A stretch of 45,044 bases of DNA from a virus. Position numbers and translations under genes: made by a program. Location of the stretch: IMG/VR virus record IMGVR_UViG_3300046533_000107, positions 1 to 45,044 of that record; one strand, given 5' to 3'. This document shows, piece by piece, positions 1-45,044 of this stretch. Below the pieces are notes generated by a model, which saw only the letters and a list, made by a program, of their open reading frames with translations, had not been told where the DNA came from and did no database searches. Position 1 is the first letter of the stretch. Every line of letters begins with the position of its first letter.

Positions 1-135
1 GAAGCCTACGACAACAAGGTTAAGAGCGTCGATCTCAACCGAGAGCTGGACAGTTACAAGTCCGAGAACCAGAAGCTCAAGGATCAGATTGCCCTCATGA
101 AGAAGGCGGGCACGCTCTCCGAGGCTCAGCAGATT
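1..135. repeat. Left copy of the 135-bp end overlap (circular junction)
   Basis: These 135 bases recur at 44910-45044 with one difference: C at 127 against A at 45036, changing a Gln codon to Lys. The same frame is open across the junction, so this is an assembly overlap of a circular or circularly permuted genome rather than two genes. A genuine terminal redundancy cannot be excluded from sequence alone. Confidence 0.9.
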
Positions 136-390
136 GAGGAGCTGCTTGCTATCCTTGAGGGCAGGTGGCCCAATGAGCGCGTAACCGAACAGCGCAAGCA
201 GATCACTGCCCTGCACAGGAAGGTCAAGCGGCTCGAAGGGGAGGAGTTTGATGGCATGGCCTCAAGGTCGGCACTTCTGCACGAACTGGCTCAGGAGATC
301 CGGGACGAGTTCCCGGACCTGAATCCGCTGGCATCCATCTTCAAGCCCTATCTAGGAGAAGAGATTGCGCGGTTCATCGAGAGGTACTGA
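1..390 (+). CDS. Coiled-coil hypothetical protein (3' part; start at 44868)
   Basis: This is the C-terminal 129 residues of a protein whose start lies at the other end of the window (ATG at 44868). Joined across the circular junction it would be about 143 aa. The sequence is charged and heptad-like, rich in Lys, Glu, Gln and Leu, over most of its length, which suggests a helical coiled coil. It ends in a more mixed segment containing Pro and Phe. The next gene, the primase zinc-finger protein, probably starts inside its last codons, so the two look translationally coupled. I do not recognise a family. Its place directly before the primase suggests a replication accessory or helicase-loader-like role, but that is positional inference only. 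Confidence 0.75.
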   Translation, partial: EAYDNKVKSVDLNRELDSYKSENQKLKDQIALMKKAGTLSEAQQIEELLAILEGRWPNERVTEQRKQITALHRKVKRLEGEEFDGMASRSALLHELAQEIRDEFPDLNPLASIFKPYLGEEIARFIERY

Positions 391-766
391 GGAGCTGGAC
401 CAGCATCCTGAGTGGTTGATCCCGGTGCTGGTGTACTACGGTTTCGATGAACCGACAGAGAACCTGGGAAGCCGCGCCATCAAGTGCGGCTTCCACGGGG
501 ACTCAACTCCTTCTGCCACGGTCAATACCGCAGAGGGCTGGTTCAACTGCCACACGTACATCGAATGCCCTTCTGGTAACGCTGTCCAGATCATCATGAA
601 GAAGGAACAGATCGACTATGGCGCAGCTAAGCAGAGAGCAGAAGAAATTTCTGGAATCGACAGCAGCTCAGTACGCCGAGCACCTGGGCGACGCGGCCGA
701 ATGGCTGGAGGGACGCGCAATCGATCTGGGTCACGCGGCCTACGAAGGTCTTGGCGTAGTTCGTAA
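365..766 (+). CDS. Primase zinc-finger domain protein
   Basis: This looks like the CHC2-type zinc-binding domain of a DnaG-like primase. The segment around residues 40-75 has the order Cys-Gly-Phe-His, then Asp-Ser-Thr-Pro-Ser, then a Trp-Phe-Asn-Cys-His motif and a downstream Cys, matching the usual CPFHxxxxPS...CFGCG layout. The best start is a TTG at 365, because AGGAG lies 6 nt upstream at 354-358; no ATG is available. The frame runs on to 766 and overlaps the TOPRIM gene by about 150 bases. The last roughly 45 residues are Arg/Gly/Ser-rich and may be real but unconserved. With the next gene it makes a primase split over two polypeptides. Confidence 0.75.
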   Translation: MRGSSRGTEELDQHPEWLIPVLVYYGFDEPTENLGSRAIKCGFHGDSTPSATVNTAEGWFNCHTYIECPSGNAVQIIMKKEQIDYGAAKQRAEEISGIDSSSVRRAPGRRGRMAGGTRNRSGSRGLRRSWRSS

Positions 767-1265
767 TCCTCCGGCACTGCATGAGAGCTACGCCGGAAGG
801 CTGTCCATTCCGTACGTCACCGAGTACGGCATTGTGAACATGTCCTTCCGGTGCCTCAGGGATCATAAGTGTAAGGACGAGGGGTGCGTCAAGTATCTCA
901 AGACCAAGGGCGCCGAGTCGGACCTGTATGGTGTCCGTGCGTTCGATGACGCACGGGACTGGATCGGAGTGTGTGAGGGTGAGCTTGACTCTCTCATTCT
1001 CCGCCAGATCGGCATCCCCGCCGTCTCCAATCCGGGAGCAAAGAACTGGAAGGAGTGGTGGCCCAATGTCTTTGAGGACTTCAGCCGCATCTACATCTTC
1101 TCCGATGCGGACGATGCCGGTGATGGCATGTTCGACAAGTTTCAGGATGCACTCCTCAAAACGTCGGCTTCCGTCATCAAGGTTAGACTTCCCCGGGGTG
1201 AGGATGTAAACTCCACGTATCAGAAGTACGGAGCAGAAGCTATCCTGAAGCGGATCAAGAAGTGA
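618..1265 (+). CDS. TOPRIM-domain primase catalytic subunit
   Basis: This 215-aa protein carries a TOPRIM fold as in DnaG-type primases: the glutamate motif CEGELDS at about residue 120 and the DxD motif FSDADDAGD at about residue 160, both acidic metal-binding motifs. The N-terminal half contains a Cys-containing insertion (CKDEGC) and corresponds to the RNA-polymerase-like lead-in of phage primases. It should synthesise RNA primers for lagging-strand synthesis together with the zinc-finger protein encoded just upstream. The start overlaps the upstream frame deeply, which is unusual; an ATG at 618 gives the complete fold. The stop overlaps the next gene as TGATG. Confidence 0.85.
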   Translation: MAQLSREQKKFLESTAAQYAEHLGDAAEWLEGRAIDLGHAAYEGLGVVRNPPALHESYAGRLSIPYVTEYGIVNMSFRCLRDHKCKDEGCVKYLKTKGAESDLYGVRAFDDARDWIGVCEGELDSLILRQIGIPAVSNPGAKNWKEWWPNVFEDFSRIYIFSDADDAGDGMFDKFQDALLKTSASVIKVRLPRGEDVNSTYQKYGAEAILKRIKK

Positions 1266-1609
1266 TGAGCAAGGATTGGCGTGCTGCGGACAGGGATTAT
1301 GTCCGCAGTATTCAGCGGATGCGCCATGAGCGCAGCCTGACAGAAGAACTGCAACAGATGGCGGAGGAAGAGATGCAGGAAGTTTTCATCATCGAGAACG
1401 AGTGGGCCAGTCTTTACGGAGACTCCGGCCACGAGAACGTGTCCGTCCATCTGACCCTTCAGGATGCAGAAGAGGCTCTTTGGGTCAAGGCTGAAGAGCT
1501 TGGCGTCGAGCTTGCCGAGAGTGATGTCTCCTTCAACCTCTACGACAGCGCGTCGAAGGACTCGGACATCTATTACATCGGCAGTTACGTCGTAGGAGAC
1601 AGGGGCTGA
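1265..1609 (+). CDS. Hypothetical acidic protein, 114 aa
   Basis: The ATG at 1265 overlaps the primase stop (TGATG), so translation is probably coupled. The N-terminal third is helical and Glu-rich (LTEELQQMAEEEMQEV). The C-terminal half has alternating hydrophobic and aromatic residues suggesting a small beta-rich domain. No family is recognised. The next gene starts on its stop codon. Confidence 0.8.
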   Translation: MSKDWRAADRDYVRSIQRMRHERSLTEELQQMAEEEMQEVFIIENEWASLYGDSGHENVSVHLTLQDAEEALWVKAEELGVELAESDVSFNLYDSASKDSDIYYIGSYVVGDRG

Positions 1610-1770
1610 TGGCGCTCTCGAATTTCAATGGAACCTGGACCTTGAGCCACGAAGAGTACATGGCACTGATCCGGGATTCCCGCCACTTGGAGCAGCTTCA
1701 CGCCAACGGCGTGGACAACTGGGAAGGATACCGTGGGCTCCGTGACGATGATGAGGACTATGACTGGTGA
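1609..1770 (+). CDS. Small hypothetical protein, 53 aa
   Basis: The ATG at 1609 overlaps the previous stop as TGATG. The product is 53 residues with a Trp-rich core (NGTWTLSHEEYMALIRDSRHL) and a very acidic tail, DDDEDYDW. It is in the operon chain and ends overlapping the next start by GTGA. Function unknown. Confidence 0.7.
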   Translation: MALSNFNGTWTLSHEEYMALIRDSRHLEQLHANGVDNWEGYRGLRDDDEDYDW

Positions 1771-1805
1771 CTGATATCAACTGCGACTGCGAGGACGGAA
1801 AGTAA
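1767..1805 (+). CDS. Micro-ORF with CxC motif, 12 aa
   Basis: A 12-codon frame reads MTDINCDCEDGK from a GTG at 1767 that overlaps the upstream stop (GTGA), and its stop overlaps the next ATG (TAATG). It fills exactly the only gap in the chain between two genes. It may be a true micropeptide or simply a coupling device for the downstream start. Short length keeps this uncertain. Confidence 0.4.
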   Translation: MTDINCDCEDGK

Positions 1806-1990
1806 TGGGATTCTGGCGAGACAAGACCGATCAGCAGAAGGCCGACACCTTCGACAATCAGCACGAGGCCAGTCGACGAGAGGCCAAGCGCAAGGAAGAG
1901 GCCGGAGAGTACCCTTACGATCTGGCCAAGAAGGCCGAGCCGAAGACCGTATACCCCGAACGCCGAGGCAAGGGAAAGCACGCCAAGTGA
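1805..1990 (+). CDS. Small Lys/Glu-rich hypothetical protein
   Basis: A 61-aa, highly charged protein that starts at ATG 1805 (TAATG overlap). It is dominated by Lys, Arg, Glu and Asp with almost no hydrophobic core, ending RRGKGKHAK. It is likely a flexible or helical protein, perhaps nucleic-acid binding. No family recognised. It overlaps the next gene by 4 nt (GTGA). Confidence 0.7.
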   Translation: MGFWRDKTDQQKADTFDNQHEASRREAKRKEEAGEYPYDLAKKAEPKTVYPERRGKGKHAK

Positions 1991-2190
1991 ATGAGCAGCT
2001 GAAGGTCCGGCTTGGTGAGTTTCTGCTGAGCGAGGGAGTTGAGTTCAATGAGGTGTGGGGGGTCGAAGTTGATGGAGGATCGACGCCCACCATGGACATC
2101 TGGTATACCAAGGACGACGGTATGCGCGACATCCACGAACTGATCCTCGTCGAAGGCTTCCTGACATTCCTGGTAACCGGAGGTAAGTAA
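1987..2190 (+). CDS. Hypothetical protein, 67 aa
   Basis: The start is a GTG at 1987 overlapping the previous stop. The product alternates hydrophobic and charged residues (GVEVDGGSTPTMDIWYTKDD) and resembles a small beta-sheet domain. An unusually strong ribosome-binding site, GGAGG, lies at its 3' end, and it feeds the next micro-ORF rather than this gene. Unknown function. Confidence 0.7.
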   Translation: MNEQLKVRLGEFLLSEGVEFNEVWGVEVDGGSTPTMDIWYTKDDGMRDIHELILVEGFLTFLVTGGK

Positions 2191-2252
2191 TGAACCACAA
2201 CTGCACTCGTCCCCCGCACTTCCCGCCCCATTGCGGATGCCCTGCGGGATGA
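2190..2252 (+). CDS. Micro-ORF with CGC motif, 20 aa, ahead of the deaminase
   Basis: An ATG at 2190 overlaps the preceding stop (TAATG) and has GGAGG 7 nt upstream, the best ribosome-binding site in this stretch. It encodes MNHNCTRPPHFPPHCGCPAG, a His/Pro/Cys-rich 20-mer with spaced Cys and His that could bind a metal. Its TGA overlaps the deaminase ATG (ATGA), and the deaminase has no good site of its own, so coupling through this micro-ORF is likely. Confidence 0.5.
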   Translation: MNHNCTRPPHFPPHCGCPAG

Positions 2253-2644
2253 CCGAGCGACCGAGCTGGGACCAGACCTTTGGCACTATTGCTGAGGTCT
2301 GGTCCCAGCGCTCAACGTGCACAAGGAGACAAGTCGGTGCTGTGGTGGTTCAGGGGAATAAGGTCATTGGGCAGGGATACAATGGAGCTGTCTCCAAAGC
2401 AGTACACTGCGTTGATGGAGGGTGCCCACGCGGGCAACTATCATATGAAGCTGCACCGACTGGGGCTGACTACAACGCTTACCCATGCATCGCAATACAC
2501 GCTGAACATAATGCCATCCTCCAGGCGGGGCTGGAAAATTGTGTGGGTGGACGAATATACACCACCGCAGAGCCCTGTCAGCAGTGCACCAACCTCATCC
2601 AGCATGCCGGAATCAAGGAAGTGATCGTATGCCCGAAAAGCTAG
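2249..2644 (+). CDS. dCMP deaminase-like zinc deaminase
   Basis: This is a cytidine/deoxycytidylate deaminase family protein of 131 aa. It shows the catalytic zinc signature HAEHNAI (His ligand and proton-shuttling Glu) at about residue 90 and the second ligand motif PCQQC at about 115, in the usual order and spacing. It probably converts dCMP to dUMP, feeding dTTP synthesis, which fits the neighbouring MazG-like and DUF1599-like genes. The start is ATG 2249, overlapping the upstream micro-ORF stop. A start at 2231 would add six residues but lacks a site. ComE/RibD-like deaminases share the motif, so substrate is inferred. Confidence 0.88.
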   Translation: MTERPSWDQTFGTIAEVWSQRSTCTRRQVGAVVVQGNKVIGQGYNGAVSKAVHCVDGGCPRGQLSYEAAPTGADYNAYPCIAIHAEHNAILQAGLENCVGGRIYTTAEPCQQCTNLIQHAGIKEVIVCPKS

Positions 2645-2919
2645 TACGCAACAACGTGCCGAAGGTAGTTCCGGAGAAGAGGTTCCGGATCGCTGATGAC
2701 TCCGAACGTCTTGAGCTGCTCCGACAGAAGCTGACTGAAGAGGTTGAGGAGTTCCTTGAGGACAACTCCATGGCTGAGCTTGCCGACGTTCTTGACGTCG
2801 TGATGACGCTGGCCATGGAGATTGGCAGCTTCGAAGAACTGTGCGAGATTTCCGACGAGAAGCATGACTGGCTTGGCGGGTTTGAAGACAGCGTGGTCTA
2901 TATCTGGAATGAGGACTGA
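2629..2919 (+). CDS. MazG-like nucleotide pyrophosphohydrolase
   Basis: A 96-aa all-helical protein of the MazG/phosphoribosyl-ATP pyrophosphohydrolase type. It begins KLVRNNVPKVVP, typical of phage MazG-like proteins, and has the EEVEEF and ELADVLDVV helices, whose Glu and Asp residues (EExxE then ExxD) bind magnesium. It would hydrolyse a (d)NTP or related nucleotide to the monophosphate. The start at ATG 2629 lies inside the deaminase 3' end, giving a 16-nt overlap. Substrate is unknown; phage members are linked to dNTP-pool or alarmone control. Confidence 0.8.
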   Translation: MPEKLVRNNVPKVVPEKRFRIADDSERLELLRQKLTEEVEEFLEDNSMAELADVLDVVMTLAMEIGSFEELCEISDEKHDWLGGFEDSVVYIWNED

Positions 2920-3209
2920 TGGCCCGCACCATGAGGTATGACAGCGCAGACATCTACCGGGTGGTGGTAGATGTCCACATAGCCGGAGATCGCTACGAGG
3001 GTGGTTTTTATCAGGGCCGTGTCGTTTACGGCCCCCACGACACGTCAGTCATGGCCAAGGATTACAGCGATCGCTGGGATCGAGACTACCCCAGACGCCT
3101 GCTCAAGCAGTCGCTTCGGCCGGACGAGAATTGCCAGCTTTACTGGGACACCATCAAGACCGAGTACCGCAATGGCGGAGAGGATGTGAGCTGGAGCGAT
3201 GAACTGTAA
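2919..3209 (+). CDS. Hypothetical protein, 96 aa
   Basis: ATG 2919 overlaps the MazG-like stop (TGATG). The protein has a beta-strand-rich N-terminal half (IYRVVVDVHIAG) and an Arg/Asp/Trp-rich second half. No family recognised. Its 3' end overlaps the possible start of the next gene. Confidence 0.75.
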   Translation: MARTMRYDSADIYRVVVDVHIAGDRYEGGFYQGRVVYGPHDTSVMAKDYSDRWDRDYPRRLLKQSLRPDENCQLYWDTIKTEYRNGGEDVSWSDEL

Positions 3210-3645
3210 CCACCCGTGTTCATGCTTCGCTGCCTGCCGGTCGGGCTGCCTCAACGATGCCTGTTTTCAGGTGAGTTTGAACCGCCAGCTGACCATAGAG
3301 ATCAATCGAGAGGCAGAGATGACCAGCAAGAATCCGAACAGCTACATTCAGGCAAGCGCAGAGCAGCTTGCCGAGACTCTGCTTTCCAAGAATCAGGACT
3401 ACGCTCCGACCGGAGAGTTCAGCAACTTTGAGAAGGCTGCGGAGGTTGCCGGAATCTCGGCTCTTCATGTCATGGCCGCTCAGGCTGCGATCAAGATGAC
3501 GCGCATTCAGTCTCTGATGCGGGGGGCGCAGAGTTTCGAGTCCCTGGAGGATTCGTTCCTGGATCTGGCTGGCTATGCCATCATCGCTCACGCCTATCTG
3601 GAGTCCCAGAAGGATGATCCCTTTGGTGCCGGAACGGGTGCGTAA
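3199..3645 (+). CDS. DUF1599/MazG-like protein with Cys-rich N-terminus
   Basis: Residues about 42-140 resemble the DUF1599 nucleotide-modification/MazG-like helical domain: LLSKNQDYAP, then SNFEKAAEVAGI, then KMTRIQSL and ESLEDSFLDLAGYAII. The family is found in phages and is thought to act on nucleotides. From ATG 3199 the protein is 148 aa and starts with a Cys-cluster (six Cys in the first 22 residues, CNHPCSC and CRSGC). From ATG 3319, which has AGAGG 6 nt upstream, it would be a plain 108-aa domain. The open frame and spaced cysteines favour the longer form; the ribosome-binding site favours the shorter one. Confidence 0.7.
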   Translation: MNCNHPCSCFAACRSGCLNDACFQVSLNRQLTIEINREAEMTSKNPNSYIQASAEQLAETLLSKNQDYAPTGEFSNFEKAAEVAGISALHVMAAQAAIKMTRIQSLMRGAQSFESLEDSFLDLAGYAIIAHAYLESQKDDPFGAGTGA

Positions 3646-3646
3646 G

Positions 3647-3745
3647 GTGAAGGTTCTCTGCATCAACTGCGGAGCCGAGAAGGGGCAGCCTCATCGGGGG
3701 TGCTCCAGTCCGATCTATCGGTATGTCATCGTCAAGGAGAGCTGA
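3647..3745 (+). CDS. Zinc-ribbon micro-protein, 32 aa
   Basis: A GTG at 3647 opens a 32-codon frame reading CINCGAEKGQPHRGC, a CxxC followed by a His and another Cys that can form a small zinc knuckle. It follows the previous stop by one base and overlaps the next start as TGATG. Function unknown. Confidence 0.6.
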   Translation: MKVLCINCGAEKGQPHRGCSSPIYRYVIVKES

Positions 3746-3846
3746 TGGCTGACAAGATCTGTCGGTTATGCGGGGGCACCAGCCCCGGCGATTACCACAA
3801 CTGCAACGGATGCGGGCGACCGCTTCCTTACTCGGAGGAAAACTGA
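3745..3846 (+). CDS. Zinc-ribbon micro-protein, 33 aa
   Basis: ATG 3745 encodes a 33-aa protein with two CxxC knuckles, CRLC and CNGC, separated by eleven residues, the layout of a minimal zinc ribbon. It is chained to both neighbours by TGATG overlaps. It could be a nucleic-acid or protein-binding zinc finger; no family is assigned. Confidence 0.65.
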   Translation: MADKICRLCGGTSPGDYHNCNGCGRPLPYSEEN

Positions 3847-4031
3847 TGGGCAAGAACTTCGACAATTACCTTGACGCTTTCGGTTCCCACGAGGAAGCCA
3901 AGGCAGACCGAGCCGTGGTTGAGGGTGGCGGGACCAAGGAAGCCTTCGAGCGTACTGCTGACAACCTTCAGAACACCTACGTGGATCTGCGTGAGGCCGA
4001 GGACGCCTGGAACAAGAACCCGAACGGATGA
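3846..4031 (+). CDS. Small acidic hypothetical protein, 61 aa
   Basis: ATG 3846 overlaps the previous stop and is preceded by CGGAGGAAAAC. The 61-aa product is helical and acidic (LREAEDAWNK). It is the last gene of the plus-strand operon before the bidirectional terminator. Confidence 0.75.
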   Translation: MGKNFDNYLDAFGSHEEAKADRAVVEGGGTKEAFERTADNLQNTYVDLREAEDAWNKNPNG

Positions 4032-4083
4032 ATCGCTGCGAACAGTGAGTGTGTAGAGCCAGAAGAGGACTGAACGCAAAAAA

Positions 4084-4107
4084 GACGGGGCCCCGAAGGG
4101 CCCCGTC
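4084..4107. terminator. Bidirectional terminator
   Basis: A perfect 10-bp stem (GACGGGGCCC, loop CGAA, GGGCCCCGTC) sits between the converging plus-strand replication operon and the minus-strand late operon. Read on the minus strand it is followed by a run of T (AAAAAA at 4078-4083 on the plus strand), a classical intrinsic terminator. On the plus strand it is followed by TGTGTTTCT. Confidence 0.85.
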
Positions 4108-4118
4108 TGTGTTTCTAT

Positions 4119-4331
4119 CTACTTAGGAATCTTGAGATACTTGTTAAGCAGCTCGTTTACCGCCGGGATGGAATGGACACGAGTGACCACAGATGCAGCC
4201 ACTACCAAGCCTGCACCCACACCCCCGGCAGTCCGAACCCCCAAACTTTCTAGCAGTACAGGCATCGCAACAGCAACTGCAAGAACTGTTTGGACCGCAG
4301 TCCTTACAGTGCGGACATTCTCTTCCTTCAT
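4119..4331 (-). CDS. Small membrane protein, candidate holin
   Basis: A 70-aa product with one clear hydrophobic segment (VQTVLAVAVAMPVLL) and a second Gly/Ala/Val-rich segment (GGVGAGLVVAASVV), and a charged C-terminal end; holin-like in size and layout. ATG 4331 has GGAGG 9 nt upstream, so it is the best start. It is the last gene of the late operon, next to a peptidoglycan-binding-like protein and another membrane protein, a typical lysis position. Holin function is inferred; the endolysin is encoded 22 kb away. A Cys-rich frame overlaps it on the same strand and was rejected. Confidence 0.65.
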   Translation of the reverse strand: MKEENVRTVRTAVQTVLAVAVAMPVLLESLGVRTAGGVGAGLVVAASVVTRVHSIPAVNELLNKYLKIPK

Positions 4332-4334
4332 CCA

Positions 4335-4577
4335 TCATCCCTCCGTCGCTCCCCACACCTGCAAGCGCTCTATCTGTTCCGCTGTGGCTACATCAAGGTA
4401 GCCGCTGGGGCGGAGGCCGAAGAGAACCTGCAAGGCTCTTAGGTGCGAAGCTGTGGCTTCGTCGATCTGTCCTGTCTCTTCGCAGCGCATGACGCGCTGC
4501 GTGTGTATGACCGCATCTCTCTCGAATGGAGTGGATGCGACCACGATGTCTCGCTTGATCCAGGTAGGCTTTGTCAT
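4335..4577 (-). CDS. Small PG-binding-like protein, 80 aa
   Basis: Residues about 24-72 contain a helical repeat (LRALQVLFGLRPSGYLDVAT) that resembles the peptidoglycan-binding-1 fold (LQxxLxxxGxxxG.D...T). The protein has no signal peptide. It starts at ATG 4577, overlapping the upstream stop as ATGA. It may be a structural or lysis accessory protein acting at the cell wall. Family assignment is tentative because the motif is short. Confidence 0.6.
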   Translation of the reverse strand: MTKPTWIKRDIVVASTPFERDAVIHTQRVMRCEETGQIDEATASHLRALQVLFGLRPSGYLDVATAEQIERLQVWGATEG

Positions 4578-4843
4578 GCTCCTACCTTAACAGCAATGCG
4601 CTCCACTATCTCCTTGACTTCCGCAACGTCAGCCTTCTGAGTCACGAGCTGTTCAAGGATCGTCACCTTGCCTTCGAGCAAGGTGATCTGGTTCGTCTTC
4701 TCCATGTTCTGAGCTGTCAGAAGATCTACCTGGATCTGCAACAGGTCCACGGTCTGCCTTGACAGGCCGCGCCTACCTGTTACCCATCCCCCCACTGCTG
4801 TTGCTAGTACGGCTGCTATCCCTGTAAGGGTAGTAACATCCAT
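4574..4843 (-). CDS. Membrane-anchored coiled-coil protein, lysis candidate
   Basis: An 89-aa protein with an N-terminal hydrophobic segment (LTGIAAVLATAVGGWV), a short positive patch, then a long helical coiled coil of Leu/Ile/Val heptads (LLQIQVDLLTAQNMEKTN). The start ATG 4843 is preceded by GGGGAGAGGG. This architecture is common for phage holin partners or small tail-anchored proteins. It sits directly after the largest tail gene and before two other likely lysis genes. Confidence 0.6.
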   Translation of the reverse strand: MDVTTLTGIAAVLATAVGGWVTGRRGLSRQTVDLLQIQVDLLTAQNMEKTNQITLLEGKVTILEQLVTQKADVAEVKEIVERIAVKVGA

Positions 4844-4862
4844 TCCCTCTCCCCAGAGTTCA

Positions 4863-6779
4863 TTATGTACTTTCTGCTACGGTCCTCATGACCACGGTAA
4901 GGAACCCGCCGACCGGCCCCCGGATACCGGGTGGTCCTGTCTGGCGAAACTCGAAGTCATCGATGACTACCTGCGTAACCAATTGCTGCTGAAGGTCCTG
5001 ATACAGAACCACATCACCAGCTCTCGCCACTGCTTCGAACATGTTGAGTCGGTCCTGCGTATAGCCGTCATAGCCAATGAGCTGCCCTCCCTTGTCCGTC
5101 TCTTCGTCCAGCATGAGAACTGGGAGTGTGATGATTCGTTGGCGGATGGAGCCAGGAAGTGTCTTGACCTGCCATCCGTTCATGACGGCTCCGATGGTCG
5201 GATCGACTTCACCCCTGAAGAGGGTGAAGCGTAGAGCCAGCCAGTTCTGCGGGCCCTGCGGATTGGAGATTCCTACGTCCTTCACTCCGGCTCCAGTGGT
5301 GGGGCCGTAGGTGATCGAAGGTATTTCCCCTCCGCCCTCCGTCAGTATCGTGATGTTGAGGTTGCCCTCAAGCGGTGACGGAGTTCTGATGCTGAAGAAC
5401 TTGTACAGCTTGGGCTCTTCGGTGTTGAACCGAATGCGCCCCGTCTCCAGATATCCGTTGGGCAGCAGCTCCGTGGCGTCCTCAAGGACGGCACCTTCTC
5501 CGGTCACCGAGAAGACCTTGCGGTCACTGGCTCCGAAGTTGGTTAGTTCAAGGATCTCTCCGGCATCCCCATTGAGGTAGATGTCGCGGGCGTAGGCGTA
5601 CCGTACAGCCCTTGAGGTCTGCTCCTGGATGACGTTACCCAGGTCCACCCTGTAAAGCCCGGAGAAGCCGTCGTGTGCGTTTGTGGAGCCTGTCCACATG
5701 AACCTGTCCTGGCCGACGATGCCGTTGCATCCACCTTCGGGCTCGAAGAGCAGTGGGCCATAAGTGATGTCGCCGTTGCTGTCGATCTCCCCAACGCGGA
5801 AGCCCTTGTTCGTGGCGATGCCGATGAAGCTTCCGATGTACGAGTAGATCTCATTGATCCTCTCGCCGGTAGGCATGGTGGCAGTGACGCCCGCCCACTC
5901 GAATTCGGGAACTCCTGTCGTTCCGTTGACGACGGTGAACCTATGGATCTGGCTGGTAGTGCCTGAATCCCCTGCGATATAGATGGCGGTAGGTCCATCG
6001 GTGATGGATCTCCATCGCCAGTTCGGGTCCACGTGCGTGTAATCAGCCGTGGGGAGGGGGGCTACCGCTGCGAACGGTGGCAACTGATACACCGATGGAC
6101 CCGAACCGAGGATGAGGCGATCCTTGACGAACTCAAGGACCCCATTGGTGATGGCAGTGTTGTAGCGCTGAGTGGGGGCAGCGGCATCGACACCAGTCCA
6201 AATACCATCACCTCTGGCAAATGCGTACGTATAACCCGTGGACGTCAGGTCAAAGTAAGGGCTGACGGAAACGCCGACGACTGTGGTCGTCGCTGCATCT
6301 GTCACCTTGAGCAGAGTATTGCCAGCTATGTGCCAGAATGCATCCACTCCGGTGCTGTCAACGAACCCTTGTACGAAATTGGGAGTCAAGGCCGTGGCCG
6401 AAGCCACGGCTGTGTTCCTCAGAAGCTTTAGCTGCCCACTTGTCCATGGATCGATACCCAAGGAGTCGGCAAACCTGTAGTTGAACTGGTTGTCGGTATC
6501 GGGATCCTGATAAAGGATGCCCGCACCACCATTGAAGGTCGACTGGCTTCGCAGCCACCATCCCTGAAGAGACTGTTCTCCTGGTTCTGCGAAGTTGTCG
6601 AACTGTTCCTTCCTGATCTCCGCCATCCTGTTGGTGAATGGACGCTCGTCGCTGATGGCGGAGAGGAAGGGGATACCGGCAATGGCATAGTCGTATATGT
6701 AGTCCTGAAGGGCGTACTGACCTGAGCCACCAATGCCCAGCGAGCTGAGCTGATAGGGAATCGGGTGGACTATGTCCAT
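4863..6779 (-). CDS. Beta-propeller-like tail protein, 638 aa
   Basis: This large late protein is rich in repeating beta-strand units with Gly/Asp turns. The first 110 residues carry conserved-looking aromatic segments, and the middle 300 residues show repeated WxG, YxxG and GDSG-like blade signatures, consistent with a beta-propeller. It ends in a compact, Pro/Gly-rich segment. Short-tailed phages use such a propeller in the tail nozzle, and other phages use it in minor tail proteins. It is followed by the lysis-type genes and preceded by a fibre gene. Exact role is inferred from fold style and position. Confidence 0.7.
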   Translation of the reverse strand: MDIVHPIPYQLSSLGIGGSGQYALQDYIYDYAIAGIPFLSAISDERPFTNRMAEIRKEQFDNFAEPGEQSLQGWWLRSQSTFNGGAGILYQDPDTDNQFNYRFADSLGIDPWTSGQLKLLRNTAVASATALTPNFVQGFVDSTGVDAFWHIAGNTLLKVTDAATTTVVGVSVSPYFDLTSTGYTYAFARGDGIWTGVDAAAPTQRYNTAITNGVLEFVKDRLILGSGPSVYQLPPFAAVAPLPTADYTHVDPNWRWRSITDGPTAIYIAGDSGTTSQIHRFTVVNGTTGVPEFEWAGVTATMPTGERINEIYSYIGSFIGIATNKGFRVGEIDSNGDITYGPLLFEPEGGCNGIVGQDRFMWTGSTNAHDGFSGLYRVDLGNVIQEQTSRAVRYAYARDIYLNGDAGEILELTNFGASDRKVFSVTGEGAVLEDATELLPNGYLETGRIRFNTEEPKLYKFFSIRTPSPLEGNLNITILTEGGGEIPSITYGPTTGAGVKDVGISNPQGPQNWLALRFTLFRGEVDPTIGAVMNGWQVKTLPGSIRQRIITLPVLMLDEETDKGGQLIGYDGYTQDRLNMFEAVARAGDVVLYQDLQQQLVTQVVIDDFEFRQTGPPGIRGPVGGFLTVVMRTVAEST

Positions 6780-6788
6780 TGCTACTCC

Positions 6789-8051
6789 TTACTGAGTGGC
6801 GATCCAGGAGACGGGAATATTGACCCACGTCTGAGCGGGGTCGGTGCCGACTCCCCGATACAGGAACAGGGTGAATCCGGTGGTGCTGATGCTGATGGCC
6901 CTGGAATCCCATCGAGCCGTAGTGCCATCACCTGAATTGATGTTGGTTACTACCGATGGGATTACCGTGAACGCCTGAGGGAACACCACATTCACGGTAA
7001 AGCTGGTCTGGGCGACAAAGCTGACCAGCTCAGTATTCCGCTGCGATGGACGCAGCGGCAGGCCACCGGTGATGGCGTAGGCCGGAGACGTAATGGAGTC
7101 ATCCACCGCAACCGCTCGGCCATTGAATGCACCGGACTGGTCGATGTTGGCGATCTCAGTACCTGCGGAATTCTGTACGTGCAGGGCATTGGCCGTCTGG
7201 CCAGCAGCCAGGCGCAGGTCCATGGTGGGATTGGTGGTCGAAGAGGACTGGAAGAAGCCAGTGCCATCCGTGTAGATGCCGACCCGGGTGACAGATCCAG
7301 CGGCATTCATCACATGCATGGCACGACGCCTCACGGCGTCGGCAGAACCCCTCATGGTCAGGCCGTCCTGTCCATTCTCCAGACGGGAGAACATGGAGCC
7401 ACCGGAAAGGATGTAGAACACATCCGTGGTTCCGTCATTCCGGGTCAGCCGGAACTTGTAGTTGGTAGGGGTGACATCATTGATCGCAGTGTTGACAGCC
7501 ACCATCTGTCCGCCGGGAGTCCATCGCCACGTGGCATTGCTGGACGAAGTGGGCTTGATTTGAAGAATATCCACAGCAGGGAAGCCGACATCGCCATTGA
7601 CTGTGGTCGTCCACGACCCGGTGTTGAAGATGTCGATCTGATTCAGGCTTCCTTTTGCCATATTCAGGGTCTTGTTGGATAGGGTCTGAACTTTGTCAGT
7701 ACCTACCAGCTCTTCACCCACGGCCAGTCCGTGAACTCCGTCGTCGGAGTTCTCGTGAGTCCTTGAGTCCGCAAAGTCTCTGGCAGATGTGACGTGTCTG
7801 ACTTCAACGCCTGCGTTGTGGCTGGTAGCGCTGGTTCCGTCGATGCCACGGGTCACCTGAAGAGTAGTTCCGCCCACGCTGTTCACCTGCACCAGCTCTT
7901 CGCCGCTGGTGTCGAAGCTCAGCGAGAGCGTGTACGGAGTCAGTGCAGGGAATCCGGTGGTGGACGCCACCTGAATGGCCGCAGAGCCAGCAGTAATGCC
8001 AGCGGTGAGGGTCGTGGGCGGAGCGACAGAGCTGTAAAAACGGACTGTCAT
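6789..8051 (-). CDS. Tail fibre with lectin-like C-terminus, 420 aa
   Basis: The N-terminal 100 residues have a beta-rich domain with SFDTSGEELVQVNSVGGTTL and TRGIDGTSATSHNAG, the collagen-like-adapter style seen in actinophage tail fibres, followed by HENSDDGVHGL and the shaft motif VQTLSNKTLNMA. The last 110 residues resemble an H-type-lectin-like receptor-binding domain (VVFPQAFTVIPSVV and WDSRAISISTTGF, ending WVNIPVSWIATQ). It probably binds the host surface. The start ATG 8051 follows the connector gene by 8 bp. Confidence 0.75.
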   Translation of the reverse strand: MTVRFYSSVAPPTTLTAGITAGSAAIQVASTTGFPALTPYTLSLSFDTSGEELVQVNSVGGTTLQVTRGIDGTSATSHNAGVEVRHVTSARDFADSRTHENSDDGVHGLAVGEELVGTDKVQTLSNKTLNMAKGSLNQIDIFNTGSWTTTVNGDVGFPAVDILQIKPTSSSNATWRWTPGGQMVAVNTAINDVTPTNYKFRLTRNDGTTDVFYILSGGSMFSRLENGQDGLTMRGSADAVRRRAMHVMNAAGSVTRVGIYTDGTGFFQSSSTTNPTMDLRLAAGQTANALHVQNSAGTEIANIDQSGAFNGRAVAVDDSITSPAYAITGGLPLRPSQRNTELVSFVAQTSFTVNVVFPQAFTVIPSVVTNINSGDGTTARWDSRAISISTTGFTLFLYRGVGTDPAQTWVNIPVSWIATQ

Positions 8052-8059
8052 CTGTCCTC

Positions 8060-8992
8060 CTAGCTAGTGAAGTACTGGAAGTTGGGGTACAGGTCGAAGA
8101 GCCTGTCTCGCTCTTCATTGAGGCGCCTCTGATACAGCCCCAGATAGTACTGAGAGGCGTTGGAGGCAGCCCCGGTAGGAACCAGCGGTGCTCGCTCTGT
8201 TGACTCGATAGACGACTGCTGAAGACGTCCGGCTTCCCATCCGGGCAGAAGGCGCCAGCAGGCGCCGTAGACGATGAGGTCAATCATTCGCTCGGGAAGT
8301 CCTGTGGTGAGAGCGAAGTCGTCACTGCCGAGGGTGAGCGTGTTGGGTGTCTTGATGTATACCACCCGGACATCACGCCCTGGCGTGATGCCGTAGTCCA
8401 TGATCTGCACAGTCTTTCCGGTCGGCGTAGGCGTAGGCAGTACCTGGCCAGGAGTGGTGGACGCTTGAGGGTTGAAGCGCCACCGCTGCGCAGCCTCCCA
8501 CATTCCAGAAGGTCCGATGGTGTTCCATGTGACCTTGTAGATATCCTCCACCTCAGTGGGTACCGGATACTCAAGCCTTGCGGCAATGTACGGAAACTCC
8601 ACAGTGCCGAACACCCAGACGTCCGGATACACACCAAGGATTGTTTCGTTGATGGCTTCCTTGATGCGGACCAGCGGATAGCGAGGGTCTGCGGTGATGA
8701 TAGAGTTGGTCGTGTGGGCTGCCGGAACGGTGCCTTCAGCACCGCGTCCAGCAATTCCAGCCATGATGGTCACCACTCCCGATCCCTGCTCCAGCTTCTT
8801 TACAAGGATCATCTCGTTGTCGATTTCGACAATCCCCCTGGACAGATTGCGGACAGTGTCCGTATCTGCCACGAAGGTAATGTCCGATGCCGACATTGGG
8901 GCGGATAGATAAGAGATCGAAGCCTGGTTCCGGGTGTAGCCTAGAAGCTGCTGCTTCACCCGCTGAGTGATCTGATCGAATGAAGTAGCCAT
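8060..8992 (-). CDS. Tail adaptor or minor tail protein, 310 aa
   Basis: The protein has no recognised motif but resembles virion connector-type proteins: helical N-terminal part with a TRNQASISYL stretch, a central beta-rich region, and a long C-terminal helix ending LYQRRLNEERDRLFDLYPNF. It sits between decoration-type genes and the tail fibre. I infer a structural virion role, perhaps the adaptor between portal and tail. Start ATG 8992, stop TAG just before the fibre gene. Confidence 0.6.
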   Translation of the reverse strand: MATSFDQITQRVKQQLLGYTRNQASISYLSAPMSASDITFVADTDTVRNLSRGIVEIDNEMILVKKLEQGSGVVTIMAGIAGRGAEGTVPAAHTTNSIITADPRYPLVRIKEAINETILGVYPDVWVFGTVEFPYIAARLEYPVPTEVEDIYKVTWNTIGPSGMWEAAQRWRFNPQASTTPGQVLPTPTPTGKTVQIMDYGITPGRDVRVVYIKTPNTLTLGSDDFALTTGLPERMIDLIVYGACWRLLPGWEAGRLQQSSIESTERAPLVPTGAASNASQYYLGLYQRRLNEERDRLFDLYPNFQYFTS

Positions 8993-9000
8993 GCTTCTCC

Positions 9001-9360
9001 TTAGAGCAGAGTTCCGTTGACAGTCACGGAGGCACTTGTGGCGCCTCCGGTATTGAACTCAAGGGTTGCGTCAGCATCGCCAGCAAGCACCAGGATTTCC
9101 TGATAGGCATTGCTGCTGACCGTAGTGAGAGCCAGCCCGGCAAGGGATATGCGGCACAGTACGGCTCCTGCGGCAGGCTCCACGCCTGTACCGCCCCCGG
9201 AAAGAGTGACGCTCGTTGTTGCCGTAGCTGCTGTACCGACTGACGCTGAGATCTGAATGTTGGCCGTGAAGGCATGACCGGCGGGGATCGTGAGAATCGT
9301 GCCGGTGCTAGTACGAGAACCGTTGCGGATGTCTCCGACATTAGGATAGTGAGCGATCAT
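9001..9360 (-). CDS. Small virion-like beta protein, 119 aa
   Basis: This 119-aa protein is Thr/Ala/Ser/Gly-rich with alternating hydrophobic residues, and looks like a small beta-sandwich (TFSANIQISASVGTAATATTS-like pattern). Its ATG overlaps the stop of the next upstream gene as ATGA. Head decoration or tail-tip protein are both possible; placement among virion genes is the only evidence. Confidence 0.6.
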   Translation of the reverse strand: MIAHYPNVGDIRNGSRTSTGTILTIPAGHAFTANIQISASVGTAATATTSVTLSGGGTGVEPAAGAVLCRISLAGLALTTVSSNAYQEILVLAGDADATLEFNTGGATSASVTVNGTLL

Positions 9361-10082
9361 ATTTCACCCCAACTGATTGCGACGTTCCAGAACTGGTTGA
9401 CAGAGCCTACTGTAGTGAAGAACCTGATGCCCTCACCAGGGTGCAGGACGACGCCAGAATCCTGAGTGGCGACGATTCTGTTCAGACTATTGCCAGTATC
9501 GACACCGATGGGCGGAGGAAAGGAAATGATCTCGGCAGCGAAAAGGGTCGAAGGGTTAGCGGTCCTGACCACACCCGTAGGTGCGGGCATGGTCCTGTCG
9601 AGTCTGGCAATGGCTGCCTGGTTCTGAAGAGTGCCGCCGGTAGAGCTGATGATCTGCTGAGCGATCATAGAAGTGGATGTGGCGGAAGTGGCGCCACCCG
9701 AAATCCATGAACCGACAGTCGCCGAGAAGACCTGAAGAGTCTTGCCGGAACCGGTCTCGTTCATGAGCGTTACGAAGTTGTTGGCCGCCACTACGCCAGG
9801 CATATTGGAAATGGAGAACGAATAGAAGCCGGTAAAGGTGTTGCCCGTAGTAACAACAACCGGAAGCGGATTGGGTGATGTCACATTCACGTTCTGGGTG
9901 CCCGAAGGCGTGGTGGTTACCGTGCCCGACACGGCCTGGGTGCCGGAAGGTATGGCCGTCACGGTTCCCGACACGGCCTGGGTTGCGGGGAAGTTCGTTA
10001 CGGACACGCTGCCGCTTACGCCTCCGCTGCCGACAAGGCTTCCGTCTGGGTTGACTACTGCAACCTTCTGCTCTCCTGCCAT
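9357..10082 (-). CDS. Virion protein with N-terminal VSGTVT repeats
   Basis: A 241-aa protein whose first 60 residues contain a tandem repeat of about 14 residues around TQAVSGTVT and PSGTQ, seen also as repeated DNA at about 9,895-10,010. The rest is a beta-rich domain with conserved-looking Asp/Asn/Gly turns. Short repeated strands like this often form a stalk for a receptor-binding or decoration domain. It belongs to the late structural operon. Confidence 0.65.
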   Translation of the reverse strand: MAGEQKVAVVNPDGSLVGSGGVSGSVSVTNFPATQAVSGTVTAIPSGTQAVSGTVTTTPSGTQNVNVTSPNPLPVVVTTGNTFTGFYSFSISNMPGVVAANNFVTLMNETGSGKTLQVFSATVGSWISGGATSATSTSMIAQQIISSTGGTLQNQAAIARLDRTMPAPTGVVRTANPSTLFAAEIISFPPPIGVDTGNSLNRIVATQDSGVVLHPGEGIRFFTTVGSVNQFWNVAISWGEI

Positions 10083-10090
10083 CTCATCTC

Positions 10091-10354
10091 CTAAGCCTGG
10101 TAAGCAACTCCCGTTGCCTCACTGGTGCGCATTGCCTCATCAACCAGCTTTTGACTGGTTCCGCGAGGCTCTACGCCTTGATTGCGGGCAGCCTCATAGC
10201 TGTCCAGCTCTCGATCCCAAGCCTTCTGTTTGCCGGTGTCGGCAAGGTTGGGGTTGAGTCTAAAGTTCTTCGAGCGCATGCACTCACCGAACGTCCTGTG
10301 GTTCTTGCTGGCACAGGTGACCGAACAGCGAGCGCCCTTCTTCATCCTCGGCAC
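10091..10354 (-). CDS. Cys-containing hypothetical protein, 87 aa
   Basis: The GTG at 10354 has GGAAGG 6 nt upstream and gives MPRMKKGARCSVTC. An ATG at 10345 gives MKKGARC and a GTG at 10390 gives a longer form. The N-terminal half has three Cys (CSVTC, then GEC), the rest is helical and charged (KQKAWDRELDSYEAARNQG). Similar small proteins are common in actinophage structural operons but have no assigned role. Confidence 0.65.
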   Translation of the reverse strand: MPRMKKGARCSVTCASKNHRTFGECMRSKNFRLNPNLADTGKQKAWDRELDSYEAARNQGVEPRGTSQKLVDEAMRTSEATGVAYQA

Positions 10355-10404
10355 GTGCAGCCTTCCATGATGTTCCTGCAATTGGGGCACAGATCCTGCG
10401 GCAT
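10342..10404 (-). CDS. Micro-ORF with CxxC-CxC zinc pattern, 20 aa
   Basis: A 20-codon frame, MPQDLCPNCRNIMEGCTCRG, begins two bases after the upstream stop codon and ends with a TGA that overlaps the MKKGARC start (ATGA). It has four Cys as CPNC and CTC, a plausible zinc knuckle. No strong ribosome-binding site is visible, so translation is uncertain. Confidence 0.35.
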   Translation of the reverse strand: MPQDLCPNCRNIMEGCTCRG

Positions 10405-10405
10405 C

Positions 10406-10633
10406 TTATGCACGGGACAGGCCTACCATTTCAAGCTTCTCGTAGGGAACCAGGACATAGTCAGTCATCGGGGCAATCTGGAGATTGGCCCGGAACTTGA
10501 CGAACCTGTCGTCCTTCTCGATCACTTCGTATCCCTCAAGGGTGCGGCCACCGGAAACCAGTGACACCACAGTGCCGATCGGGAGAAGGTCTTCTTTCAC
10601 GTCCGCCTTCGGGGCGGACTTGGGAACTGCCAT
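10406..10633 (-). CDS. Small beta-barrel-like hypothetical protein, 75 aa
   Basis: The 75-aa product begins with Lys/Ala/Pro and then resembles a small SH3-like or OB-like barrel (GTVVSLVSGGRTLEGYEVI then RFVKFRANLQI). The ATG overlaps the upstream stop (TAATG). It lies in the late operon, so a virion or head-maturation role is possible. Confidence 0.65.
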   Translation of the reverse strand: MAVPKSAPKADVKEDLLPIGTVVSLVSGGRTLEGYEVIEKDDRFVKFRANLQIAPMTDYVLVPYEKLEMVGLSRA

Positions 10634-10872
10634 TAGTCGTTATCTCCTACAGAGTTCGTGGTGTAAATGCCCTGCTTGTAGCTGTCGTGGTTGGAACCAA
10701 GCTCAGCCTGCTGGTGCATGGCGATGACAGAGAAGATGTTCTTCTCCATGATCCCCTTCTCGTTCTGGTTGACCTGGATCGTGCTACCGGCAGGGCCACA
10801 GATCATGCAGCATTCGGGGTTGTGGTACATGTCGTCGCACGGCTGCTTGGCGGGGTCGTAGTTGTGTGACAT
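10633..10872 (-). CDS. Cys-containing hypothetical protein, 79 aa
   Basis: The preferred start is the ATG at 10872, which overlaps the preceding stop as TGATG; a GTG one codon upstream is possible. It has an N-terminal cysteine group (PECCMICGPAG) and a polar C-terminal half. Similar small Cys proteins occur beside actinophage capsid genes, but no role is known. Confidence 0.65.
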   Translation of the reverse strand: MSHNYDPAKQPCDDMYHNPECCMICGPAGSTIQVNQNEKGIMEKNIFSVIAMHQQAELGSNHDSYKQGIYTTNSVGDND

Positions 10873-11045
10873 CACTTCCCCTTACGGCCAGCGGCGGACA
10901 TCTTCGCCATCTTGGCGTTACCGTACTTCTTGCGACCAGCGGCAGCGGCGATAGCCGCGCCCTTCTTGCCTCCACCGGCAGCCTTGGCGACAGCGGCAAA
11001 GCGTCCGCCCTGTCCGAGCGGGGCCTTCTTGTTGGGAGTAGCCAT
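10872..11045 (-). CDS. Basic Lys/Ala/Gly-rich small protein, 57 aa
   Basis: A 57-residue, strongly basic and alanine-rich protein (KKAPLGQGGRFAAVAKAAGG, then KKGAAIAAAAGRKKYGNAK). It resembles a histone-like or DNA-condensing tail, or a small capsid-associated protein. Its ATG overlaps the stop of the previous gene by one base (TGATG). It sits among structural genes, so a packaged, DNA-binding role is a reasonable guess. Confidence 0.65.
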   Translation of the reverse strand: MATPNKKAPLGQGGRFAAVAKAAGGGKKGAAIAAAAGRKKYGNAKMAKMSAAGRKGK

Positions 11046-11212
11046 CAGCTTTCCTCCTTGAGGAACTTGATTGGATATATGAAGGTCTGGTTCTCTCCGT
11101 ACACAGGAAAGTCCATCAGGGTGAGCATGTCGATCAAGTCTTGCTTGACGACAGCCGAGACAACATTTCCTCCACAGGAAGCAGCCCAGCCATCAGTCTC
11201 TACGATTGCCAT
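11045..11212 (-). CDS. Small hypothetical protein, 55 aa
   Basis: ATG 11212 (GGAG 6-10 nt upstream) encodes a 55-aa protein with a central Cys (ASCGGNVVSAVVKQDL) and hydrophobic middle. A much longer frame covers the same stop on this strand but runs antiparallel in frame to a real gene, so only this short start is supported. Unknown function. Confidence 0.6.
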   Translation of the reverse strand: MAIVETDGWAASCGGNVVSAVVKQDLIDMLTLMDFPVYGENQTFIYPIKFLKEES

Positions 11213-11220
11213 CTGATCTC

Positions 11221-11901
11221 CTAGTAGATACCGGCGAACCATGCAGTGCCGAGAATGGTCCTGGACGCCATTGTGACGGACGCCGGAAGCGCTCCGGTGT
11301 AAGTCCCTGCTGCCTGCGTCCAGAGGGCCGTAGAGGCGGACTGAAAGACGTTGACGGCAGGCGCTGAAGCAGCCACGTTGACTGTTCTCAGATATGTAGG
11401 TCTGGTAGTCGCGTCCATCAGGGACGCGACGTAATAGGTTCCTGCTGGAAGATTGACCGGAGCAACCGGAACCTGCGAGAAGCCAGCCTGAGTCGACTGG
11501 GTAACCATGTCGGCATCGGTGGACGTGGTCAGAAGGTTGCCGAGGCTGTCGTATATACCGGCATAGTTGTTGCCAGCCGCGAAGCCAGTGCCGCCGACTT
11601 GTTGAAGAAAGAAGACACCGGACGCGGTTGATCCGCGCCTGACCTCTACCCTCATCATGTTCAGAACCTGGTTGGCGGATGGAGCGGTAGCAGTGGCAGC
11701 AAGCCAGGGCTCGTAGTTCCATGCGATCTGTCCGTAATCCAGCGGGCTGGCCATCAGGTGCTCACGGTTCTGGGTGATGTCTGCGGACTGCTGGCCGATG
11801 CTGTTCTCATTGGCCGTGATCCTTAGATCCTGGCTGCTGAACGCATCATTGACATCATCGTTCCAGGGCTCTTCTCCGGCAGGAATGGGGGTGAATGTCA
11901 C
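11221..11901 (-). CDS. Receptor-binding/tail-fibre-like protein, 226 aa
   Basis: The N-terminal 55 residues are helical (DVNDAFSSQDLRITANENSI), typical of trimeric fibre stalks, and the last 150 residues are a beta-rich jelly-roll-like domain with conserved aromatic and Gly residues (GNNYAGIYDSLGNLL, then LPAGTYYVASL). This layout matches small receptor-binding or base-plate proteins of actinophages. Its ATG overlaps the upstream stop as ATGA. Confidence 0.65.
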   Translation of the reverse strand: MTFTPIPAGEEPWNDDVNDAFSSQDLRITANENSIGQQSADITQNREHLMASPLDYGQIAWNYEPWLAATATAPSANQVLNMMRVEVRRGSTASGVFFLQQVGGTGFAAGNNYAGIYDSLGNLLTTSTDADMVTQSTQAGFSQVPVAPVNLPAGTYYVASLMDATTRPTYLRTVNVAASAPAVNVFQSASTALWTQAAGTYTGALPASVTMASRTILGTAWFAGIY

Positions 11902-12278
11902 TGCTGACCTCCAAAGGGTCCTTGGCCGAAGCCTCCGGAGCCGAAGCCGGAAGCGAGTATGAAGTTTGTTTCGTCAGCAACTCCGGAGCTGATGAGACAC
12001 GCCTTGGTGGCATCATCCACCTCGTGTTCATATCCGCCACGAAAGAAGTTCAGCCCCTCGGAAGGGGCTGGCCAGAACTCTGTGTTCTGATTAGGATTAG
12101 GGGGCAGGTTCTCTGCCCCCAGCTCCTCGGTATATGCGTAGTACCTAACCTCTTCGTACTGGCAAGGTGCCACCTCTTGAACCGAGATGCCCCGATCCAT
12201 TCGGAAGCGGACCATCAGGTCATTCCAGGCAAAGGGAGCCTCTGTTACCGTGCGAGTTGTGTATTTCCACGTAGCCAT
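11898..12278 (-). CDS. Hypothetical virion protein, 126 aa
   Basis: A 126-aa protein with a Trp/Tyr-rich middle and a C-terminal Gly/Phe/Gln tail (GSGGFGQGPFGGQQ). It starts at ATG 12278 preceded by GGAAGGGAG. Located between decoration and fibre genes. No family recognised. Confidence 0.65.
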   Translation of the reverse strand: MATWKYTTRTVTEAPFAWNDLMVRFRMDRGISVQEVAPCQYEEVRYYAYTEELGAENLPPNPNQNTEFWPAPSEGLNFFRGGYEHEVDDATKACLISSGVADETNFILASGFGSGGFGQGPFGGQQ

Positions 12279-12295
12279 GAGGCTCCCTTCCTAAG

Positions 12296-12619
12296 TCACT
12301 GAGAGTTCAGCGTGAACCACTGAGTTCCATCGGACACGATGGAACAGCGACCAGTGGAGCCGCCAACCGTACCGGCGACCATGGCGAAAGTGGCAGCACC
12401 ATTGATCAGCTCTGCGCCGTTACCGTCAATCGTCAGAATGCCGGTGTTGGTGCAGATGAGCTGATAAACCCGGCCCGGCTGGGTAAGGGCTACAGCCGGA
12501 AGCGTGACAGTCTTGACCGCGCTGTTGGTGTAGATGGTCACGTAGTCATTGGCGGTGAGAGTATCCGTGGTGCCAGCGACTGTACGAGTAGTAAAGCTGG
12601 TATTGTCGAAACCCGACAT
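12296..12619 (-). CDS. Capsid decoration or head-fibre protein, 107 aa
   Basis: This 107-aa Thr/Gly/Val-rich protein reads as a small beta-sandwich (TANDYVTIYTNSAVKTVTLP, then GILTIDGNGAELI and SIVSDGTQWFTLN), the style of phage head-fibre or decoration proteins. It lies immediately after the major capsid gene, past a terminator-like hairpin, and starts at ATG 12619 with TAGGAGG 5 nt upstream. Role inferred from position and fold style. Confidence 0.65.
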   Translation of the reverse strand: MSGFDNTSFTTRTVAGTTDTLTANDYVTIYTNSAVKTVTLPAVALTQPGRVYQLICTNTGILTIDGNGAELINGAATFAMVAGTVGGSTGRCSIVSDGTQWFTLNSQ

Positions 12620-12637
12620 CTATCCTCCTAGGGATAA

Positions 12638-12657
12638 GGGGGCCCCGAAGGGCCCCC
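12638..12657 (-). terminator. Hairpin after the major capsid gene
   Basis: A perfect 8-bp stem (GGGGGCCC, loop CGAA, GGGCCCCC) lies in the gap after the capsid stop. It lacks a long T run, so it may be a partial terminator or mRNA stabiliser that sets capsid transcripts above those of the tail genes. Confidence 0.7.
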
Positions 12658-12664
12658 GTTGGTG

Positions 12665-13660
12665 TTACGCGTTCGGGCGAGCCGAGGATGCAGTCTGAGC
12701 AACGATCAGGGCTTCCGGGCGGTACAGCGACCAGCCAGCCACGCCGTACCAGCCAAGGGGCTGGAAGCGCTGAAGCTTGTCAACGACCGGACCACGAACC
12801 GTGTGGAACTCTTCGGCGACAGCCTCAGCAAGAGCCTGCTGGCCAGTGAAGTAAGTGTTGAACACGCGGGTCTGGGTGCCGCCAGCGCCAGCACCGGACT
12901 GAACGTTCTGGTTACGCGGGGTCTCGATGTAGGCCGCACCTTCGTACGCACCGATCTCACCCGCCCAGATGTTGCCAGCAGCGCTGTAGTTGTGCGGATC
13001 ACGCCATGCAGCCGCACCGGTTTCCCGACGCAGGTCGTAAGAGACCTGCGGGTGGATGTACGCGGTGTACATCGAGTCCTTGTTCGGGTGAACAGCGTTG
13101 GTCCGGAGCTGGGTCGGAGCGAACCGAGCCAGGTCGGAGTTGAACAGGGAGTTGGCCGTGTTGTCGATGGTGTTCAGAGCGGTCGGCTGAGTCGGCGTGG
13201 TGCCAAAACCGTAGGTAACCGCGCCGGTGGCCGGGTTACGCCGAAGGGTCTGGGTGCCAGCAGCCAGAACGTTCTGAACAATCAGGTCAACAGAGTCGAT
13301 CAGGTTCCACGCCACCTGGTTGACGAGACCAGCGGTCACGTCGGTGAACGAGAAGAGGTCGAGCTTGTTGGACACCAGGATGGCGTTGCCGTACTCATTC
13401 AGAGTCACGGAAACCGTGGTCGGGTTACCGGCCGCTACGGCGTCCGGGTCGACCAGCTCGTTCAGCGGAGTAATCTGCTGAGCAAGGTCCTGGTACAGAG
13501 AGAAGACGACGCTGGAACCCGGCATCGACTGCTCAACAGGTCGCTTGTCGGCGACCTGTCGGTACATGGGCTGCTTACGCAGGGCGAACTCAAGGGCCCG
13601 GTCGTAAGCGGTCTGCACCAGGTTGCTCATTGCCCCAGTGCCGGTAAAGGCGTTAGCCAT
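12665..13660 (-). CDS. Major capsid protein, N4-gp56 family
   Basis: This 331-aa protein has the features of the N4-gp56 major capsid family: an N-terminal AYDRALEFALRKQPMYRQVA helix, KRPVEQSMPGSSV, a VSVTLNEYG strand, ATGAVTYGFGTTP, and the conserved Tyr-Ile-His-Pro motif (YTAYIHPQVSYDLR). It forms the icosahedral shell (HK97 fold). It follows a scaffold gene and is preceded by GAGTGATTC with a good ribosome-binding site. The length is normal for the family (about 330-400 aa). Confidence 0.9.
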   Translation of the reverse strand: MANAFTGTGAMSNLVQTAYDRALEFALRKQPMYRQVADKRPVEQSMPGSSVVFSLYQDLAQQITPLNELVDPDAVAAGNPTTVSVTLNEYGNAILVSNKLDLFSFTDVTAGLVNQVAWNLIDSVDLIVQNVLAAGTQTLRRNPATGAVTYGFGTTPTQPTALNTIDNTANSLFNSDLARFAPTQLRTNAVHPNKDSMYTAYIHPQVSYDLRRETGAAAWRDPHNYSAAGNIWAGEIGAYEGAAYIETPRNQNVQSGAGAGGTQTRVFNTYFTGQQALAEAVAEEFHTVRGPVVDKLQRFQPLGWYGVAGWSLYRPEALIVAQTASSARPNA

Positions 13661-13686
13661 TAAGAATCACTCCTATGAGAGGGGCC

Positions 13687-14190
13687 TCAGATCCCGGGAT
13701 TATGCTGATTGGCAGCATTCATCGCGGCGATGAGGCTGGAAAGGTCGTTTGCTGTGCCGACAGCAGCTTCGGCAGCTTGGAAGTTCCCGAGAGGGACTCC
13801 GTTCTGCCCTGCTTCGGTCATCTGCTGGAACTGCTGCTGAGTAGCTGCGTCACCAAGTGGCGACTGCGGCTGAATGTCGGCATTCGACGCAGGGTCAGAG
13901 CCCTGGACATTGCCACTCCCGAACGCGGCCTTCATGGACAGAGCCCACTCCTTGGCCTTGTCGGGGTCGGGCTCGCCGGAGTACAGCTTCGCTGCGTCCG
14001 GAACACCCAGTTCGCTGAAGACGGAAGAAAGCTTCTCAGCAGTGCGCTCCTGACGGATCGCGGCAAGCTCTGCCATGATCGCCTCATTTGCTGCCTTCTG
14101 AGCTGCATACGCTTCCCGGAGAGCCTTGGGCCCATCATTGTGGCCAGGCTCGGACTGCGTGTTCTCTTCGTAACCCCATGCGTCGTTCAT
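13687..14190 (-). CDS. Capsid scaffold protein
   Basis: A 167-aa, Ala/Glu/Gln-rich, largely helical protein directly upstream of the capsid gene, as for scaffold proteins in many phages. It has an Asn/Glu/Gly-rich N-terminus, a central KLSSVFSELGVPDAAKLYSG segment common in actinophage scaffolds, and a Gln-rich C-terminal part (LGDAATQQQFQQM). It starts at ATG 14190 with GGGAGG 6 nt upstream. Scaffold function is inferred from composition and position. Confidence 0.8.
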   Translation of the reverse strand: MNDAWGYEENTQSEPGHNDGPKALREAYAAQKAANEAIMAELAAIRQERTAEKLSSVFSELGVPDAAKLYSGEPDPDKAKEWALSMKAAFGSGNVQGSDPASNADIQPQSPLGDAATQQQFQQMTEAGQNGVPLGNFQAAEAAVGTANDLSSLIAAMNAANQHNPGI

Positions 14191-14303
14191 TTACTGCCTC
14201 CCAAAGTGTGGCGCCAAGTAATCCATCTGGGGAGATGGGCCCGCTCGCCATGAATGATCCCGGTCTAAGTACAAATCAAGGGGCCGGTCGATCCTTGATC
14301 CGG

Positions 14304-14375
14304 CTGGTCTGGCAGGATTCGAACCTGCAACCTACGGATTAACAATCCGGTGCTCTGCCCTTGAGCTACAAACCA
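14304..14375 (-). tRNA. tRNA-Asn (GUU)
   Basis: The minus strand folds as a complete 72-nt cloverleaf: 7-bp acceptor stem (TGGTTTG with CAGACCA), D arm AGCTC/GAGC, anticodon loop TTGTTAA giving anticodon GUU, and T arm GCAGG-TTCGAAT-CCTGC. No CCA is encoded. It lies in the 260-bp gap between the scaffold and a virion-protein gene and is transcribed with the late operon. Confidence 0.92.
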
Positions 14376-14450
14376 ATAGGGAGGGCGTGCGTAAGGCTAA
14401 CGCATCATTTAAACCCTTGGAGCCTTCGAGCCAGGGTCCCTACTCTTTTA
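14376..14450 (-). other. Gap between tRNA-Asn and the upstream virion gene
   Basis: The 14376-14450 gap carries a short hairpin TGCGT-N7-ACGCA at 14389-14405. The neighbouring 14191-14303 gap is only partly structured (ATCAAGG...CCTTGAT). Neither encodes a convincing gene. The hairpin may help process the tRNA from the late transcript. Confidence 0.45.
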
Positions 14451-15527
14451 CTACCTCGCTCCGCCTCGGCCTGCAAGGCCCTGCCTGCCAGCTCCAGCGC
14501 TTCCCTGGAACTGAGCCCTCTCTCTCGAAGCGAGTCCGGCTCGCTTCTTCACTGCTGCACTTTGAGCATTGAAGACAGCCTCTTCGCCCTCTCTCTGATT
14601 CCATTCGGTACCGTAGATACCTGCAAGATTCTGTAGGGTGTCCAGCTCCGCACCGATCTGAGCGTAGCCCTGGGCGGCCTGATCTCCAGTGATCCCCCTG
14701 GTTGCCAGCGTTTCCGCATACGCCTGATCGAACTTAAGGTTCTGAGCCAGTGCCTGAGCACCGATCTGAGCGGTAGCAGCAGCCTTCTGGATGAACGGAA
14801 GTGACTTGTCCCTGTCCAGGAAGTAAGCCGTCAGCTCGGAGTCCGCAATTCCCATTGCGTTCAGAGCCTTCTTATAGTTCGGATTGGCCAGGATCGTAGC
14901 CTGAGTTGCCAGGTCTACACGCTGCTGAACTTCCGAGGGGCTGACGTTCCCTCCGATCCAGTTGTTGAAGTCGGAAGGGCTGTCATAGAAGCCGGACGGA
15001 AGTCCGGCCTGCTCCATGATCTGCCGATAGCTCGCCTCTGTCGAAAGGTATTCACCAGCGGACAGTACGGGCAGGCCCGCTTTGATGCGGGCCTCGTTGC
15101 CAGCAAATCGCTGCTTGTACTCCTTAGAGTCCTGAAGCAGAATCGAGATGGTGTCAGCGCTGTAGCCGTTCTTTACGAAGTCGTAGATCTTCGGAGCCAG
15201 GGACTCAAGGCCGTAGCTCTTGAAGAGCGCATTGACCGCAGCGAATGCATCGCGTTCGGTGCCCTGAAGAAGCTTGTCGTACTGACCTGTGTTCTGGTAG
15301 AGCTGCTTGAGCTTGGCCTGAGCAGTCTTCCGGGTAGTGGCAAGTTTGGTCTCTTCCATCGCGATGCGACTCTTGAGGAAAGCCTTCTGCCTGTCACTCA
15401 CACCCTTGGCAGTCATCTGCTTGCCCATGGCTGCGATGTTGGCGACGTGGGTCTTGGCGGTTGACTGAAGGGCTTCGAGCTGAAGTTCCAGAGCCTTGTT
15501 CGGATCTATGTTTGCCGGTGTACTCAC
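14451..15527 (-). CDS. Virion protein with coiled-coil N-terminus, 358 aa
   Basis: A GTG at 15527 with AGGAGG 5 nt upstream gives 358 aa. The N-terminal 90 residues form a charged helical coiled coil. The middle (residues 95-200) carries a helical segment ending GLPSGFYDSPSDFNNWIGGN, which is shared in style with internal virion proteins of actinophages. The C-terminal 60 residues are Gln/Gly/Arg-rich. It follows two peptidoglycan-hydrolase virion genes and precedes the scaffold, so I infer an internal or ejected virion protein. Confidence 0.7.
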   Translation of the reverse strand: MSTPANIDPNKALELQLEALQSTAKTHVANIAAMGKQMTAKGVSDRQKAFLKSRIAMEETKLATTRKTAQAKLKQLYQNTGQYDKLLQGTERDAFAAVNALFKSYGLESLAPKIYDFVKNGYSADTISILLQDSKEYKQRFAGNEARIKAGLPVLSAGEYLSTEASYRQIMEQAGLPSGFYDSPSDFNNWIGGNVSPSEVQQRVDLATQATILANPNYKKALNAMGIADSELTAYFLDRDKSLPFIQKAAATAQIGAQALAQNLKFDQAYAETLATRGITGDQAAQGYAQIGAELDTLQNLAGIYGTEWNQREGEEAVFNAQSAAVKKRAGLASRERAQFQGSAGAGRQGLAGRGGAR

Positions 15528-15536
15528 TCGTCCTCC

Positions 15537-16799
15537 TTAACTTTTAACGCCAAAGTCGGCCAGCACCTGATGTGCTACCTGCATCATGGAGTTCTGCGCG
15601 TTCTGTGTACCCTTCCAGCGGTCATCGGCCCTGAGGGCGTTCTCGAACTGCCAGAGGGGCTGTACTGCATTGGCTCCGGTTGCCGGGTCCTTGGATTGCA
15701 GCGCCTTCTTAATGGTCTTGTCGAACAAATTGATGCTTCCCGGCGGAAGCTCAAGGATCTGAGCCATCGACGAGAAGTAAGGGCTGGCAATGTCGGCCAC
15801 GGTCTGCCCTGCATCGAGCTGCTTGGCCCATCCCGGGAACATCGACTTCGCCATGACCCTGATCTCCGACTCGATATCCTGCTGAGTCGATACGCCTCGG
15901 ACTACATTCCTGGCACGAGCTTCGATCCACGGAGATCCGAGAGTGATGCCCATGTTGTAGGCATACTCTTCGATCTTGTCGATGAACTCTCCGGCCTCAC
16001 CGGTCCGCTGGCCGCCCTTGAAGACAATGGACTTACCGAGGTTGTACCGGATCATCCCGTCATCCCATCCGCCCATGATGGACTTCAGGGCAAGGGCTCG
16101 ATAGCCCTTGCTGTCGAGCTGCAACCCCATGGCCTTGCCCATCTGGGTAATCTTGACGGACATCTGATCGAGCTGTTGCTTGGCTGTGGCGGGATCTCCG
16201 TACTGAAGAGTTAGCCACTTCCTTGTGGAGTCGCTGGTCTTCTTCCACCACTTGGTGTCACGAAGTTCCGCCTGGAACTTCGAAGGAGTCCATCCGGCCT
16301 TGGTTGCCTTGCCGAAGAGGGCCTTGAGTTCCGGCACGGACTCGAAGAGTTCGACCATGAACCCATAGGATTCAGCAGTCTCTTCCCGGCTCATTGTCTT
16401 GGTCTCTGAGCCACCTCCGGAACTGCCTTCAGAACCCCCGGAATTGCCCTTCAGGGAAGCTCCGGAGCCTCCGTAGTACTTCTTGTAGGCTCCGTTGCCG
16501 TAGGTGCTCCACGGCCCCCAGTTCTTTCCGCCATTGCTCATCTTGTAAGCAACCTTGGCGTTGGTCAGGGCATCGAAGAGGGCGGAGTTGGAAGAGAGCC
16601 CGTACTGCTTGAGCCTTGCAGGGCCCATCGCTCCGAGCATGTTGATCTGGAACAGGCCGTAAGAGTTGTCCCCGGTGTTGGCGTTGGGGTTGTGGGCCTT
16701 GGCGTTACCGCCGGACTCTGCCATGGCGATGGCGTAAGCCATCTTCAGACCATCACCCTTGAAGCCAGCCTGCTGGAGGATTGACATCAGGCTTGCCAT
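15537..16799 (-). CDS. Virion lysozyme/transglycosylase, 420 aa
   Basis: Residues 1-110 form a lysozyme-like (SLT-type) domain: catalytic Glu28 in AMAESGGN, then NSYGLFQINM, and a GGKNWGPWSTYGNGAY C-terminal part, which cleaves glycan strands. A Gly/Ser linker (residues 115-130) leads to a helical module of about 280 residues (ESYGFMVELFESVPELK to HQVLADFGVKS). The same module occurs in the NlpC/P60 gene just upstream with clear similarity (KFQAELRDTKWWK, DAGQTVADIASPY, TQNAQNSMMQ), so the two genes are paralogues with different wall-degrading heads. It probably drills the cell wall during DNA entry. Confidence 0.85.
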   Translation of the reverse strand: MASLMSILQQAGFKGDGLKMAYAIAMAESGGNAKAHNPNANTGDNSYGLFQINMLGAMGPARLKQYGLSSNSALFDALTNAKVAYKMSNGGKNWGPWSTYGNGAYKKYYGGSGASLKGNSGGSEGSSGGGSETKTMSREETAESYGFMVELFESVPELKALFGKATKAGWTPSKFQAELRDTKWWKKTSDSTRKWLTLQYGDPATAKQQLDQMSVKITQMGKAMGLQLDSKGYRALALKSIMGGWDDGMIRYNLGKSIVFKGGQRTGEAGEFIDKIEEYAYNMGITLGSPWIEARARNVVRGVSTQQDIESEIRVMAKSMFPGWAKQLDAGQTVADIASPYFSSMAQILELPPGSINLFDKTIKKALQSKDPATGANAVQPLWQFENALRADDRWKGTQNAQNSMMQVAHQVLADFGVKS

Positions 16800-18097
16800 T
16801 ACTTCATCAACCCCATGTCTCTCAGGACTGTTGCTCCTATGTTCATCACGCTGTCCTGTGCGTTCTGAGTCTTGGACCAGCGGGGGTCGCTGCGGAGCTG
16901 CTGCTGAAAGTCGGTCAAGGAAAGCCCCGTAGGCTTTCCGTCCTTGCTGACACCGTTGAGGGCGGTGCGGATGAGCTGATCATTGAGGCCAGCAGGATTG
17001 ACAGGAAGCTCAAGTTCCTTAGCCATGACTTGTTCATAAGGGGAAGCGATGTCCTTCATGGTCATACCGGCATCAAGCTGTTCAGCGTAGCCGGGGAAGG
17101 CCGACTTGGCCTGCTCCCGGATCTGGGACTCGAAGTCCTGAGTAGTGGCCATCTTCCTGACCACTAGCTGAGCCTGATTCTTCAGGGCCTGATCGGACAT
17201 CTCCACACCATTGAGGGCTGCGTACTGGCGCATGGTGAACTCATGCATGCCAGCCTCGCCCTTCATGGTTCCGTCCTTGGTGAAGGTGACATAACCGCCG
17301 AGGATGTTCCTCAGAGCGTCTTCATCCTTGTCGATACCGGTGGCGATGGCGTCAGTGACGATTTTCTTCATCTTGGACTCAGGGATAGCAGCGCCGACCT
17401 CCGACGCAAGCTGCCGAATCTGAATAGTGACAGCCTGCACTGAGGCGTTATAGGTGGCAGGGTCTGTCTTCTTCAGGAGCTGCGCTTGACGCGCAGTCTC
17501 CGAGGTGGTCTTCCACCACTTGGTGTCTCGAAGTTCTGCCTGGAACTTCTCGGCTGTCCATGTCTCATCAACGGCAGAGTTGAAGAGCTTCTTCAGTTCG
17601 GAGTTGCTATTGAGGAAGCCTGCCGCCCAGCCGTACGAGGCTGCCAGTTCTTCCGGTGACATCTTTACCTCACCGGGCTCCGGCGCATCGGCAGAAGAGC
17701 CACCAGGGCTCACTACACCGGCAATGCGACGGCCACCCATGAAGCGGTCCATGTAGTAGCCAGAGGTAATGTCGGTGATCTCAGCAGACTTGCCCGGCCG
17801 AGGAGTGTGGAACATCTTGCCGTTGCCCATATAGATGCCGACATGGTCGGGGCCAGCGGTTCCCTTGTCGGTATCGAAGAAGACAAGATCTCCAGTGCGC
17901 AGCCCTTTCATTCCGACAGCGTCGCCCTCTCCGATCTGGTCGTAAGTGACCCTGGGGAGGTTGATGCCGAACTTCTTGAAGCCGTACTGCATGAGTCCGG
18001 AGCAGTCGAAGCCCCCCGGCTGACTGCCTCCCCAGACGTACGGAGTTCCCTTGAACTGGAGAAGGTAGTCAACGATGTCTTGTCCACTGACTGCCAT
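16799..18097 (-). CDS. Virion NlpC/P60 endopeptidase, 432 aa
   Basis: Residues 1-120 are an NlpC/P60 cysteine peptidase domain: Cys32 in FDCSGL, His85 in DHVGIYMGNG and His97 in the MFHTPR segment. These enzymes cut peptide stems in peptidoglycan. The remaining 300 residues are a helical module homologous to the one in the lysozyme gene immediately downstream (KFQAELRDTKWWK; TQNAQDSVMN), showing duplication of a virion anchor with exchange of the enzymatic head. Stop TAA overlaps the next ATG (TAATG). Expected to act on the wall during genome injection. Confidence 0.88.
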   Translation of the reverse strand: MAVSGQDIVDYLLQFKGTPYVWGGSQPGGFDCSGLMQYGFKKFGINLPRVTYDQIGEGDAVGMKGLRTGDLVFFDTDKGTAGPDHVGIYMGNGKMFHTPRPGKSAEITDITSGYYMDRFMGGRRIAGVVSPGGSSADAPEPGEVKMSPEELAASYGWAAGFLNSNSELKKLFNSAVDETWTAEKFQAELRDTKWWKTTSETARQAQLLKKTDPATYNASVQAVTIQIRQLASEVGAAIPESKMKKIVTDAIATGIDKDEDALRNILGGYVTFTKDGTMKGEAGMHEFTMRQYAALNGVEMSDQALKNQAQLVVRKMATTQDFESQIREQAKSAFPGYAEQLDAGMTMKDIASPYEQVMAKELELPVNPAGLNDQLIRTALNGVSKDGKPTGLSLTDFQQQLRSDPRWSKTQNAQDSVMNIGATVLRDMGLMK

Positions 18098-18967
18098 TTA
18101 CCCTCCAGTGATCATCTGCATCATCGCGTCGTAGTATGTGGTGCCGGACTGGAACTTGCCGTACTCCTTGCCGCCCTTGGCTGCATCGCTCACCAGGCTG
18201 CCCAGAGCGGCCTGAGAGGCCCCTCCAGTAGTCTTTGCGGACTGAGCCACCACTTCACCTTGTTCGTCCAGCGTGGAGGTGGTGGTGGTTATCTCAGGGT
18301 TCTTCTCTTCGTAGCCATTGATGGATGCCCGATACTTCGCAAGCTCTTCGGTCGTGGGTGCGCGGCCAAGAAGTTCCGCGAGCATCTGGGTAGTGAGGGC
18401 CTTGACGTCCTCGGGACTGGAGAGGTTGACGTTCTTGGATGTGGTCGTCTTGGACCGAGGTCCGACGTACTTCATCTTCTCTCCGGTCGCAGCGTCGTAG
18501 AGCCAGTCGCCACGACGGACAGTTCCAAACTTGCCGTCCGTCTTGTAGGTGTCCATGATGTCCCAGGGCGACCAGTTCTGACCCTTGGCGCTCCATGCCT
18601 GAGACATCTTGGCCAGGTCGTCCCATGCCGACATGATCTCAGGCATTCCCATGCTGGAAGAGAAGCCGGGCATCTTGTAAAGGATGCCCTTGTTGACGAA
18701 GTTCTGCTTCTCCTTGTCGGACCAGGAGAGGGGGAGCATCTGAGCTTCCCCGTAGGGAAGCTCTTCCTTGGCCGTGTAGTCAAAGCCGCCGAACTTGGGA
18801 CCAAGGGGCTTGCCGGGAGCGATGGGCCCCACGGCTGAGGGCTTCTTGGTTCCCTGCTTGGCTCCGAGGTAGACCATGCCAGACCCTGTAATGCCAGAAC
18901 CCCCAGGGCTCTTCATCAGGCTGTTCGTGTCGATACCCAGAGACTTGAGGAAGTCGGGGTCTGCCAT
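18098..18967 (-). CDS. Virion-associated hypothetical protein, 289 aa
   Basis: The 289-aa protein has a Gly/Ser-rich N-terminus, a central helical domain (AWDDLAKMSQAWSAKGQNWS), a beta segment (FGTVRRGDWLYDAATGEKM), and a helix LLGRAPTTEELAKYRASING that resembles the ends of virion peptidoglycan hydrolases. It precedes the NlpC/P60 gene by zero bases (TGCCATTTACC). Probably part of the same ejected virion complex. Confidence 0.65.
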   Translation of the reverse strand: MADPDFLKSLGIDTNSLMKSPGGSGITGSGMVYLGAKQGTKKPSAVGPIAPGKPLGPKFGGFDYTAKEELPYGEAQMLPLSWSDKEKQNFVNKGILYKMPGFSSSMGMPEIMSAWDDLAKMSQAWSAKGQNWSPWDIMDTYKTDGKFGTVRRGDWLYDAATGEKMKYVGPRSKTTTSKNVNLSSPEDVKALTTQMLAELLGRAPTTEELAKYRASINGYEEKNPEITTTTSTLDEQGEVVAQSAKTTGGASQAALGSLVSDAAKGGKEYGKFQSGTTYYDAMMQMITGG

Positions 18968-18976
18968 GGTTCCTCC

Positions 18977-21900
18977 TTACTGAAGGTTGTCAGTGCTGAG
19001 ATAACGGTTGTAGAGATCACCGAATGCGGTGTTGGAGTTGATCAGTCCGGTAGTGAACTGATTCCACGCCATTCCGATATCGGCATTCTCTCCGGAAGGC
19101 GAGCCAGCGACATCGAAGGACAACTGCTTGGCTCCCCTTGACGCGAGGATCTTCTTGAACTGCTGACGCGCCAGAATGTACTGAGCCAGAGGTTGCATCT
19201 CCTGTCGCATCGGGTCGGACATCAGCCGCTCATCCTGGATGGCGGTCTCGAAGGACTTGATCCTGTCGGGGATCTTGTTGCGGTCCATCTCGTTGAATGC
19301 CTGACTCCATGCGGGGAACTGAACCGAGATGTTCTCAGTCAGCTTCCGCTTGGCCTCAAGGAATCCCTCGGCGCCGCTCTGCGTGTAGGACTTGAAGCCC
19401 GCCCTAATCAGGGCGGCGTCCAGTTGAGTCTTCCCCTTGGTGTAGAGCGACCAGCCAGCAGTCTCCTGCGACTTGGCGATTGCCTGGCCAGCAGGGATCT
19501 TCTCCCTTGCTCGCTCGTCTCCAAAAGTCTGCCCCATCTGCTTCTGATAGACAGAAGAGCTGAACGGGCCGCCGTTGTAGACGTTGCCAACCCAGAACTG
19601 AGCCATGTCGGGATCGTTCTCGATCTCGGTCCTGTACTTCTCCGCCATCCTGTCAGCGGATTCAGTGGCTGCAATGCCCATGGACTTCGAAAGGGAGGCG
19701 GTGAACGACATGTACTCCGGGCCGTACTTGGCCAGGAACTTGTCACGCGCACCCTCTGGATCAATGGCCCGCATCTGCGAGTACTGATCAACGAAGAACT
19801 GGTACGGACTCCCCGTAAGGGGAGTCCTCTGAGTCTGGCCAGGAGAGGCCCACGCCTCAAACACTTCCATGTTGAGGAACGCCTTGGCCTCCTGTTCGAT
19901 CTCCTTCTTGGTGAAAGTTTCCTTGCCACCACTGGAGTGGTATTCGGCAACCTTCATGTTGTAGACCGACAGGTAAGCCTTCTGGTACGCCTCGTTGTCC
20001 GGGTCCGCACCCTTCCATGCGTCATAGATTGCCCGCATGTACTTAGGAGTGACAGCCTCGGTAATGGAGCCCGAGGGACCGTAGGGCAGGATCTTCGACC
20101 ACTGAAGGAAGTCACCCGCTGTGGGCGACGTCTTGGCAATCTCGGTACCGGCAAGCTGAACCAGAGGTCCGGATCCGGGGTTGAACCAAGGATCGCCAGG
20201 AAGGATGGTATTCAGGGCCTGAATCTTGATGGGAATCGAGCCTGAATCCTTACTTGCCCACGGCATCTTGAGATGGAGGGTGCGATCCGTGATCGGAACG
20301 AACTTCCTGTCAACAATCTTTCCGGTCACCGGGTCGCGCACATCTGCGTACCCATCCATGCCAACAGCGTTGCCTTGTGCGTCGGTAACGAGATTAGCGG
20401 CAACCGGAGCATTGTAGATCTTGGCAATCTTGGTGAGCATCTGAGGCTGTTCAGCAATCATGCCACCCCATCGGCTCAGTCCATCCATGTGGGCGGAGAA
20501 GAAAGGGGACAGGAACCGCATGGCCTCGGAAGCGCTGGTGCGCTTCGGATCGTAAACAATCTGACTGATGTCCTTGCGGGCCAGTTTGTCCGACTCATCA
20601 AGAATCTTCCGAAGCTGATCCGGAGTCACCTTGTCATCCGCCTTACCGATGCTGGCCCTGTAGCTGATCTCCTGTGCAAGCAGTCGCTTGTACTGGATCT
20701 CCTGGAACTTCAGATACACAGGCTGACGAGACATGACATCGGACGGGATGGAACCGAGACGCTTGAAGCCCTTCTCGATCATTCTGTCCAGCATACTCGA
20801 AGCCGTATCCTTGGACCACATGCCCAGCATGGCCTTAACTTCCTGGCCATGAACCACTGGGCGATCGCCCTCAGCGATCCCCTTGACAAGATCTGCCTTG
20901 GTGATATCTTCGCCATTGACTATCTTCTGACGAAGGCCAGTGTCTTCCGGTAGATACTTGTCCATGGTCAGAATCACATCATCAACAAACTTGTTGACGT
21001 CCCGACCGCGTACGCCCAGGTCCTCAAGGTGCTGCTTGCCAGCCGAAGTGCCCAGCCAGTTGCGAGCCAGCTTGCCGGTGCCGTCTTCGGCAACGAGCTG
21101 GAACACATCATCCTGACCGAACTGGCGATTGAGTGCGTGCACCCATTCATCCATGTGCTGCGGCTGATCCGGAGTGATGGTGGTCCATCCTCCGGTCTTC
21201 ACCATCCGCCCGACGTCAGCAGCCTCACCGCGTGCATAGATTGCGGCGTACGCCTTGTCGGAACTGATCTGATCGCGAGGGATAGGGTTCTCCCAGTCCT
21301 TCGAGAACGCCTGAGGGATCTTGTAACCAAAGGCTTCGAAGCTACCCTGGCCGGAACGCCTGCCGCCAGAAGCGGCAGCTACCCGAAGAATCTCATTGGC
21401 GTAATCAGTGAATTCGTCCATGACAAGCTGATGATCATCCATGCGTGCAGTGATGTCATTAAGCTTGTCCTGAAGTGCAGGCACCTTTCGATGAGTCTTG
21501 GGTGCTGCTGTACCGGCAGCAATCTTCTCCTGAGCCTGAGACAGTTCCTTCTGGTACCGCTTGAGATCCTTGCCCAGACCGGTGTGCAATTCCTTTTCCA
21601 TCGCAATACGAGTACGCACGACGGGAAGTGCAGAGTTGACCCGGATGCGCTTGACGTCAGTAGCCTTAAGCTCGCCCTCAAGGCGAGCCTTGGTCACCGG
21701 ATCGGTTGCATCCCTAATCTCCTTCTTCAGTGCTGCCTGTCGATTCCTGACGGACTGAATTACCTCGTCCTCACCGATCCTGACAACAGCCAGCTTGGAT
21801 GCCTGACCCGCTCCCGTGGTGGGAGCGTAGGAACCTCGGCCCAACTCGGCCATCAGGTGCTGTCCACGATTGAGCACGAAGTTCTTCGAGCCCTTGGCGG

Positions 21901-24199
21901 GATCGACTACCAATCGGCTCAGGAAGCCGAACTTGATGGCAGACAGTGCAGCCTCTTCGGAGATCATCCGGGGAACATAAGCCGGGCGGAGAAGAGTAGA
22001 AGCCTTCCAGATGGTATTGAATCCATCTGCCAGAGATTCGACTGCATCAACCGCACGACCGCCAGCATTCATGATGCCCTTGATCGAATTGGCATTGCGG
22101 GCAATGGCACGCTCGATCTCCTTGACGGGAAGGAGCGTGTCGGTCTGGTTGAGCTGAGTCCTTGCCAGGGGAGCAATGCCGTACGAGACGCCATCGTCTA
22201 CGTAACTGGTAGCAATGTCGGCACGTCTGCCGGTTTCATCTATGGCAGCAGAGAACGCCTGAGGACGGCTGATTCCGGGCTTTTTGCTGACGCCCATCAG
22301 GTCGTCCATGGTCTTGGCAATACCGACCTTAGTCATCTCGCCGATGATGGCAGCGACCTGAGGATGCAGGCCATTCACTCGACTGGCCATGTGGGTAATG
22401 ACCTCGGAGTGAATCTCATCCAGGGCCTTGGACTTGCCAACCTTGTCACCAGCGGTCATGTACTTGTTCCAGAGAGTCATACGGTTCTGCTGACCAAGGG
22501 CCGGAACCTGCTTGAGCATGTCCAGCACACGATCACCAGCGTCTGCTTCATTGTGGTTCACGCGCCCAACAGGCGCGTTGTCACCGAAGGACTGAATGAC
22601 CCGCATGGCAGTTCCGGAGAAGCCCTTGCGGATACCCTCCGAACTCATGCGACCCTTGCGGTCCTTGACGGACCGAAGGTAGGTGTTCTTGGCGTCGATG
22701 CCCGGATTCCTAAACGCCCCACCACCTGCACGGTACGCGTTCTCCATGTTCCCAAAGAGATTCGCACTGGCAGGAGAGAACTCGTCGGCAGCTCTACCCA
22801 TATTGCCACCAAGCACATCCCGAAGGTAAGTGCCCTCCTCGCTCAGAGCCTTGAACTCGCCGTCCATGAGGCTGAGCTTGGCAGACTTCCACTCATTGGC
22901 CCGCTTGACTGCGGTGGCAGAGACGTTGCCGCTGGCGTTGATCTTCATGCGCTTGCTGCCAGTGACGACAGCCTCAGCAGCTTCCTCATGCAGCCTGACG
23001 TAGTCCTCGCTGAGCGCCAGAGACGGAGATCCCAGAGGGCCGGTTGCCTGCGAGGGCATGCCCTTCTTCTCCGCAAAGTAGGCGAGCATGGCAGGATCGA
23101 ATTTCACCGAGTCAACGAGGACTCGATTCTCAGCGAGCTTACCGATATTGTTCAGGGTCTTGCTGCCACGAGCTGCAAGGTTGGACACTGCGCTATTGTC
23201 GCCAGCGAAGTACCGATACATCATCGGCATCTCTTCGCGAGGAGTGCGGGCCAGCACGTCTGAGTACTGATGGAGGAAGTTGTTCTTCCTCCGACCCTTG
23301 CCCCAGATGGGATGAGCTGCAATCTCCTCAGCCGACTTACGTTCTGCACCCATGGCGCCAGGAGAATTGATCCAGTCGAAAAACTGATTCATCTTCTTGC
23401 CGTTGGAAACCTCTTCGAGAGTTTCCTGAGCGGGCTTACCGGCAAGCTGGCGACCAGTAGAGATCACCTTGCCTTGTTCACGAACAAGCTGTCCGGTCTT
23501 AGGATCAGTGACGATCTGAACCGAACGGGCGCCCTTAACGGCCTTGGTGCCAGTGGCAACGAGAGCATTGGAAGGGTCGGCGGCAATCATGATTCCGAAG
23601 TCGGTGACGCCAGTACCTACGGTATACTTCCATCCCGCCTTGTCACGCCAGTAATCGGTGTCGTACAGAAACCTTTCGGTTTGCCGCTGTTCTTGCTCAT
23701 CAAGGTCTCGATTGAACGTGCCGAAGATTCCGCCAGCAACAGTGTCAGAAGAGGCGCCAATGGTGGCGCCGTAGTTAGCGGCAGCCTGTCCAGGAGAAAC
23801 GTTCTCCGCTTCGTTGTAAGCATTGTTCCACTCTCCAGGAGAGAAGAGCGTGCCGATGTCTCCACGGATGTCAGCCTTGGCGGACTGAAGAATAAGGGTC
23901 GAAAGAGGCTGACTGAGTGCTTCCGAATAAAGCCAGTGCGCACCAGAAGCGAGCTTATCCACTGGGTAGAGCGTGGCCTTGTTGATGTTCTTGACAACAC
24001 CCCAGCCGGGAAGGTTGCTCAGTGCACCATCAACCTTGTCGAGACCCTTCATGATCGTACCGAGAAAGCCGGACTTGGAGTCCCTGGCTTTGCTCTCATC
24101 GTTCTGCTGATCCTTCTCGGAATAGACCTCGGAAGGGGCGGATGCGATCTGGAGTGCCAGATCGGGATTGCCGAATCCCTGCTGGGACGCGTCAACCAT
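18977..24199 (-). CDS. Very large internal virion protein, 1740 aa
   Basis: The largest gene of the genome (12%). It has no recognised catalytic motif in the parts I could read. It has an Asp/Ser/Lys-rich N-terminus, long helical domains, a coiled coil at about residues 820-935 (many Lys/Glu/Leu heptads, KDLKRYQKELSQAQEKI), and a C-terminal domain with conserved aromatic and Gly residues. Position between portal-side small proteins and the hydrolase genes, and size like internal ejection proteins of T7-type phages, suggest an ejected protein that crosses the cell envelope. A tape measure is possible too, but no tail-tube gene was found. The start is ATG 24199, which is at a short distance from the upstream gene. 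Confidence 0.75.
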   Translation of the reverse strand: MVDASQQGFGNPDLALQIASAPSEVYSEKDQQNDESKARDSKSGFLGTIMKGLDKVDGALSNLPGWGVVKNINKATLYPVDKLASGAHWLYSEALSQPLSTLILQSAKADIRGDIGTLFSPGEWNNAYNEAENVSPGQAAANYGATIGASSDTVAGGIFGTFNRDLDEQEQRQTERFLYDTDYWRDKAGWKYTVGTGVTDFGIMIAADPSNALVATGTKAVKGARSVQIVTDPKTGQLVREQGKVISTGRQLAGKPAQETLEEVSNGKKMNQFFDWINSPGAMGAERKSAEEIAAHPIWGKGRRKNNFLHQYSDVLARTPREEMPMMYRYFAGDNSAVSNLAARGSKTLNNIGKLAENRVLVDSVKFDPAMLAYFAEKKGMPSQATGPLGSPSLALSEDYVRLHEEAAEAVVTGSKRMKINASGNVSATAVKRANEWKSAKLSLMDGEFKALSEEGTYLRDVLGGNMGRAADEFSPASANLFGNMENAYRAGGGAFRNPGIDAKNTYLRSVKDRKGRMSSEGIRKGFSGTAMRVIQSFGDNAPVGRVNHNEADAGDRVLDMLKQVPALGQQNRMTLWNKYMTAGDKVGKSKALDEIHSEVITHMASRVNGLHPQVAAIIGEMTKVGIAKTMDDLMGVSKKPGISRPQAFSAAIDETGRRADIATSYVDDGVSYGIAPLARTQLNQTDTLLPVKEIERAIARNANSIKGIMNAGGRAVDAVESLADGFNTIWKASTLLRPAYVPRMISEEAALSAIKFGFLSRLVVDPAKGSKNFVLNRGQHLMAELGRGSYAPTTGAGQASKLAVVRIGEDEVIQSVRNRQAALKKEIRDATDPVTKARLEGELKATDVKRIRVNSALPVVRTRIAMEKELHTGLGKDLKRYQKELSQAQEKIAAGTAAPKTHRKVPALQDKLNDITARMDDHQLVMDEFTDYANEILRVAAASGGRRSGQGSFEAFGYKIPQAFSKDWENPIPRDQISSDKAYAAIYARGEAADVGRMVKTGGWTTITPDQPQHMDEWVHALNRQFGQDDVFQLVAEDGTGKLARNWLGTSAGKQHLEDLGVRGRDVNKFVDDVILTMDKYLPEDTGLRQKIVNGEDITKADLVKGIAEGDRPVVHGQEVKAMLGMWSKDTASSMLDRMIEKGFKRLGSIPSDVMSRQPVYLKFQEIQYKRLLAQEISYRASIGKADDKVTPDQLRKILDESDKLARKDISQIVYDPKRTSASEAMRFLSPFFSAHMDGLSRWGGMIAEQPQMLTKIAKIYNAPVAANLVTDAQGNAVGMDGYADVRDPVTGKIVDRKFVPITDRTLHLKMPWASKDSGSIPIKIQALNTILPGDPWFNPGSGPLVQLAGTEIAKTSPTAGDFLQWSKILPYGPSGSITEAVTPKYMRAIYDAWKGADPDNEAYQKAYLSVYNMKVAEYHSSGGKETFTKKEIEQEAKAFLNMEVFEAWASPGQTQRTPLTGSPYQFFVDQYSQMRAIDPEGARDKFLAKYGPEYMSFTASLSKSMGIAATESADRMAEKYRTEIENDPDMAQFWVGNVYNGGPFSSSVYQKQMGQTFGDERAREKIPAGQAIAKSQETAGWSLYTKGKTQLDAALIRAGFKSYTQSGAEGFLEAKRKLTENISVQFPAWSQAFNEMDRNKIPDRIKSFETAIQDERLMSDPMRQEMQPLAQYILARQQFKKILASRGAKQLSFDVAGSPSGENADIGMAWNQFTTGLINSNTAFGDLYNRYLSTDNLQ

Positions 24200-24242
24200 C
24201 TGTGTATCCCACCAACGTGCGATGACTCCGCCCTCCTAGGCT

Positions 24243-24656
24243 TTACATCATTGACTTCATGTTCCGAATCAGATTTCGGTTGGCATCACTCGTGCCGGGC
24301 TGGTTGGCCAACCACTCCATTGCCACGATCCATGACTTCATCTGGCTGGTAGCTGCGCTGGTGTCGGGCTGCGCAATGGCCTCAAGGCCAGCACCTTCAC
24401 CAAGAGCCGCGCCATCCGTTACCGGAGCCTCTGAAGTGGAAGGCTCTCCGAATCCAATGGCTTCTGGACGCATGCTTCCCATAAGAGAACCAATGTCCAT
24501 CCCGCCCGGAGAGGCGCCCATCGGGGCGCCGGACTTGATCTCCTGAAAGTCTTTGTTCTCGCCGTACTGGGCATTGGGGAGAGTGCTATTGGCCGCTCCC
24601 ACTGCCTTGTCTGTCCGCTGACTGAACTGCCCCGGACCAGCTACAGGAGTACCCAT
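24243..24656 (-). CDS. Gly/Ser-rich hypothetical virion protein, 137 aa
   Basis: A low-complexity, Gly/Ser/Ala/Met-rich protein of 137 aa (GSLMGSMRPEAIGFG, DGAALGEGAGLEAI) ending in a short helix (ANRNLIRNMKSMM). ATG 24656 has GGGAGAG 6-10 nt upstream. It lies between portal and the giant virion protein. Function unknown; a head-assembly accessory role is possible. Confidence 0.6.
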   Translation of the reverse strand: MGTPVAGPGQFSQRTDKAVGAANSTLPNAQYGENKDFQEIKSGAPMGASPGGMDIGSLMGSMRPEAIGFGEPSTSEAPVTDGAALGEGAGLEAIAQPDTSAATSQMKSWIVAMEWLANQPGTSDANRNLIRNMKSMM

Positions 24657-24674
24657 ATAGCACTCTCCCTTCTG

Positions 24675-24887
24675 CTACTTGGCCATGGTCCCGCCGCCGC
24701 GCGTAAGCGGCGTCGAAACAACAACGTCACTCGACCAATTGTGAGTGGTCGGAGTGGTTCCATTGAACCGAGGGTCGCCCTTGTTGCTGCCGATAAGCGG
24801 CTGAGTCAGATGAGGGGCGAGAGTGCCACCCTCGTCGGCCCACTTGTTAACAGCGGTGTGAGCACCATCAAACATCTTGCCGTCCAT
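24675..24887 (-). CDS. Small hypothetical protein, 70 aa
   Basis: ATG 24887 with AAGGAG 6 nt upstream encodes 70 residues of Gly/Thr/Asn-rich sequence (HLTQPLIGSNKGDPRFNG). A much longer frame overlaps on this strand but is a shadow of the portal gene 3' end. It follows portal and is probably a small virion or assembly protein. Confidence 0.65.
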   Translation of the reverse strand: MDGKMFDGAHTAVNKWADEGGTLAPHLTQPLIGSNKGDPRFNGTTPTTHNWSSDVVVSTPLTRGGGTMAK

Positions 24888-24897
24888 ACGATTCTCC

Positions 24898-26712
24898 TTA
24901 GATAGCCGACTGCCGCTGAGTGCGAGCAGACATGGTTGCCTCACCCGAAGAGGTGAGGCCAGCCAGCATGGACTGTAGGTCCATACCCTGAGGGGCCTCA
25001 GAAGCGCCTGGAAGGCCCCCTGTGGCGCCTTCCTCGGGTGCCGCGCCCCCTTGTGCCAACATGGCTTCCAGAGGGTTCTGAGGGGCCGCCTGCGCCTTCG
25101 AGTCGGGCTGGAATACTTCGAGGACTGCATCCTGCACGGACTTGCCCTTCTCCCTCAGCTTGATCAGGTCCGCCATGCGCTTCAGTGCTGCAATCGGGTC
25201 CTGTCCCTGAAGGGCCATCTGAGGGATGGCTTGAGCGTAGCCCATCATCCCTTGCTTGAGAGCATCTACCATCTGTTCGTTGTCGATCTGCTGTTGCATG
25301 GCGACTACGTCGATGCTCATCGGAAGCTGTCGCTGGAAGAAGTCCCTGGAGATGAGCTGGTCACCCCGAAGTTGAAGGAGACCAACGATCGCCCTAGCCG
25401 GATCTTGGCCAGCAGCAAAGCCATAGGTGACGTCAACCGTGTGGTTGCCGTCGATATCCTTGCCAGGAACGTAGTCCTCTTCGAATGGTGTTCCCTGAAC
25501 GGTTCCACGAACGGTCTTCTTCACCTTGGGCCAAAGCTTCTCGTCCATCTCGAAGCATAGCTCGATGGCGGTACGAAGAGCTTCTGCAAGAACCGTCTGC
25601 CCCGTGGAGACTACGGTATTGAATCCACCCATCAGAGCCTGTACGCCCCGGCCCGTAATGACCGAAGCATCTACGTTGCCCGACCTCGCTTCCGGAGTTC
25701 GCGTTCCTACGCGCAACTCCTGCTCAAGCATGGCCCCTTCCTGAAATGCTGCGGAAGGAACGTCAACGCCAACCCTGCGGATCTTTTCCGGGCTGTCGGT
25801 GCGGATGATGGCGTCATCACCGAAGGTCATCTTCTGGACGTCACGAGGGACGGCCATCGGAGCCCTTACGGTCTTCTCTGTGGCTTCCAGTCCAAGCAAG
25901 GCCATGCGGGCCTTGGCGAGCTGAACCCAGATGGCGTCATCGTAGGCGCCACGCTCTTCATTGTCATAGCCGGGCCGAATGCCCTGAGCCACATAGACCT
26001 TGCCGAGGGGGTTCGGCATGACGCTGACTATCTGATTGCCGTGGGCCGGAAGGTAGATGACGATGGTCTCTGCATCGCAGTACTTGACCAGCTCAATCTT
26101 CCGCCGGGCCATTCCGGCCATGCCGCTGCCAGGGCCTCGCGAACTCTCCGACTTCATCAGCACTTGCTGTAGGTGCGGGAACTTGGAGACGAGGTGAATG
26201 GCCTCTTCGACCCACACCTTGGAGAACGAAGTGATCTCACCGAACATGTTCTTCTCGGTGTATGTACCCATAGGGTTTTCTACCCGGATGTACGGACGCT
26301 TGTTCTTGAAGTCCGGCTCGATGATGTACAGGACTTCGGCATACGTGCTGTAGAAGTCTGCTGCAACGATCTGACGTCCGGCTGTGAGGCCGGACGACTG
26401 GACGTAAGAGTTGGCTACCTTCGTCTTCTTGCTGGAGAACTTCTTGGCCTTGTCGGTGACTCCGGTGCCGGTGGCGCAATTGATCGAAGGCATTGCCCCC
26501 ATGACCTCTGCGGTATCACGAGCGCTGGTGTCAATGAGGTTGGCCACAATCGGATGGGGCCATGCGTCAGGCATCGCCCCTGGCATTACAGTTTCAATCT
26601 TGCCGGAACGAACGTCGTGAACGTTGTTGCGCCGCTGGTCCCTGTCGGAACTGGCCTGGCGAAGAGTCTCAACGCGGGATGCGATTTGTTCGATGGACCT
26701 TGCCATGCTCAC
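24898..26712 (-). CDS. Portal protein
   Basis: This 604-aa protein is in the canonical position between the terminase/lysin cluster and head genes. Portal-like features include an N-terminal helical domain (RSIEQIASRVETLRQ), a central beta-rich wing region with PMPNPLGKVYVAQGI and RPGYDNEERGAYDDAIWVQ segments, and a C-terminal helical tail with Pro/Gly/Met-rich disorder (GATGGLPGASEAPQGMD). The ring it forms is the DNA entry and exit channel. Family recognised by size, order and general signatures rather than a single motif. Confidence 0.8.
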   Translation of the reverse strand: MSMARSIEQIASRVETLRQASSDRDQRRNNVHDVRSGKIETVMPGAMPDAWPHPIVANLIDTSARDTAEVMGAMPSINCATGTGVTDKAKKFSSKKTKVANSYVQSSGLTAGRQIVAADFYSTYAEVLYIIEPDFKNKRPYIRVENPMGTYTEKNMFGEITSFSKVWVEEAIHLVSKFPHLQQVLMKSESSRGPGSGMAGMARRKIELVKYCDAETIVIYLPAHGNQIVSVMPNPLGKVYVAQGIRPGYDNEERGAYDDAIWVQLAKARMALLGLEATEKTVRAPMAVPRDVQKMTFGDDAIIRTDSPEKIRRVGVDVPSAAFQEGAMLEQELRVGTRTPEARSGNVDASVITGRGVQALMGGFNTVVSTGQTVLAEALRTAIELCFEMDEKLWPKVKKTVRGTVQGTPFEEDYVPGKDIDGNHTVDVTYGFAAGQDPARAIVGLLQLRGDQLISRDFFQRQLPMSIDVVAMQQQIDNEQMVDALKQGMMGYAQAIPQMALQGQDPIAALKRMADLIKLREKGKSVQDAVLEVFQPDSKAQAAPQNPLEAMLAQGGAAPEEGATGGLPGASEAPQGMDLQSMLAGLTSSGEATMSARTQRQSAI

Positions 26713-26718
26713 TCCTTC

Positions 26719-27486
26719 CTACTTAGGGACCCTCAGCTTTGACCAGCTAGAAGCTCCTGGGATACCGTCAGCATCTTTGCCGGAGTATCCAAGCTTTCGC
26801 TGGAACCAGGCGTATGCCTTCTTGTCTGCATCGGACCACTTGGGTCCGGGTCCAACCTTGTAACCCTTGTATCCCTCGGCAACCAGTCGCTTGCCCATGG
26901 CGGAGATGAGAGGGTTGTTTCGTCCGATCCTGAAGAACGGAGCGCCCGGGAAGGGCGCGTATACCGGCTTGGGCTTTGCTGTCACCTTCCCAGGCTCAAG
27001 CTTGCCGGACTTCACGAGAGCGTAAAGAGCGTCACCGGGGCATGCCGTGGCAAAACCATCCCGATGCCCCTTGATCTCCTTACCCGTGCCGTGATCACGG
27101 AGATGGCGGATCACCCACTTCAGTCCTGAGACAACGTCCGCACTGACGGACTTGTCTTCGGGTCCGTAGAAGACAACGACACTGTCATGATCCGCATTAA
27201 GCGCCTGGTTGCCGTTGGCTCCGGTTCGGAATCCAAGACCACGGCCCTCAAGGACAGCGCCGTGGATACATACTGCGAAAGAGTAGGCGACATCGGAATA
27301 CCCCTCTGCCTTGTTAGCTAGGTGACTCTTCCGGATGGAAGTCCAGTGGGAGGCGCACTTCGAGTGCGCCATGTCCGGTGTCGCAGTTCCTTCATAGTGG
27401 ACCTTGACGCCCCTGGTTGCGCGGGCCTTCAGGGGAGCGGCGGACTTCGGCCATCCGAGATCCTTGCGAGAGATGTACTCGGTCAC
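26719..27486 (-). CDS. Endolysin: N-acetylmuramoyl-L-alanine amidase (PGRP fold)
   Basis: A 255-aa amidase of the PGRP/amidase-2 fold. The zinc ligands fit His30 (KVHYEG), His141 (KGHRD) and Cys149 (TACPGD), and the GTGKEIKGHRDGFATACPG stretch is a strong family marker. Residues about 185-255 form a peptidoglycan-binding-like C-terminal domain (DKKAYAWFQRKLGYSG and DADGIPGASSW). It cuts the amide bond between MurNAc and L-Ala at the end of infection. It lies between the anti-defence-like gene and the portal, unusually far from the putative holins. ATG at 27486 overlaps the previous stop as ATGA. Confidence 0.9.
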   Translation of the reverse strand: MTEYISRKDLGWPKSAAPLKARATRGVKVHYEGTATPDMAHSKCASHWTSIRKSHLANKAEGYSDVAYSFAVCIHGAVLEGRGLGFRTGANGNQALNADHDSVVVFYGPEDKSVSADVVSGLKWVIRHLRDHGTGKEIKGHRDGFATACPGDALYALVKSGKLEPGKVTAKPKPVYAPFPGAPFFRIGRNNPLISAMGKRLVAEGYKGYKVGPGPKWSDADKKAYAWFQRKLGYSGKDADGIPGASSWSKLRVPK

Positions 27487-27716
27487 CCTGTCTCCTTGTT
27501 TCGAGCGATAGCAGCGTTCGACCAGAACATTGCTTCCTCAATCTTGGTCAAGGCGAGAGCCTTCTCTCGGCCGTCAGGCACGCCGTGAAGCACCTTGAGG
27601 GCAAGGTCTCGATGGGCCGCTCGCACGCTGGTGTGCTCATCACGCTTCTCCTGCGTGGTTGCAGCGTGGAACGCGAACCGATGCTCGATGTCCTCGATTG
27701 AATTGGGGGTAGTCAT
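27483..27716 (-). CDS. Acb2/Tad1-family cyclic-nucleotide sponge (anti-CBASS/anti-Thoeris)
   Basis: This 77-aa helical protein resembles Acb2 (anti-CBASS 2, T4 Vs.4), which binds the cyclic nucleotide signals of CBASS and blocks effector activation; the related Tad1 does the same for Thoeris. Signature features: RFAFH near the N-terminus (residues 13-17), DGREKALALTKIEEAMFWSN, and the closing AAIARN. The conserved FW/MWANAAIAR ending and the RExxxAL-EEA helix match the family. The true ATG is 27716, overlapping the terminase stop as ATGA; the nominal longer start is three codons upstream. Ligand choice (CBASS or Thoeris) cannot be decided from sequence. Confidence 0.75.
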   Translation of the reverse strand: MTTPNSIEDIEHRFAFHAATTQEKRDEHTSVRAAHRDLALKVLHGVPDGREKALALTKIEEAMFWSNAAIARNKETG

Positions 27717-29656
27717 CCCCACCACTCTCCTCCGCCATTGGCCATGGCCGCCTGAGCCATGTGATCCAGATCGATTGTCATTGACTTCTGCTTGTCCCGT
27801 GGGGACTGGTATTCATTGGCCACATGGAAGACCGACTCAAGGCTGTTGACCATCTCTCTGGCCCTGGTCTCCGCGAACCACAGTGCCATCACCGTGTCCT
27901 GCTTGGCCTTGCTCTGGGGGAACCAGGTGACAAGCTGTTCGATCAGCGCCTTGACGCCCTCGTTCTGAGAACGGTTGGGCAGCCGGATCAGGCCCTTGCC
28001 TTCCTTGGCTCCGTCGAAGAGCATCGACATGGAAGCAACACCGAAGTCGATGTCGTTCTTGTTGTTGCCGGTGAAGTGCTCCCTCAAGAGGCAGCCCCTG
28101 CTGCCGAGGAAGTTTCTCAGGTCCTGGTTCTGTGTGACCATCAGGTTCATCGCGTTCTTCTCGATGGCCCATTCGTTCACGTGGTACTTGACTGTCCACT
28201 CTTTGATCTTGTCGAAGAGGTCATCGGGTTTGCAGTTGGCGCGAGTCCATACGTCCAGCACCCACCGCACTCCCGACATTCGATCCACAGCAAGTATGGT
28301 CGCTGCACTGTGACCAGTGATAGCCGGGTCGAACCCGCCAATGACGTAGAGACCGTCCATGCCGTTGGGTCGGTGTCCAGGTGCCCCCCGCTGCATGAAG
28401 CCAGCGGCTCGCATTCCGTCGATACTAGCGTGAACCTTGTCGGGAGGAAAGATTGCATCTGCTGTCACCTGCTCCTGCTGGTAGACCATTGCCCAGTTCT
28501 GAGCCGAGCTTGTGGCTCGGCGTCGGGCTAGGGCCTTCCCTGAGTGCCAGGGATAGAGCCCATCCTCGTTCTGCTGAACCAGCTTTCTTGCTCCCAGCGA
28601 CACTGGGGGTCGGTTGGTCCAGGGTGCGAGAACATGCCAGTCGTCGGGATTGTCTGCGAACTCAAGAACTGCTGGCTGAGTAAGATAGGTCCAGGGTGAC
28701 TCCTCATCCTGCCCATACCACTCAGGCTTTTGAATCTCGCTGTATAGCTCGACAGGAGCCAGGCGGGTACCGACCAGGAGAAGGGTTCCGCCTGGGTACG
28801 AAAGACGGTTGATGACCTCACGCTGAATCCAATCGATCTGCTTCTCGAACTCATGGGCGTTCTTACCGGTGACCGTGTCATCAAGGATGATCAGGTCAGC
28901 TCGGTTACCGTAGATCTGGCCGTTCATGCCCAGAGCCTGAACCGTGGGAGTTGCCTCGCCGGAGTCTCGCGACTCTGCGTTGATGTAGATCGCGTCAGCC
29001 GTCCAGGAAGCAGAGTTGGCATCGAAGCCCCCTTCGGGGGCAAAGGCGTTCTGCAACTTCTTGTACGACTGGTTCACTCCTGCGAGGCGATCCTTGATCG
29101 CCCGAAGGAACCTTTTGGCCATCTCCTGAGTCTGCGAGACGATGATGATTCGGATGTTCGGATCCTGGCAGATCCTGTAGGTCGTGTAGTTGACCGTGAT
29201 CGTCGTGGACTTCGAATGCTCCGGAGGAGTGTTGACGATGACCATGCCGGGGTCACCCGGCTTGTACACCTGATTCATGTGGAGGTTCCGAGGCGTGCGG
29301 CCTTCCAGGATGTCGTACCACTGAAGCTGGTGATTGAAGAGCTTGGTGTCGAGATAGTCCTCACAGAAAGCCGGAAAGTCCGGCATCTCTGCCCTGGCCT
29401 CCGCAGCCTTCTCGGGATGCCGCATCAGCTTGATGCGGTCCATGTCCCTTCGGAAGTTCTCGTCGGAGTTGCGCCAGTTCTGGATGGTGTTCCTGTGGAC
29501 ACCCAGATCGTCAGCAGCATCAGACTGCGTCAGGCCCTTCTGGAGGTACTTGAGGACCGTAGCCTTGCCAGCCCGGATCTTGGGGTTGCCCTGTGAACCA
29601 CCCCTGGGCTTCTTGGTAAGCCTCTTTCCGTCTTCGGTCACATAGACCTTCGCCAT
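27713..29656 (-). CDS. Large terminase with N-terminal HTH domain
   Basis: The 647-aa protein drives ATP-dependent DNA packaging. The start is ATG 29656 with GAGGAG 10 nt upstream; the longer frame to 29704 lacks a site. Residues 33-75 form a helix-turn-helix (LTQSDAADDLGVHRNTIQNW) like small-terminase DNA-binding domains. The ATPase motor has a Walker A-like NTPPEHSKST at 142-151 and Walker B LIILDD at about 255-260. The nuclease domain shows GGFDPAITGH and DFGVASM segments with conserved acidic residues. The stop overlaps the anti-defence gene start (ATGA). The N-terminal HTH may replace a missing small terminase. Confidence 0.9.
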   Translation of the reverse strand: MAKVYVTEDGKRLTKKPRGGSQGNPKIRAGKATVLKYLQKGLTQSDAADDLGVHRNTIQNWRNSDENFRRDMDRIKLMRHPEKAAEARAEMPDFPAFCEDYLDTKLFNHQLQWYDILEGRTPRNLHMNQVYKPGDPGMVIVNTPPEHSKSTTITVNYTTYRICQDPNIRIIIVSQTQEMAKRFLRAIKDRLAGVNQSYKKLQNAFAPEGGFDANSASWTADAIYINAESRDSGEATPTVQALGMNGQIYGNRADLIILDDTVTGKNAHEFEKQIDWIQREVINRLSYPGGTLLLVGTRLAPVELYSEIQKPEWYGQDEESPWTYLTQPAVLEFADNPDDWHVLAPWTNRPPVSLGARKLVQQNEDGLYPWHSGKALARRRATSSAQNWAMVYQQEQVTADAIFPPDKVHASIDGMRAAGFMQRGAPGHRPNGMDGLYVIGGFDPAITGHSAATILAVDRMSGVRWVLDVWTRANCKPDDLFDKIKEWTVKYHVNEWAIEKNAMNLMVTQNQDLRNFLGSRGCLLREHFTGNNKNDIDFGVASMSMLFDGAKEGKGLIRLPNRSQNEGVKALIEQLVTWFPQSKAKQDTVMALWFAETRAREMVNSLESVFHVANEYQSPRDKQKSMTIDLDHMAQAAMANGGGEWWG

Positions 29657-30100
29657 TTGTGACCGCTCCTCTGTATATCTGTACGGACTGTTTCTTCGAA
29701 ACATCTGTACGAAGTCAATGGAATCTCCACGGCCGAAGGGCCGTGGGATATGGCGGAGAAAGATTCGGCGTTAGCCGTAGTGCACTGAACCGTACATCTT
29801 CAGTACCGCCCTCAAGGCGGTACGTACAGTCTGTATAGATCTACAGAGTCTGTAGTCTTGCATACTTCACGACAACCCCTTAGGGGGTTGTCTTGTATCA
29901 TGCAGTCTCTACAGTTTGTAAGTAGTGTCGTTCGGTCGCTTCGCTCCCTCACTGAAGTATGTACGGTTGTATGGATCATTCGCACAACCCCTTTACCTAT
30001 TCTTTACCAACTATCTACGGAGGGTGATCATATGCCACCCCCTTCGTCACTCTGTGTATAAATTGGGGGTTGGTGCCTGTGATCCATGTTACATCCGGAT
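29657..30100. other. Divergent intergenic region, hairpin-rich left part
   Basis: No convincing gene is found. Three perfect hairpins occur: CCACGGCC/GGCCGTGG at 29727-29746, GTACCGCC/GGCGGTAC at 29803-29823 and GACAACCCC/GGGGTTGTC at 29871-29892. Repeats of GTACAG-type words (29680, 29705, 29790, 29818, 29958) and a CGTACAGAT pair upstream of terminase may be promoter or regulator sites for the late operon. Composition is AT-richer than coding regions. Confidence 0.6.
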
Positions 30101-30914
30101 TGGGTCTCACACACACACACACGGCCGCGATTAAACATGCCCGGGTCCGCATAGTCATGCAGCTCTGCTCACTCTGGGTGTGGACAGACTGCACAGAGAG
30201 TACAGATTGGATGGTTGAATCTCGAACAGTTCAGGCTTGAAGAGTTGAGGGCTGAACAGTGTACATACTACATAGATAGGCAGCCTCACCATATATATGC
30301 ATAGGTATGCACCATACCGCATAACCATGCAGTGTTGGAGTGTGTGCTCATATGAGCGGGCAGATGTTCAGATGTGCGCGTTCATGTATGTGGACAGCTG
30401 TACATGGATGTGAATAGAGCTTCCATAATGCGGAAGACTGCTTCCATCTAGCAGAAGCCAGGCAGATTGGGCAGATTGCCTAGGATATGCAGGCTGTGGG
30501 CGTGGATGACCATGGAATCGAAGGGGTGGGACTATACTGAGTACGCCATACGCAGTCTGCACAGGCACCAATCTCCCCACCCACACAGATCAAGGCAGAC
30601 CCACAGATCCACCCCAGAATCCACAGAACAAGCCCTCCGACAGCCTGGCAATCCAAGCCTGATCCCTGCATCCACCCATCTATTCCAAGTCCTGCGCACG
30701 CCCTTCCAGGGGGCGTGCTGATCCAGCAGAAAGTAAGACCTCTTCCACTCCGCCAACCCTTACATCCACCACTTTTCCACAGCAAATCAAAGCAAAGTAT
30801 CAGTACATCACCACAGGTCAACAGGATGATTGCAGTAATTGCTCTTGAGAAGTCTCAGATCAGGGGTAGACAGCCCACACCGTTCCGAGGATTGTTCTCT
30901 CTGTCACCACCGCT
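30100..30914. other. Candidate replication origin region with DnaA-box-like sites
   Basis: There is no supported gene. DnaA-box-like 9-mers occur at 30179-30187 and 30389-30397 (TGTGGACAG, each one base from the actinobacterial consensus read on the other strand), at 30773-30781 (TTTTCCACA), and weakly at 30617-30625. A CA dinucleotide run lies at 30109-30121, and the 30560-30790 part is pyrimidine-rich with little G on the plus strand. Together with the absence of a phage DNA polymerase this fits a DnaA-dependent or host-recruiting origin. Origin activity is inferred. Confidence 0.45.
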
Positions 30915-31855
30915 CAGCACAACCGGGCAGAGGGACTAGCCAGACCGCATCGCAAGGTGTAGCGTCTGGCGAAGTGCAGAGAGGCCGGAACCCAAGCCTT
31001 CGAGCCTGTAGGCGCCTTCCCCCAAAGGGAACGTACCTACAGAGCCGTTAGGTGAGGCAGGAAAGCCTCACAGAAGCACTGGACAGCACAACTCCACAGC
31101 GCGCTAGATGCACACCGACAAGAGCGGGAGTGCCTACCGGTCAGGCAGTACGTAGAGCCGGAAGGGAAGCCGTGAGGGGGTCCTCGGATCACCAGAGCGG
31201 ATAACCGGCACGGAAACCAGCGGCACGAAGTGTTAAGCAAAAGGCTGTCCGCGAGCAGCAATGGTCTACCCGTGAGTCGATGAACATCTAGCGCGCAGGA
31301 GAGCTTGACAGCCGGACTCGCAAGGGTCTAGCGTCTAGCACAGCAAGACAGCAAGACAGCAAGACAACTCAACATCGTGTGTATGGAGCTACGGGCCCTA
31401 ACCGGTTCTTTCGAGTCCGAGAACGCCCCTGAAGGGCGTTCGTACAGCTTAGTCAGATCTTGACGAGCGATGAGGGCAGTACAAAGGCGCCTAAGTTGAC
31501 AGCACACGACAAGACTAAGAAAGAGGCCAAGAGCGGCCAGAACGCCCCTGTAAAGGGAGCGCAACCGCAAGGGCTGGGATGGACCTTCCCGAGCATGTGG
31601 GGCTGGCAGAGAACGGCACAGACGGTCATAACGTCTGGTCGGGACAGCATCTGTCAGAGTCGGAGAAATCCAGGGCTGTACCTTGAGAACTCAACAGTGA
31701 GCAGTCTGGCAGTGCTAAACGCAGACACCTATTAGGCAAGCGTCCGTAGGGGACGCCTAGACCGAACGGATCAAGCGCAGGTCACCACCTGCGTGAGTCC
31801 AGCGTGATGGAGTTGCCAGACATTCTCTCTCGTCCCAGCGCTACGGCGCTGGGCT
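30915..31855 (+). ncRNA. Candidate large structured non-coding RNA (about 0.9 kb)
   Basis: The region has no gene but is full of short perfect hairpins. Examples: CCAGAC...GTCTGG at 30940-30969 with an inner GCAA-capped stem; CTGTAGG...CCTACAG at 31006-31042; GTGAGGC...GCCTCAC at 31052-31071; TGCCT...AGGCA at 31131-31147; GAACGCCC...GGGCGTTC at 31421-31441; CCCT-GTAA-AGGG at 31546-31557; CC-GCAA-GG at 31565-31572; GCGTCC...GGACGC at 31740-31756; CGCAGGT-CACC-ACCTGCG at 31776-31793; CCCAGCGC-TACG-GCGCTGGG at 31834-31853. GNRA and UNCG loops plus a TATGG...CCTAAC receptor-like pair suggest tertiary folding. Size and style resemble phage ornate RNAs (GOLLD, ROOL), but I cannot assign it. Strand is inferred from the downstream genes. 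Confidence 0.6.
31341..31364. repeat. CAGCAAGA tandem repeat, three copies
   Basis: Three exact head-to-tail copies of an 8-base unit, CAGCAAGA, lie inside the structured RNA region. They may be a linker, or a slippage-prone spot in the RNA. Confidence 0.8.
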
Positions 31856-32048
31856 CCCTTCTGGCCTGCTTGGTCATGAAGGCGGAGAGTGAATGGTGAT
31901 CAGCAATCAGGATCGTCACTCATTCTCCGCCAACGTGGTCATGATGGGCCAGAGAGTGATCAGTGAGTCAGCCCTTTAGGGTGTTATGACTCATTGGTCG
32001 CTCTAGGCGCTCGCTTCAGGGCGAGCGCTTGATCAAGGGAGAGAGAAC
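31856..32048 (+). other. Structured leader before the first small-gene cassette
   Basis: GGCGGAGAGTGA at 31881-31892 pairs with TCATTCTCCGCC at 31920-31931 over 12 bases (one G-U). A second stem, TGAGTCA...TGACTCA, and a third, CGCTCGC...GCGAGCG at about 32008-32028, follow. The GGTCATGA word occurs twice in a parallel arrangement (about 31872 and 31937). The leader ends in AAGGGAGAGAGAAC just before the ATG. It may be an attenuator or stability element. Confidence 0.55.
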
Positions 32049-32222
32049 ATGGACGAGTTCGAATTGACGGACACGTACAAGTGGGTGCTGTGGATCGGCG
32101 ATGAGCCGATCTACGGAAACGACTATCAGCACATGGTTCAGCAAGCCGAGAGTCATGGCCTCACCATGGACAGAATCATGAGCACTTCGGCCGTAATGTA
32201 CACGTACACGGTCGGAGCGTGA
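32049..32222 (+). CDS. Small hypothetical protein, 57 aa (cassette 1)
   Basis: The ATG follows the GGGAGAGAGAAC leader common to this region. The product is 57 aa, helical with a Trp/Tyr-rich front (YKWVLWIGDEPIYGNDYQ). It is the first gene of the plus-strand early-type region. Unknown function. Confidence 0.7.
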   Translation: MDEFELTDTYKWVLWIGDEPIYGNDYQHMVQQAESHGLTMDRIMSTSAVMYTYTVGA

Positions 32223-32236
32223 GGGGCGTGACTGAC

Positions 32237-32338
32237 ATGAACACACGATATGCGGACGACGAAGACGAAGACAAAGGGGGCGTTGACTCTGGCGAGAGCA
32301 CCGTCTTAGACGAAGAACTCAAGGATGACAGTTTTTAG
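32237..32338 (+). CDS. Small acidic protein, 33 aa
   Basis: ATG 32237 (GAGGGG about 10 nt upstream) encodes 33 residues, very acidic (DDEDEDKGGVDSGESTV). A GTG three codons upstream is possible. The stop is two bases before the first repeated RNA element. Function unknown; DNA-mimic or signal-interfering roles are pure speculation. Confidence 0.55.
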   Translation: MNTRYADDEDEDKGGVDSGESTVLDEELKDDSF

Positions 32339-32339
32339 C

Positions 32340-32404
32340 CTGTAGCCAGATGGAGCTTCTGGGCGCCCCGCAAGGGGCGTCCGGGGGTTGCAACGGCACT
32401 ACAG
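32340..32404 (+). repeat. Intergenic closed-stem RNA element, copy 1
   Basis: A 65-base element starts with CTGTAGCC and ends GGCACTACAG; CTGTAG pairs with CTACAG, and CC with GG. Inside are CCAGA...TCTGG and GCGCCCC-GCAA-GGGGCGT hairpins. It is identical base for base to the copy at 33926-33990. Confidence 0.85.
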
Positions 32405-32431
32405 CCGAACGCACCACAAGGGAGAGAGAAT

Positions 32432-32560
32432 ATGATCAAGATTGAGAATGGTGGCATCGTCGTTGCCCAGCGCAAGGACGGTTCTCGCTGCATCCTCTGG
32501 GAGAACAACAGCCTGGAGTGGTTCAGCAAGGACGACGCCAACCGCCTCTTCGGGATCTAG
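32432..32560 (+). CDS. Small hypothetical protein, 42 aa (cassette 2)
   Basis: Preceded by AAGGGAGAGAGAAT. The 42-aa product (IKIENGGIVVAQRKDGS and ILWENNSLEWFSK) resembles a small beta-hairpin domain. Not recognised. Confidence 0.65.
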   Translation: MIKIENGGIVVAQRKDGSRCILWENNSLEWFSKDDANRLFGI

Positions 32561-32568
32561 GAGATATC

Positions 32569-32916
32569 ATGAGCAAGCTTCGCTACCTCACAACGTACTC
32601 CGGCCCCTCTTTCGGGGCTGGTTACCCGTTCGAGAAGATGGAGGGATTCAACTCCCTCTACGAAGTCACGTGCGAAATGCATCGTCGTCAGACCATGGGC
32701 TACGGCTACACCACTACGTATGCCGAGAATGCCGATGGCCTGTACGTCGAGTGGGAGCCCGAGAAGCGTTACGACTTCCCCGGAACCACGACCGAAGACA
32801 TCATGGAGCTGTACGGAGTTACCGATAAGGGTGACGGTACATACTTCCGTCACGACGAACCCTCATTCCGCCTCAGTGTCGGCCCTCGCGGAGGGATCGC
32901 CAGAGAGGCTTGCTGA
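32569..32916 (+). CDS. Hypothetical protein, 115 aa
   Basis: ATG 32569 (GGAGATATC upstream) begins a 115-aa protein with a Tyr/Gly-rich start and a central YVEWEPEKRYDFPGTT segment. Upstream gene ends 8 nt before. No family. Confidence 0.7.
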   Translation: MSKLRYLTTYSGPSFGAGYPFEKMEGFNSLYEVTCEMHRRQTMGYGYTTTYAENADGLYVEWEPEKRYDFPGTTTEDIMELYGVTDKGDGTYFRHDEPSFRLSVGPRGGIAREAC

Positions 32917-32918
32917 GT

Positions 32919-32977
32919 CAGTGACCAAGGTTGGTCTCGGTTCCCTTCGGGGAACCGGGGCCTTCCCGGCATCACTG
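32919..32977 (+). repeat. Intergenic closed-stem RNA element, copy 2 (divergent stem)
   Basis: CAGTGACC...GGCATCACTG: CAGTGA pairs with TCACTG, CC with GG, and the CA bulge is kept. An inner AAGG...CCTT and GGTTCCC-TTCG-GGGAACC stem are present. The stem sequence is entirely different from the other copies but the layout is the same. Confidence 0.75.
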
Positions 32978-32998
32978 CCGAAACAAGGGAGAGAGAAC

Positions 32999-33331
32999 AT
33001 GTCCTACACCGCAAAGGCCCGCAAGGGTGCTGAACTGCTGGACACCCACAATCCCGGATGGTTCCGGCACGTCAGCCTGAAGACGCTCGACATGCAAAGC
33101 ATCGATAAGTGCATCATCGGCCAAGTTTATGGAGACTGGGGTCGTGGGATGGACGAGTTGGATCACACCTCCGACAACAGTGACTGGAGGAAGCTTCAGG
33201 CCGACTACGGCTTTGATCTTCTGGAAGATGCCTACGAGGCCGCAGGCGCCCCCGACTGGAACGAAAACTGGGCAGCCCTTCAGTCCGCATGGATTGAAGA
33301 GATCATGAAGCGCACGAACGACAACGATTGA
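32999..33331 (+). CDS. Hypothetical protein, 110 aa (cassette 3)
   Basis: Starts after AAGGGAGAGAGAAC. A 110-aa acidic protein with Trp-rich elements (NPGWFRHVSLKTLDMQSI, NENWAALQSAWIEEI). Helical. Function unknown. Ends one base before the next repeated RNA element. Confidence 0.7.
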   Translation: MSYTAKARKGAELLDTHNPGWFRHVSLKTLDMQSIDKCIIGQVYGDWGRGMDELDHTSDNSDWRKLQADYGFDLLEDAYEAAGAPDWNENWAALQSAWIEEIMKRTNDND

Positions 33332-33392
33332 CTGTAACCAGGTGGAGCTAGCGGGGCCCGAAAGGGCCCCGTTGGTTGCAACGGCATTACAG
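33332..33392 (+). repeat. Intergenic closed-stem RNA element, copy 3 (covaried pair)
   Basis: CTGTAACC...GGCATTACAG: here the closing G-C of copies 1, 4 and 5 is replaced by A-T (CTGTAA with TTACAG). An inner GGGGCCC-GAAA-GGGCCCC hairpin is also present. Compensatory change supports a real RNA stem. Confidence 0.85.
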
Positions 33393-33419
33393 CCGACAGC
33401 ACTACCAGGGAGAGAGACA

Positions 33420-33746
33420 ATGGAAGCTGACCGCTATGCGATCGACTACGACCACACCTTTGGCGGATGGGGAGTAGTTGAGGCAAAGACTGGCCTTTTT
33501 GTCGGACACACCGGCACTCAGGCCGGAGCCAGGGTTATGTGCCGCAATCTCAACAAGCGGCACACCTACCTTCCCGTCTTCAGCACGGAGAGCTTTTCCG
33601 TTCGACCCCTCACTGAATCCGAAATCCATGAGGATGCAGAGATCTGGGGTGAGGCGATCACTCAGCTCAAAACTCCGGACGGCAACAAGATGTTCGTCGT
33701 CTTCGGATGCGAGTTTGGTGACCGCGAATGGAGGATCTACGCATGA
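33420..33746 (+). CDS. Hypothetical protein, 108 aa (cassette 4)
   Basis: Preceded by CCAGGGAGAGAGACA. 108-aa protein with a beta-rich first half (YAIDYDHTFGGWGVVEAKTG) and a helix-strand second half. Overlaps the next gene by ATGA. Confidence 0.7.
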   Translation: MEADRYAIDYDHTFGGWGVVEAKTGLFVGHTGTQAGARVMCRNLNKRHTYLPVFSTESFSVRPLTESEIHEDAEIWGEAITQLKTPDGNKMFVVFGCEFGDREWRIYA

Positions 33747-33931
33747 GCTATCTCGGCAACGAGTTCGCCAAGCTTGGATGGGGCGACGATGGCAGGCTCA
33801 AGATCACCTCTGAGCAAGGCGAGACGGACTGGATCGACATCAGCCCGGAGAGCATGTCGGCAATTCTTCTGATCCTCAAGCGCGAGCAAGACAAGGGCAT
33901 CAGCGAACTCATTGAGAGGCTTGGACTGTAG
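33743..33931 (+). CDS. Small hypothetical protein, 62 aa
   Basis: ATG 33743 overlaps the previous stop. The 62-aa acidic product ends in a helix (AILLILKREQDKGISELI). Its stop codon TAG is inside the next repeated RNA element (CTGTAG). Confidence 0.7.
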   Translation: MSYLGNEFAKLGWGDDGRLKITSEQGETDWIDISPESMSAILLILKREQDKGISELIERLGL

Positions 33932-33990
33932 CCAGATGGAGCTTCTGGGCGCCCCGCAAGGGGCGTCCGGGGGTTGCAACGGCACTACAG
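33926..33990 (+). repeat. Intergenic closed-stem RNA element, copy 4 (identical to copy 1)
   Basis: All 65 bases match the element at 32340-32404. It overlaps the stop codon of the upstream gene, so the terminating ribosome covers part of the stem. Confidence 0.9.
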
Positions 33991-34018
33991 TGAGTAGTGT
34001 TGACAAAGGAGAGAGACA

Positions 34019-34414
34019 ATGGAGCGAATTACCCTCGACTTCGCCATCAAGGCTGCACTCGATGCGGCTGCACTGATGCCGGAAGGGTACATCTACACCA
34101 ATCCTGATGGTGAGGTAGCTGTCGAACTCTCCCTGATCGGAGGCGGAATCAGCTGTTCTTACTTCGACGACAAAGACGGAAGCCCTTCGTGCCTTGTGGG
34201 GCACATCCTTCATGCCGCCGGGATCACCGCACAGCACATCCCCGCCGGACACTCCGGATCTGGGTCTCACACTCTCATCGAAGAACTCACAGAGTGTGAG
34301 GGATTGATGGTTGATATGGATGCTTCATCCTTCATGAGCACAATCCAGAATCTTCAGGATTCTGGAGTTCCGTGGGATGACGCTATCAGGGAAGGCATTT
34401 CAGCGTATCTGTAG
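34019..34414 (+). CDS. Cassette protein, paralogue A, 131 aa
   Basis: Follows AAAGGAGAGAGACA. The 131-aa protein has a C-terminal segment, MSTIQNLQDSGVPWDDAI, and an internal GSPSCLVGHIL that is shared with the gene at 35382 (GTPSCLVGRML and TLQDNQDRGVPWGDAL). These are paralogues, about 40% similar by eye in these blocks. Unknown function; small duplicated early genes are often host-takeover or anti-defence proteins. Confidence 0.75.
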   Translation: MERITLDFAIKAALDAAALMPEGYIYTNPDGEVAVELSLIGGGISCSYFDDKDGSPSCLVGHILHAAGITAQHIPAGHSGSGSHTLIEELTECEGLMVDMDASSFMSTIQNLQDSGVPWDDAIREGISAYL

Positions 34415-34465
34415 CCAGGCTGAGGGCGCACCCCTTCGGGGGTGCGCCTTGAGACGGCACTACAG
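34409..34465 (+). repeat. Intergenic closed-stem RNA element, copy 5
   Basis: CTGTAGCC...GGCACTACAG closes a GGCGCACCCC-TTCG-GGGGTGCGCC hairpin, different in sequence and loop from the others. Overlaps the previous gene's TAG. Confidence 0.85.
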
Positions 34466-34492
34466 GTAGTAGTACCGAAAAGGGAGAGAGAC

Positions 34493-34906
34493 ATGAGCGA
34501 GATTTGCACCAACTCCGCATGTAGCGTTCACGGTCGTAACGACCTCACTGTCATTGGTGAGTACGACCACCCGGTTTTGATTACCTACTGCGGAGATCGT
34601 GCGGTCTACACTGACACCACCCTGGACACCGAAGGGCTTTCCCCCTCCGATCGTCTGCGGATGGCTGGTGAACTGATGGATATCCTCGCAAGCGAGGATG
34701 AGAGCGAGATTCGTCGGGCCGCACTGGAGATCGTCAACGATTTCCTGGTCTCTTACACCTACATCTACACCGTGGGTGAAGGCACCATCGATCAGGCGAT
34801 TGCCGACTACAATAGCGAATGTATCCGGATCGAGCACGCACCCGAAGAGTCCTCCGACATTCACTTCCGTGAGGTCAACAGGATCGAGGGAATCAAGAAC
34901 GCCTAG
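34493..34906 (+). CDS. Hypothetical protein, 137 aa (cassette 6)
   Basis: Follows AAAGGGAGAGAGAC. The 137-aa acidic protein has an N-terminal Cys pair (CTNSACSVHG) that could bind zinc and a helical middle (LRMAGELMDILASEDESEI). Not recognised. Confidence 0.7.
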   Translation: MSEICTNSACSVHGRNDLTVIGEYDHPVLITYCGDRAVYTDTTLDTEGLSPSDRLRMAGELMDILASEDESEIRRAALEIVNDFLVSYTYIYTVGEGTIDQAIADYNSECIRIEHAPEESSDIHFREVNRIEGIKNA

Positions 34907-34954
34907 CAGCAGTCCAGCGCGCCTCTCGTAGGTGCGTTGGGTCGGTTCGCTAGG
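34902..34954 (+). repeat. Intergenic closed-stem element with unrelated stem
   Basis: CCTAGC pairs with GCTAGG and encloses CCAGCGC...GCGTTGG. It lacks the CC/GGCA core of the other copies, but has the same position between a stop codon and the GGGAGAGAGA leader. Confidence 0.55.
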
Positions 34955-34977
34955 ACCGAAAACAAGGGAGAGAGACC

Positions 34978-35238
34978 ATGAGCAACCGAGTCACCAAGAA
35001 GAACCTTGACGCCATGCTTGAGCGCTACGTTGCGGCTCTGCGGCTCCACGGGGACGTTTCTGACTTCCGCATGGACGAGGGCAGCAAGGTCCACGATCGA
35101 GCGTATCGGCTGTTCTACACCAACGGCCACGCTGCTCCCGGAACCGATAACGGCTACCTTGGAATGACCAAGGGTGAGGCATGGACTGCGCTGCGCTTCA
35201 TGGCGAAGGTTCTTGAAGACGTCAAGTATGGCAGGTAA
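34978..35238 (+). CDS. Hypothetical protein, 86 aa (cassette 7)
   Basis: Preceded by AAGGGAGAGAGACC. 86-aa helical, basic protein (RVTKKNLDAMLERYVAALRL, EAWTALRFMAKVLEDV). No family recognised; its helical tail looks like a small DNA-binding or RNA-polymerase-binding protein but this is only a guess. Confidence 0.7.
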   Translation: MSNRVTKKNLDAMLERYVAALRLHGDVSDFRMDEGSKVHDRAYRLFYTNGHAAPGTDNGYLGMTKGEAWTALRFMAKVLEDVKYGR

Positions 35239-35245
35239 CAACATC

Positions 35246-35265
35246 CCCACCCCCGAAGGGGTGGG
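35246..35265. terminator. Hairpin after cassette 7
   Basis: CCCACCCC-CGAA-GGGGTGGG, an 8-bp perfect stem, just after the stop at 35238. No T run on either strand, so partial terminator or RNA stabiliser. Confidence 0.6.
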
Positions 35266-35272
35266 CGGTGAA

Positions 35273-35352
35273 GGATGTACGGGAGTGCCGAAACATAAGT
35301 AGGCCCCGGCGGCTGTGTCTGGCCAATGCCGGTTCTTCCCTTCCGTACATCC
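35273..35352 (+). promoter_or_regulatory. Structured 5' leader, candidate cis-regulatory RNA
   Basis: GGATGTACGG at 35273-35282 pairs perfectly with CCGTACATCC at 35343-35352, enclosing about 60 bases that contain GGCC repeats and a CCGG pair. It lies 30 bases ahead of the start at 35382. A riboswitch or protein-binding leader is possible; it does not match a class that I can name. Confidence 0.5.
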
Positions 35353-35381
35353 CTTTCCGCCCATCAACAAGAGGAGCAATC

Positions 35382-35726
35382 ATGAACCTTGACCGCGCCA
35401 TCGAGTTGGCCAAGGTGGAAATCGAGAAGGAGGGGGAGGAGTTTGTCTACAAGGCGCCCGATCTCTCGTGCGTAAATTACAGAATGGACGGCACTCCCTC
35501 GTGTCTCGTTGGCAGGATGCTAGATGCCGAAGGGCTCATAACTTTCCAGAGCCTCAGTGAGGCGAATCTCATCATGTCGCCGGTCACTTCCCTCGACTTC
35601 GACCTAGACCTGGACCTCCCCGAAGACACTCTTGGGTTCCTTCGGACCCTTCAGGATAATCAAGATAGAGGCGTTCCCTGGGGTGACGCCCTCAAGAAGA
35701 GCCTTCAGGCCCTTCGTCCAGCCTAA
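35382..35726 (+). CDS. Cassette protein, paralogue B, 114 aa
   Basis: Preceded by AAGAGGAGCAATC, not the GGGAGAGAGA leader. 114 aa, sharing the GxPSCLVGxxLxAxG and TLQDNQDRGVPWGDAL blocks with the gene at 34019. It is acidic (DFDLDLDLPEDT). Function unknown. Confidence 0.75.
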   Translation: MNLDRAIELAKVEIEKEGEEFVYKAPDLSCVNYRMDGTPSCLVGRMLDAEGLITFQSLSEANLIMSPVTSLDFDLDLDLPEDTLGFLRTLQDNQDRGVPWGDALKKSLQALRPA

Positions 35727-35734
35727 CAGCACTA

Positions 35735-35800
35735 CCACACCCTTCGGGGTGTGGCCTTAAGTCGACAGGGTAGATGGCTCTCTCTCCCCCTCCCCTGTCG
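35735..35800 (+). repeat. Paired hairpins between paralogue B and the next gene
   Basis: CCACACCC-TTCG-GGGTGTGG (35735-35754) is followed by CGACAGGG (35763-35770) paired with CCCTGTCG (35793-35800). Again a stem-rich gap directly ahead of a ribosome-binding site. Confidence 0.6.
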
Positions 35801-35832
35801 GCCTATGGCCACATCTGAAAGGAGTAGCCAGA

Positions 35833-36033
35833 ATGAAAAAGGCTTTCAGTAGGTACATTGAGAGTGGTGGAGTTACGTGCGCTTTTGCCGTATACCACCG
35901 AGAGTGGGACCATCAGCACCTTCAGCGAATGGTCCGCAAGGACTTCCCCAACGGCGTGATTCGCAGAACTTGGATGGATCGTGACGGCAAAGCCATCATG
36001 ACCGGATGGTTCTATGAGAATTGGGGAGCATAA
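35833..36033 (+). CDS. Small basic hypothetical protein, 66 aa
   Basis: ATG 35833 is preceded by GAAAGGAG. The 66-aa product is basic and His/Trp/Arg-rich (YHREWDHQHLQRMVRKDFP). The stop overlaps the next start (TAATG). Unknown. Confidence 0.7.
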   Translation: MKKAFSRYIESGGVTCAFAVYHREWDHQHLQRMVRKDFPNGVIRRTWMDRDGKAIMTGWFYENWGA

Positions 36034-36533
36034 TGGCCCTTCCGAGCCGCAAGACTCAGATCGAAGCCATTGCAAAGCTTCTCGATGATGAGGAGCGCGA
36101 AGACCTGCCCCTCGATGACTTCGCAAAGCTGATCGTGGATGGATATCACGACCTATTGCAGAAGGACATCAAGGCAGGCTCTCCCCCTCTTCATGAGGGT
36201 GCGATGTTCAAGTCTCCGTTCACCACGAAGGTCCACGAGATCAGGTGGCTAGGCGGAGAAAGGGCATGGATCGTCACCGCAGACAGCCGATATGGCTGGT
36301 TCGGGCCGATCGATTCACCGTTCTGGCAGTACACCGAGGAGACTCGATCTAAGCCGTTCGCACCCAACGAAGACTGGGCTGTCGGCGAAGAGGTCTCAAG
36401 GAATCAGCGCATCTACCAGGGAACCATCATCGCGACAGGCCCTAAGTGCGTGCTAATAGAGTCGCGCAAAACCGGAAACATTTCGGTAGACTCCAACGAC
36501 AACATGAAAAAGCATTATCGGAGAGAGGGTTAG
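36033..36533 (+). CDS. Hypothetical protein, 166 aa
   Basis: ATG 36033 overlaps the previous stop. The N-terminal 45 residues are helical (IEAIAKLLDDEEREDLPLDDFAKL), followed by a beta-rich domain with KSPFTTKVHEIRWLGGERAWI. No recognised motif. Confidence 0.7.
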   Translation: MALPSRKTQIEAIAKLLDDEEREDLPLDDFAKLIVDGYHDLLQKDIKAGSPPLHEGAMFKSPFTTKVHEIRWLGGERAWIVTADSRYGWFGPIDSPFWQYTEETRSKPFAPNEDWAVGEEVSRNQRIYQGTIIATGPKCVLIESRKTGNISVDSNDNMKKHYRREG

Positions 36534-36534
36534 C

Positions 36535-36879
36535 ATGTCCGAGCTTGAGGTTCGCATCGGAAAGTTCACTGGAACGAAGTACACCGTTATCGCCAAGCAT
36601 GTGACTGAGGATGGTGAGGAATTCCTGTGGCTGAAGAGTGGCTCTGACGGGACTCCCGTCACCGCAACGCGGCGCTGGGTGAACGATAACACCAAGCCCG
36701 TATTCGACTTCTTCGAAGAGAAGAAGAGCTACTATCTGCGCGGCGTCGTTTACGCCATCTGGCACATCCAAGAGACGGCTCACGGAATGGCCGCCCTTGC
36801 TGAGAGGGCCGACAGAGAACCGGTAGTACTGACCGAGGATGACTGGAGGGCCTTCAAGAACCACGACGGCTTCAAGTAA
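36535..36879 (+). CDS. Hypothetical protein, 114 aa
   Basis: ATG 36535 is one base after the previous stop. 114 aa with an N-terminal beta domain (YTVIAKHVTEDGEEFLWL) and a C-terminal helical tail. It is the last gene of this plus-strand run before the terminator. Confidence 0.7.
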   Translation: MSELEVRIGKFTGTKYTVIAKHVTEDGEEFLWLKSGSDGTPVTATRRWVNDNTKPVFDFFEEKKSYYLRGVVYAIWHIQETAHGMAALAERADREPVVLTEDDWRAFKNHDGFK

Positions 36880-36884
36880 CCAAA

Positions 36885-36908
36885 AGAGGGGCCCTTCGGG
36901 GCCCCTCT
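36885..36908. terminator. Bidirectional terminator
   Basis: AGAGGGGCCC-TTCG-GGGCCCCTCT, a 10-bp perfect stem, lies between the convergent plus-strand cassette genes and the minus-strand sigma-like gene. On the minus strand it is followed by CTTTTGG. Confidence 0.85.
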
Positions 36909-36939
36909 CAGGTTCATCACTTTACGGATAACCGCAAGA

Positions 36940-37617
36940 CTATCCCTCGTACTGTCGATCAGTAACAGCCCTAGCCTCACCATTGCCCATCGCCCTGTGT
37001 CGGTCATCAGCATTCTGCCGCAGGTCTGCCGGGGAAACCCTGCCGAGCCTGTCTCGCAGGGCGTTGACGGCCGAGCTGTGGCGCTTGCTGGCCCCTTGCT
37101 GAGTGATGCCCACCTTCTCTCCGATCTCATCGAACCCCAACTGTGCGCAGTGACGAAGGAAGAGCACGTCTCGGTACTCTTTCTTGATCTCTGCCAGCGC
37201 AGCTTTCACGTCAGACAGCATCGCCATGAAGTCACCGGTCTCATTGACTTGACCCTTGGCACGCGGCTGCCCATCTCCGAAGGTAGAGAAGGACTGCCAG
37301 TCTTCGTGAGTGAAGGCGGAATCGAGAAGGACTTCGATCACGTCACGAGTGTATGTGTACGTGTCTTCCTTCGAATAGTTATTAGTGTCTCGGTCTTCTT
37401 TCGACGCGGCTGCCGAAGCAGCCTTCAGCATCGTGGAATAGACCTTGCCTTCCCACTCGCCATCTAGCATGGCTTTCTCGATGGAGTTCTGACGACTGTA
37501 AGCCCAGATCCAGATCTCCTGGGCAACATCCTCCGCCGAGACGTAAGAAGGCCAGTTGTGTGCGGTATGAGCAGCCGCTCGCTCAACGAGCGGCATCAGA
37601 GTCTCGTGAAAGGACAT
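36940..37617 (-). CDS. RNA polymerase sigma-70-family-like protein
   Basis: A 225-aa protein with a sigma region-2-like helix (SAEDVAQEIWIWAYSRQN, near residue 30) and a region-4-like segment: LAEIKKEYRDVLFLRHCAQL, GFDEIGEKVGITQQGASKRH, an HTH, then AVNALRDRL. This matches ECF-type or phage sigma factors that redirect host RNA polymerase to phage promoters. It starts at ATG 37617, two bases after the metallophosphoesterase stop. Which promoters it reads is unknown. Confidence 0.8.
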   Translation of the reverse strand: MSFHETLMPLVERAAAHTAHNWPSYVSAEDVAQEIWIWAYSRQNSIEKAMLDGEWEGKVYSTMLKAASAAASKEDRDTNNYSKEDTYTYTRDVIEVLLDSAFTHEDWQSFSTFGDGQPRAKGQVNETGDFMAMLSDVKAALAEIKKEYRDVLFLRHCAQLGFDEIGEKVGITQQGASKRHSSAVNALRDRLGRVSPADLRQNADDRHRAMGNGEARAVTDRQYEG

Positions 37618-37619
37618 GG

Positions 37620-38393
37620 TCACCACTTCTTACCCTGGAAAATGAAACCTCGGTCAGTCATGACAACAAGCTCGGGATACATTCTCTTCCCGTCGTCATG
37701 GAGAACTCCGAAACTCATGTTCCAGCTGACCGAGCCGTCCTTGACGTACGTAGCCTTGACGGGATCCATGATGGAGCCCACGTTCATGGTGAAACGTCCG
37801 TCAACCTTACCATTGTACCCATACGCCCTGGTAATCAACCCAGGCTGATGGGTGTGACCGAAGACGTATGACTTGTGGGACCCATACCGCTTTGCGAACT
37901 TGGCATCCCATGCGCTCATCGTCTGCGAGTAGCCACTGCTCTCGTGTCCGTGGATTGCGTAGGTGTTGGTCCCGATGTTCAGAGGGCCACGCTCGTAACT
38001 CCAGCCCAGCTCTTCGAGGGAGAACAGATTGGGCATGGACAACGCGTTCAAAGATGCGAGAGCAGGGGCATACTTCTTGATGAATGTCATGATACGAAGA
38101 TCGTGATTGCCCTCAAGCCACGTCAGCTTCGCTCCTGGGGCCCGTTCCGCTACCGGCTGGAGGAAATCTTTCCGGTATCCCGTAACGTGCTCCTGAAGGG
38201 TGTCTGCGTACATCCCTGCGGTCCCTACGGACCACTGGGACACCTGAGGGAAGTCGATCCCGTCCCCGATTTGCACTACGGCATGGGGCTGGACGTCTTC
38301 GATGACATTGAGTATCTTCTTGAGTGCTAGCGGATCATGGTCGGGATACTGGATGTCCGGCACGATGATTGTGGTCAGTAGCTTATTTGCCAT
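37620..38393 (-). CDS. Calcineurin-like metallophosphoesterase
   Basis: The 257-aa protein has the metallophosphoesterase motifs PDIQYPDHD (first motif, Asp retained), GDGIDF, GNHD, GHESSG and GHTHQP, which bind two metal ions. Phage members act as phosphodiesterases or phosphatases, with unclear substrate. It starts at ATG 38393, 27 bp from a divergent gene. It might cleave nucleic acid or a defence nucleotide; substrate cannot be read from the sequence. Confidence 0.85.
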   Translation of the reverse strand: MANKLLTTIIVPDIQYPDHDPLALKKILNVIEDVQPHAVVQIGDGIDFPQVSQWSVGTAGMYADTLQEHVTGYRKDFLQPVAERAPGAKLTWLEGNHDLRIMTFIKKYAPALASLNALSMPNLFSLEELGWSYERGPLNIGTNTYAIHGHESSGYSQTMSAWDAKFAKRYGSHKSYVFGHTHQPGLITRAYGYNGKVDGRFTMNVGSIMDPVKATYVKDGSVSWNMSFGVLHDDGKRMYPELVVMTDRGFIFQGKKW

Positions 38394-38419
38394 GCCCGAA
38401 TGATAGCACATGGAGAATC
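38394..38419. promoter_or_regulatory. Very short divergent promoter gap
   Basis: Only 26 bases separate the minus-strand phosphoesterase start (38393) from the plus-strand start (38420). On the minus strand TATCAT lies about 9 nt upstream of the ATG, with TTGTTC 16 nt further upstream inside the other gene, so a leaderless or near-leaderless transcript is possible. The plus-strand gene has GGAG 4-5 nt upstream. Confidence 0.4.
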
Positions 38420-38575
38420 ATGAACAACGATACGTGTAGGTACAGCTACGTCCATTGGGTAGATGGGGTTCCTGCTACCGGAAGTATTGGCATGACCTAC
38501 CTCGACCCCGACAACATCATCCTGATTCCCGCATGTTCGGCATGCCAGGATTTCTATAAGGAGCAGGCCAAGTGA
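38420..38575 (+). CDS. Small hypothetical protein with C-terminal Cys pair, 51 aa
   Basis: The ATG at 38420 gives 51 residues ending IPACSACQDFYKEQAK, a CxxC pair, preceded by a beta-hairpin-like part. Overlaps the next gene by 4 nt (GTGA). Unknown. Confidence 0.65.
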   Translation: MNNDTCRYSYVHWVDGVPATGSIGMTYLDPDNIILIPACSACQDFYKEQAK

Positions 38576-38721
38576 GTCGCATGTATCACGGACCGAAGTC
38601 ACAGGCGTTCCTCCACGGGTCCGAGTGGACCCACATGGACGAGATGGACCTGGAGGAGCTGGAACTTTACGAGAGGGCCCGTCAGGGCCTCTCTCGGACG
38701 CTTTACGAAGAGGAGTCATGA
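38572..38721 (+). CDS. Small acidic protein, 49 aa
   Basis: GTG 38572 with AAGGAG upstream opens a 49-aa frame, mostly helical and acidic (MDEMDLEELELYERARQGL). Overlaps the next start by ATGA. Confidence 0.65.
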   Translation: MSRMYHGPKSQAFLHGSEWTHMDEMDLEELELYERARQGLSRTLYEEES

Positions 38722-38810
38722 GCGGTAAGAAGCAGGGGGCGGGGGACTTCTTCTTCCTTCTCCTCATAGTCGGACTGATCGCATACTTCTACAGTCAGGC
38801 AGGCAAGTGA
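38718..38810 (+). CDS. Single-pass membrane micro-protein, 30 aa
   Basis: ATG 38718 (GAAGAGGAG upstream) encodes 30 aa with one transmembrane stretch, FFFLLLIVGLIAYFYS, flanked by a Lys/Gly start and a short positive tail. Possibly a membrane-active regulator or superinfection-exclusion-like peptide. Chained to the next start by TGATG. Confidence 0.7.
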   Translation: MSGKKQGAGDFFFLLLIVGLIAYFYSQAGK

Positions 38811-38992
38811 TGGAGTACCAGAAGGCATATATTGAGGGCGCTCCCGGCTGGGAGGACTTCGTGGGTGTACTGATCATGTCTGTCAGGTCGATCGATGACC
38901 GACTGATGCACGCCGTGGGATGGGAAGAGCCTGACGGCAAGCAGGACTTCCATCTCTTCGAAGATCAGTACGTGACCATCTGGGACATGTGA
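38810..38992 (+). CDS. Small hypothetical protein, 60 aa
   Basis: ATG 38810 overlaps the previous stop. 60 aa with Trp/Asp-rich sequence (GAPGWEDFVGVLIMSVRS). Function unknown. It ends at a dyad (ATGTGAC-GTAG-GTCACAT). Confidence 0.65.
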   Translation: MEYQKAYIEGAPGWEDFVGVLIMSVRSIDDRLMHAVGWEEPDGKQDFHLFEDQYVTIWDM

Positions 38993-39251
38993 CGTAGGTC
39001 ACATGGTAGACCGGGAATGAACTGGCTCCGCAGATTGTTTCCTTAGTTGTAGGATCTGCGGAGCTGTAGTTTCCCCAGGTCACGACCCAAAGGGAGTGGC
39101 CAAGAGGTCAGTCACCCTGTTGAGTTGCAGTCAGCTTGACAGGGTGTGCTACCCTTAAACCAGAGCTTACAAAGTATGCAGTCAAGCGCTCCTCGGAACG
39201 AGGAGAGGAGCGCGTAAGTATCTATAGATATACAGTACTGATAGATCCTAC
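38993..39251 (+). promoter_or_regulatory. Regulatory leader ahead of the WhiB-like gene
   Basis: No gene is found. ATGTGAC-GTAG-GTCACAT lies at 38987-39004. GCTCCGCAGAT at 39025-39035 pairs with ATCTGCGGAGC at 39054-39064 over 11 bp. CACCCTGT at about 39113 pairs with ACAGGGTG near 39139. A TTGACA at 39136-39141 is a candidate -35, although no good -10 is at the ideal spacing. GCGCTCCTC...GAGGAGCGC overlaps an alternative CTCCTCG-GAA-CGAGGAG hairpin near 39186-39213, and TATCTATAGATA at 39219-39230 is a perfect palindrome. The alternative stems and a terminator hairpin just before the WhiB-like gene resemble an attenuator. Confidence 0.55.
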
Positions 39252-39275
39252 GAAGGGCCCCCGAAGGGGCCCTTC
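39252..39275. terminator. Terminator-like hairpin 21 bp before the WhiB-like gene
   Basis: GAAGGGCCCC-CGAA-GGGGCCCTTC, a perfect 10-bp stem without a strong T run. Its placement between a promoter-like region and the WhiB-like start suggests attenuation or readthrough control rather than plain operon end. Confidence 0.75.
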
Positions 39276-39296
39276 TGTGTCCGGCGGAGGAAAAAG

Positions 39297-39944
39297 ATGG
39301 CAACGCTGAGACTGTTCAGTTCCCTAATGAAGGGTTCTGAGATGAGCTTCGATTACGAGCCTGAGTTCCAATGGCAAGAGGATGCGGCTTGCAGGTTCCA
39401 GCCCTACACTCTCTTTGAAATTGCGGGCAATGACAGCAAGATCTCCAAAGGTCTCACGGAGGTGGAGGTCAAGGATCTGAATGATGCCAACTTCAAGAGG
39501 GCCAAGGAGATCTGCAACACATGTCCCGTGTGGGACATGTGCTACACAACGGCAGAGCTTTCAGATTTCGATTGGTCCGTCAGGGCTGGCATTCTTCCTG
39601 GTCGCTATAATCCTAATCCGAAGGGAAGGCCCCCTCAGGGGGTCCCCTTCAGGGCTTCAGAGGATGGCAGGTGCTCAAAGGGGCATGACGCCTGGAAGGT
39701 CTACCCTGACGGGCACAGGCGATGCAGGACATGCAAGAATCTCCGTGATGGAGTGAATGAGAACGCTTGGCATCCAAGCCCTGACAAGCCCTGTAAGCGT
39801 GGACACGAAGGGCACTGGGGAACCAAGGCAAGCACCAAGACCCTGGAGTGCAAGGAGTGCAGGCGTGAGGATTCGGCCAAGGGTAACGAGAAGCGGCGGA
39901 TGAAGAAGCAGGCTGAGCGTGAGGCTGCTAAGCTGGCCTCATGA
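39297..39944 (+). CDS. WhiB-like Fe-S regulator fused to two zinc ribbons
   Basis: ATG 39297 has GGAGG upstream. Residues 27-105 match the WhiB family: Cys32 in DAACRF, then CNTCPVWDMC giving Cys73, Cys76 and Cys82, the 4Fe-4S ligands, and the VRAGILPG turn corresponding to the G(V/I)WGG tryptophan-turn. WhiB proteins bind the host sigma factor and reprogramme transcription in actinobacteria. The C-terminal half has two C-x3-H...C-x2-C ribbons (Cys126/His130/Cys143/Cys146 and Cys166/His170/Cys185/Cys188) followed by a Lys/Arg tail, a fusion not seen in ordinary WhiB proteins. The following nuclease overlaps by ATGA. Confidence 0.82.
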   Translation: MATLRLFSSLMKGSEMSFDYEPEFQWQEDAACRFQPYTLFEIAGNDSKISKGLTEVEVKDLNDANFKRAKEICNTCPVWDMCYTTAELSDFDWSVRAGILPGRYNPNPKGRPPQGVPFRASEDGRCSKGHDAWKVYPDGHRRCRTCKNLRDGVNENAWHPSPDKPCKRGHEGHWGTKASTKTLECKECRREDSAKGNEKRRMKKQAEREAAKLAS

Positions 39945-40777
39945 CTCTTTCTCTTCCGCCACATGTATCTTTCTCGCAGTTCTCTACCTACACAAGCTGC
40001 CCCAGATCATGGTATCTGGGGAAGGTACGTCATGCGCAGGAGCGCATGACTTGGTACCTGCCTATCGGTACCGCAGTGCATCAGATGATCGAGGATCACC
40101 TTGATTCTGACGCCACACTTCTCTCCGCCGAAGAGTACTTCTACCCACTCGTCTCCGCTCAGCTGGAGATCGAGCCCGACACGTCTCAGTGGCTGGCAGG
40201 GGGTCCCGAGAAGGACCCCGTGATAGAGGAGAAGGCCCTCCAGAAGGTCAAGGATTGCTTCGAGAGGGCCCTTGAGTTCCTTGAGGACCTGGATGTCTGG
40301 GAGGTGGAGTACGACGCCTCAGGCAGGCTTCCAGGGCTTGAGGTTGAGGTCAAGGCATTCGTTGACATCGTCGGAGAGTACAAGGGTAAGACCAAGTCGG
40401 CCCAGGGTCCCATGATCGTTGACTGGAAGACTGGCAGCAAGAAGCCTGGCAACAATTTCCAACTGGAGACCTACAAGGCTCTACTCATGAGCAACCTGGG
40501 GTTCGAGCATCATCAGCTTCCCTTCAAGGGCCTTTGGGCGATGCTCGACCCCGAGGCCAGCGTTGCGCGGCCCGTCGATCTCTCTGCGGTTGACCCCGCA
40601 GAGGTGGGCAAGAAGTATCAGAAGGTGTACGATGGCATGAAGTCCATGCAAATCCAGGCAAACAAGAAGTTTATGTGCAAGATGTGCTTCAACCAGGACA
40701 ATTGCATGGAGTACAGCGGCATCACCAAGCGGACGCTCCACTATGACCGAAGCCACATCGACCAGCCCAAGTTCTAG
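39941..40777 (+). CDS. Cas4/RecB-like Fe-S exonuclease
   Basis: The 278-aa protein has the PD-(D/E)XK RecB/Cas4 signature: His47 in GTAVHQMIE, Asp142 in KAFVDIVG, Asp161 and Lys163 in DWKTG, and QLETYK at about 174-179. Cys20 with Cys246, Cys249 and Cys255 (CKMCFNQDNC) should hold a 4Fe-4S cluster. Phage homologues process DNA ends in recombination or replication. It is coupled to the WhiB-like gene by ATGA. Overall motif order is normal. Confidence 0.88.
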   Translation: MTLSLPPHVSFSQFSTYTSCPRSWYLGKVRHAQERMTWYLPIGTAVHQMIEDHLDSDATLLSAEEYFYPLVSAQLEIEPDTSQWLAGGPEKDPVIEEKALQKVKDCFERALEFLEDLDVWEVEYDASGRLPGLEVEVKAFVDIVGEYKGKTKSAQGPMIVDWKTGSKKPGNNFQLETYKALLMSNLGFEHHQLPFKGLWAMLDPEASVARPVDLSAVDPAEVGKKYQKVYDGMKSMQIQANKKFMCKMCFNQDNCMEYSGITKRTLHYDRSHIDQPKF

Positions 40778-40785
40778 GGGACAGT

Positions 40786-40974
40786 ATGACCAGCATGAGG
40801 ACAGACGGTGACGCATCGGCTAAGCTGTGGGCCAAGCGTCTTGGCAAGCTGATCGATGCCATCAATGAGGATGATGGTGCGGTGTACGTCAACACGGACA
40901 CCATGGACATTGCTGTCTCCAAGGGGGACAGCGTCTGGACGTCGATGGGGAAGGATGTTTCGAGTGAACGCTGA
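40786..40974 (+). CDS. Small hypothetical protein, 62 aa
   Basis: ATG 40786 lies eight bases after the nuclease stop (GGGGACAGT upstream). 62 aa: helical N-terminus (AKLWAKRLGKLIDAIN) and a beta-hairpin end. Overlaps the next gene by 11 nt. Confidence 0.65.
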   Translation: MTSMRTDGDASAKLWAKRLGKLIDAINEDDGAVYVNTDTMDIAVSKGDSVWTSMGKDVSSER

Positions 40975-41095
40975 GGGCATGGAAGACCGGTATTATTTCG
41001 ATGATTGGGGCAGTTGCGCCTGTCACGATCCGGACCATGAGTGCCCGTTGGACGAGTGCCACACGGATGAAGACGAAGAGGACGAAGATGAGTGA
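40964..41095 (+). CDS. Acidic Cys/His-rich small protein, 43 aa
   Basis: A GTG at 40964 has GGGGAAGGA upstream. The 43-aa product has Cys and His spaced as CACHDPDHECPLDECH, a plausible zinc site, and a very acidic tail (EDEEDEDE). An ATG at 40979 is the other possible start. Unknown function. Confidence 0.6.
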   Translation: MNAEGMEDRYYFDDWGSCACHDPDHECPLDECHTDEDEEDEDE

Positions 41096-41189
41096 GCGCA
41101 AGTGCGCTGAGTGCGGTGACAAACTGCATTACTGGAACGAAGATCTGTGCGACTGGTGCGACGACAGCGAAGAGGGCGAAGATGAGTGA
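41088..41189 (+). CDS. Zinc-ribbon micro-protein, 33 aa
   Basis: ATG 41088 overlaps the previous 3' end. It has a classical double CxxC (CAECG...LCDWC) ribbon and an acidic end (DDSEEGEDE). Overlaps the next start by 8 bases. Confidence 0.65.
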   Translation: MSERKCAECGDKLHYWNEDLCDWCDDSEEGEDE

Positions 41190-41613
41190 ACTCGAACTCC
41201 GGTTCCCTAGCGACCAGCCGTATGCGTACTTCGCAGTCCGAGGTACGCCCGAAGAGATTCAGGCTCTCGACTTCGAGATGCTTGCCAGTCTGTATGTGAA
41301 CACTCAGTTCGCCGTGCTCAAGGGCACGGTGTCTGCCAAGGATGCAATCCTTGGGGCCAAGGCCGCACCAATCCCCGAGGGCGGCTTCGAGCCCAAGGAG
41401 TGCGCTGTAGGCGACTCGGTGGAAGTCGGCGGCACTACCTTCACCAAGCATTCCGAGGCTGCTGACGCCCTCTCTGAGGGCCTTGGTGGGGCCACTGAGA
41501 TCCCGGACGTCAACGCACCTCCGTGGGACAAGCCCAAGCCTGCCCCCAAGGCCAAGCCTTGGGAGTCCGAGAAGCCCAAGACCGAAGTCTCGTCCGACGA
41601 CTTTGACTTCTGA
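41182..41613 (+). CDS. Replication-associated acidic-tail protein, 143 aa
   Basis: The protein has an N-terminal folded part (YAYFAVRGTPEEIQALDF) with a Pro/Lys/Ala-rich linker and the acidic-aromatic tip SSDDFDF. Such a tail is typical of single-strand binding proteins that recruit replication partners, although no OB motif is obvious. It overlaps the next gene (TGATG). Could be an SSB or SSB-partner; assignment is tentative. Confidence 0.65.
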   Translation: MSELELRFPSDQPYAYFAVRGTPEEIQALDFEMLASLYVNTQFAVLKGTVSAKDAILGAKAAPIPEGGFEPKECAVGDSVEVGGTTFTKHSEAADALSEGLGGATEIPDVNAPPWDKPKPAPKAKPWESEKPKTEVSSDDFDF

Positions 41614-42203
41614 TGGCGTTCAAGCGGTTCTCTGGTAACAGGGATGCTATGATTCAACAGTTCCTAGAAGATGGAGAGATGCTAGTGACCACGTTCGAGG
41701 ACCAGTTCGCAGCACTGTTCGGCAAGAGTGTCGACGGCAAGTCGATCACGGACAAGAAGTTCATCAAGTACGAGAACCCCGGAGAGACCTTCTACTTCGT
41801 CATCACTGGCGAGATGGAGCGTACGCCGCAGACGATGCAGGTTGGCGGTGTCGACCGGGTCAAGGTTCTGGTCCGGGTTGATCCGAACGAGAAGATGAAG
41901 CCCTTCCCGATCGATGCGGTTCCGGAGGGCACTGACGAGAAGGACATCTGGCAGCCCCCGGGCGACGTCACCTTCCCGGTGAAGGTCGTCAAGCACACCC
42001 TTGTTGGCGGTAAGCCGGATGAGGAGTTCGAGGAGTTCGATACCAAGTGGGAGCTGCGCGCTGGCAACCGCATGGAGAAGCTTCAGGAAGCTATGCTTGA
42101 GGCCGAGATCGTCCTTGAGCCTGGCGTTCGGGTGATTGAGAAGCTTCTCGACAAGAACTCCAAGCCCTACAAGTACAGCATCAAGGTCGCTCCTCCGAAG
42201 TAG
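41613..42203 (+). CDS. SSB-like or DNA-binding replication protein, 196 aa
   Basis: A 196-aa beta-rich, charged protein with an FYFVITGEMERTPQTMQVGG segment and a Lys-rich C-terminus. It sits between the Cas4-like nuclease region and helicase and follows a protein with an SSB-like tail. I infer a single-strand or ssDNA-annealing role from position and composition, but no motif is diagnostic. The start ATG overlaps the previous stop. Confidence 0.55.
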   Translation: MAFKRFSGNRDAMIQQFLEDGEMLVTTFEDQFAALFGKSVDGKSITDKKFIKYENPGETFYFVITGEMERTPQTMQVGGVDRVKVLVRVDPNEKMKPFPIDAVPEGTDEKDIWQPPGDVTFPVKVVKHTLVGGKPDEEFEEFDTKWELRAGNRMEKLQEAMLEAEIVLEPGVRVIEKLLDKNSKPYKYSIKVAPPK

Positions 42204-42211
42204 AGTTTAAG

Positions 42212-42231
42212 GCGGCCCCTTCGGGGGCCGC
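42212..42231 (+). terminator. Hairpin before the tRNA-like gene
   Basis: GCGGCCCC-TTCG-GGGGCCGC, an 8-bp perfect stem with no T run, 8 bases after the preceding stop and 7 before the tRNA-like gene. It may be a terminator or an RNA-processing signal. Confidence 0.7.
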
Positions 42232-42237
42232 TGTCCA

Positions 42238-42309
42238 GTCCCTGTAGCTCAGTTGGTACGAGCACCCTCGCCAGAGGGAAGGTCGCAGGTTCGATCCCTG
42301 CCAGGGATA
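42238..42309 (+). tRNA. tRNA-like gene with an abnormal anticodon loop (Gly-like)
   Basis: A 72-nt cloverleaf: acceptor GTCCCTG with CAGGGAT (one G-U), D arm GCTC/GAGC with a 9-nt loop, T arm GCAGG-TTCGATC-CCTGC. The anticodon arm is odd: CCCTC-GCCA-GAGGG leaves a 4-nt loop, or CCCT-CGCCAG-AGGG a 6-nt loop, instead of seven. Relative to a glycine tRNA with GCC anticodon it lacks TT before and A after GCCA. It may be a degraded or edited tRNA-Gly, or a tRNA mimic. No CCA encoded. Confidence 0.65.
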
Positions 42310-42348
42310 CGCAAATGCACACAAATCTACCCAGAATCTAGAGGAATC

Positions 42349-42525
42349 ATGGGCGTTTTTATTCGACTGACGGGCAATGGGCAGATTGATATGCCGAACG
42401 CCGACTTCAACCACACCGTGACGGCATACCGTGCAGCACTGAAGGGCAATGCCACCTTCGACATTACAGATCTGAACGTAGTCATCAACCCCGCCCACGT
42501 CGTACTACTTCAGGAGACAGCGTGA
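42349..42525 (+). CDS. Small hypothetical protein, 58 aa
   Basis: ATG 42349 with TAGAGGAATC upstream gives a 58-aa protein with a beta-rich pattern (GVFIRLTGNGQIDMP, AHVVLLQETA). Unknown. Overlaps the next start by GTGA. Confidence 0.65.
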   Translation: MGVFIRLTGNGQIDMPNADFNHTVTAYRAALKGNATFDITDLNVVINPAHVVLLQETA

Positions 42526-42677
42526 CTGTTGAGATGGTTATTGAAGCCCTTCAGGAGTTCGTGAGTCGCAATGAGCACATGAAGAGCGCTGTCGTTACCA
42601 GCTCAGACTTCTTCAGTGTTGAAGACATTTACGTGGATGTAGATGAAAACGGCGACACCGTCGTGGTGATCGACTGA
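42522..42677 (+). CDS. Small hypothetical protein, 51 aa
   Basis: GTG 42522 (AGGAGACAGC upstream) gives 51 residues, acidic, ending VDENGDTVVVID. It directly precedes and overlaps the ATPase gene (TGATG). Possibly a helicase partner; no evidence beyond position. Confidence 0.65.
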   Translation: MTVEMVIEALQEFVSRNEHMKSAVVTSSDFFSVEDIYVDVDENGDTVVVID

Positions 42678-43510
42678 TGAAGACACTGCACAACACGGTC
42701 ATGCGAGGAGTGTCGGCAGGTGAACCACTGCCTTCTCCATGGCCTGCCTTCTCTGAGAACAAGATGGACTTCAGGCGTGGCTCCATTTCCATGATTGCCG
42801 GTCCGCCCGGCAGCATGAAGACCGTTCTTGCCCTCAATATCGTCCGCCGGATGGGCCAGCAGGTTCCCACGCTGTACCATTCTTCGGACTCCGATGACTT
42901 TACGGTAGCGAGCCGTGCGCTCGCCATGCATCAAGGCATTCAGACATCCGAGGCGGAGACGGAGGTGATGCTCCAGACCAAGGCTGCTTACGATGCCCTT
43001 CGGGAGTATCGCCACGTGCGCTGGTCGTTCATGTCCAGTCCTACGCTGGAACACATGTGGCGTGAGGCTGAGGCGTACCGCACCATGAAGGGTACGTATC
43101 CTCACCACACCATCATTGACATTATGATGGACATCGACTACGAGGGCGCCGGTGAACAGAACTATTGGGCCCTCATGGCAGAGCTTAAGGACATGGCGCG
43201 TGAGCAAGAGACTGCAATCACCATCGTTCATCACACTTCTGAGAGCGCAAAGGGTGGATCTCCCCCTCCGCGTTCCGCGATCATGGGGAAGGCGAATCAA
43301 TTGCCGACTCTCATTCTCACTCTTTGGGGTGACTCGCACCGTGGGACTCTGGACGTGGCCACAGTCAAGAATCGTTTCGGTCCTCAGGATGCAATGGGGA
43401 AGAAGTACCTCACAATGAAGGCCGACCCCGCGATGTGCTTCATTGAGGAGTCGGAAGAGAAGCCGATGCTGTTCGACTCGACCAAGGTAGACGACGACTG
43501 GGATGAGTGA
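42677..43510 (+). CDS. DnaB/RecA-fold ATPase, putative replicative helicase
   Basis: The 277-aa protein has a P-loop ATPase of the RecA/DnaB type: Walker A AGPPGSMKT at 41-49, Walker B IIDIMMDID at about 146-154, and the later TIVHHTSES (residues 183-190) and GKANQLPTLILTL motifs typical of the helicase core. It lacks the N-terminal domain of full DnaB and so resembles short phage helicase or recombinase ATPases (KaiC/RadA-like). It would be the motor acting with the split primase. Confidence 0.8.
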   Translation: MKTLHNTVMRGVSAGEPLPSPWPAFSENKMDFRRGSISMIAGPPGSMKTVLALNIVRRMGQQVPTLYHSSDSDDFTVASRALAMHQGIQTSEAETEVMLQTKAAYDALREYRHVRWSFMSSPTLEHMWREAEAYRTMKGTYPHHTIIDIMMDIDYEGAGEQNYWALMAELKDMAREQETAITIVHHTSESAKGGSPPPRSAIMGKANQLPTLILTLWGDSHRGTLDVATVKNRFGPQDAMGKKYLTMKADPAMCFIEESEEKPMLFDSTKVDDDWDE

Positions 43511-43512
43511 AG

Positions 43513-43605
43513 ATGTGTTGTGACAAGCCCTGCCTGACACCTCATTGGTGGAATGGCGTGTACGGATACCTCTGCATCAACTGCCAGCAGTGGAGGCAGG
43601 CGTGA
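43513..43605 (+). CDS. Cys-rich micro-protein, 30 aa
   Basis: A 30-codon frame, two bases after the ATPase stop, with MCCDKPC and CINCQQW, four to five Cys that could form a zinc knuckle. Ribosome-binding site is weak (GGATGAGTGAAG). Overlaps the next start (GTGA). Confidence 0.5.
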   Translation: MCCDKPCLTPHWWNGVYGYLCINCQQWRQA

Positions 43606-43847
43606 CCATCAATCGATGGGGATGGGACACCAGCCTGGACGATCCGCCGGTAGTTCTGTGGCGGATTGTGGATGACGAGACGCTTGAGTGGATTCGATCC
43701 ACCATGAATCACGCAGGTTCGGCCAGCCTCAAGCCTGGCTGCATTTGCGGGATGGACGAGAGGCGGCGTGAGATGATCCGTCGGGGTCATTACTCTCTGC
43801 ACGGCAAGCCCGGAGGGGCTTGCGCCAGACATCCGGAGGGGAAGTAA
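43602..43847 (+). CDS. Hypothetical protein, 81 aa
   Basis: GTG 43602 has GGAGG about 6 nt upstream and gives an 81-aa product with a C-terminal Cys-containing part (LKPGCICGMDERRR, GGACARHPEGK) and an N-terminal Trp-rich section. A small zinc site with Cys/His is possible. Overlaps the micro-ORF by TAATG. Confidence 0.65.
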   Translation: MTINRWGWDTSLDDPPVVLWRIVDDETLEWIRSTMNHAGSASLKPGCICGMDERRREMIRRGHYSLHGKPGGACARHPEGK

Positions 43848-43894
43848 TGCCGAACTGCTGGTGTGGTAGGGAGTACCCGTGTCTGCTGCACTGA
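43847..43894 (+). CDS. Micro-ORF, 15 aa, CxC motif
   Basis: ATG 43847 overlaps the previous stop and has a very good GGAGGGG 6 nt upstream. It encodes MPNCWCGREYPCLLH. Its 3' half overlaps the endonuclease VII start. It may be a leader peptide controlling the endonuclease, or a real Cys-peptide. Confidence 0.45.
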   Translation: MPNCWCGREYPCLLH

Positions 43895-44283
43895 AATCTT
43901 GCAAGGACTGCGGATCGGGGACTCGGAAGCTCAGCCCTCCCGGCCCAAGGTGCGCCTCATGCCACAGGGCCGCCAAGGCGGCCCGTAAGGACGCCTCTCA
44001 CGAGCTGTATGTACTGAAGACGTACGGACTCAAGGCTGGTCAGTATCAAGCCCTCTACGAAGCGCAGGGAGGCGCGTGCTACATCTGCCAGAGGGCCAAG
44101 GGCCTGACCAAGAAGCTCTCAGTTGACCACGATCATGCGACCGGGTATGTTCGGGGCCTGCTATGCGGTCCGTGCAACAAGATCCTCGGTCACTTCAGGG
44201 ACAGTAAGACCGCAGCTTATCGAGCGTTCAACTATCTGGTTGAACCTCCAGCATTCGGAGTAATCGGAAAGGTCAAGCCATGA
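43879..44283 (+). CDS. Recombination endonuclease VII
   Basis: The 134-aa protein has the endonuclease VII (His-Me finger) signature: CKDCGSGT and CASCHRA zinc-type Cys pairs in the N-terminus, then ACYICQRAKG, LSVDHDHATGYVRGLLC and GPCNKILGHFRD. It resolves branched DNA before packaging and may degrade host DNA. The start is a GTG at 43879 with GGGAG 6 nt upstream, inside the micro-ORF. The length is typical for phage members. Confidence 0.92.
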   Translation: MSAALKSCKDCGSGTRKLSPPGPRCASCHRAAKAARKDASHELYVLKTYGLKAGQYQALYEAQGGACYICQRAKGLTKKLSVDHDHATGYVRGLLCGPCNKILGHFRDSKTAAYRAFNYLVEPPAFGVIGKVKP

Positions 44284-44471
44284 TGGTCCACGCGGAAATC
44301 AATCGATACCAGCTTGCGCAGAGTGTTGCCGAAGACTGGGAGATGCGGAAGGGAAACTATCTTCAGCTCATCAACTTCATCGTTGACATCGATGAGGAAG
44401 TGTGCGACCTCCAGTTCACGATCGCCCTCCGCGATCGTCTCAACCTGATCATCGAGACGGAGAATGAGTAA
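44280..44471 (+). CDS. Small acidic hypothetical protein, 63 aa
   Basis: ATG 44280 overlaps the endonuclease stop by ATGA. 63 aa, helical, acidic (INFIVDIDEEVCDLQFTIAL). Unknown. Confidence 0.7.
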   Translation: MMVHAEINRYQLAQSVAEDWEMRKGNYLQLINFIVDIDEEVCDLQFTIALRDRLNLIIETENE

Positions 44472-44668
44472 TGCTGCCTGACAGGATTCGAGAAAAGCTG
44501 ATCACTCAGGTTGTTGAGTACTTCGAGTGCGAGGATTCCGGCCTGAAGCTTGCCGCACTGGATCTTCAGGATGCTGGCTGGGGATGGCTACAGATGCGCC
44601 CGCTGCTGGTCAGGGTCTTCAATGCAGGCTATGGCGAAGGTGTCGCGAAGGCGGAGAGTGAGCAGTGA
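44471..44668 (+). CDS. Small helical hypothetical protein, 65 aa
   Basis: ATG 44471 overlaps the previous stop (TAATG). 65 aa, helical with Trp and Gly (LALDLQDAGWGWLQMR-like). Overlaps the next start by GTGA. Confidence 0.7.
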   Translation: MLPDRIREKLITQVVEYFECEDSGLKLAALDLQDAGWGWLQMRPLLVRVFNAGYGEGVAKAESEQ

Positions 44669-44871
44669 CGGACGGGCAGAGCATCGAGTTCAGCAAGAAC
44701 GATCTCTCCCTGATAGAGGACATGCTTGACCTGATGGCTGACAGGCTCGTCCATTACGAGGGCGGGGGCGGAGAGATGGACTGGAGTGTTGAAGATTGGT
44801 ATGACTTCTGGGACATGTACGCTCGATTCCGCAAGGCCGCAAAGGCGGCCGGGCGTTGGCGGGCACGATGA
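44665..44871 (+). CDS. Small hypothetical protein, 68 aa
   Basis: GTG 44665 overlaps the previous stop. 68 aa with a Gly-rich loop (YEGGGGEMDWSVEDWYDFW) and a basic helical tail. Overlaps the next gene by four bases. Confidence 0.65.
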   Translation: MTDGQSIEFSKNDLSLIEDMLDLMADRLVHYEGGGGEMDWSVEDWYDFWDMYARFRKAAKAAGRWRAR

Positions 44872-45044
44872 ATGACCAGGAAGCGCGCGACTATCATCGC
44901 GCGATGCATGAAGCCTACGACAACAAGGTTAAGAGCGTCGATCTCAACCGAGAGCTGGACAGTTACAAGTCCGAGAACCAGAAGCTCAAGGATCAGATTG
45001 CCCTCATGAAGAAGGCGGGCACGCTCTCCGAGGCTAAGCAGATT
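44868..45044 (+). CDS. Coiled-coil hypothetical protein (5' part; continues at position 1)
   Basis: ATG 44868 overlaps the previous stop (ATGA). The first 14 codons (44868-44909) are unique; from 44910 the sequence repeats position 1 onward. Joined with 1-390 it is one uninterrupted gene of about 143 aa. Confidence 0.8.
   Translation, partial: MNDQEARDYHRAMHEAYDNKVKSVDLNRELDSYKSENQKLKDQIALMKKAGTLSEAKQI
44910..45044. repeat. Right copy of the 135-bp end overlap
   Basis: Equals 1-135 except A at 45036 against C at 127. The first 126 bases match exactly. See the left copy for interpretation. Confidence 0.9.

Follow-up and report, generated by a model that had tools for sequence, protein, structure and literature searches.

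A run of very small early phage genes carries at its junctions a repeated RNA element in which two conserved, mutually exclusive helices share one strand; as judged from sequence comparison, both helices are under selection. We consider it possible, with a probability of roughly 45%, that the element is a bistable intercistronic RNA that would report translation termination and couple the end of one gene to the next.

Copies of the element in the window

The window (the whole stretch of DNA analyzed, a 45,044-bp IMG/VR virus record) comes from a relative of the cultured Streptomyces phages of subfamily Beephvirinae. Its portal and major capsid DNA is 70-84% identical to that of Beephvirinae phages, and its genes for terminase, endolysin, major capsid protein, DnaB-like helicase, metallophosphoesterase, and a sigma-like protein are typical of the subfamily. 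The RNA elements sit among the small early genes at about 32-36 kb. None of the ten small-gene (cassette) proteins tested had a Pfam match and three fell in PHROGs of unknown function, so the function of the genes gave no clue to the element.

An earlier note on this DNA had described five intergenic elements with a 6-bp outer stem, CC opposite GG, and the motif GGCA, and all of these features are present in the sequence, on the + strand. The first helix, P1, has the outer stem CTGTAG/CTACAG in copy 1 (32340-32404), CAGTGA/TCACTG in copy 2 (32919-32977, a variant with a U.U mismatch), and CTGTAA/TTACAG in copy 3 (33332-33392). These three copies start 1, 2, and 0 nt after the stop codons TAG (32336-32338), TGA (32914-32916), and TGA (33329-33331), respectively, while copies 4 (33926-33990) and 5 (34409-34465) contain an in-frame TAG inside the 5' arm, at element position 4 (33929-33931 and 34412-34414); the relation to stop codons is the one that the note had reported. 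Copies 1 and 4 have the same sequence for exactly 65 nt, and their flanks differ immediately on both sides. All five folds are far stronger than those of dinucleotide shuffles (z -4.1 to -5.9; -4.1 for copy 1 and -4.9 for copy 2), and the copies score 59.1 (E 1.8e-14), 51.1, 61.8, 59.1, and 67.9 bits, in order, with the covariance model described below. A conserved Shine-Dalgarno motif, AAGGGAGAGAGA, lies at 32418-32429 (+), and the same motif follows every element (32985, 33406, 34005, 34480, and 34964).

Phylogenetic extent and covariation of P1

A first pattern scan of viral contigs returned 30 stretches in which chance matches were mixed with clear copies in a few contigs. Only stretches that had both the inner fold and an early-gene context were kept as real, the others being unstructured chance matches. 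A structure-based listing then gave 21 distinct copies, which were scored for covariation without an energy model. In this set, 93.8% of P1 cells were paired (68.9% in shuffled copies), 15 of the 20 pairs had changed on both sides, and the covariation score was 0.689, compared to 0.198 for shuffled copies and at most 0.125 for slid registers. The compensatory changes that had been noted among the five window copies are thus real and extend well beyond them.

A covariance model, R1, gave about 85 matches of at least 30 bits once two further degenerate scans had been made; 82 distinct copies are the basis of the P1 and P2 counts that follow. Beyond the window, the model found about 80 further copies, spread over about 30 phage records, some of which have as many as nine. 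Among cultured Beephvirinae, Dennebes, FlowerPower, Stella, and Manuel have exactly one copy each, JXY1 has one that R1 first placed two bases short, and Treat has no R1 copy. The copies in Dennebes, Stella, and some metagenomic records lie at one syntenic junction, as indicated by conserved downstream sequences. At least one copy-bearing record, the 63-kb contig L090, whose tape-measure protein is a different one, falls outside the Beephvirinae-like set. Only two of 296 Streptomyces genomes had a match, one of them weak, which argues that the element is essentially phage-borne.

The element had been taken to be undescribed, and in Rfam no family matched it at threshold; the whole window yielded only two tRNAs, and a permissive search gave only chance miRNA and SrbA matches far below threshold. 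A BLAST search of the element DNA against named phages returned weak chance pieces only, which is why the covariance model was needed.

We counted P1 columns from each end of the 82 copies, free of any alignment. The outer part consists of six outer pairs followed by C7-G57 (82/82) and C8-G56, and the seemingly invariant CC/GG is compensated to CT/AG in eight copies. A9 is unpaired in 80 of the 82 copies. Further in, columns 11-13 pair with 52-54 in a short helix, which is followed by a conserved mismatch (G.G in 70 copies, U.U in 6) and a variable inner hairpin that begins A-U, G.U, C-G, in which the G.U at columns 16/49 is kept in 66 copies. Over all P1 pairs there are 112 G.U cells and 18 A.C cells, an excess which argues that selection acts on the sense RNA strand and not on the DNA or the antisense strand. 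Taken together, the copies identify a conserved sense-strand RNA. Copies are 50-65 nt long; we rejected stop-codon readthrough as an explanation since such lengths would preserve no reading frame.

A second helix competes with P1

Column 55 is C in nearly all copies, even where its P1 partner is C or A, and the sequence 3' of the element is nearly always (T)GCCG, but TGCTG where the element has AGCA and TACTG where it has AGTA. The constancy of C55 and the matching downstream sequence point to a second hairpin, P2, in which C55-G56-G57-C58-A59 pairs downstream. The P2 strand comprises C55-GG-CA plus the P1 3' arm; what the earlier note had described as a CA bulge is therefore not a mere bulge. 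C55 is paired in P2 in 78 of the 82 copies, and P2 is 4-10 bp long.

When downstream sequences were permuted among copies, P2 was weaker in all 500 trials (-7.54 as observed, -6.25 permuted). In the subset of 29 copies with something other than CCG at the start of the downstream sequence, mean P2 energy was -9.45 kcal/mol, compared to -7.06 when permuted (0/1000). The triplet made up of column 8, column 56, and the downstream partner is (C,G,C) 66 times and (T,A,T) seven times, so that base 56 covaries with both of its partners. At two pairs of orthologous junctions both helices change in concert. Relative to the window junction at 32340, its ortholog in contig L038 (position 7579; upstream coding end 80% identical) has TAG/CTA changed to TGA/TCA, CC to CT, GGCA to AGTA, and the downstream strand to TACTG; the other pair is L004 9962 and L033 7927 (89%).

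In the window, all on the + strand, P2 of copy 1 (32394-32407, CGGC acuaca GCCG) excludes the outer P1 stem, that of copy 2 (32967-32980) reads CGGCA ucac UGCCG, and that of copy 3 (33382-33395, CGGC auuaca GCCG) replaces the outer stem in the free MFE structure. Copy 4 has a long form of 9 bp (33980-34002, CGGCACUAC aguga GUAGUGUUG), which is the predicted MFE state, and copy 5 has CGG.CACUAC..GUAGU.CCG (34455-34477). The outer stem of P1 and P2 share nucleotides and are hence mutually exclusive. A pseudoknot in which the two coexist was judged impossible, given the common nucleotides and a crossing loop that would be 0-1 nt.

Predicted energies of the two folds differ by no more than a few kcal/mol: G(P2)-G(P1) has a mean of +0.75 kcal/mol (sd 1.85), and of +1.92 with permuted downstream sequences. 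Among the window copies, 33926 is predicted to favor P2 by 2.4 and 32340 to favor P1 by 2.3, and at 34409 the two states are equal (-38.1 each). The RNA element of the earlier note is real, repeated in phages, and located at stops, and the note's own tests on covariation and on hits elsewhere both spoke for it. A static closed stem does not describe it, however, since its conserved strand can pair with either of two partners that exclude each other.

Anchoring at the upstream stop and the downstream start

The best-scoring upstream stop codon lies at element position 2 or 4, within the 5' arm, in 46 of the 82 copies, and ends 0-2 nt upstream of the element in 16 others; in about a quarter of the copies, with ORFs called mechanically, it lies elsewhere. 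At the other side, the end of P2 is 18.9 nt (sd 2.6) from the next start codon, and the distance from the end of P1 is looser (23.7 nt, sd 3.9). With one strand tied to the stop and another to the start, the middle strand would be the one that chooses.

The same architecture at sequence-unrelated junctions

Judging by predicted pairing, the architecture recurs at junctions of the same phages whose sequence is unrelated to the element. At a sixth junction in the window (34902-34959), CCTAGC, which includes the stop TAG at 34904-34906, pairs with GCTAGG to form P1 (34902-34954, +; fold z -4.8), and P2 (34942-34959, +; UCGGUUC gcua GGACCGA) encloses the whole P1 3' strand. Junctions of unrelated sequence in Treat (CCTAGTG...GCGATCC-acta-GGATCGC), Manuel (CCTAGCA...CCCCT-gct-AGGGG), and Stella (CCAGTG...GATCC-actgg-GGATC) follow the same logic. 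The sixth junction, the downstream pairing, and the CC/GG to CT/AG compensation had all escaped the first reading of the window.

The P1/P2 rule was first seen in Treat and the window and then tested on 37 annotated Beephvirinae junctions without R1 elements, which come from related phages and so are not independent. The hairpin preceding the Shine-Dalgarno averages -11.5 at these junctions, compared to -6.8 (sd 0.5) when shuffled. Its core scores -10.9 against the window around its own stop codon and -8.7 (sd 0.35) against those of other junctions (0/5000). Control junctions from phiC31, Anaya, and TM4 (15 junctions) showed neither the hairpin nor the stop-window effect. In all 14 sequence-unrelated junctions that were modeled, the 3' strand of P1 falls within the P2 hairpin, and P1 is predicted to be favored by 0.8-8.4 kcal/mol, which implies that forming P2 at these junctions would need a ribosome or another factor. 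A per-junction shuffle test was weak (8/42 at p<=0.05), and an automatic ORF-based junction set was noisy and gave a smaller signal than the annotated junctions.

A possible link between termination and the next gene

The sequence shows four segments: strand a, at the upstream stop codon; an inner hairpin, which is stable; strand a', preceded by CGGCA; and strand b', just before the next Shine-Dalgarno. Strand a' pairs either with a, giving P1 as a long hairpin over the stop codon, or with b', giving the local hairpin P2. In the bistable-RNA reading, P1 would form when no ribosome is present. A ribosome that holds a stop codon in the A site extends about 12 nt past it, and a ribosome at the upstream stop would thereby cover the outer P1 stem, freeing a' and letting P2 close beside the ribosome-binding site of the next gene. 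Once the ribosome departs, P1 would refold and bring the stop codon to about 20-25 nt from the next start.

The likely output would be that termination on gene N is coupled to handover to, or initiation on, gene N+1 within the early operon; handover could be of the ribosome or of a subunit, or the output may instead be control of RNA processing. We favor coupling since the element is anchored both to the stop and to the start, and of the three functions raised in the earlier note (coupling to termination, RNA processing, and protection) it fits the anatomy best. Accessibility of the Shine-Dalgarno and start codon does not differ between the P1 and P2 states (0.583 and 0.592), which indicates that classical RNA-unfolding coupling is not the mechanism. 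Since Shine-Dalgarno masking and U-tailed termination are both unsupported, we infer the output, as well as the control by the ribosome, and the output step is the least certain part of this explanation. A review describes one library screen in which structure predicted just 3' of a stop codon was correlated with reduced coupling (PMC12548453).

Alternative explanations

An intercistronic processing site is an unlikely alternative, in which host RNase III would cut P1 at a point placed by the G.G or U.U mismatch and P2 would then form at the new downstream 5' end and protect it. P1, which stands between genes of a single operon, is a hairpin of about 20-30 bp that includes a conserved mismatch, and a cut in the inner stem would leave the whole of P2 on the downstream fragment, yet such processing would leave unexplained both the stop codon inside the 5' arm and the matching of the outer stem to P2. 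The RNase III sites of T7 are likewise hairpins between early phage genes, irregular ones within a polycistronic mRNA, and we know of no stop-codon strand or competing second hairpin conserved at them. We regard transcription terminators or attenuators as less probable still. Versions lacking U-tracts have reportedly been found (1995) in the early intergenic regions of the actinophage phiC31, and the elements are likewise strong GC-rich hairpins right after stops in an actinophage early region. However, no element has the U-run that follows the GC hairpin of an intrinsic terminator: a T-run is absent 3' of every element, and the downstream sequence is CCGA..AAGGGAGAG; no sigma-70-like promoter was found in the region; the 17-35 nt between element and next start leave no room for a new promoter; and the phiC31 junctions do not follow the P1/P2 rule.

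It is similarly improbable that the elements are sites for an RNA-binding protein, from the phage or its host, that regulates them together along the early operon. The unpaired A9, the G.G/U.U mismatch, and the CGGCA strand are all conserved as such a site would be, but at many junctions the architecture persists although the sequence is unrelated, a change that would abolish binding by a sequence-specific protein, and no candidate protein was identified. Least probable of all, in our estimation, is a mobile DNA hairpin or recombination joint (REP-, MITE-, or attC-like) that spreads between cassette genes and whose RNA fold is incidental. Copies that are identical up to the exact ends of P1 and differ in their flanks, such as window copies 1 and 4 and several in L004, are what this would produce; the sense-strand pairing rich in G.U, the use by P2 of downstream sequence outside the repeat, and the single fixed copies in cultured phages all speak against it. 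Nor did we find the constant foot (GTAG) or R-box (GTTRRRY/RYYYAAC) that is recognized as single-stranded DNA in REP or attC elements: the outer arm varies (CTGTAG, CTGAGA, CAGTGA, CCATGA, and others), with the G.U wobble conserved on the sense strand. Copying by recombination can, in any case, coexist with a function of the RNA.

Comparison with known systems

In the trp and erm leaders and in lambda cIII mRNA, one strand has two exclusive partners and the choice between them is set by a ribosome or an RNase. Such attenuators and bistable phage leaders act mostly in leaders, where they switch a terminator or a Shine-Dalgarno. The element shares with these RNA switches the two exclusive conserved helices with a common strand, but its presumed sensor is an intergenic stop codon and neither output is present, as neither state is a terminator or a mask over the ribosome-binding site. 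In RNA-unfolding coupling (f1 VII/IX, MS2 coat/lysis, and E. coli rpmI-rplT; PMC12548453), a ribosome finishing gene N likewise alters structure before gene N+1, but there the structure masks a ribosome-binding site, which here is equally open in both states, and the element occurs at many junctions.

The closest described elements are the start-associated and extended start-associated sequences (SAS/ESAS) found in mycobacteriophages of cluster K (Pope 2011, PMC3203893; Adephagia 2024, PMC11373665), which are also repeated inverted repeats before a Shine-Dalgarno-like motif at actinophage early-gene junctions. The ESAS authors concluded that repeat variation does not support RNA pairing (PMC3203893), and promoters within SAS/ESAS were proposed later (PMC11373665). 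ESAS repeats keep their sequence, whereas the element varies in sequence and keeps its pairing, with compensation at 15 of 20 pairs. In place of the 13-bp GGGATAGGAGCCC motif with 17-bp inverted repeats of conserved sequence, it has freely varying arms and the motif AAGGGAGAGAGA. Unlike ESAS, it also includes a stop codon and a second, exclusive hairpin, and the junctions of TM4 and Anaya gave no P1/P2 signal.

Most known RNA switches that sense ribosomes are single leaders; in this case a single architecture recurs at most junctions between early genes throughout a phage subfamily, and a stop codon appears to be the sensor. A broader and more doubtful version of the bistable-RNA reading is that a ribosome-operated, sequence-independent RNA toggle stands at nearly every early-operon junction and forms a genetic relay, in which the sequence leading up to each start competes with the preceding gene's stop codon for one strand. 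If so, structure alone would pass translation from gene to gene, or would set the dose of each gene. Should the proposed mechanism be true, these junctions would offer a natural test bed for translational coupling, where the end of translation on one gene controls the gene that follows, and a compact part for operon construction that does not depend on sequence. The element also provides a covariance-defined marker with which unrecognized small genes in actinophages can be found and annotated.

A second structured RNA and a candidate noncoding RNA near the early cassette

The window carries another structured RNA at 35250-35375, distinct from the junction element. Its long outer stem (GGATGTACGG/CCGTACATCC) undergoes compensatory changes, to GGATGCACGG/CCGTGCATCC among others, and encloses a hairpin, GCC-GAAACATAAGTA-GGC, with a nearly invariant loop. 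The RNA is shared with the Beephvirinae phages Treat, Manuel and FlowerPower and with the phage records L033, L079, L081 and L093, and an Rfam search of the window returned no match to it. The invariance of the loop suggests, from sequence conservation, a putative binding site or aptamer.

Immediately upstream of the early cassette, we found no convincing gene in a stretch of ~880 nt (30880-31760), which has a predicted fold energy of -353 kcal/mol compared with -312 kcal/mol for shuffled sequences (z -5.9). This stretch is a candidate large noncoding RNA.

Apparent gene duplication in the cassette and a remnant element in L038

Two cassette genes (34019-34414 and 35382-35726) match phrog_572, a phage protein family of unknown function, so duplication here seems to have affected genes as well as junction elements. 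A 21-nt remnant of the junction element, CTGAGACCACGGGCATCTCAG, occurs in another phage record, L038, at 6099-6119; its outer stem is complete, the inner hairpin is absent, and a Shine-Dalgarno sequence is still present downstream. This natural deletion could show whether the junction element requires the inner hairpin.

A tRNA among the replication genes

ARAGORN predicted a tRNA among replication genes at 42238-42310, reporting a two-base anticodon (cc) and no amino acid identity; the same interval also received a tRNA score from Rfam. Near the same exonuclease and WhiB genes in relatives, a tRNA is annotated as Pro, Leu or pseudo.
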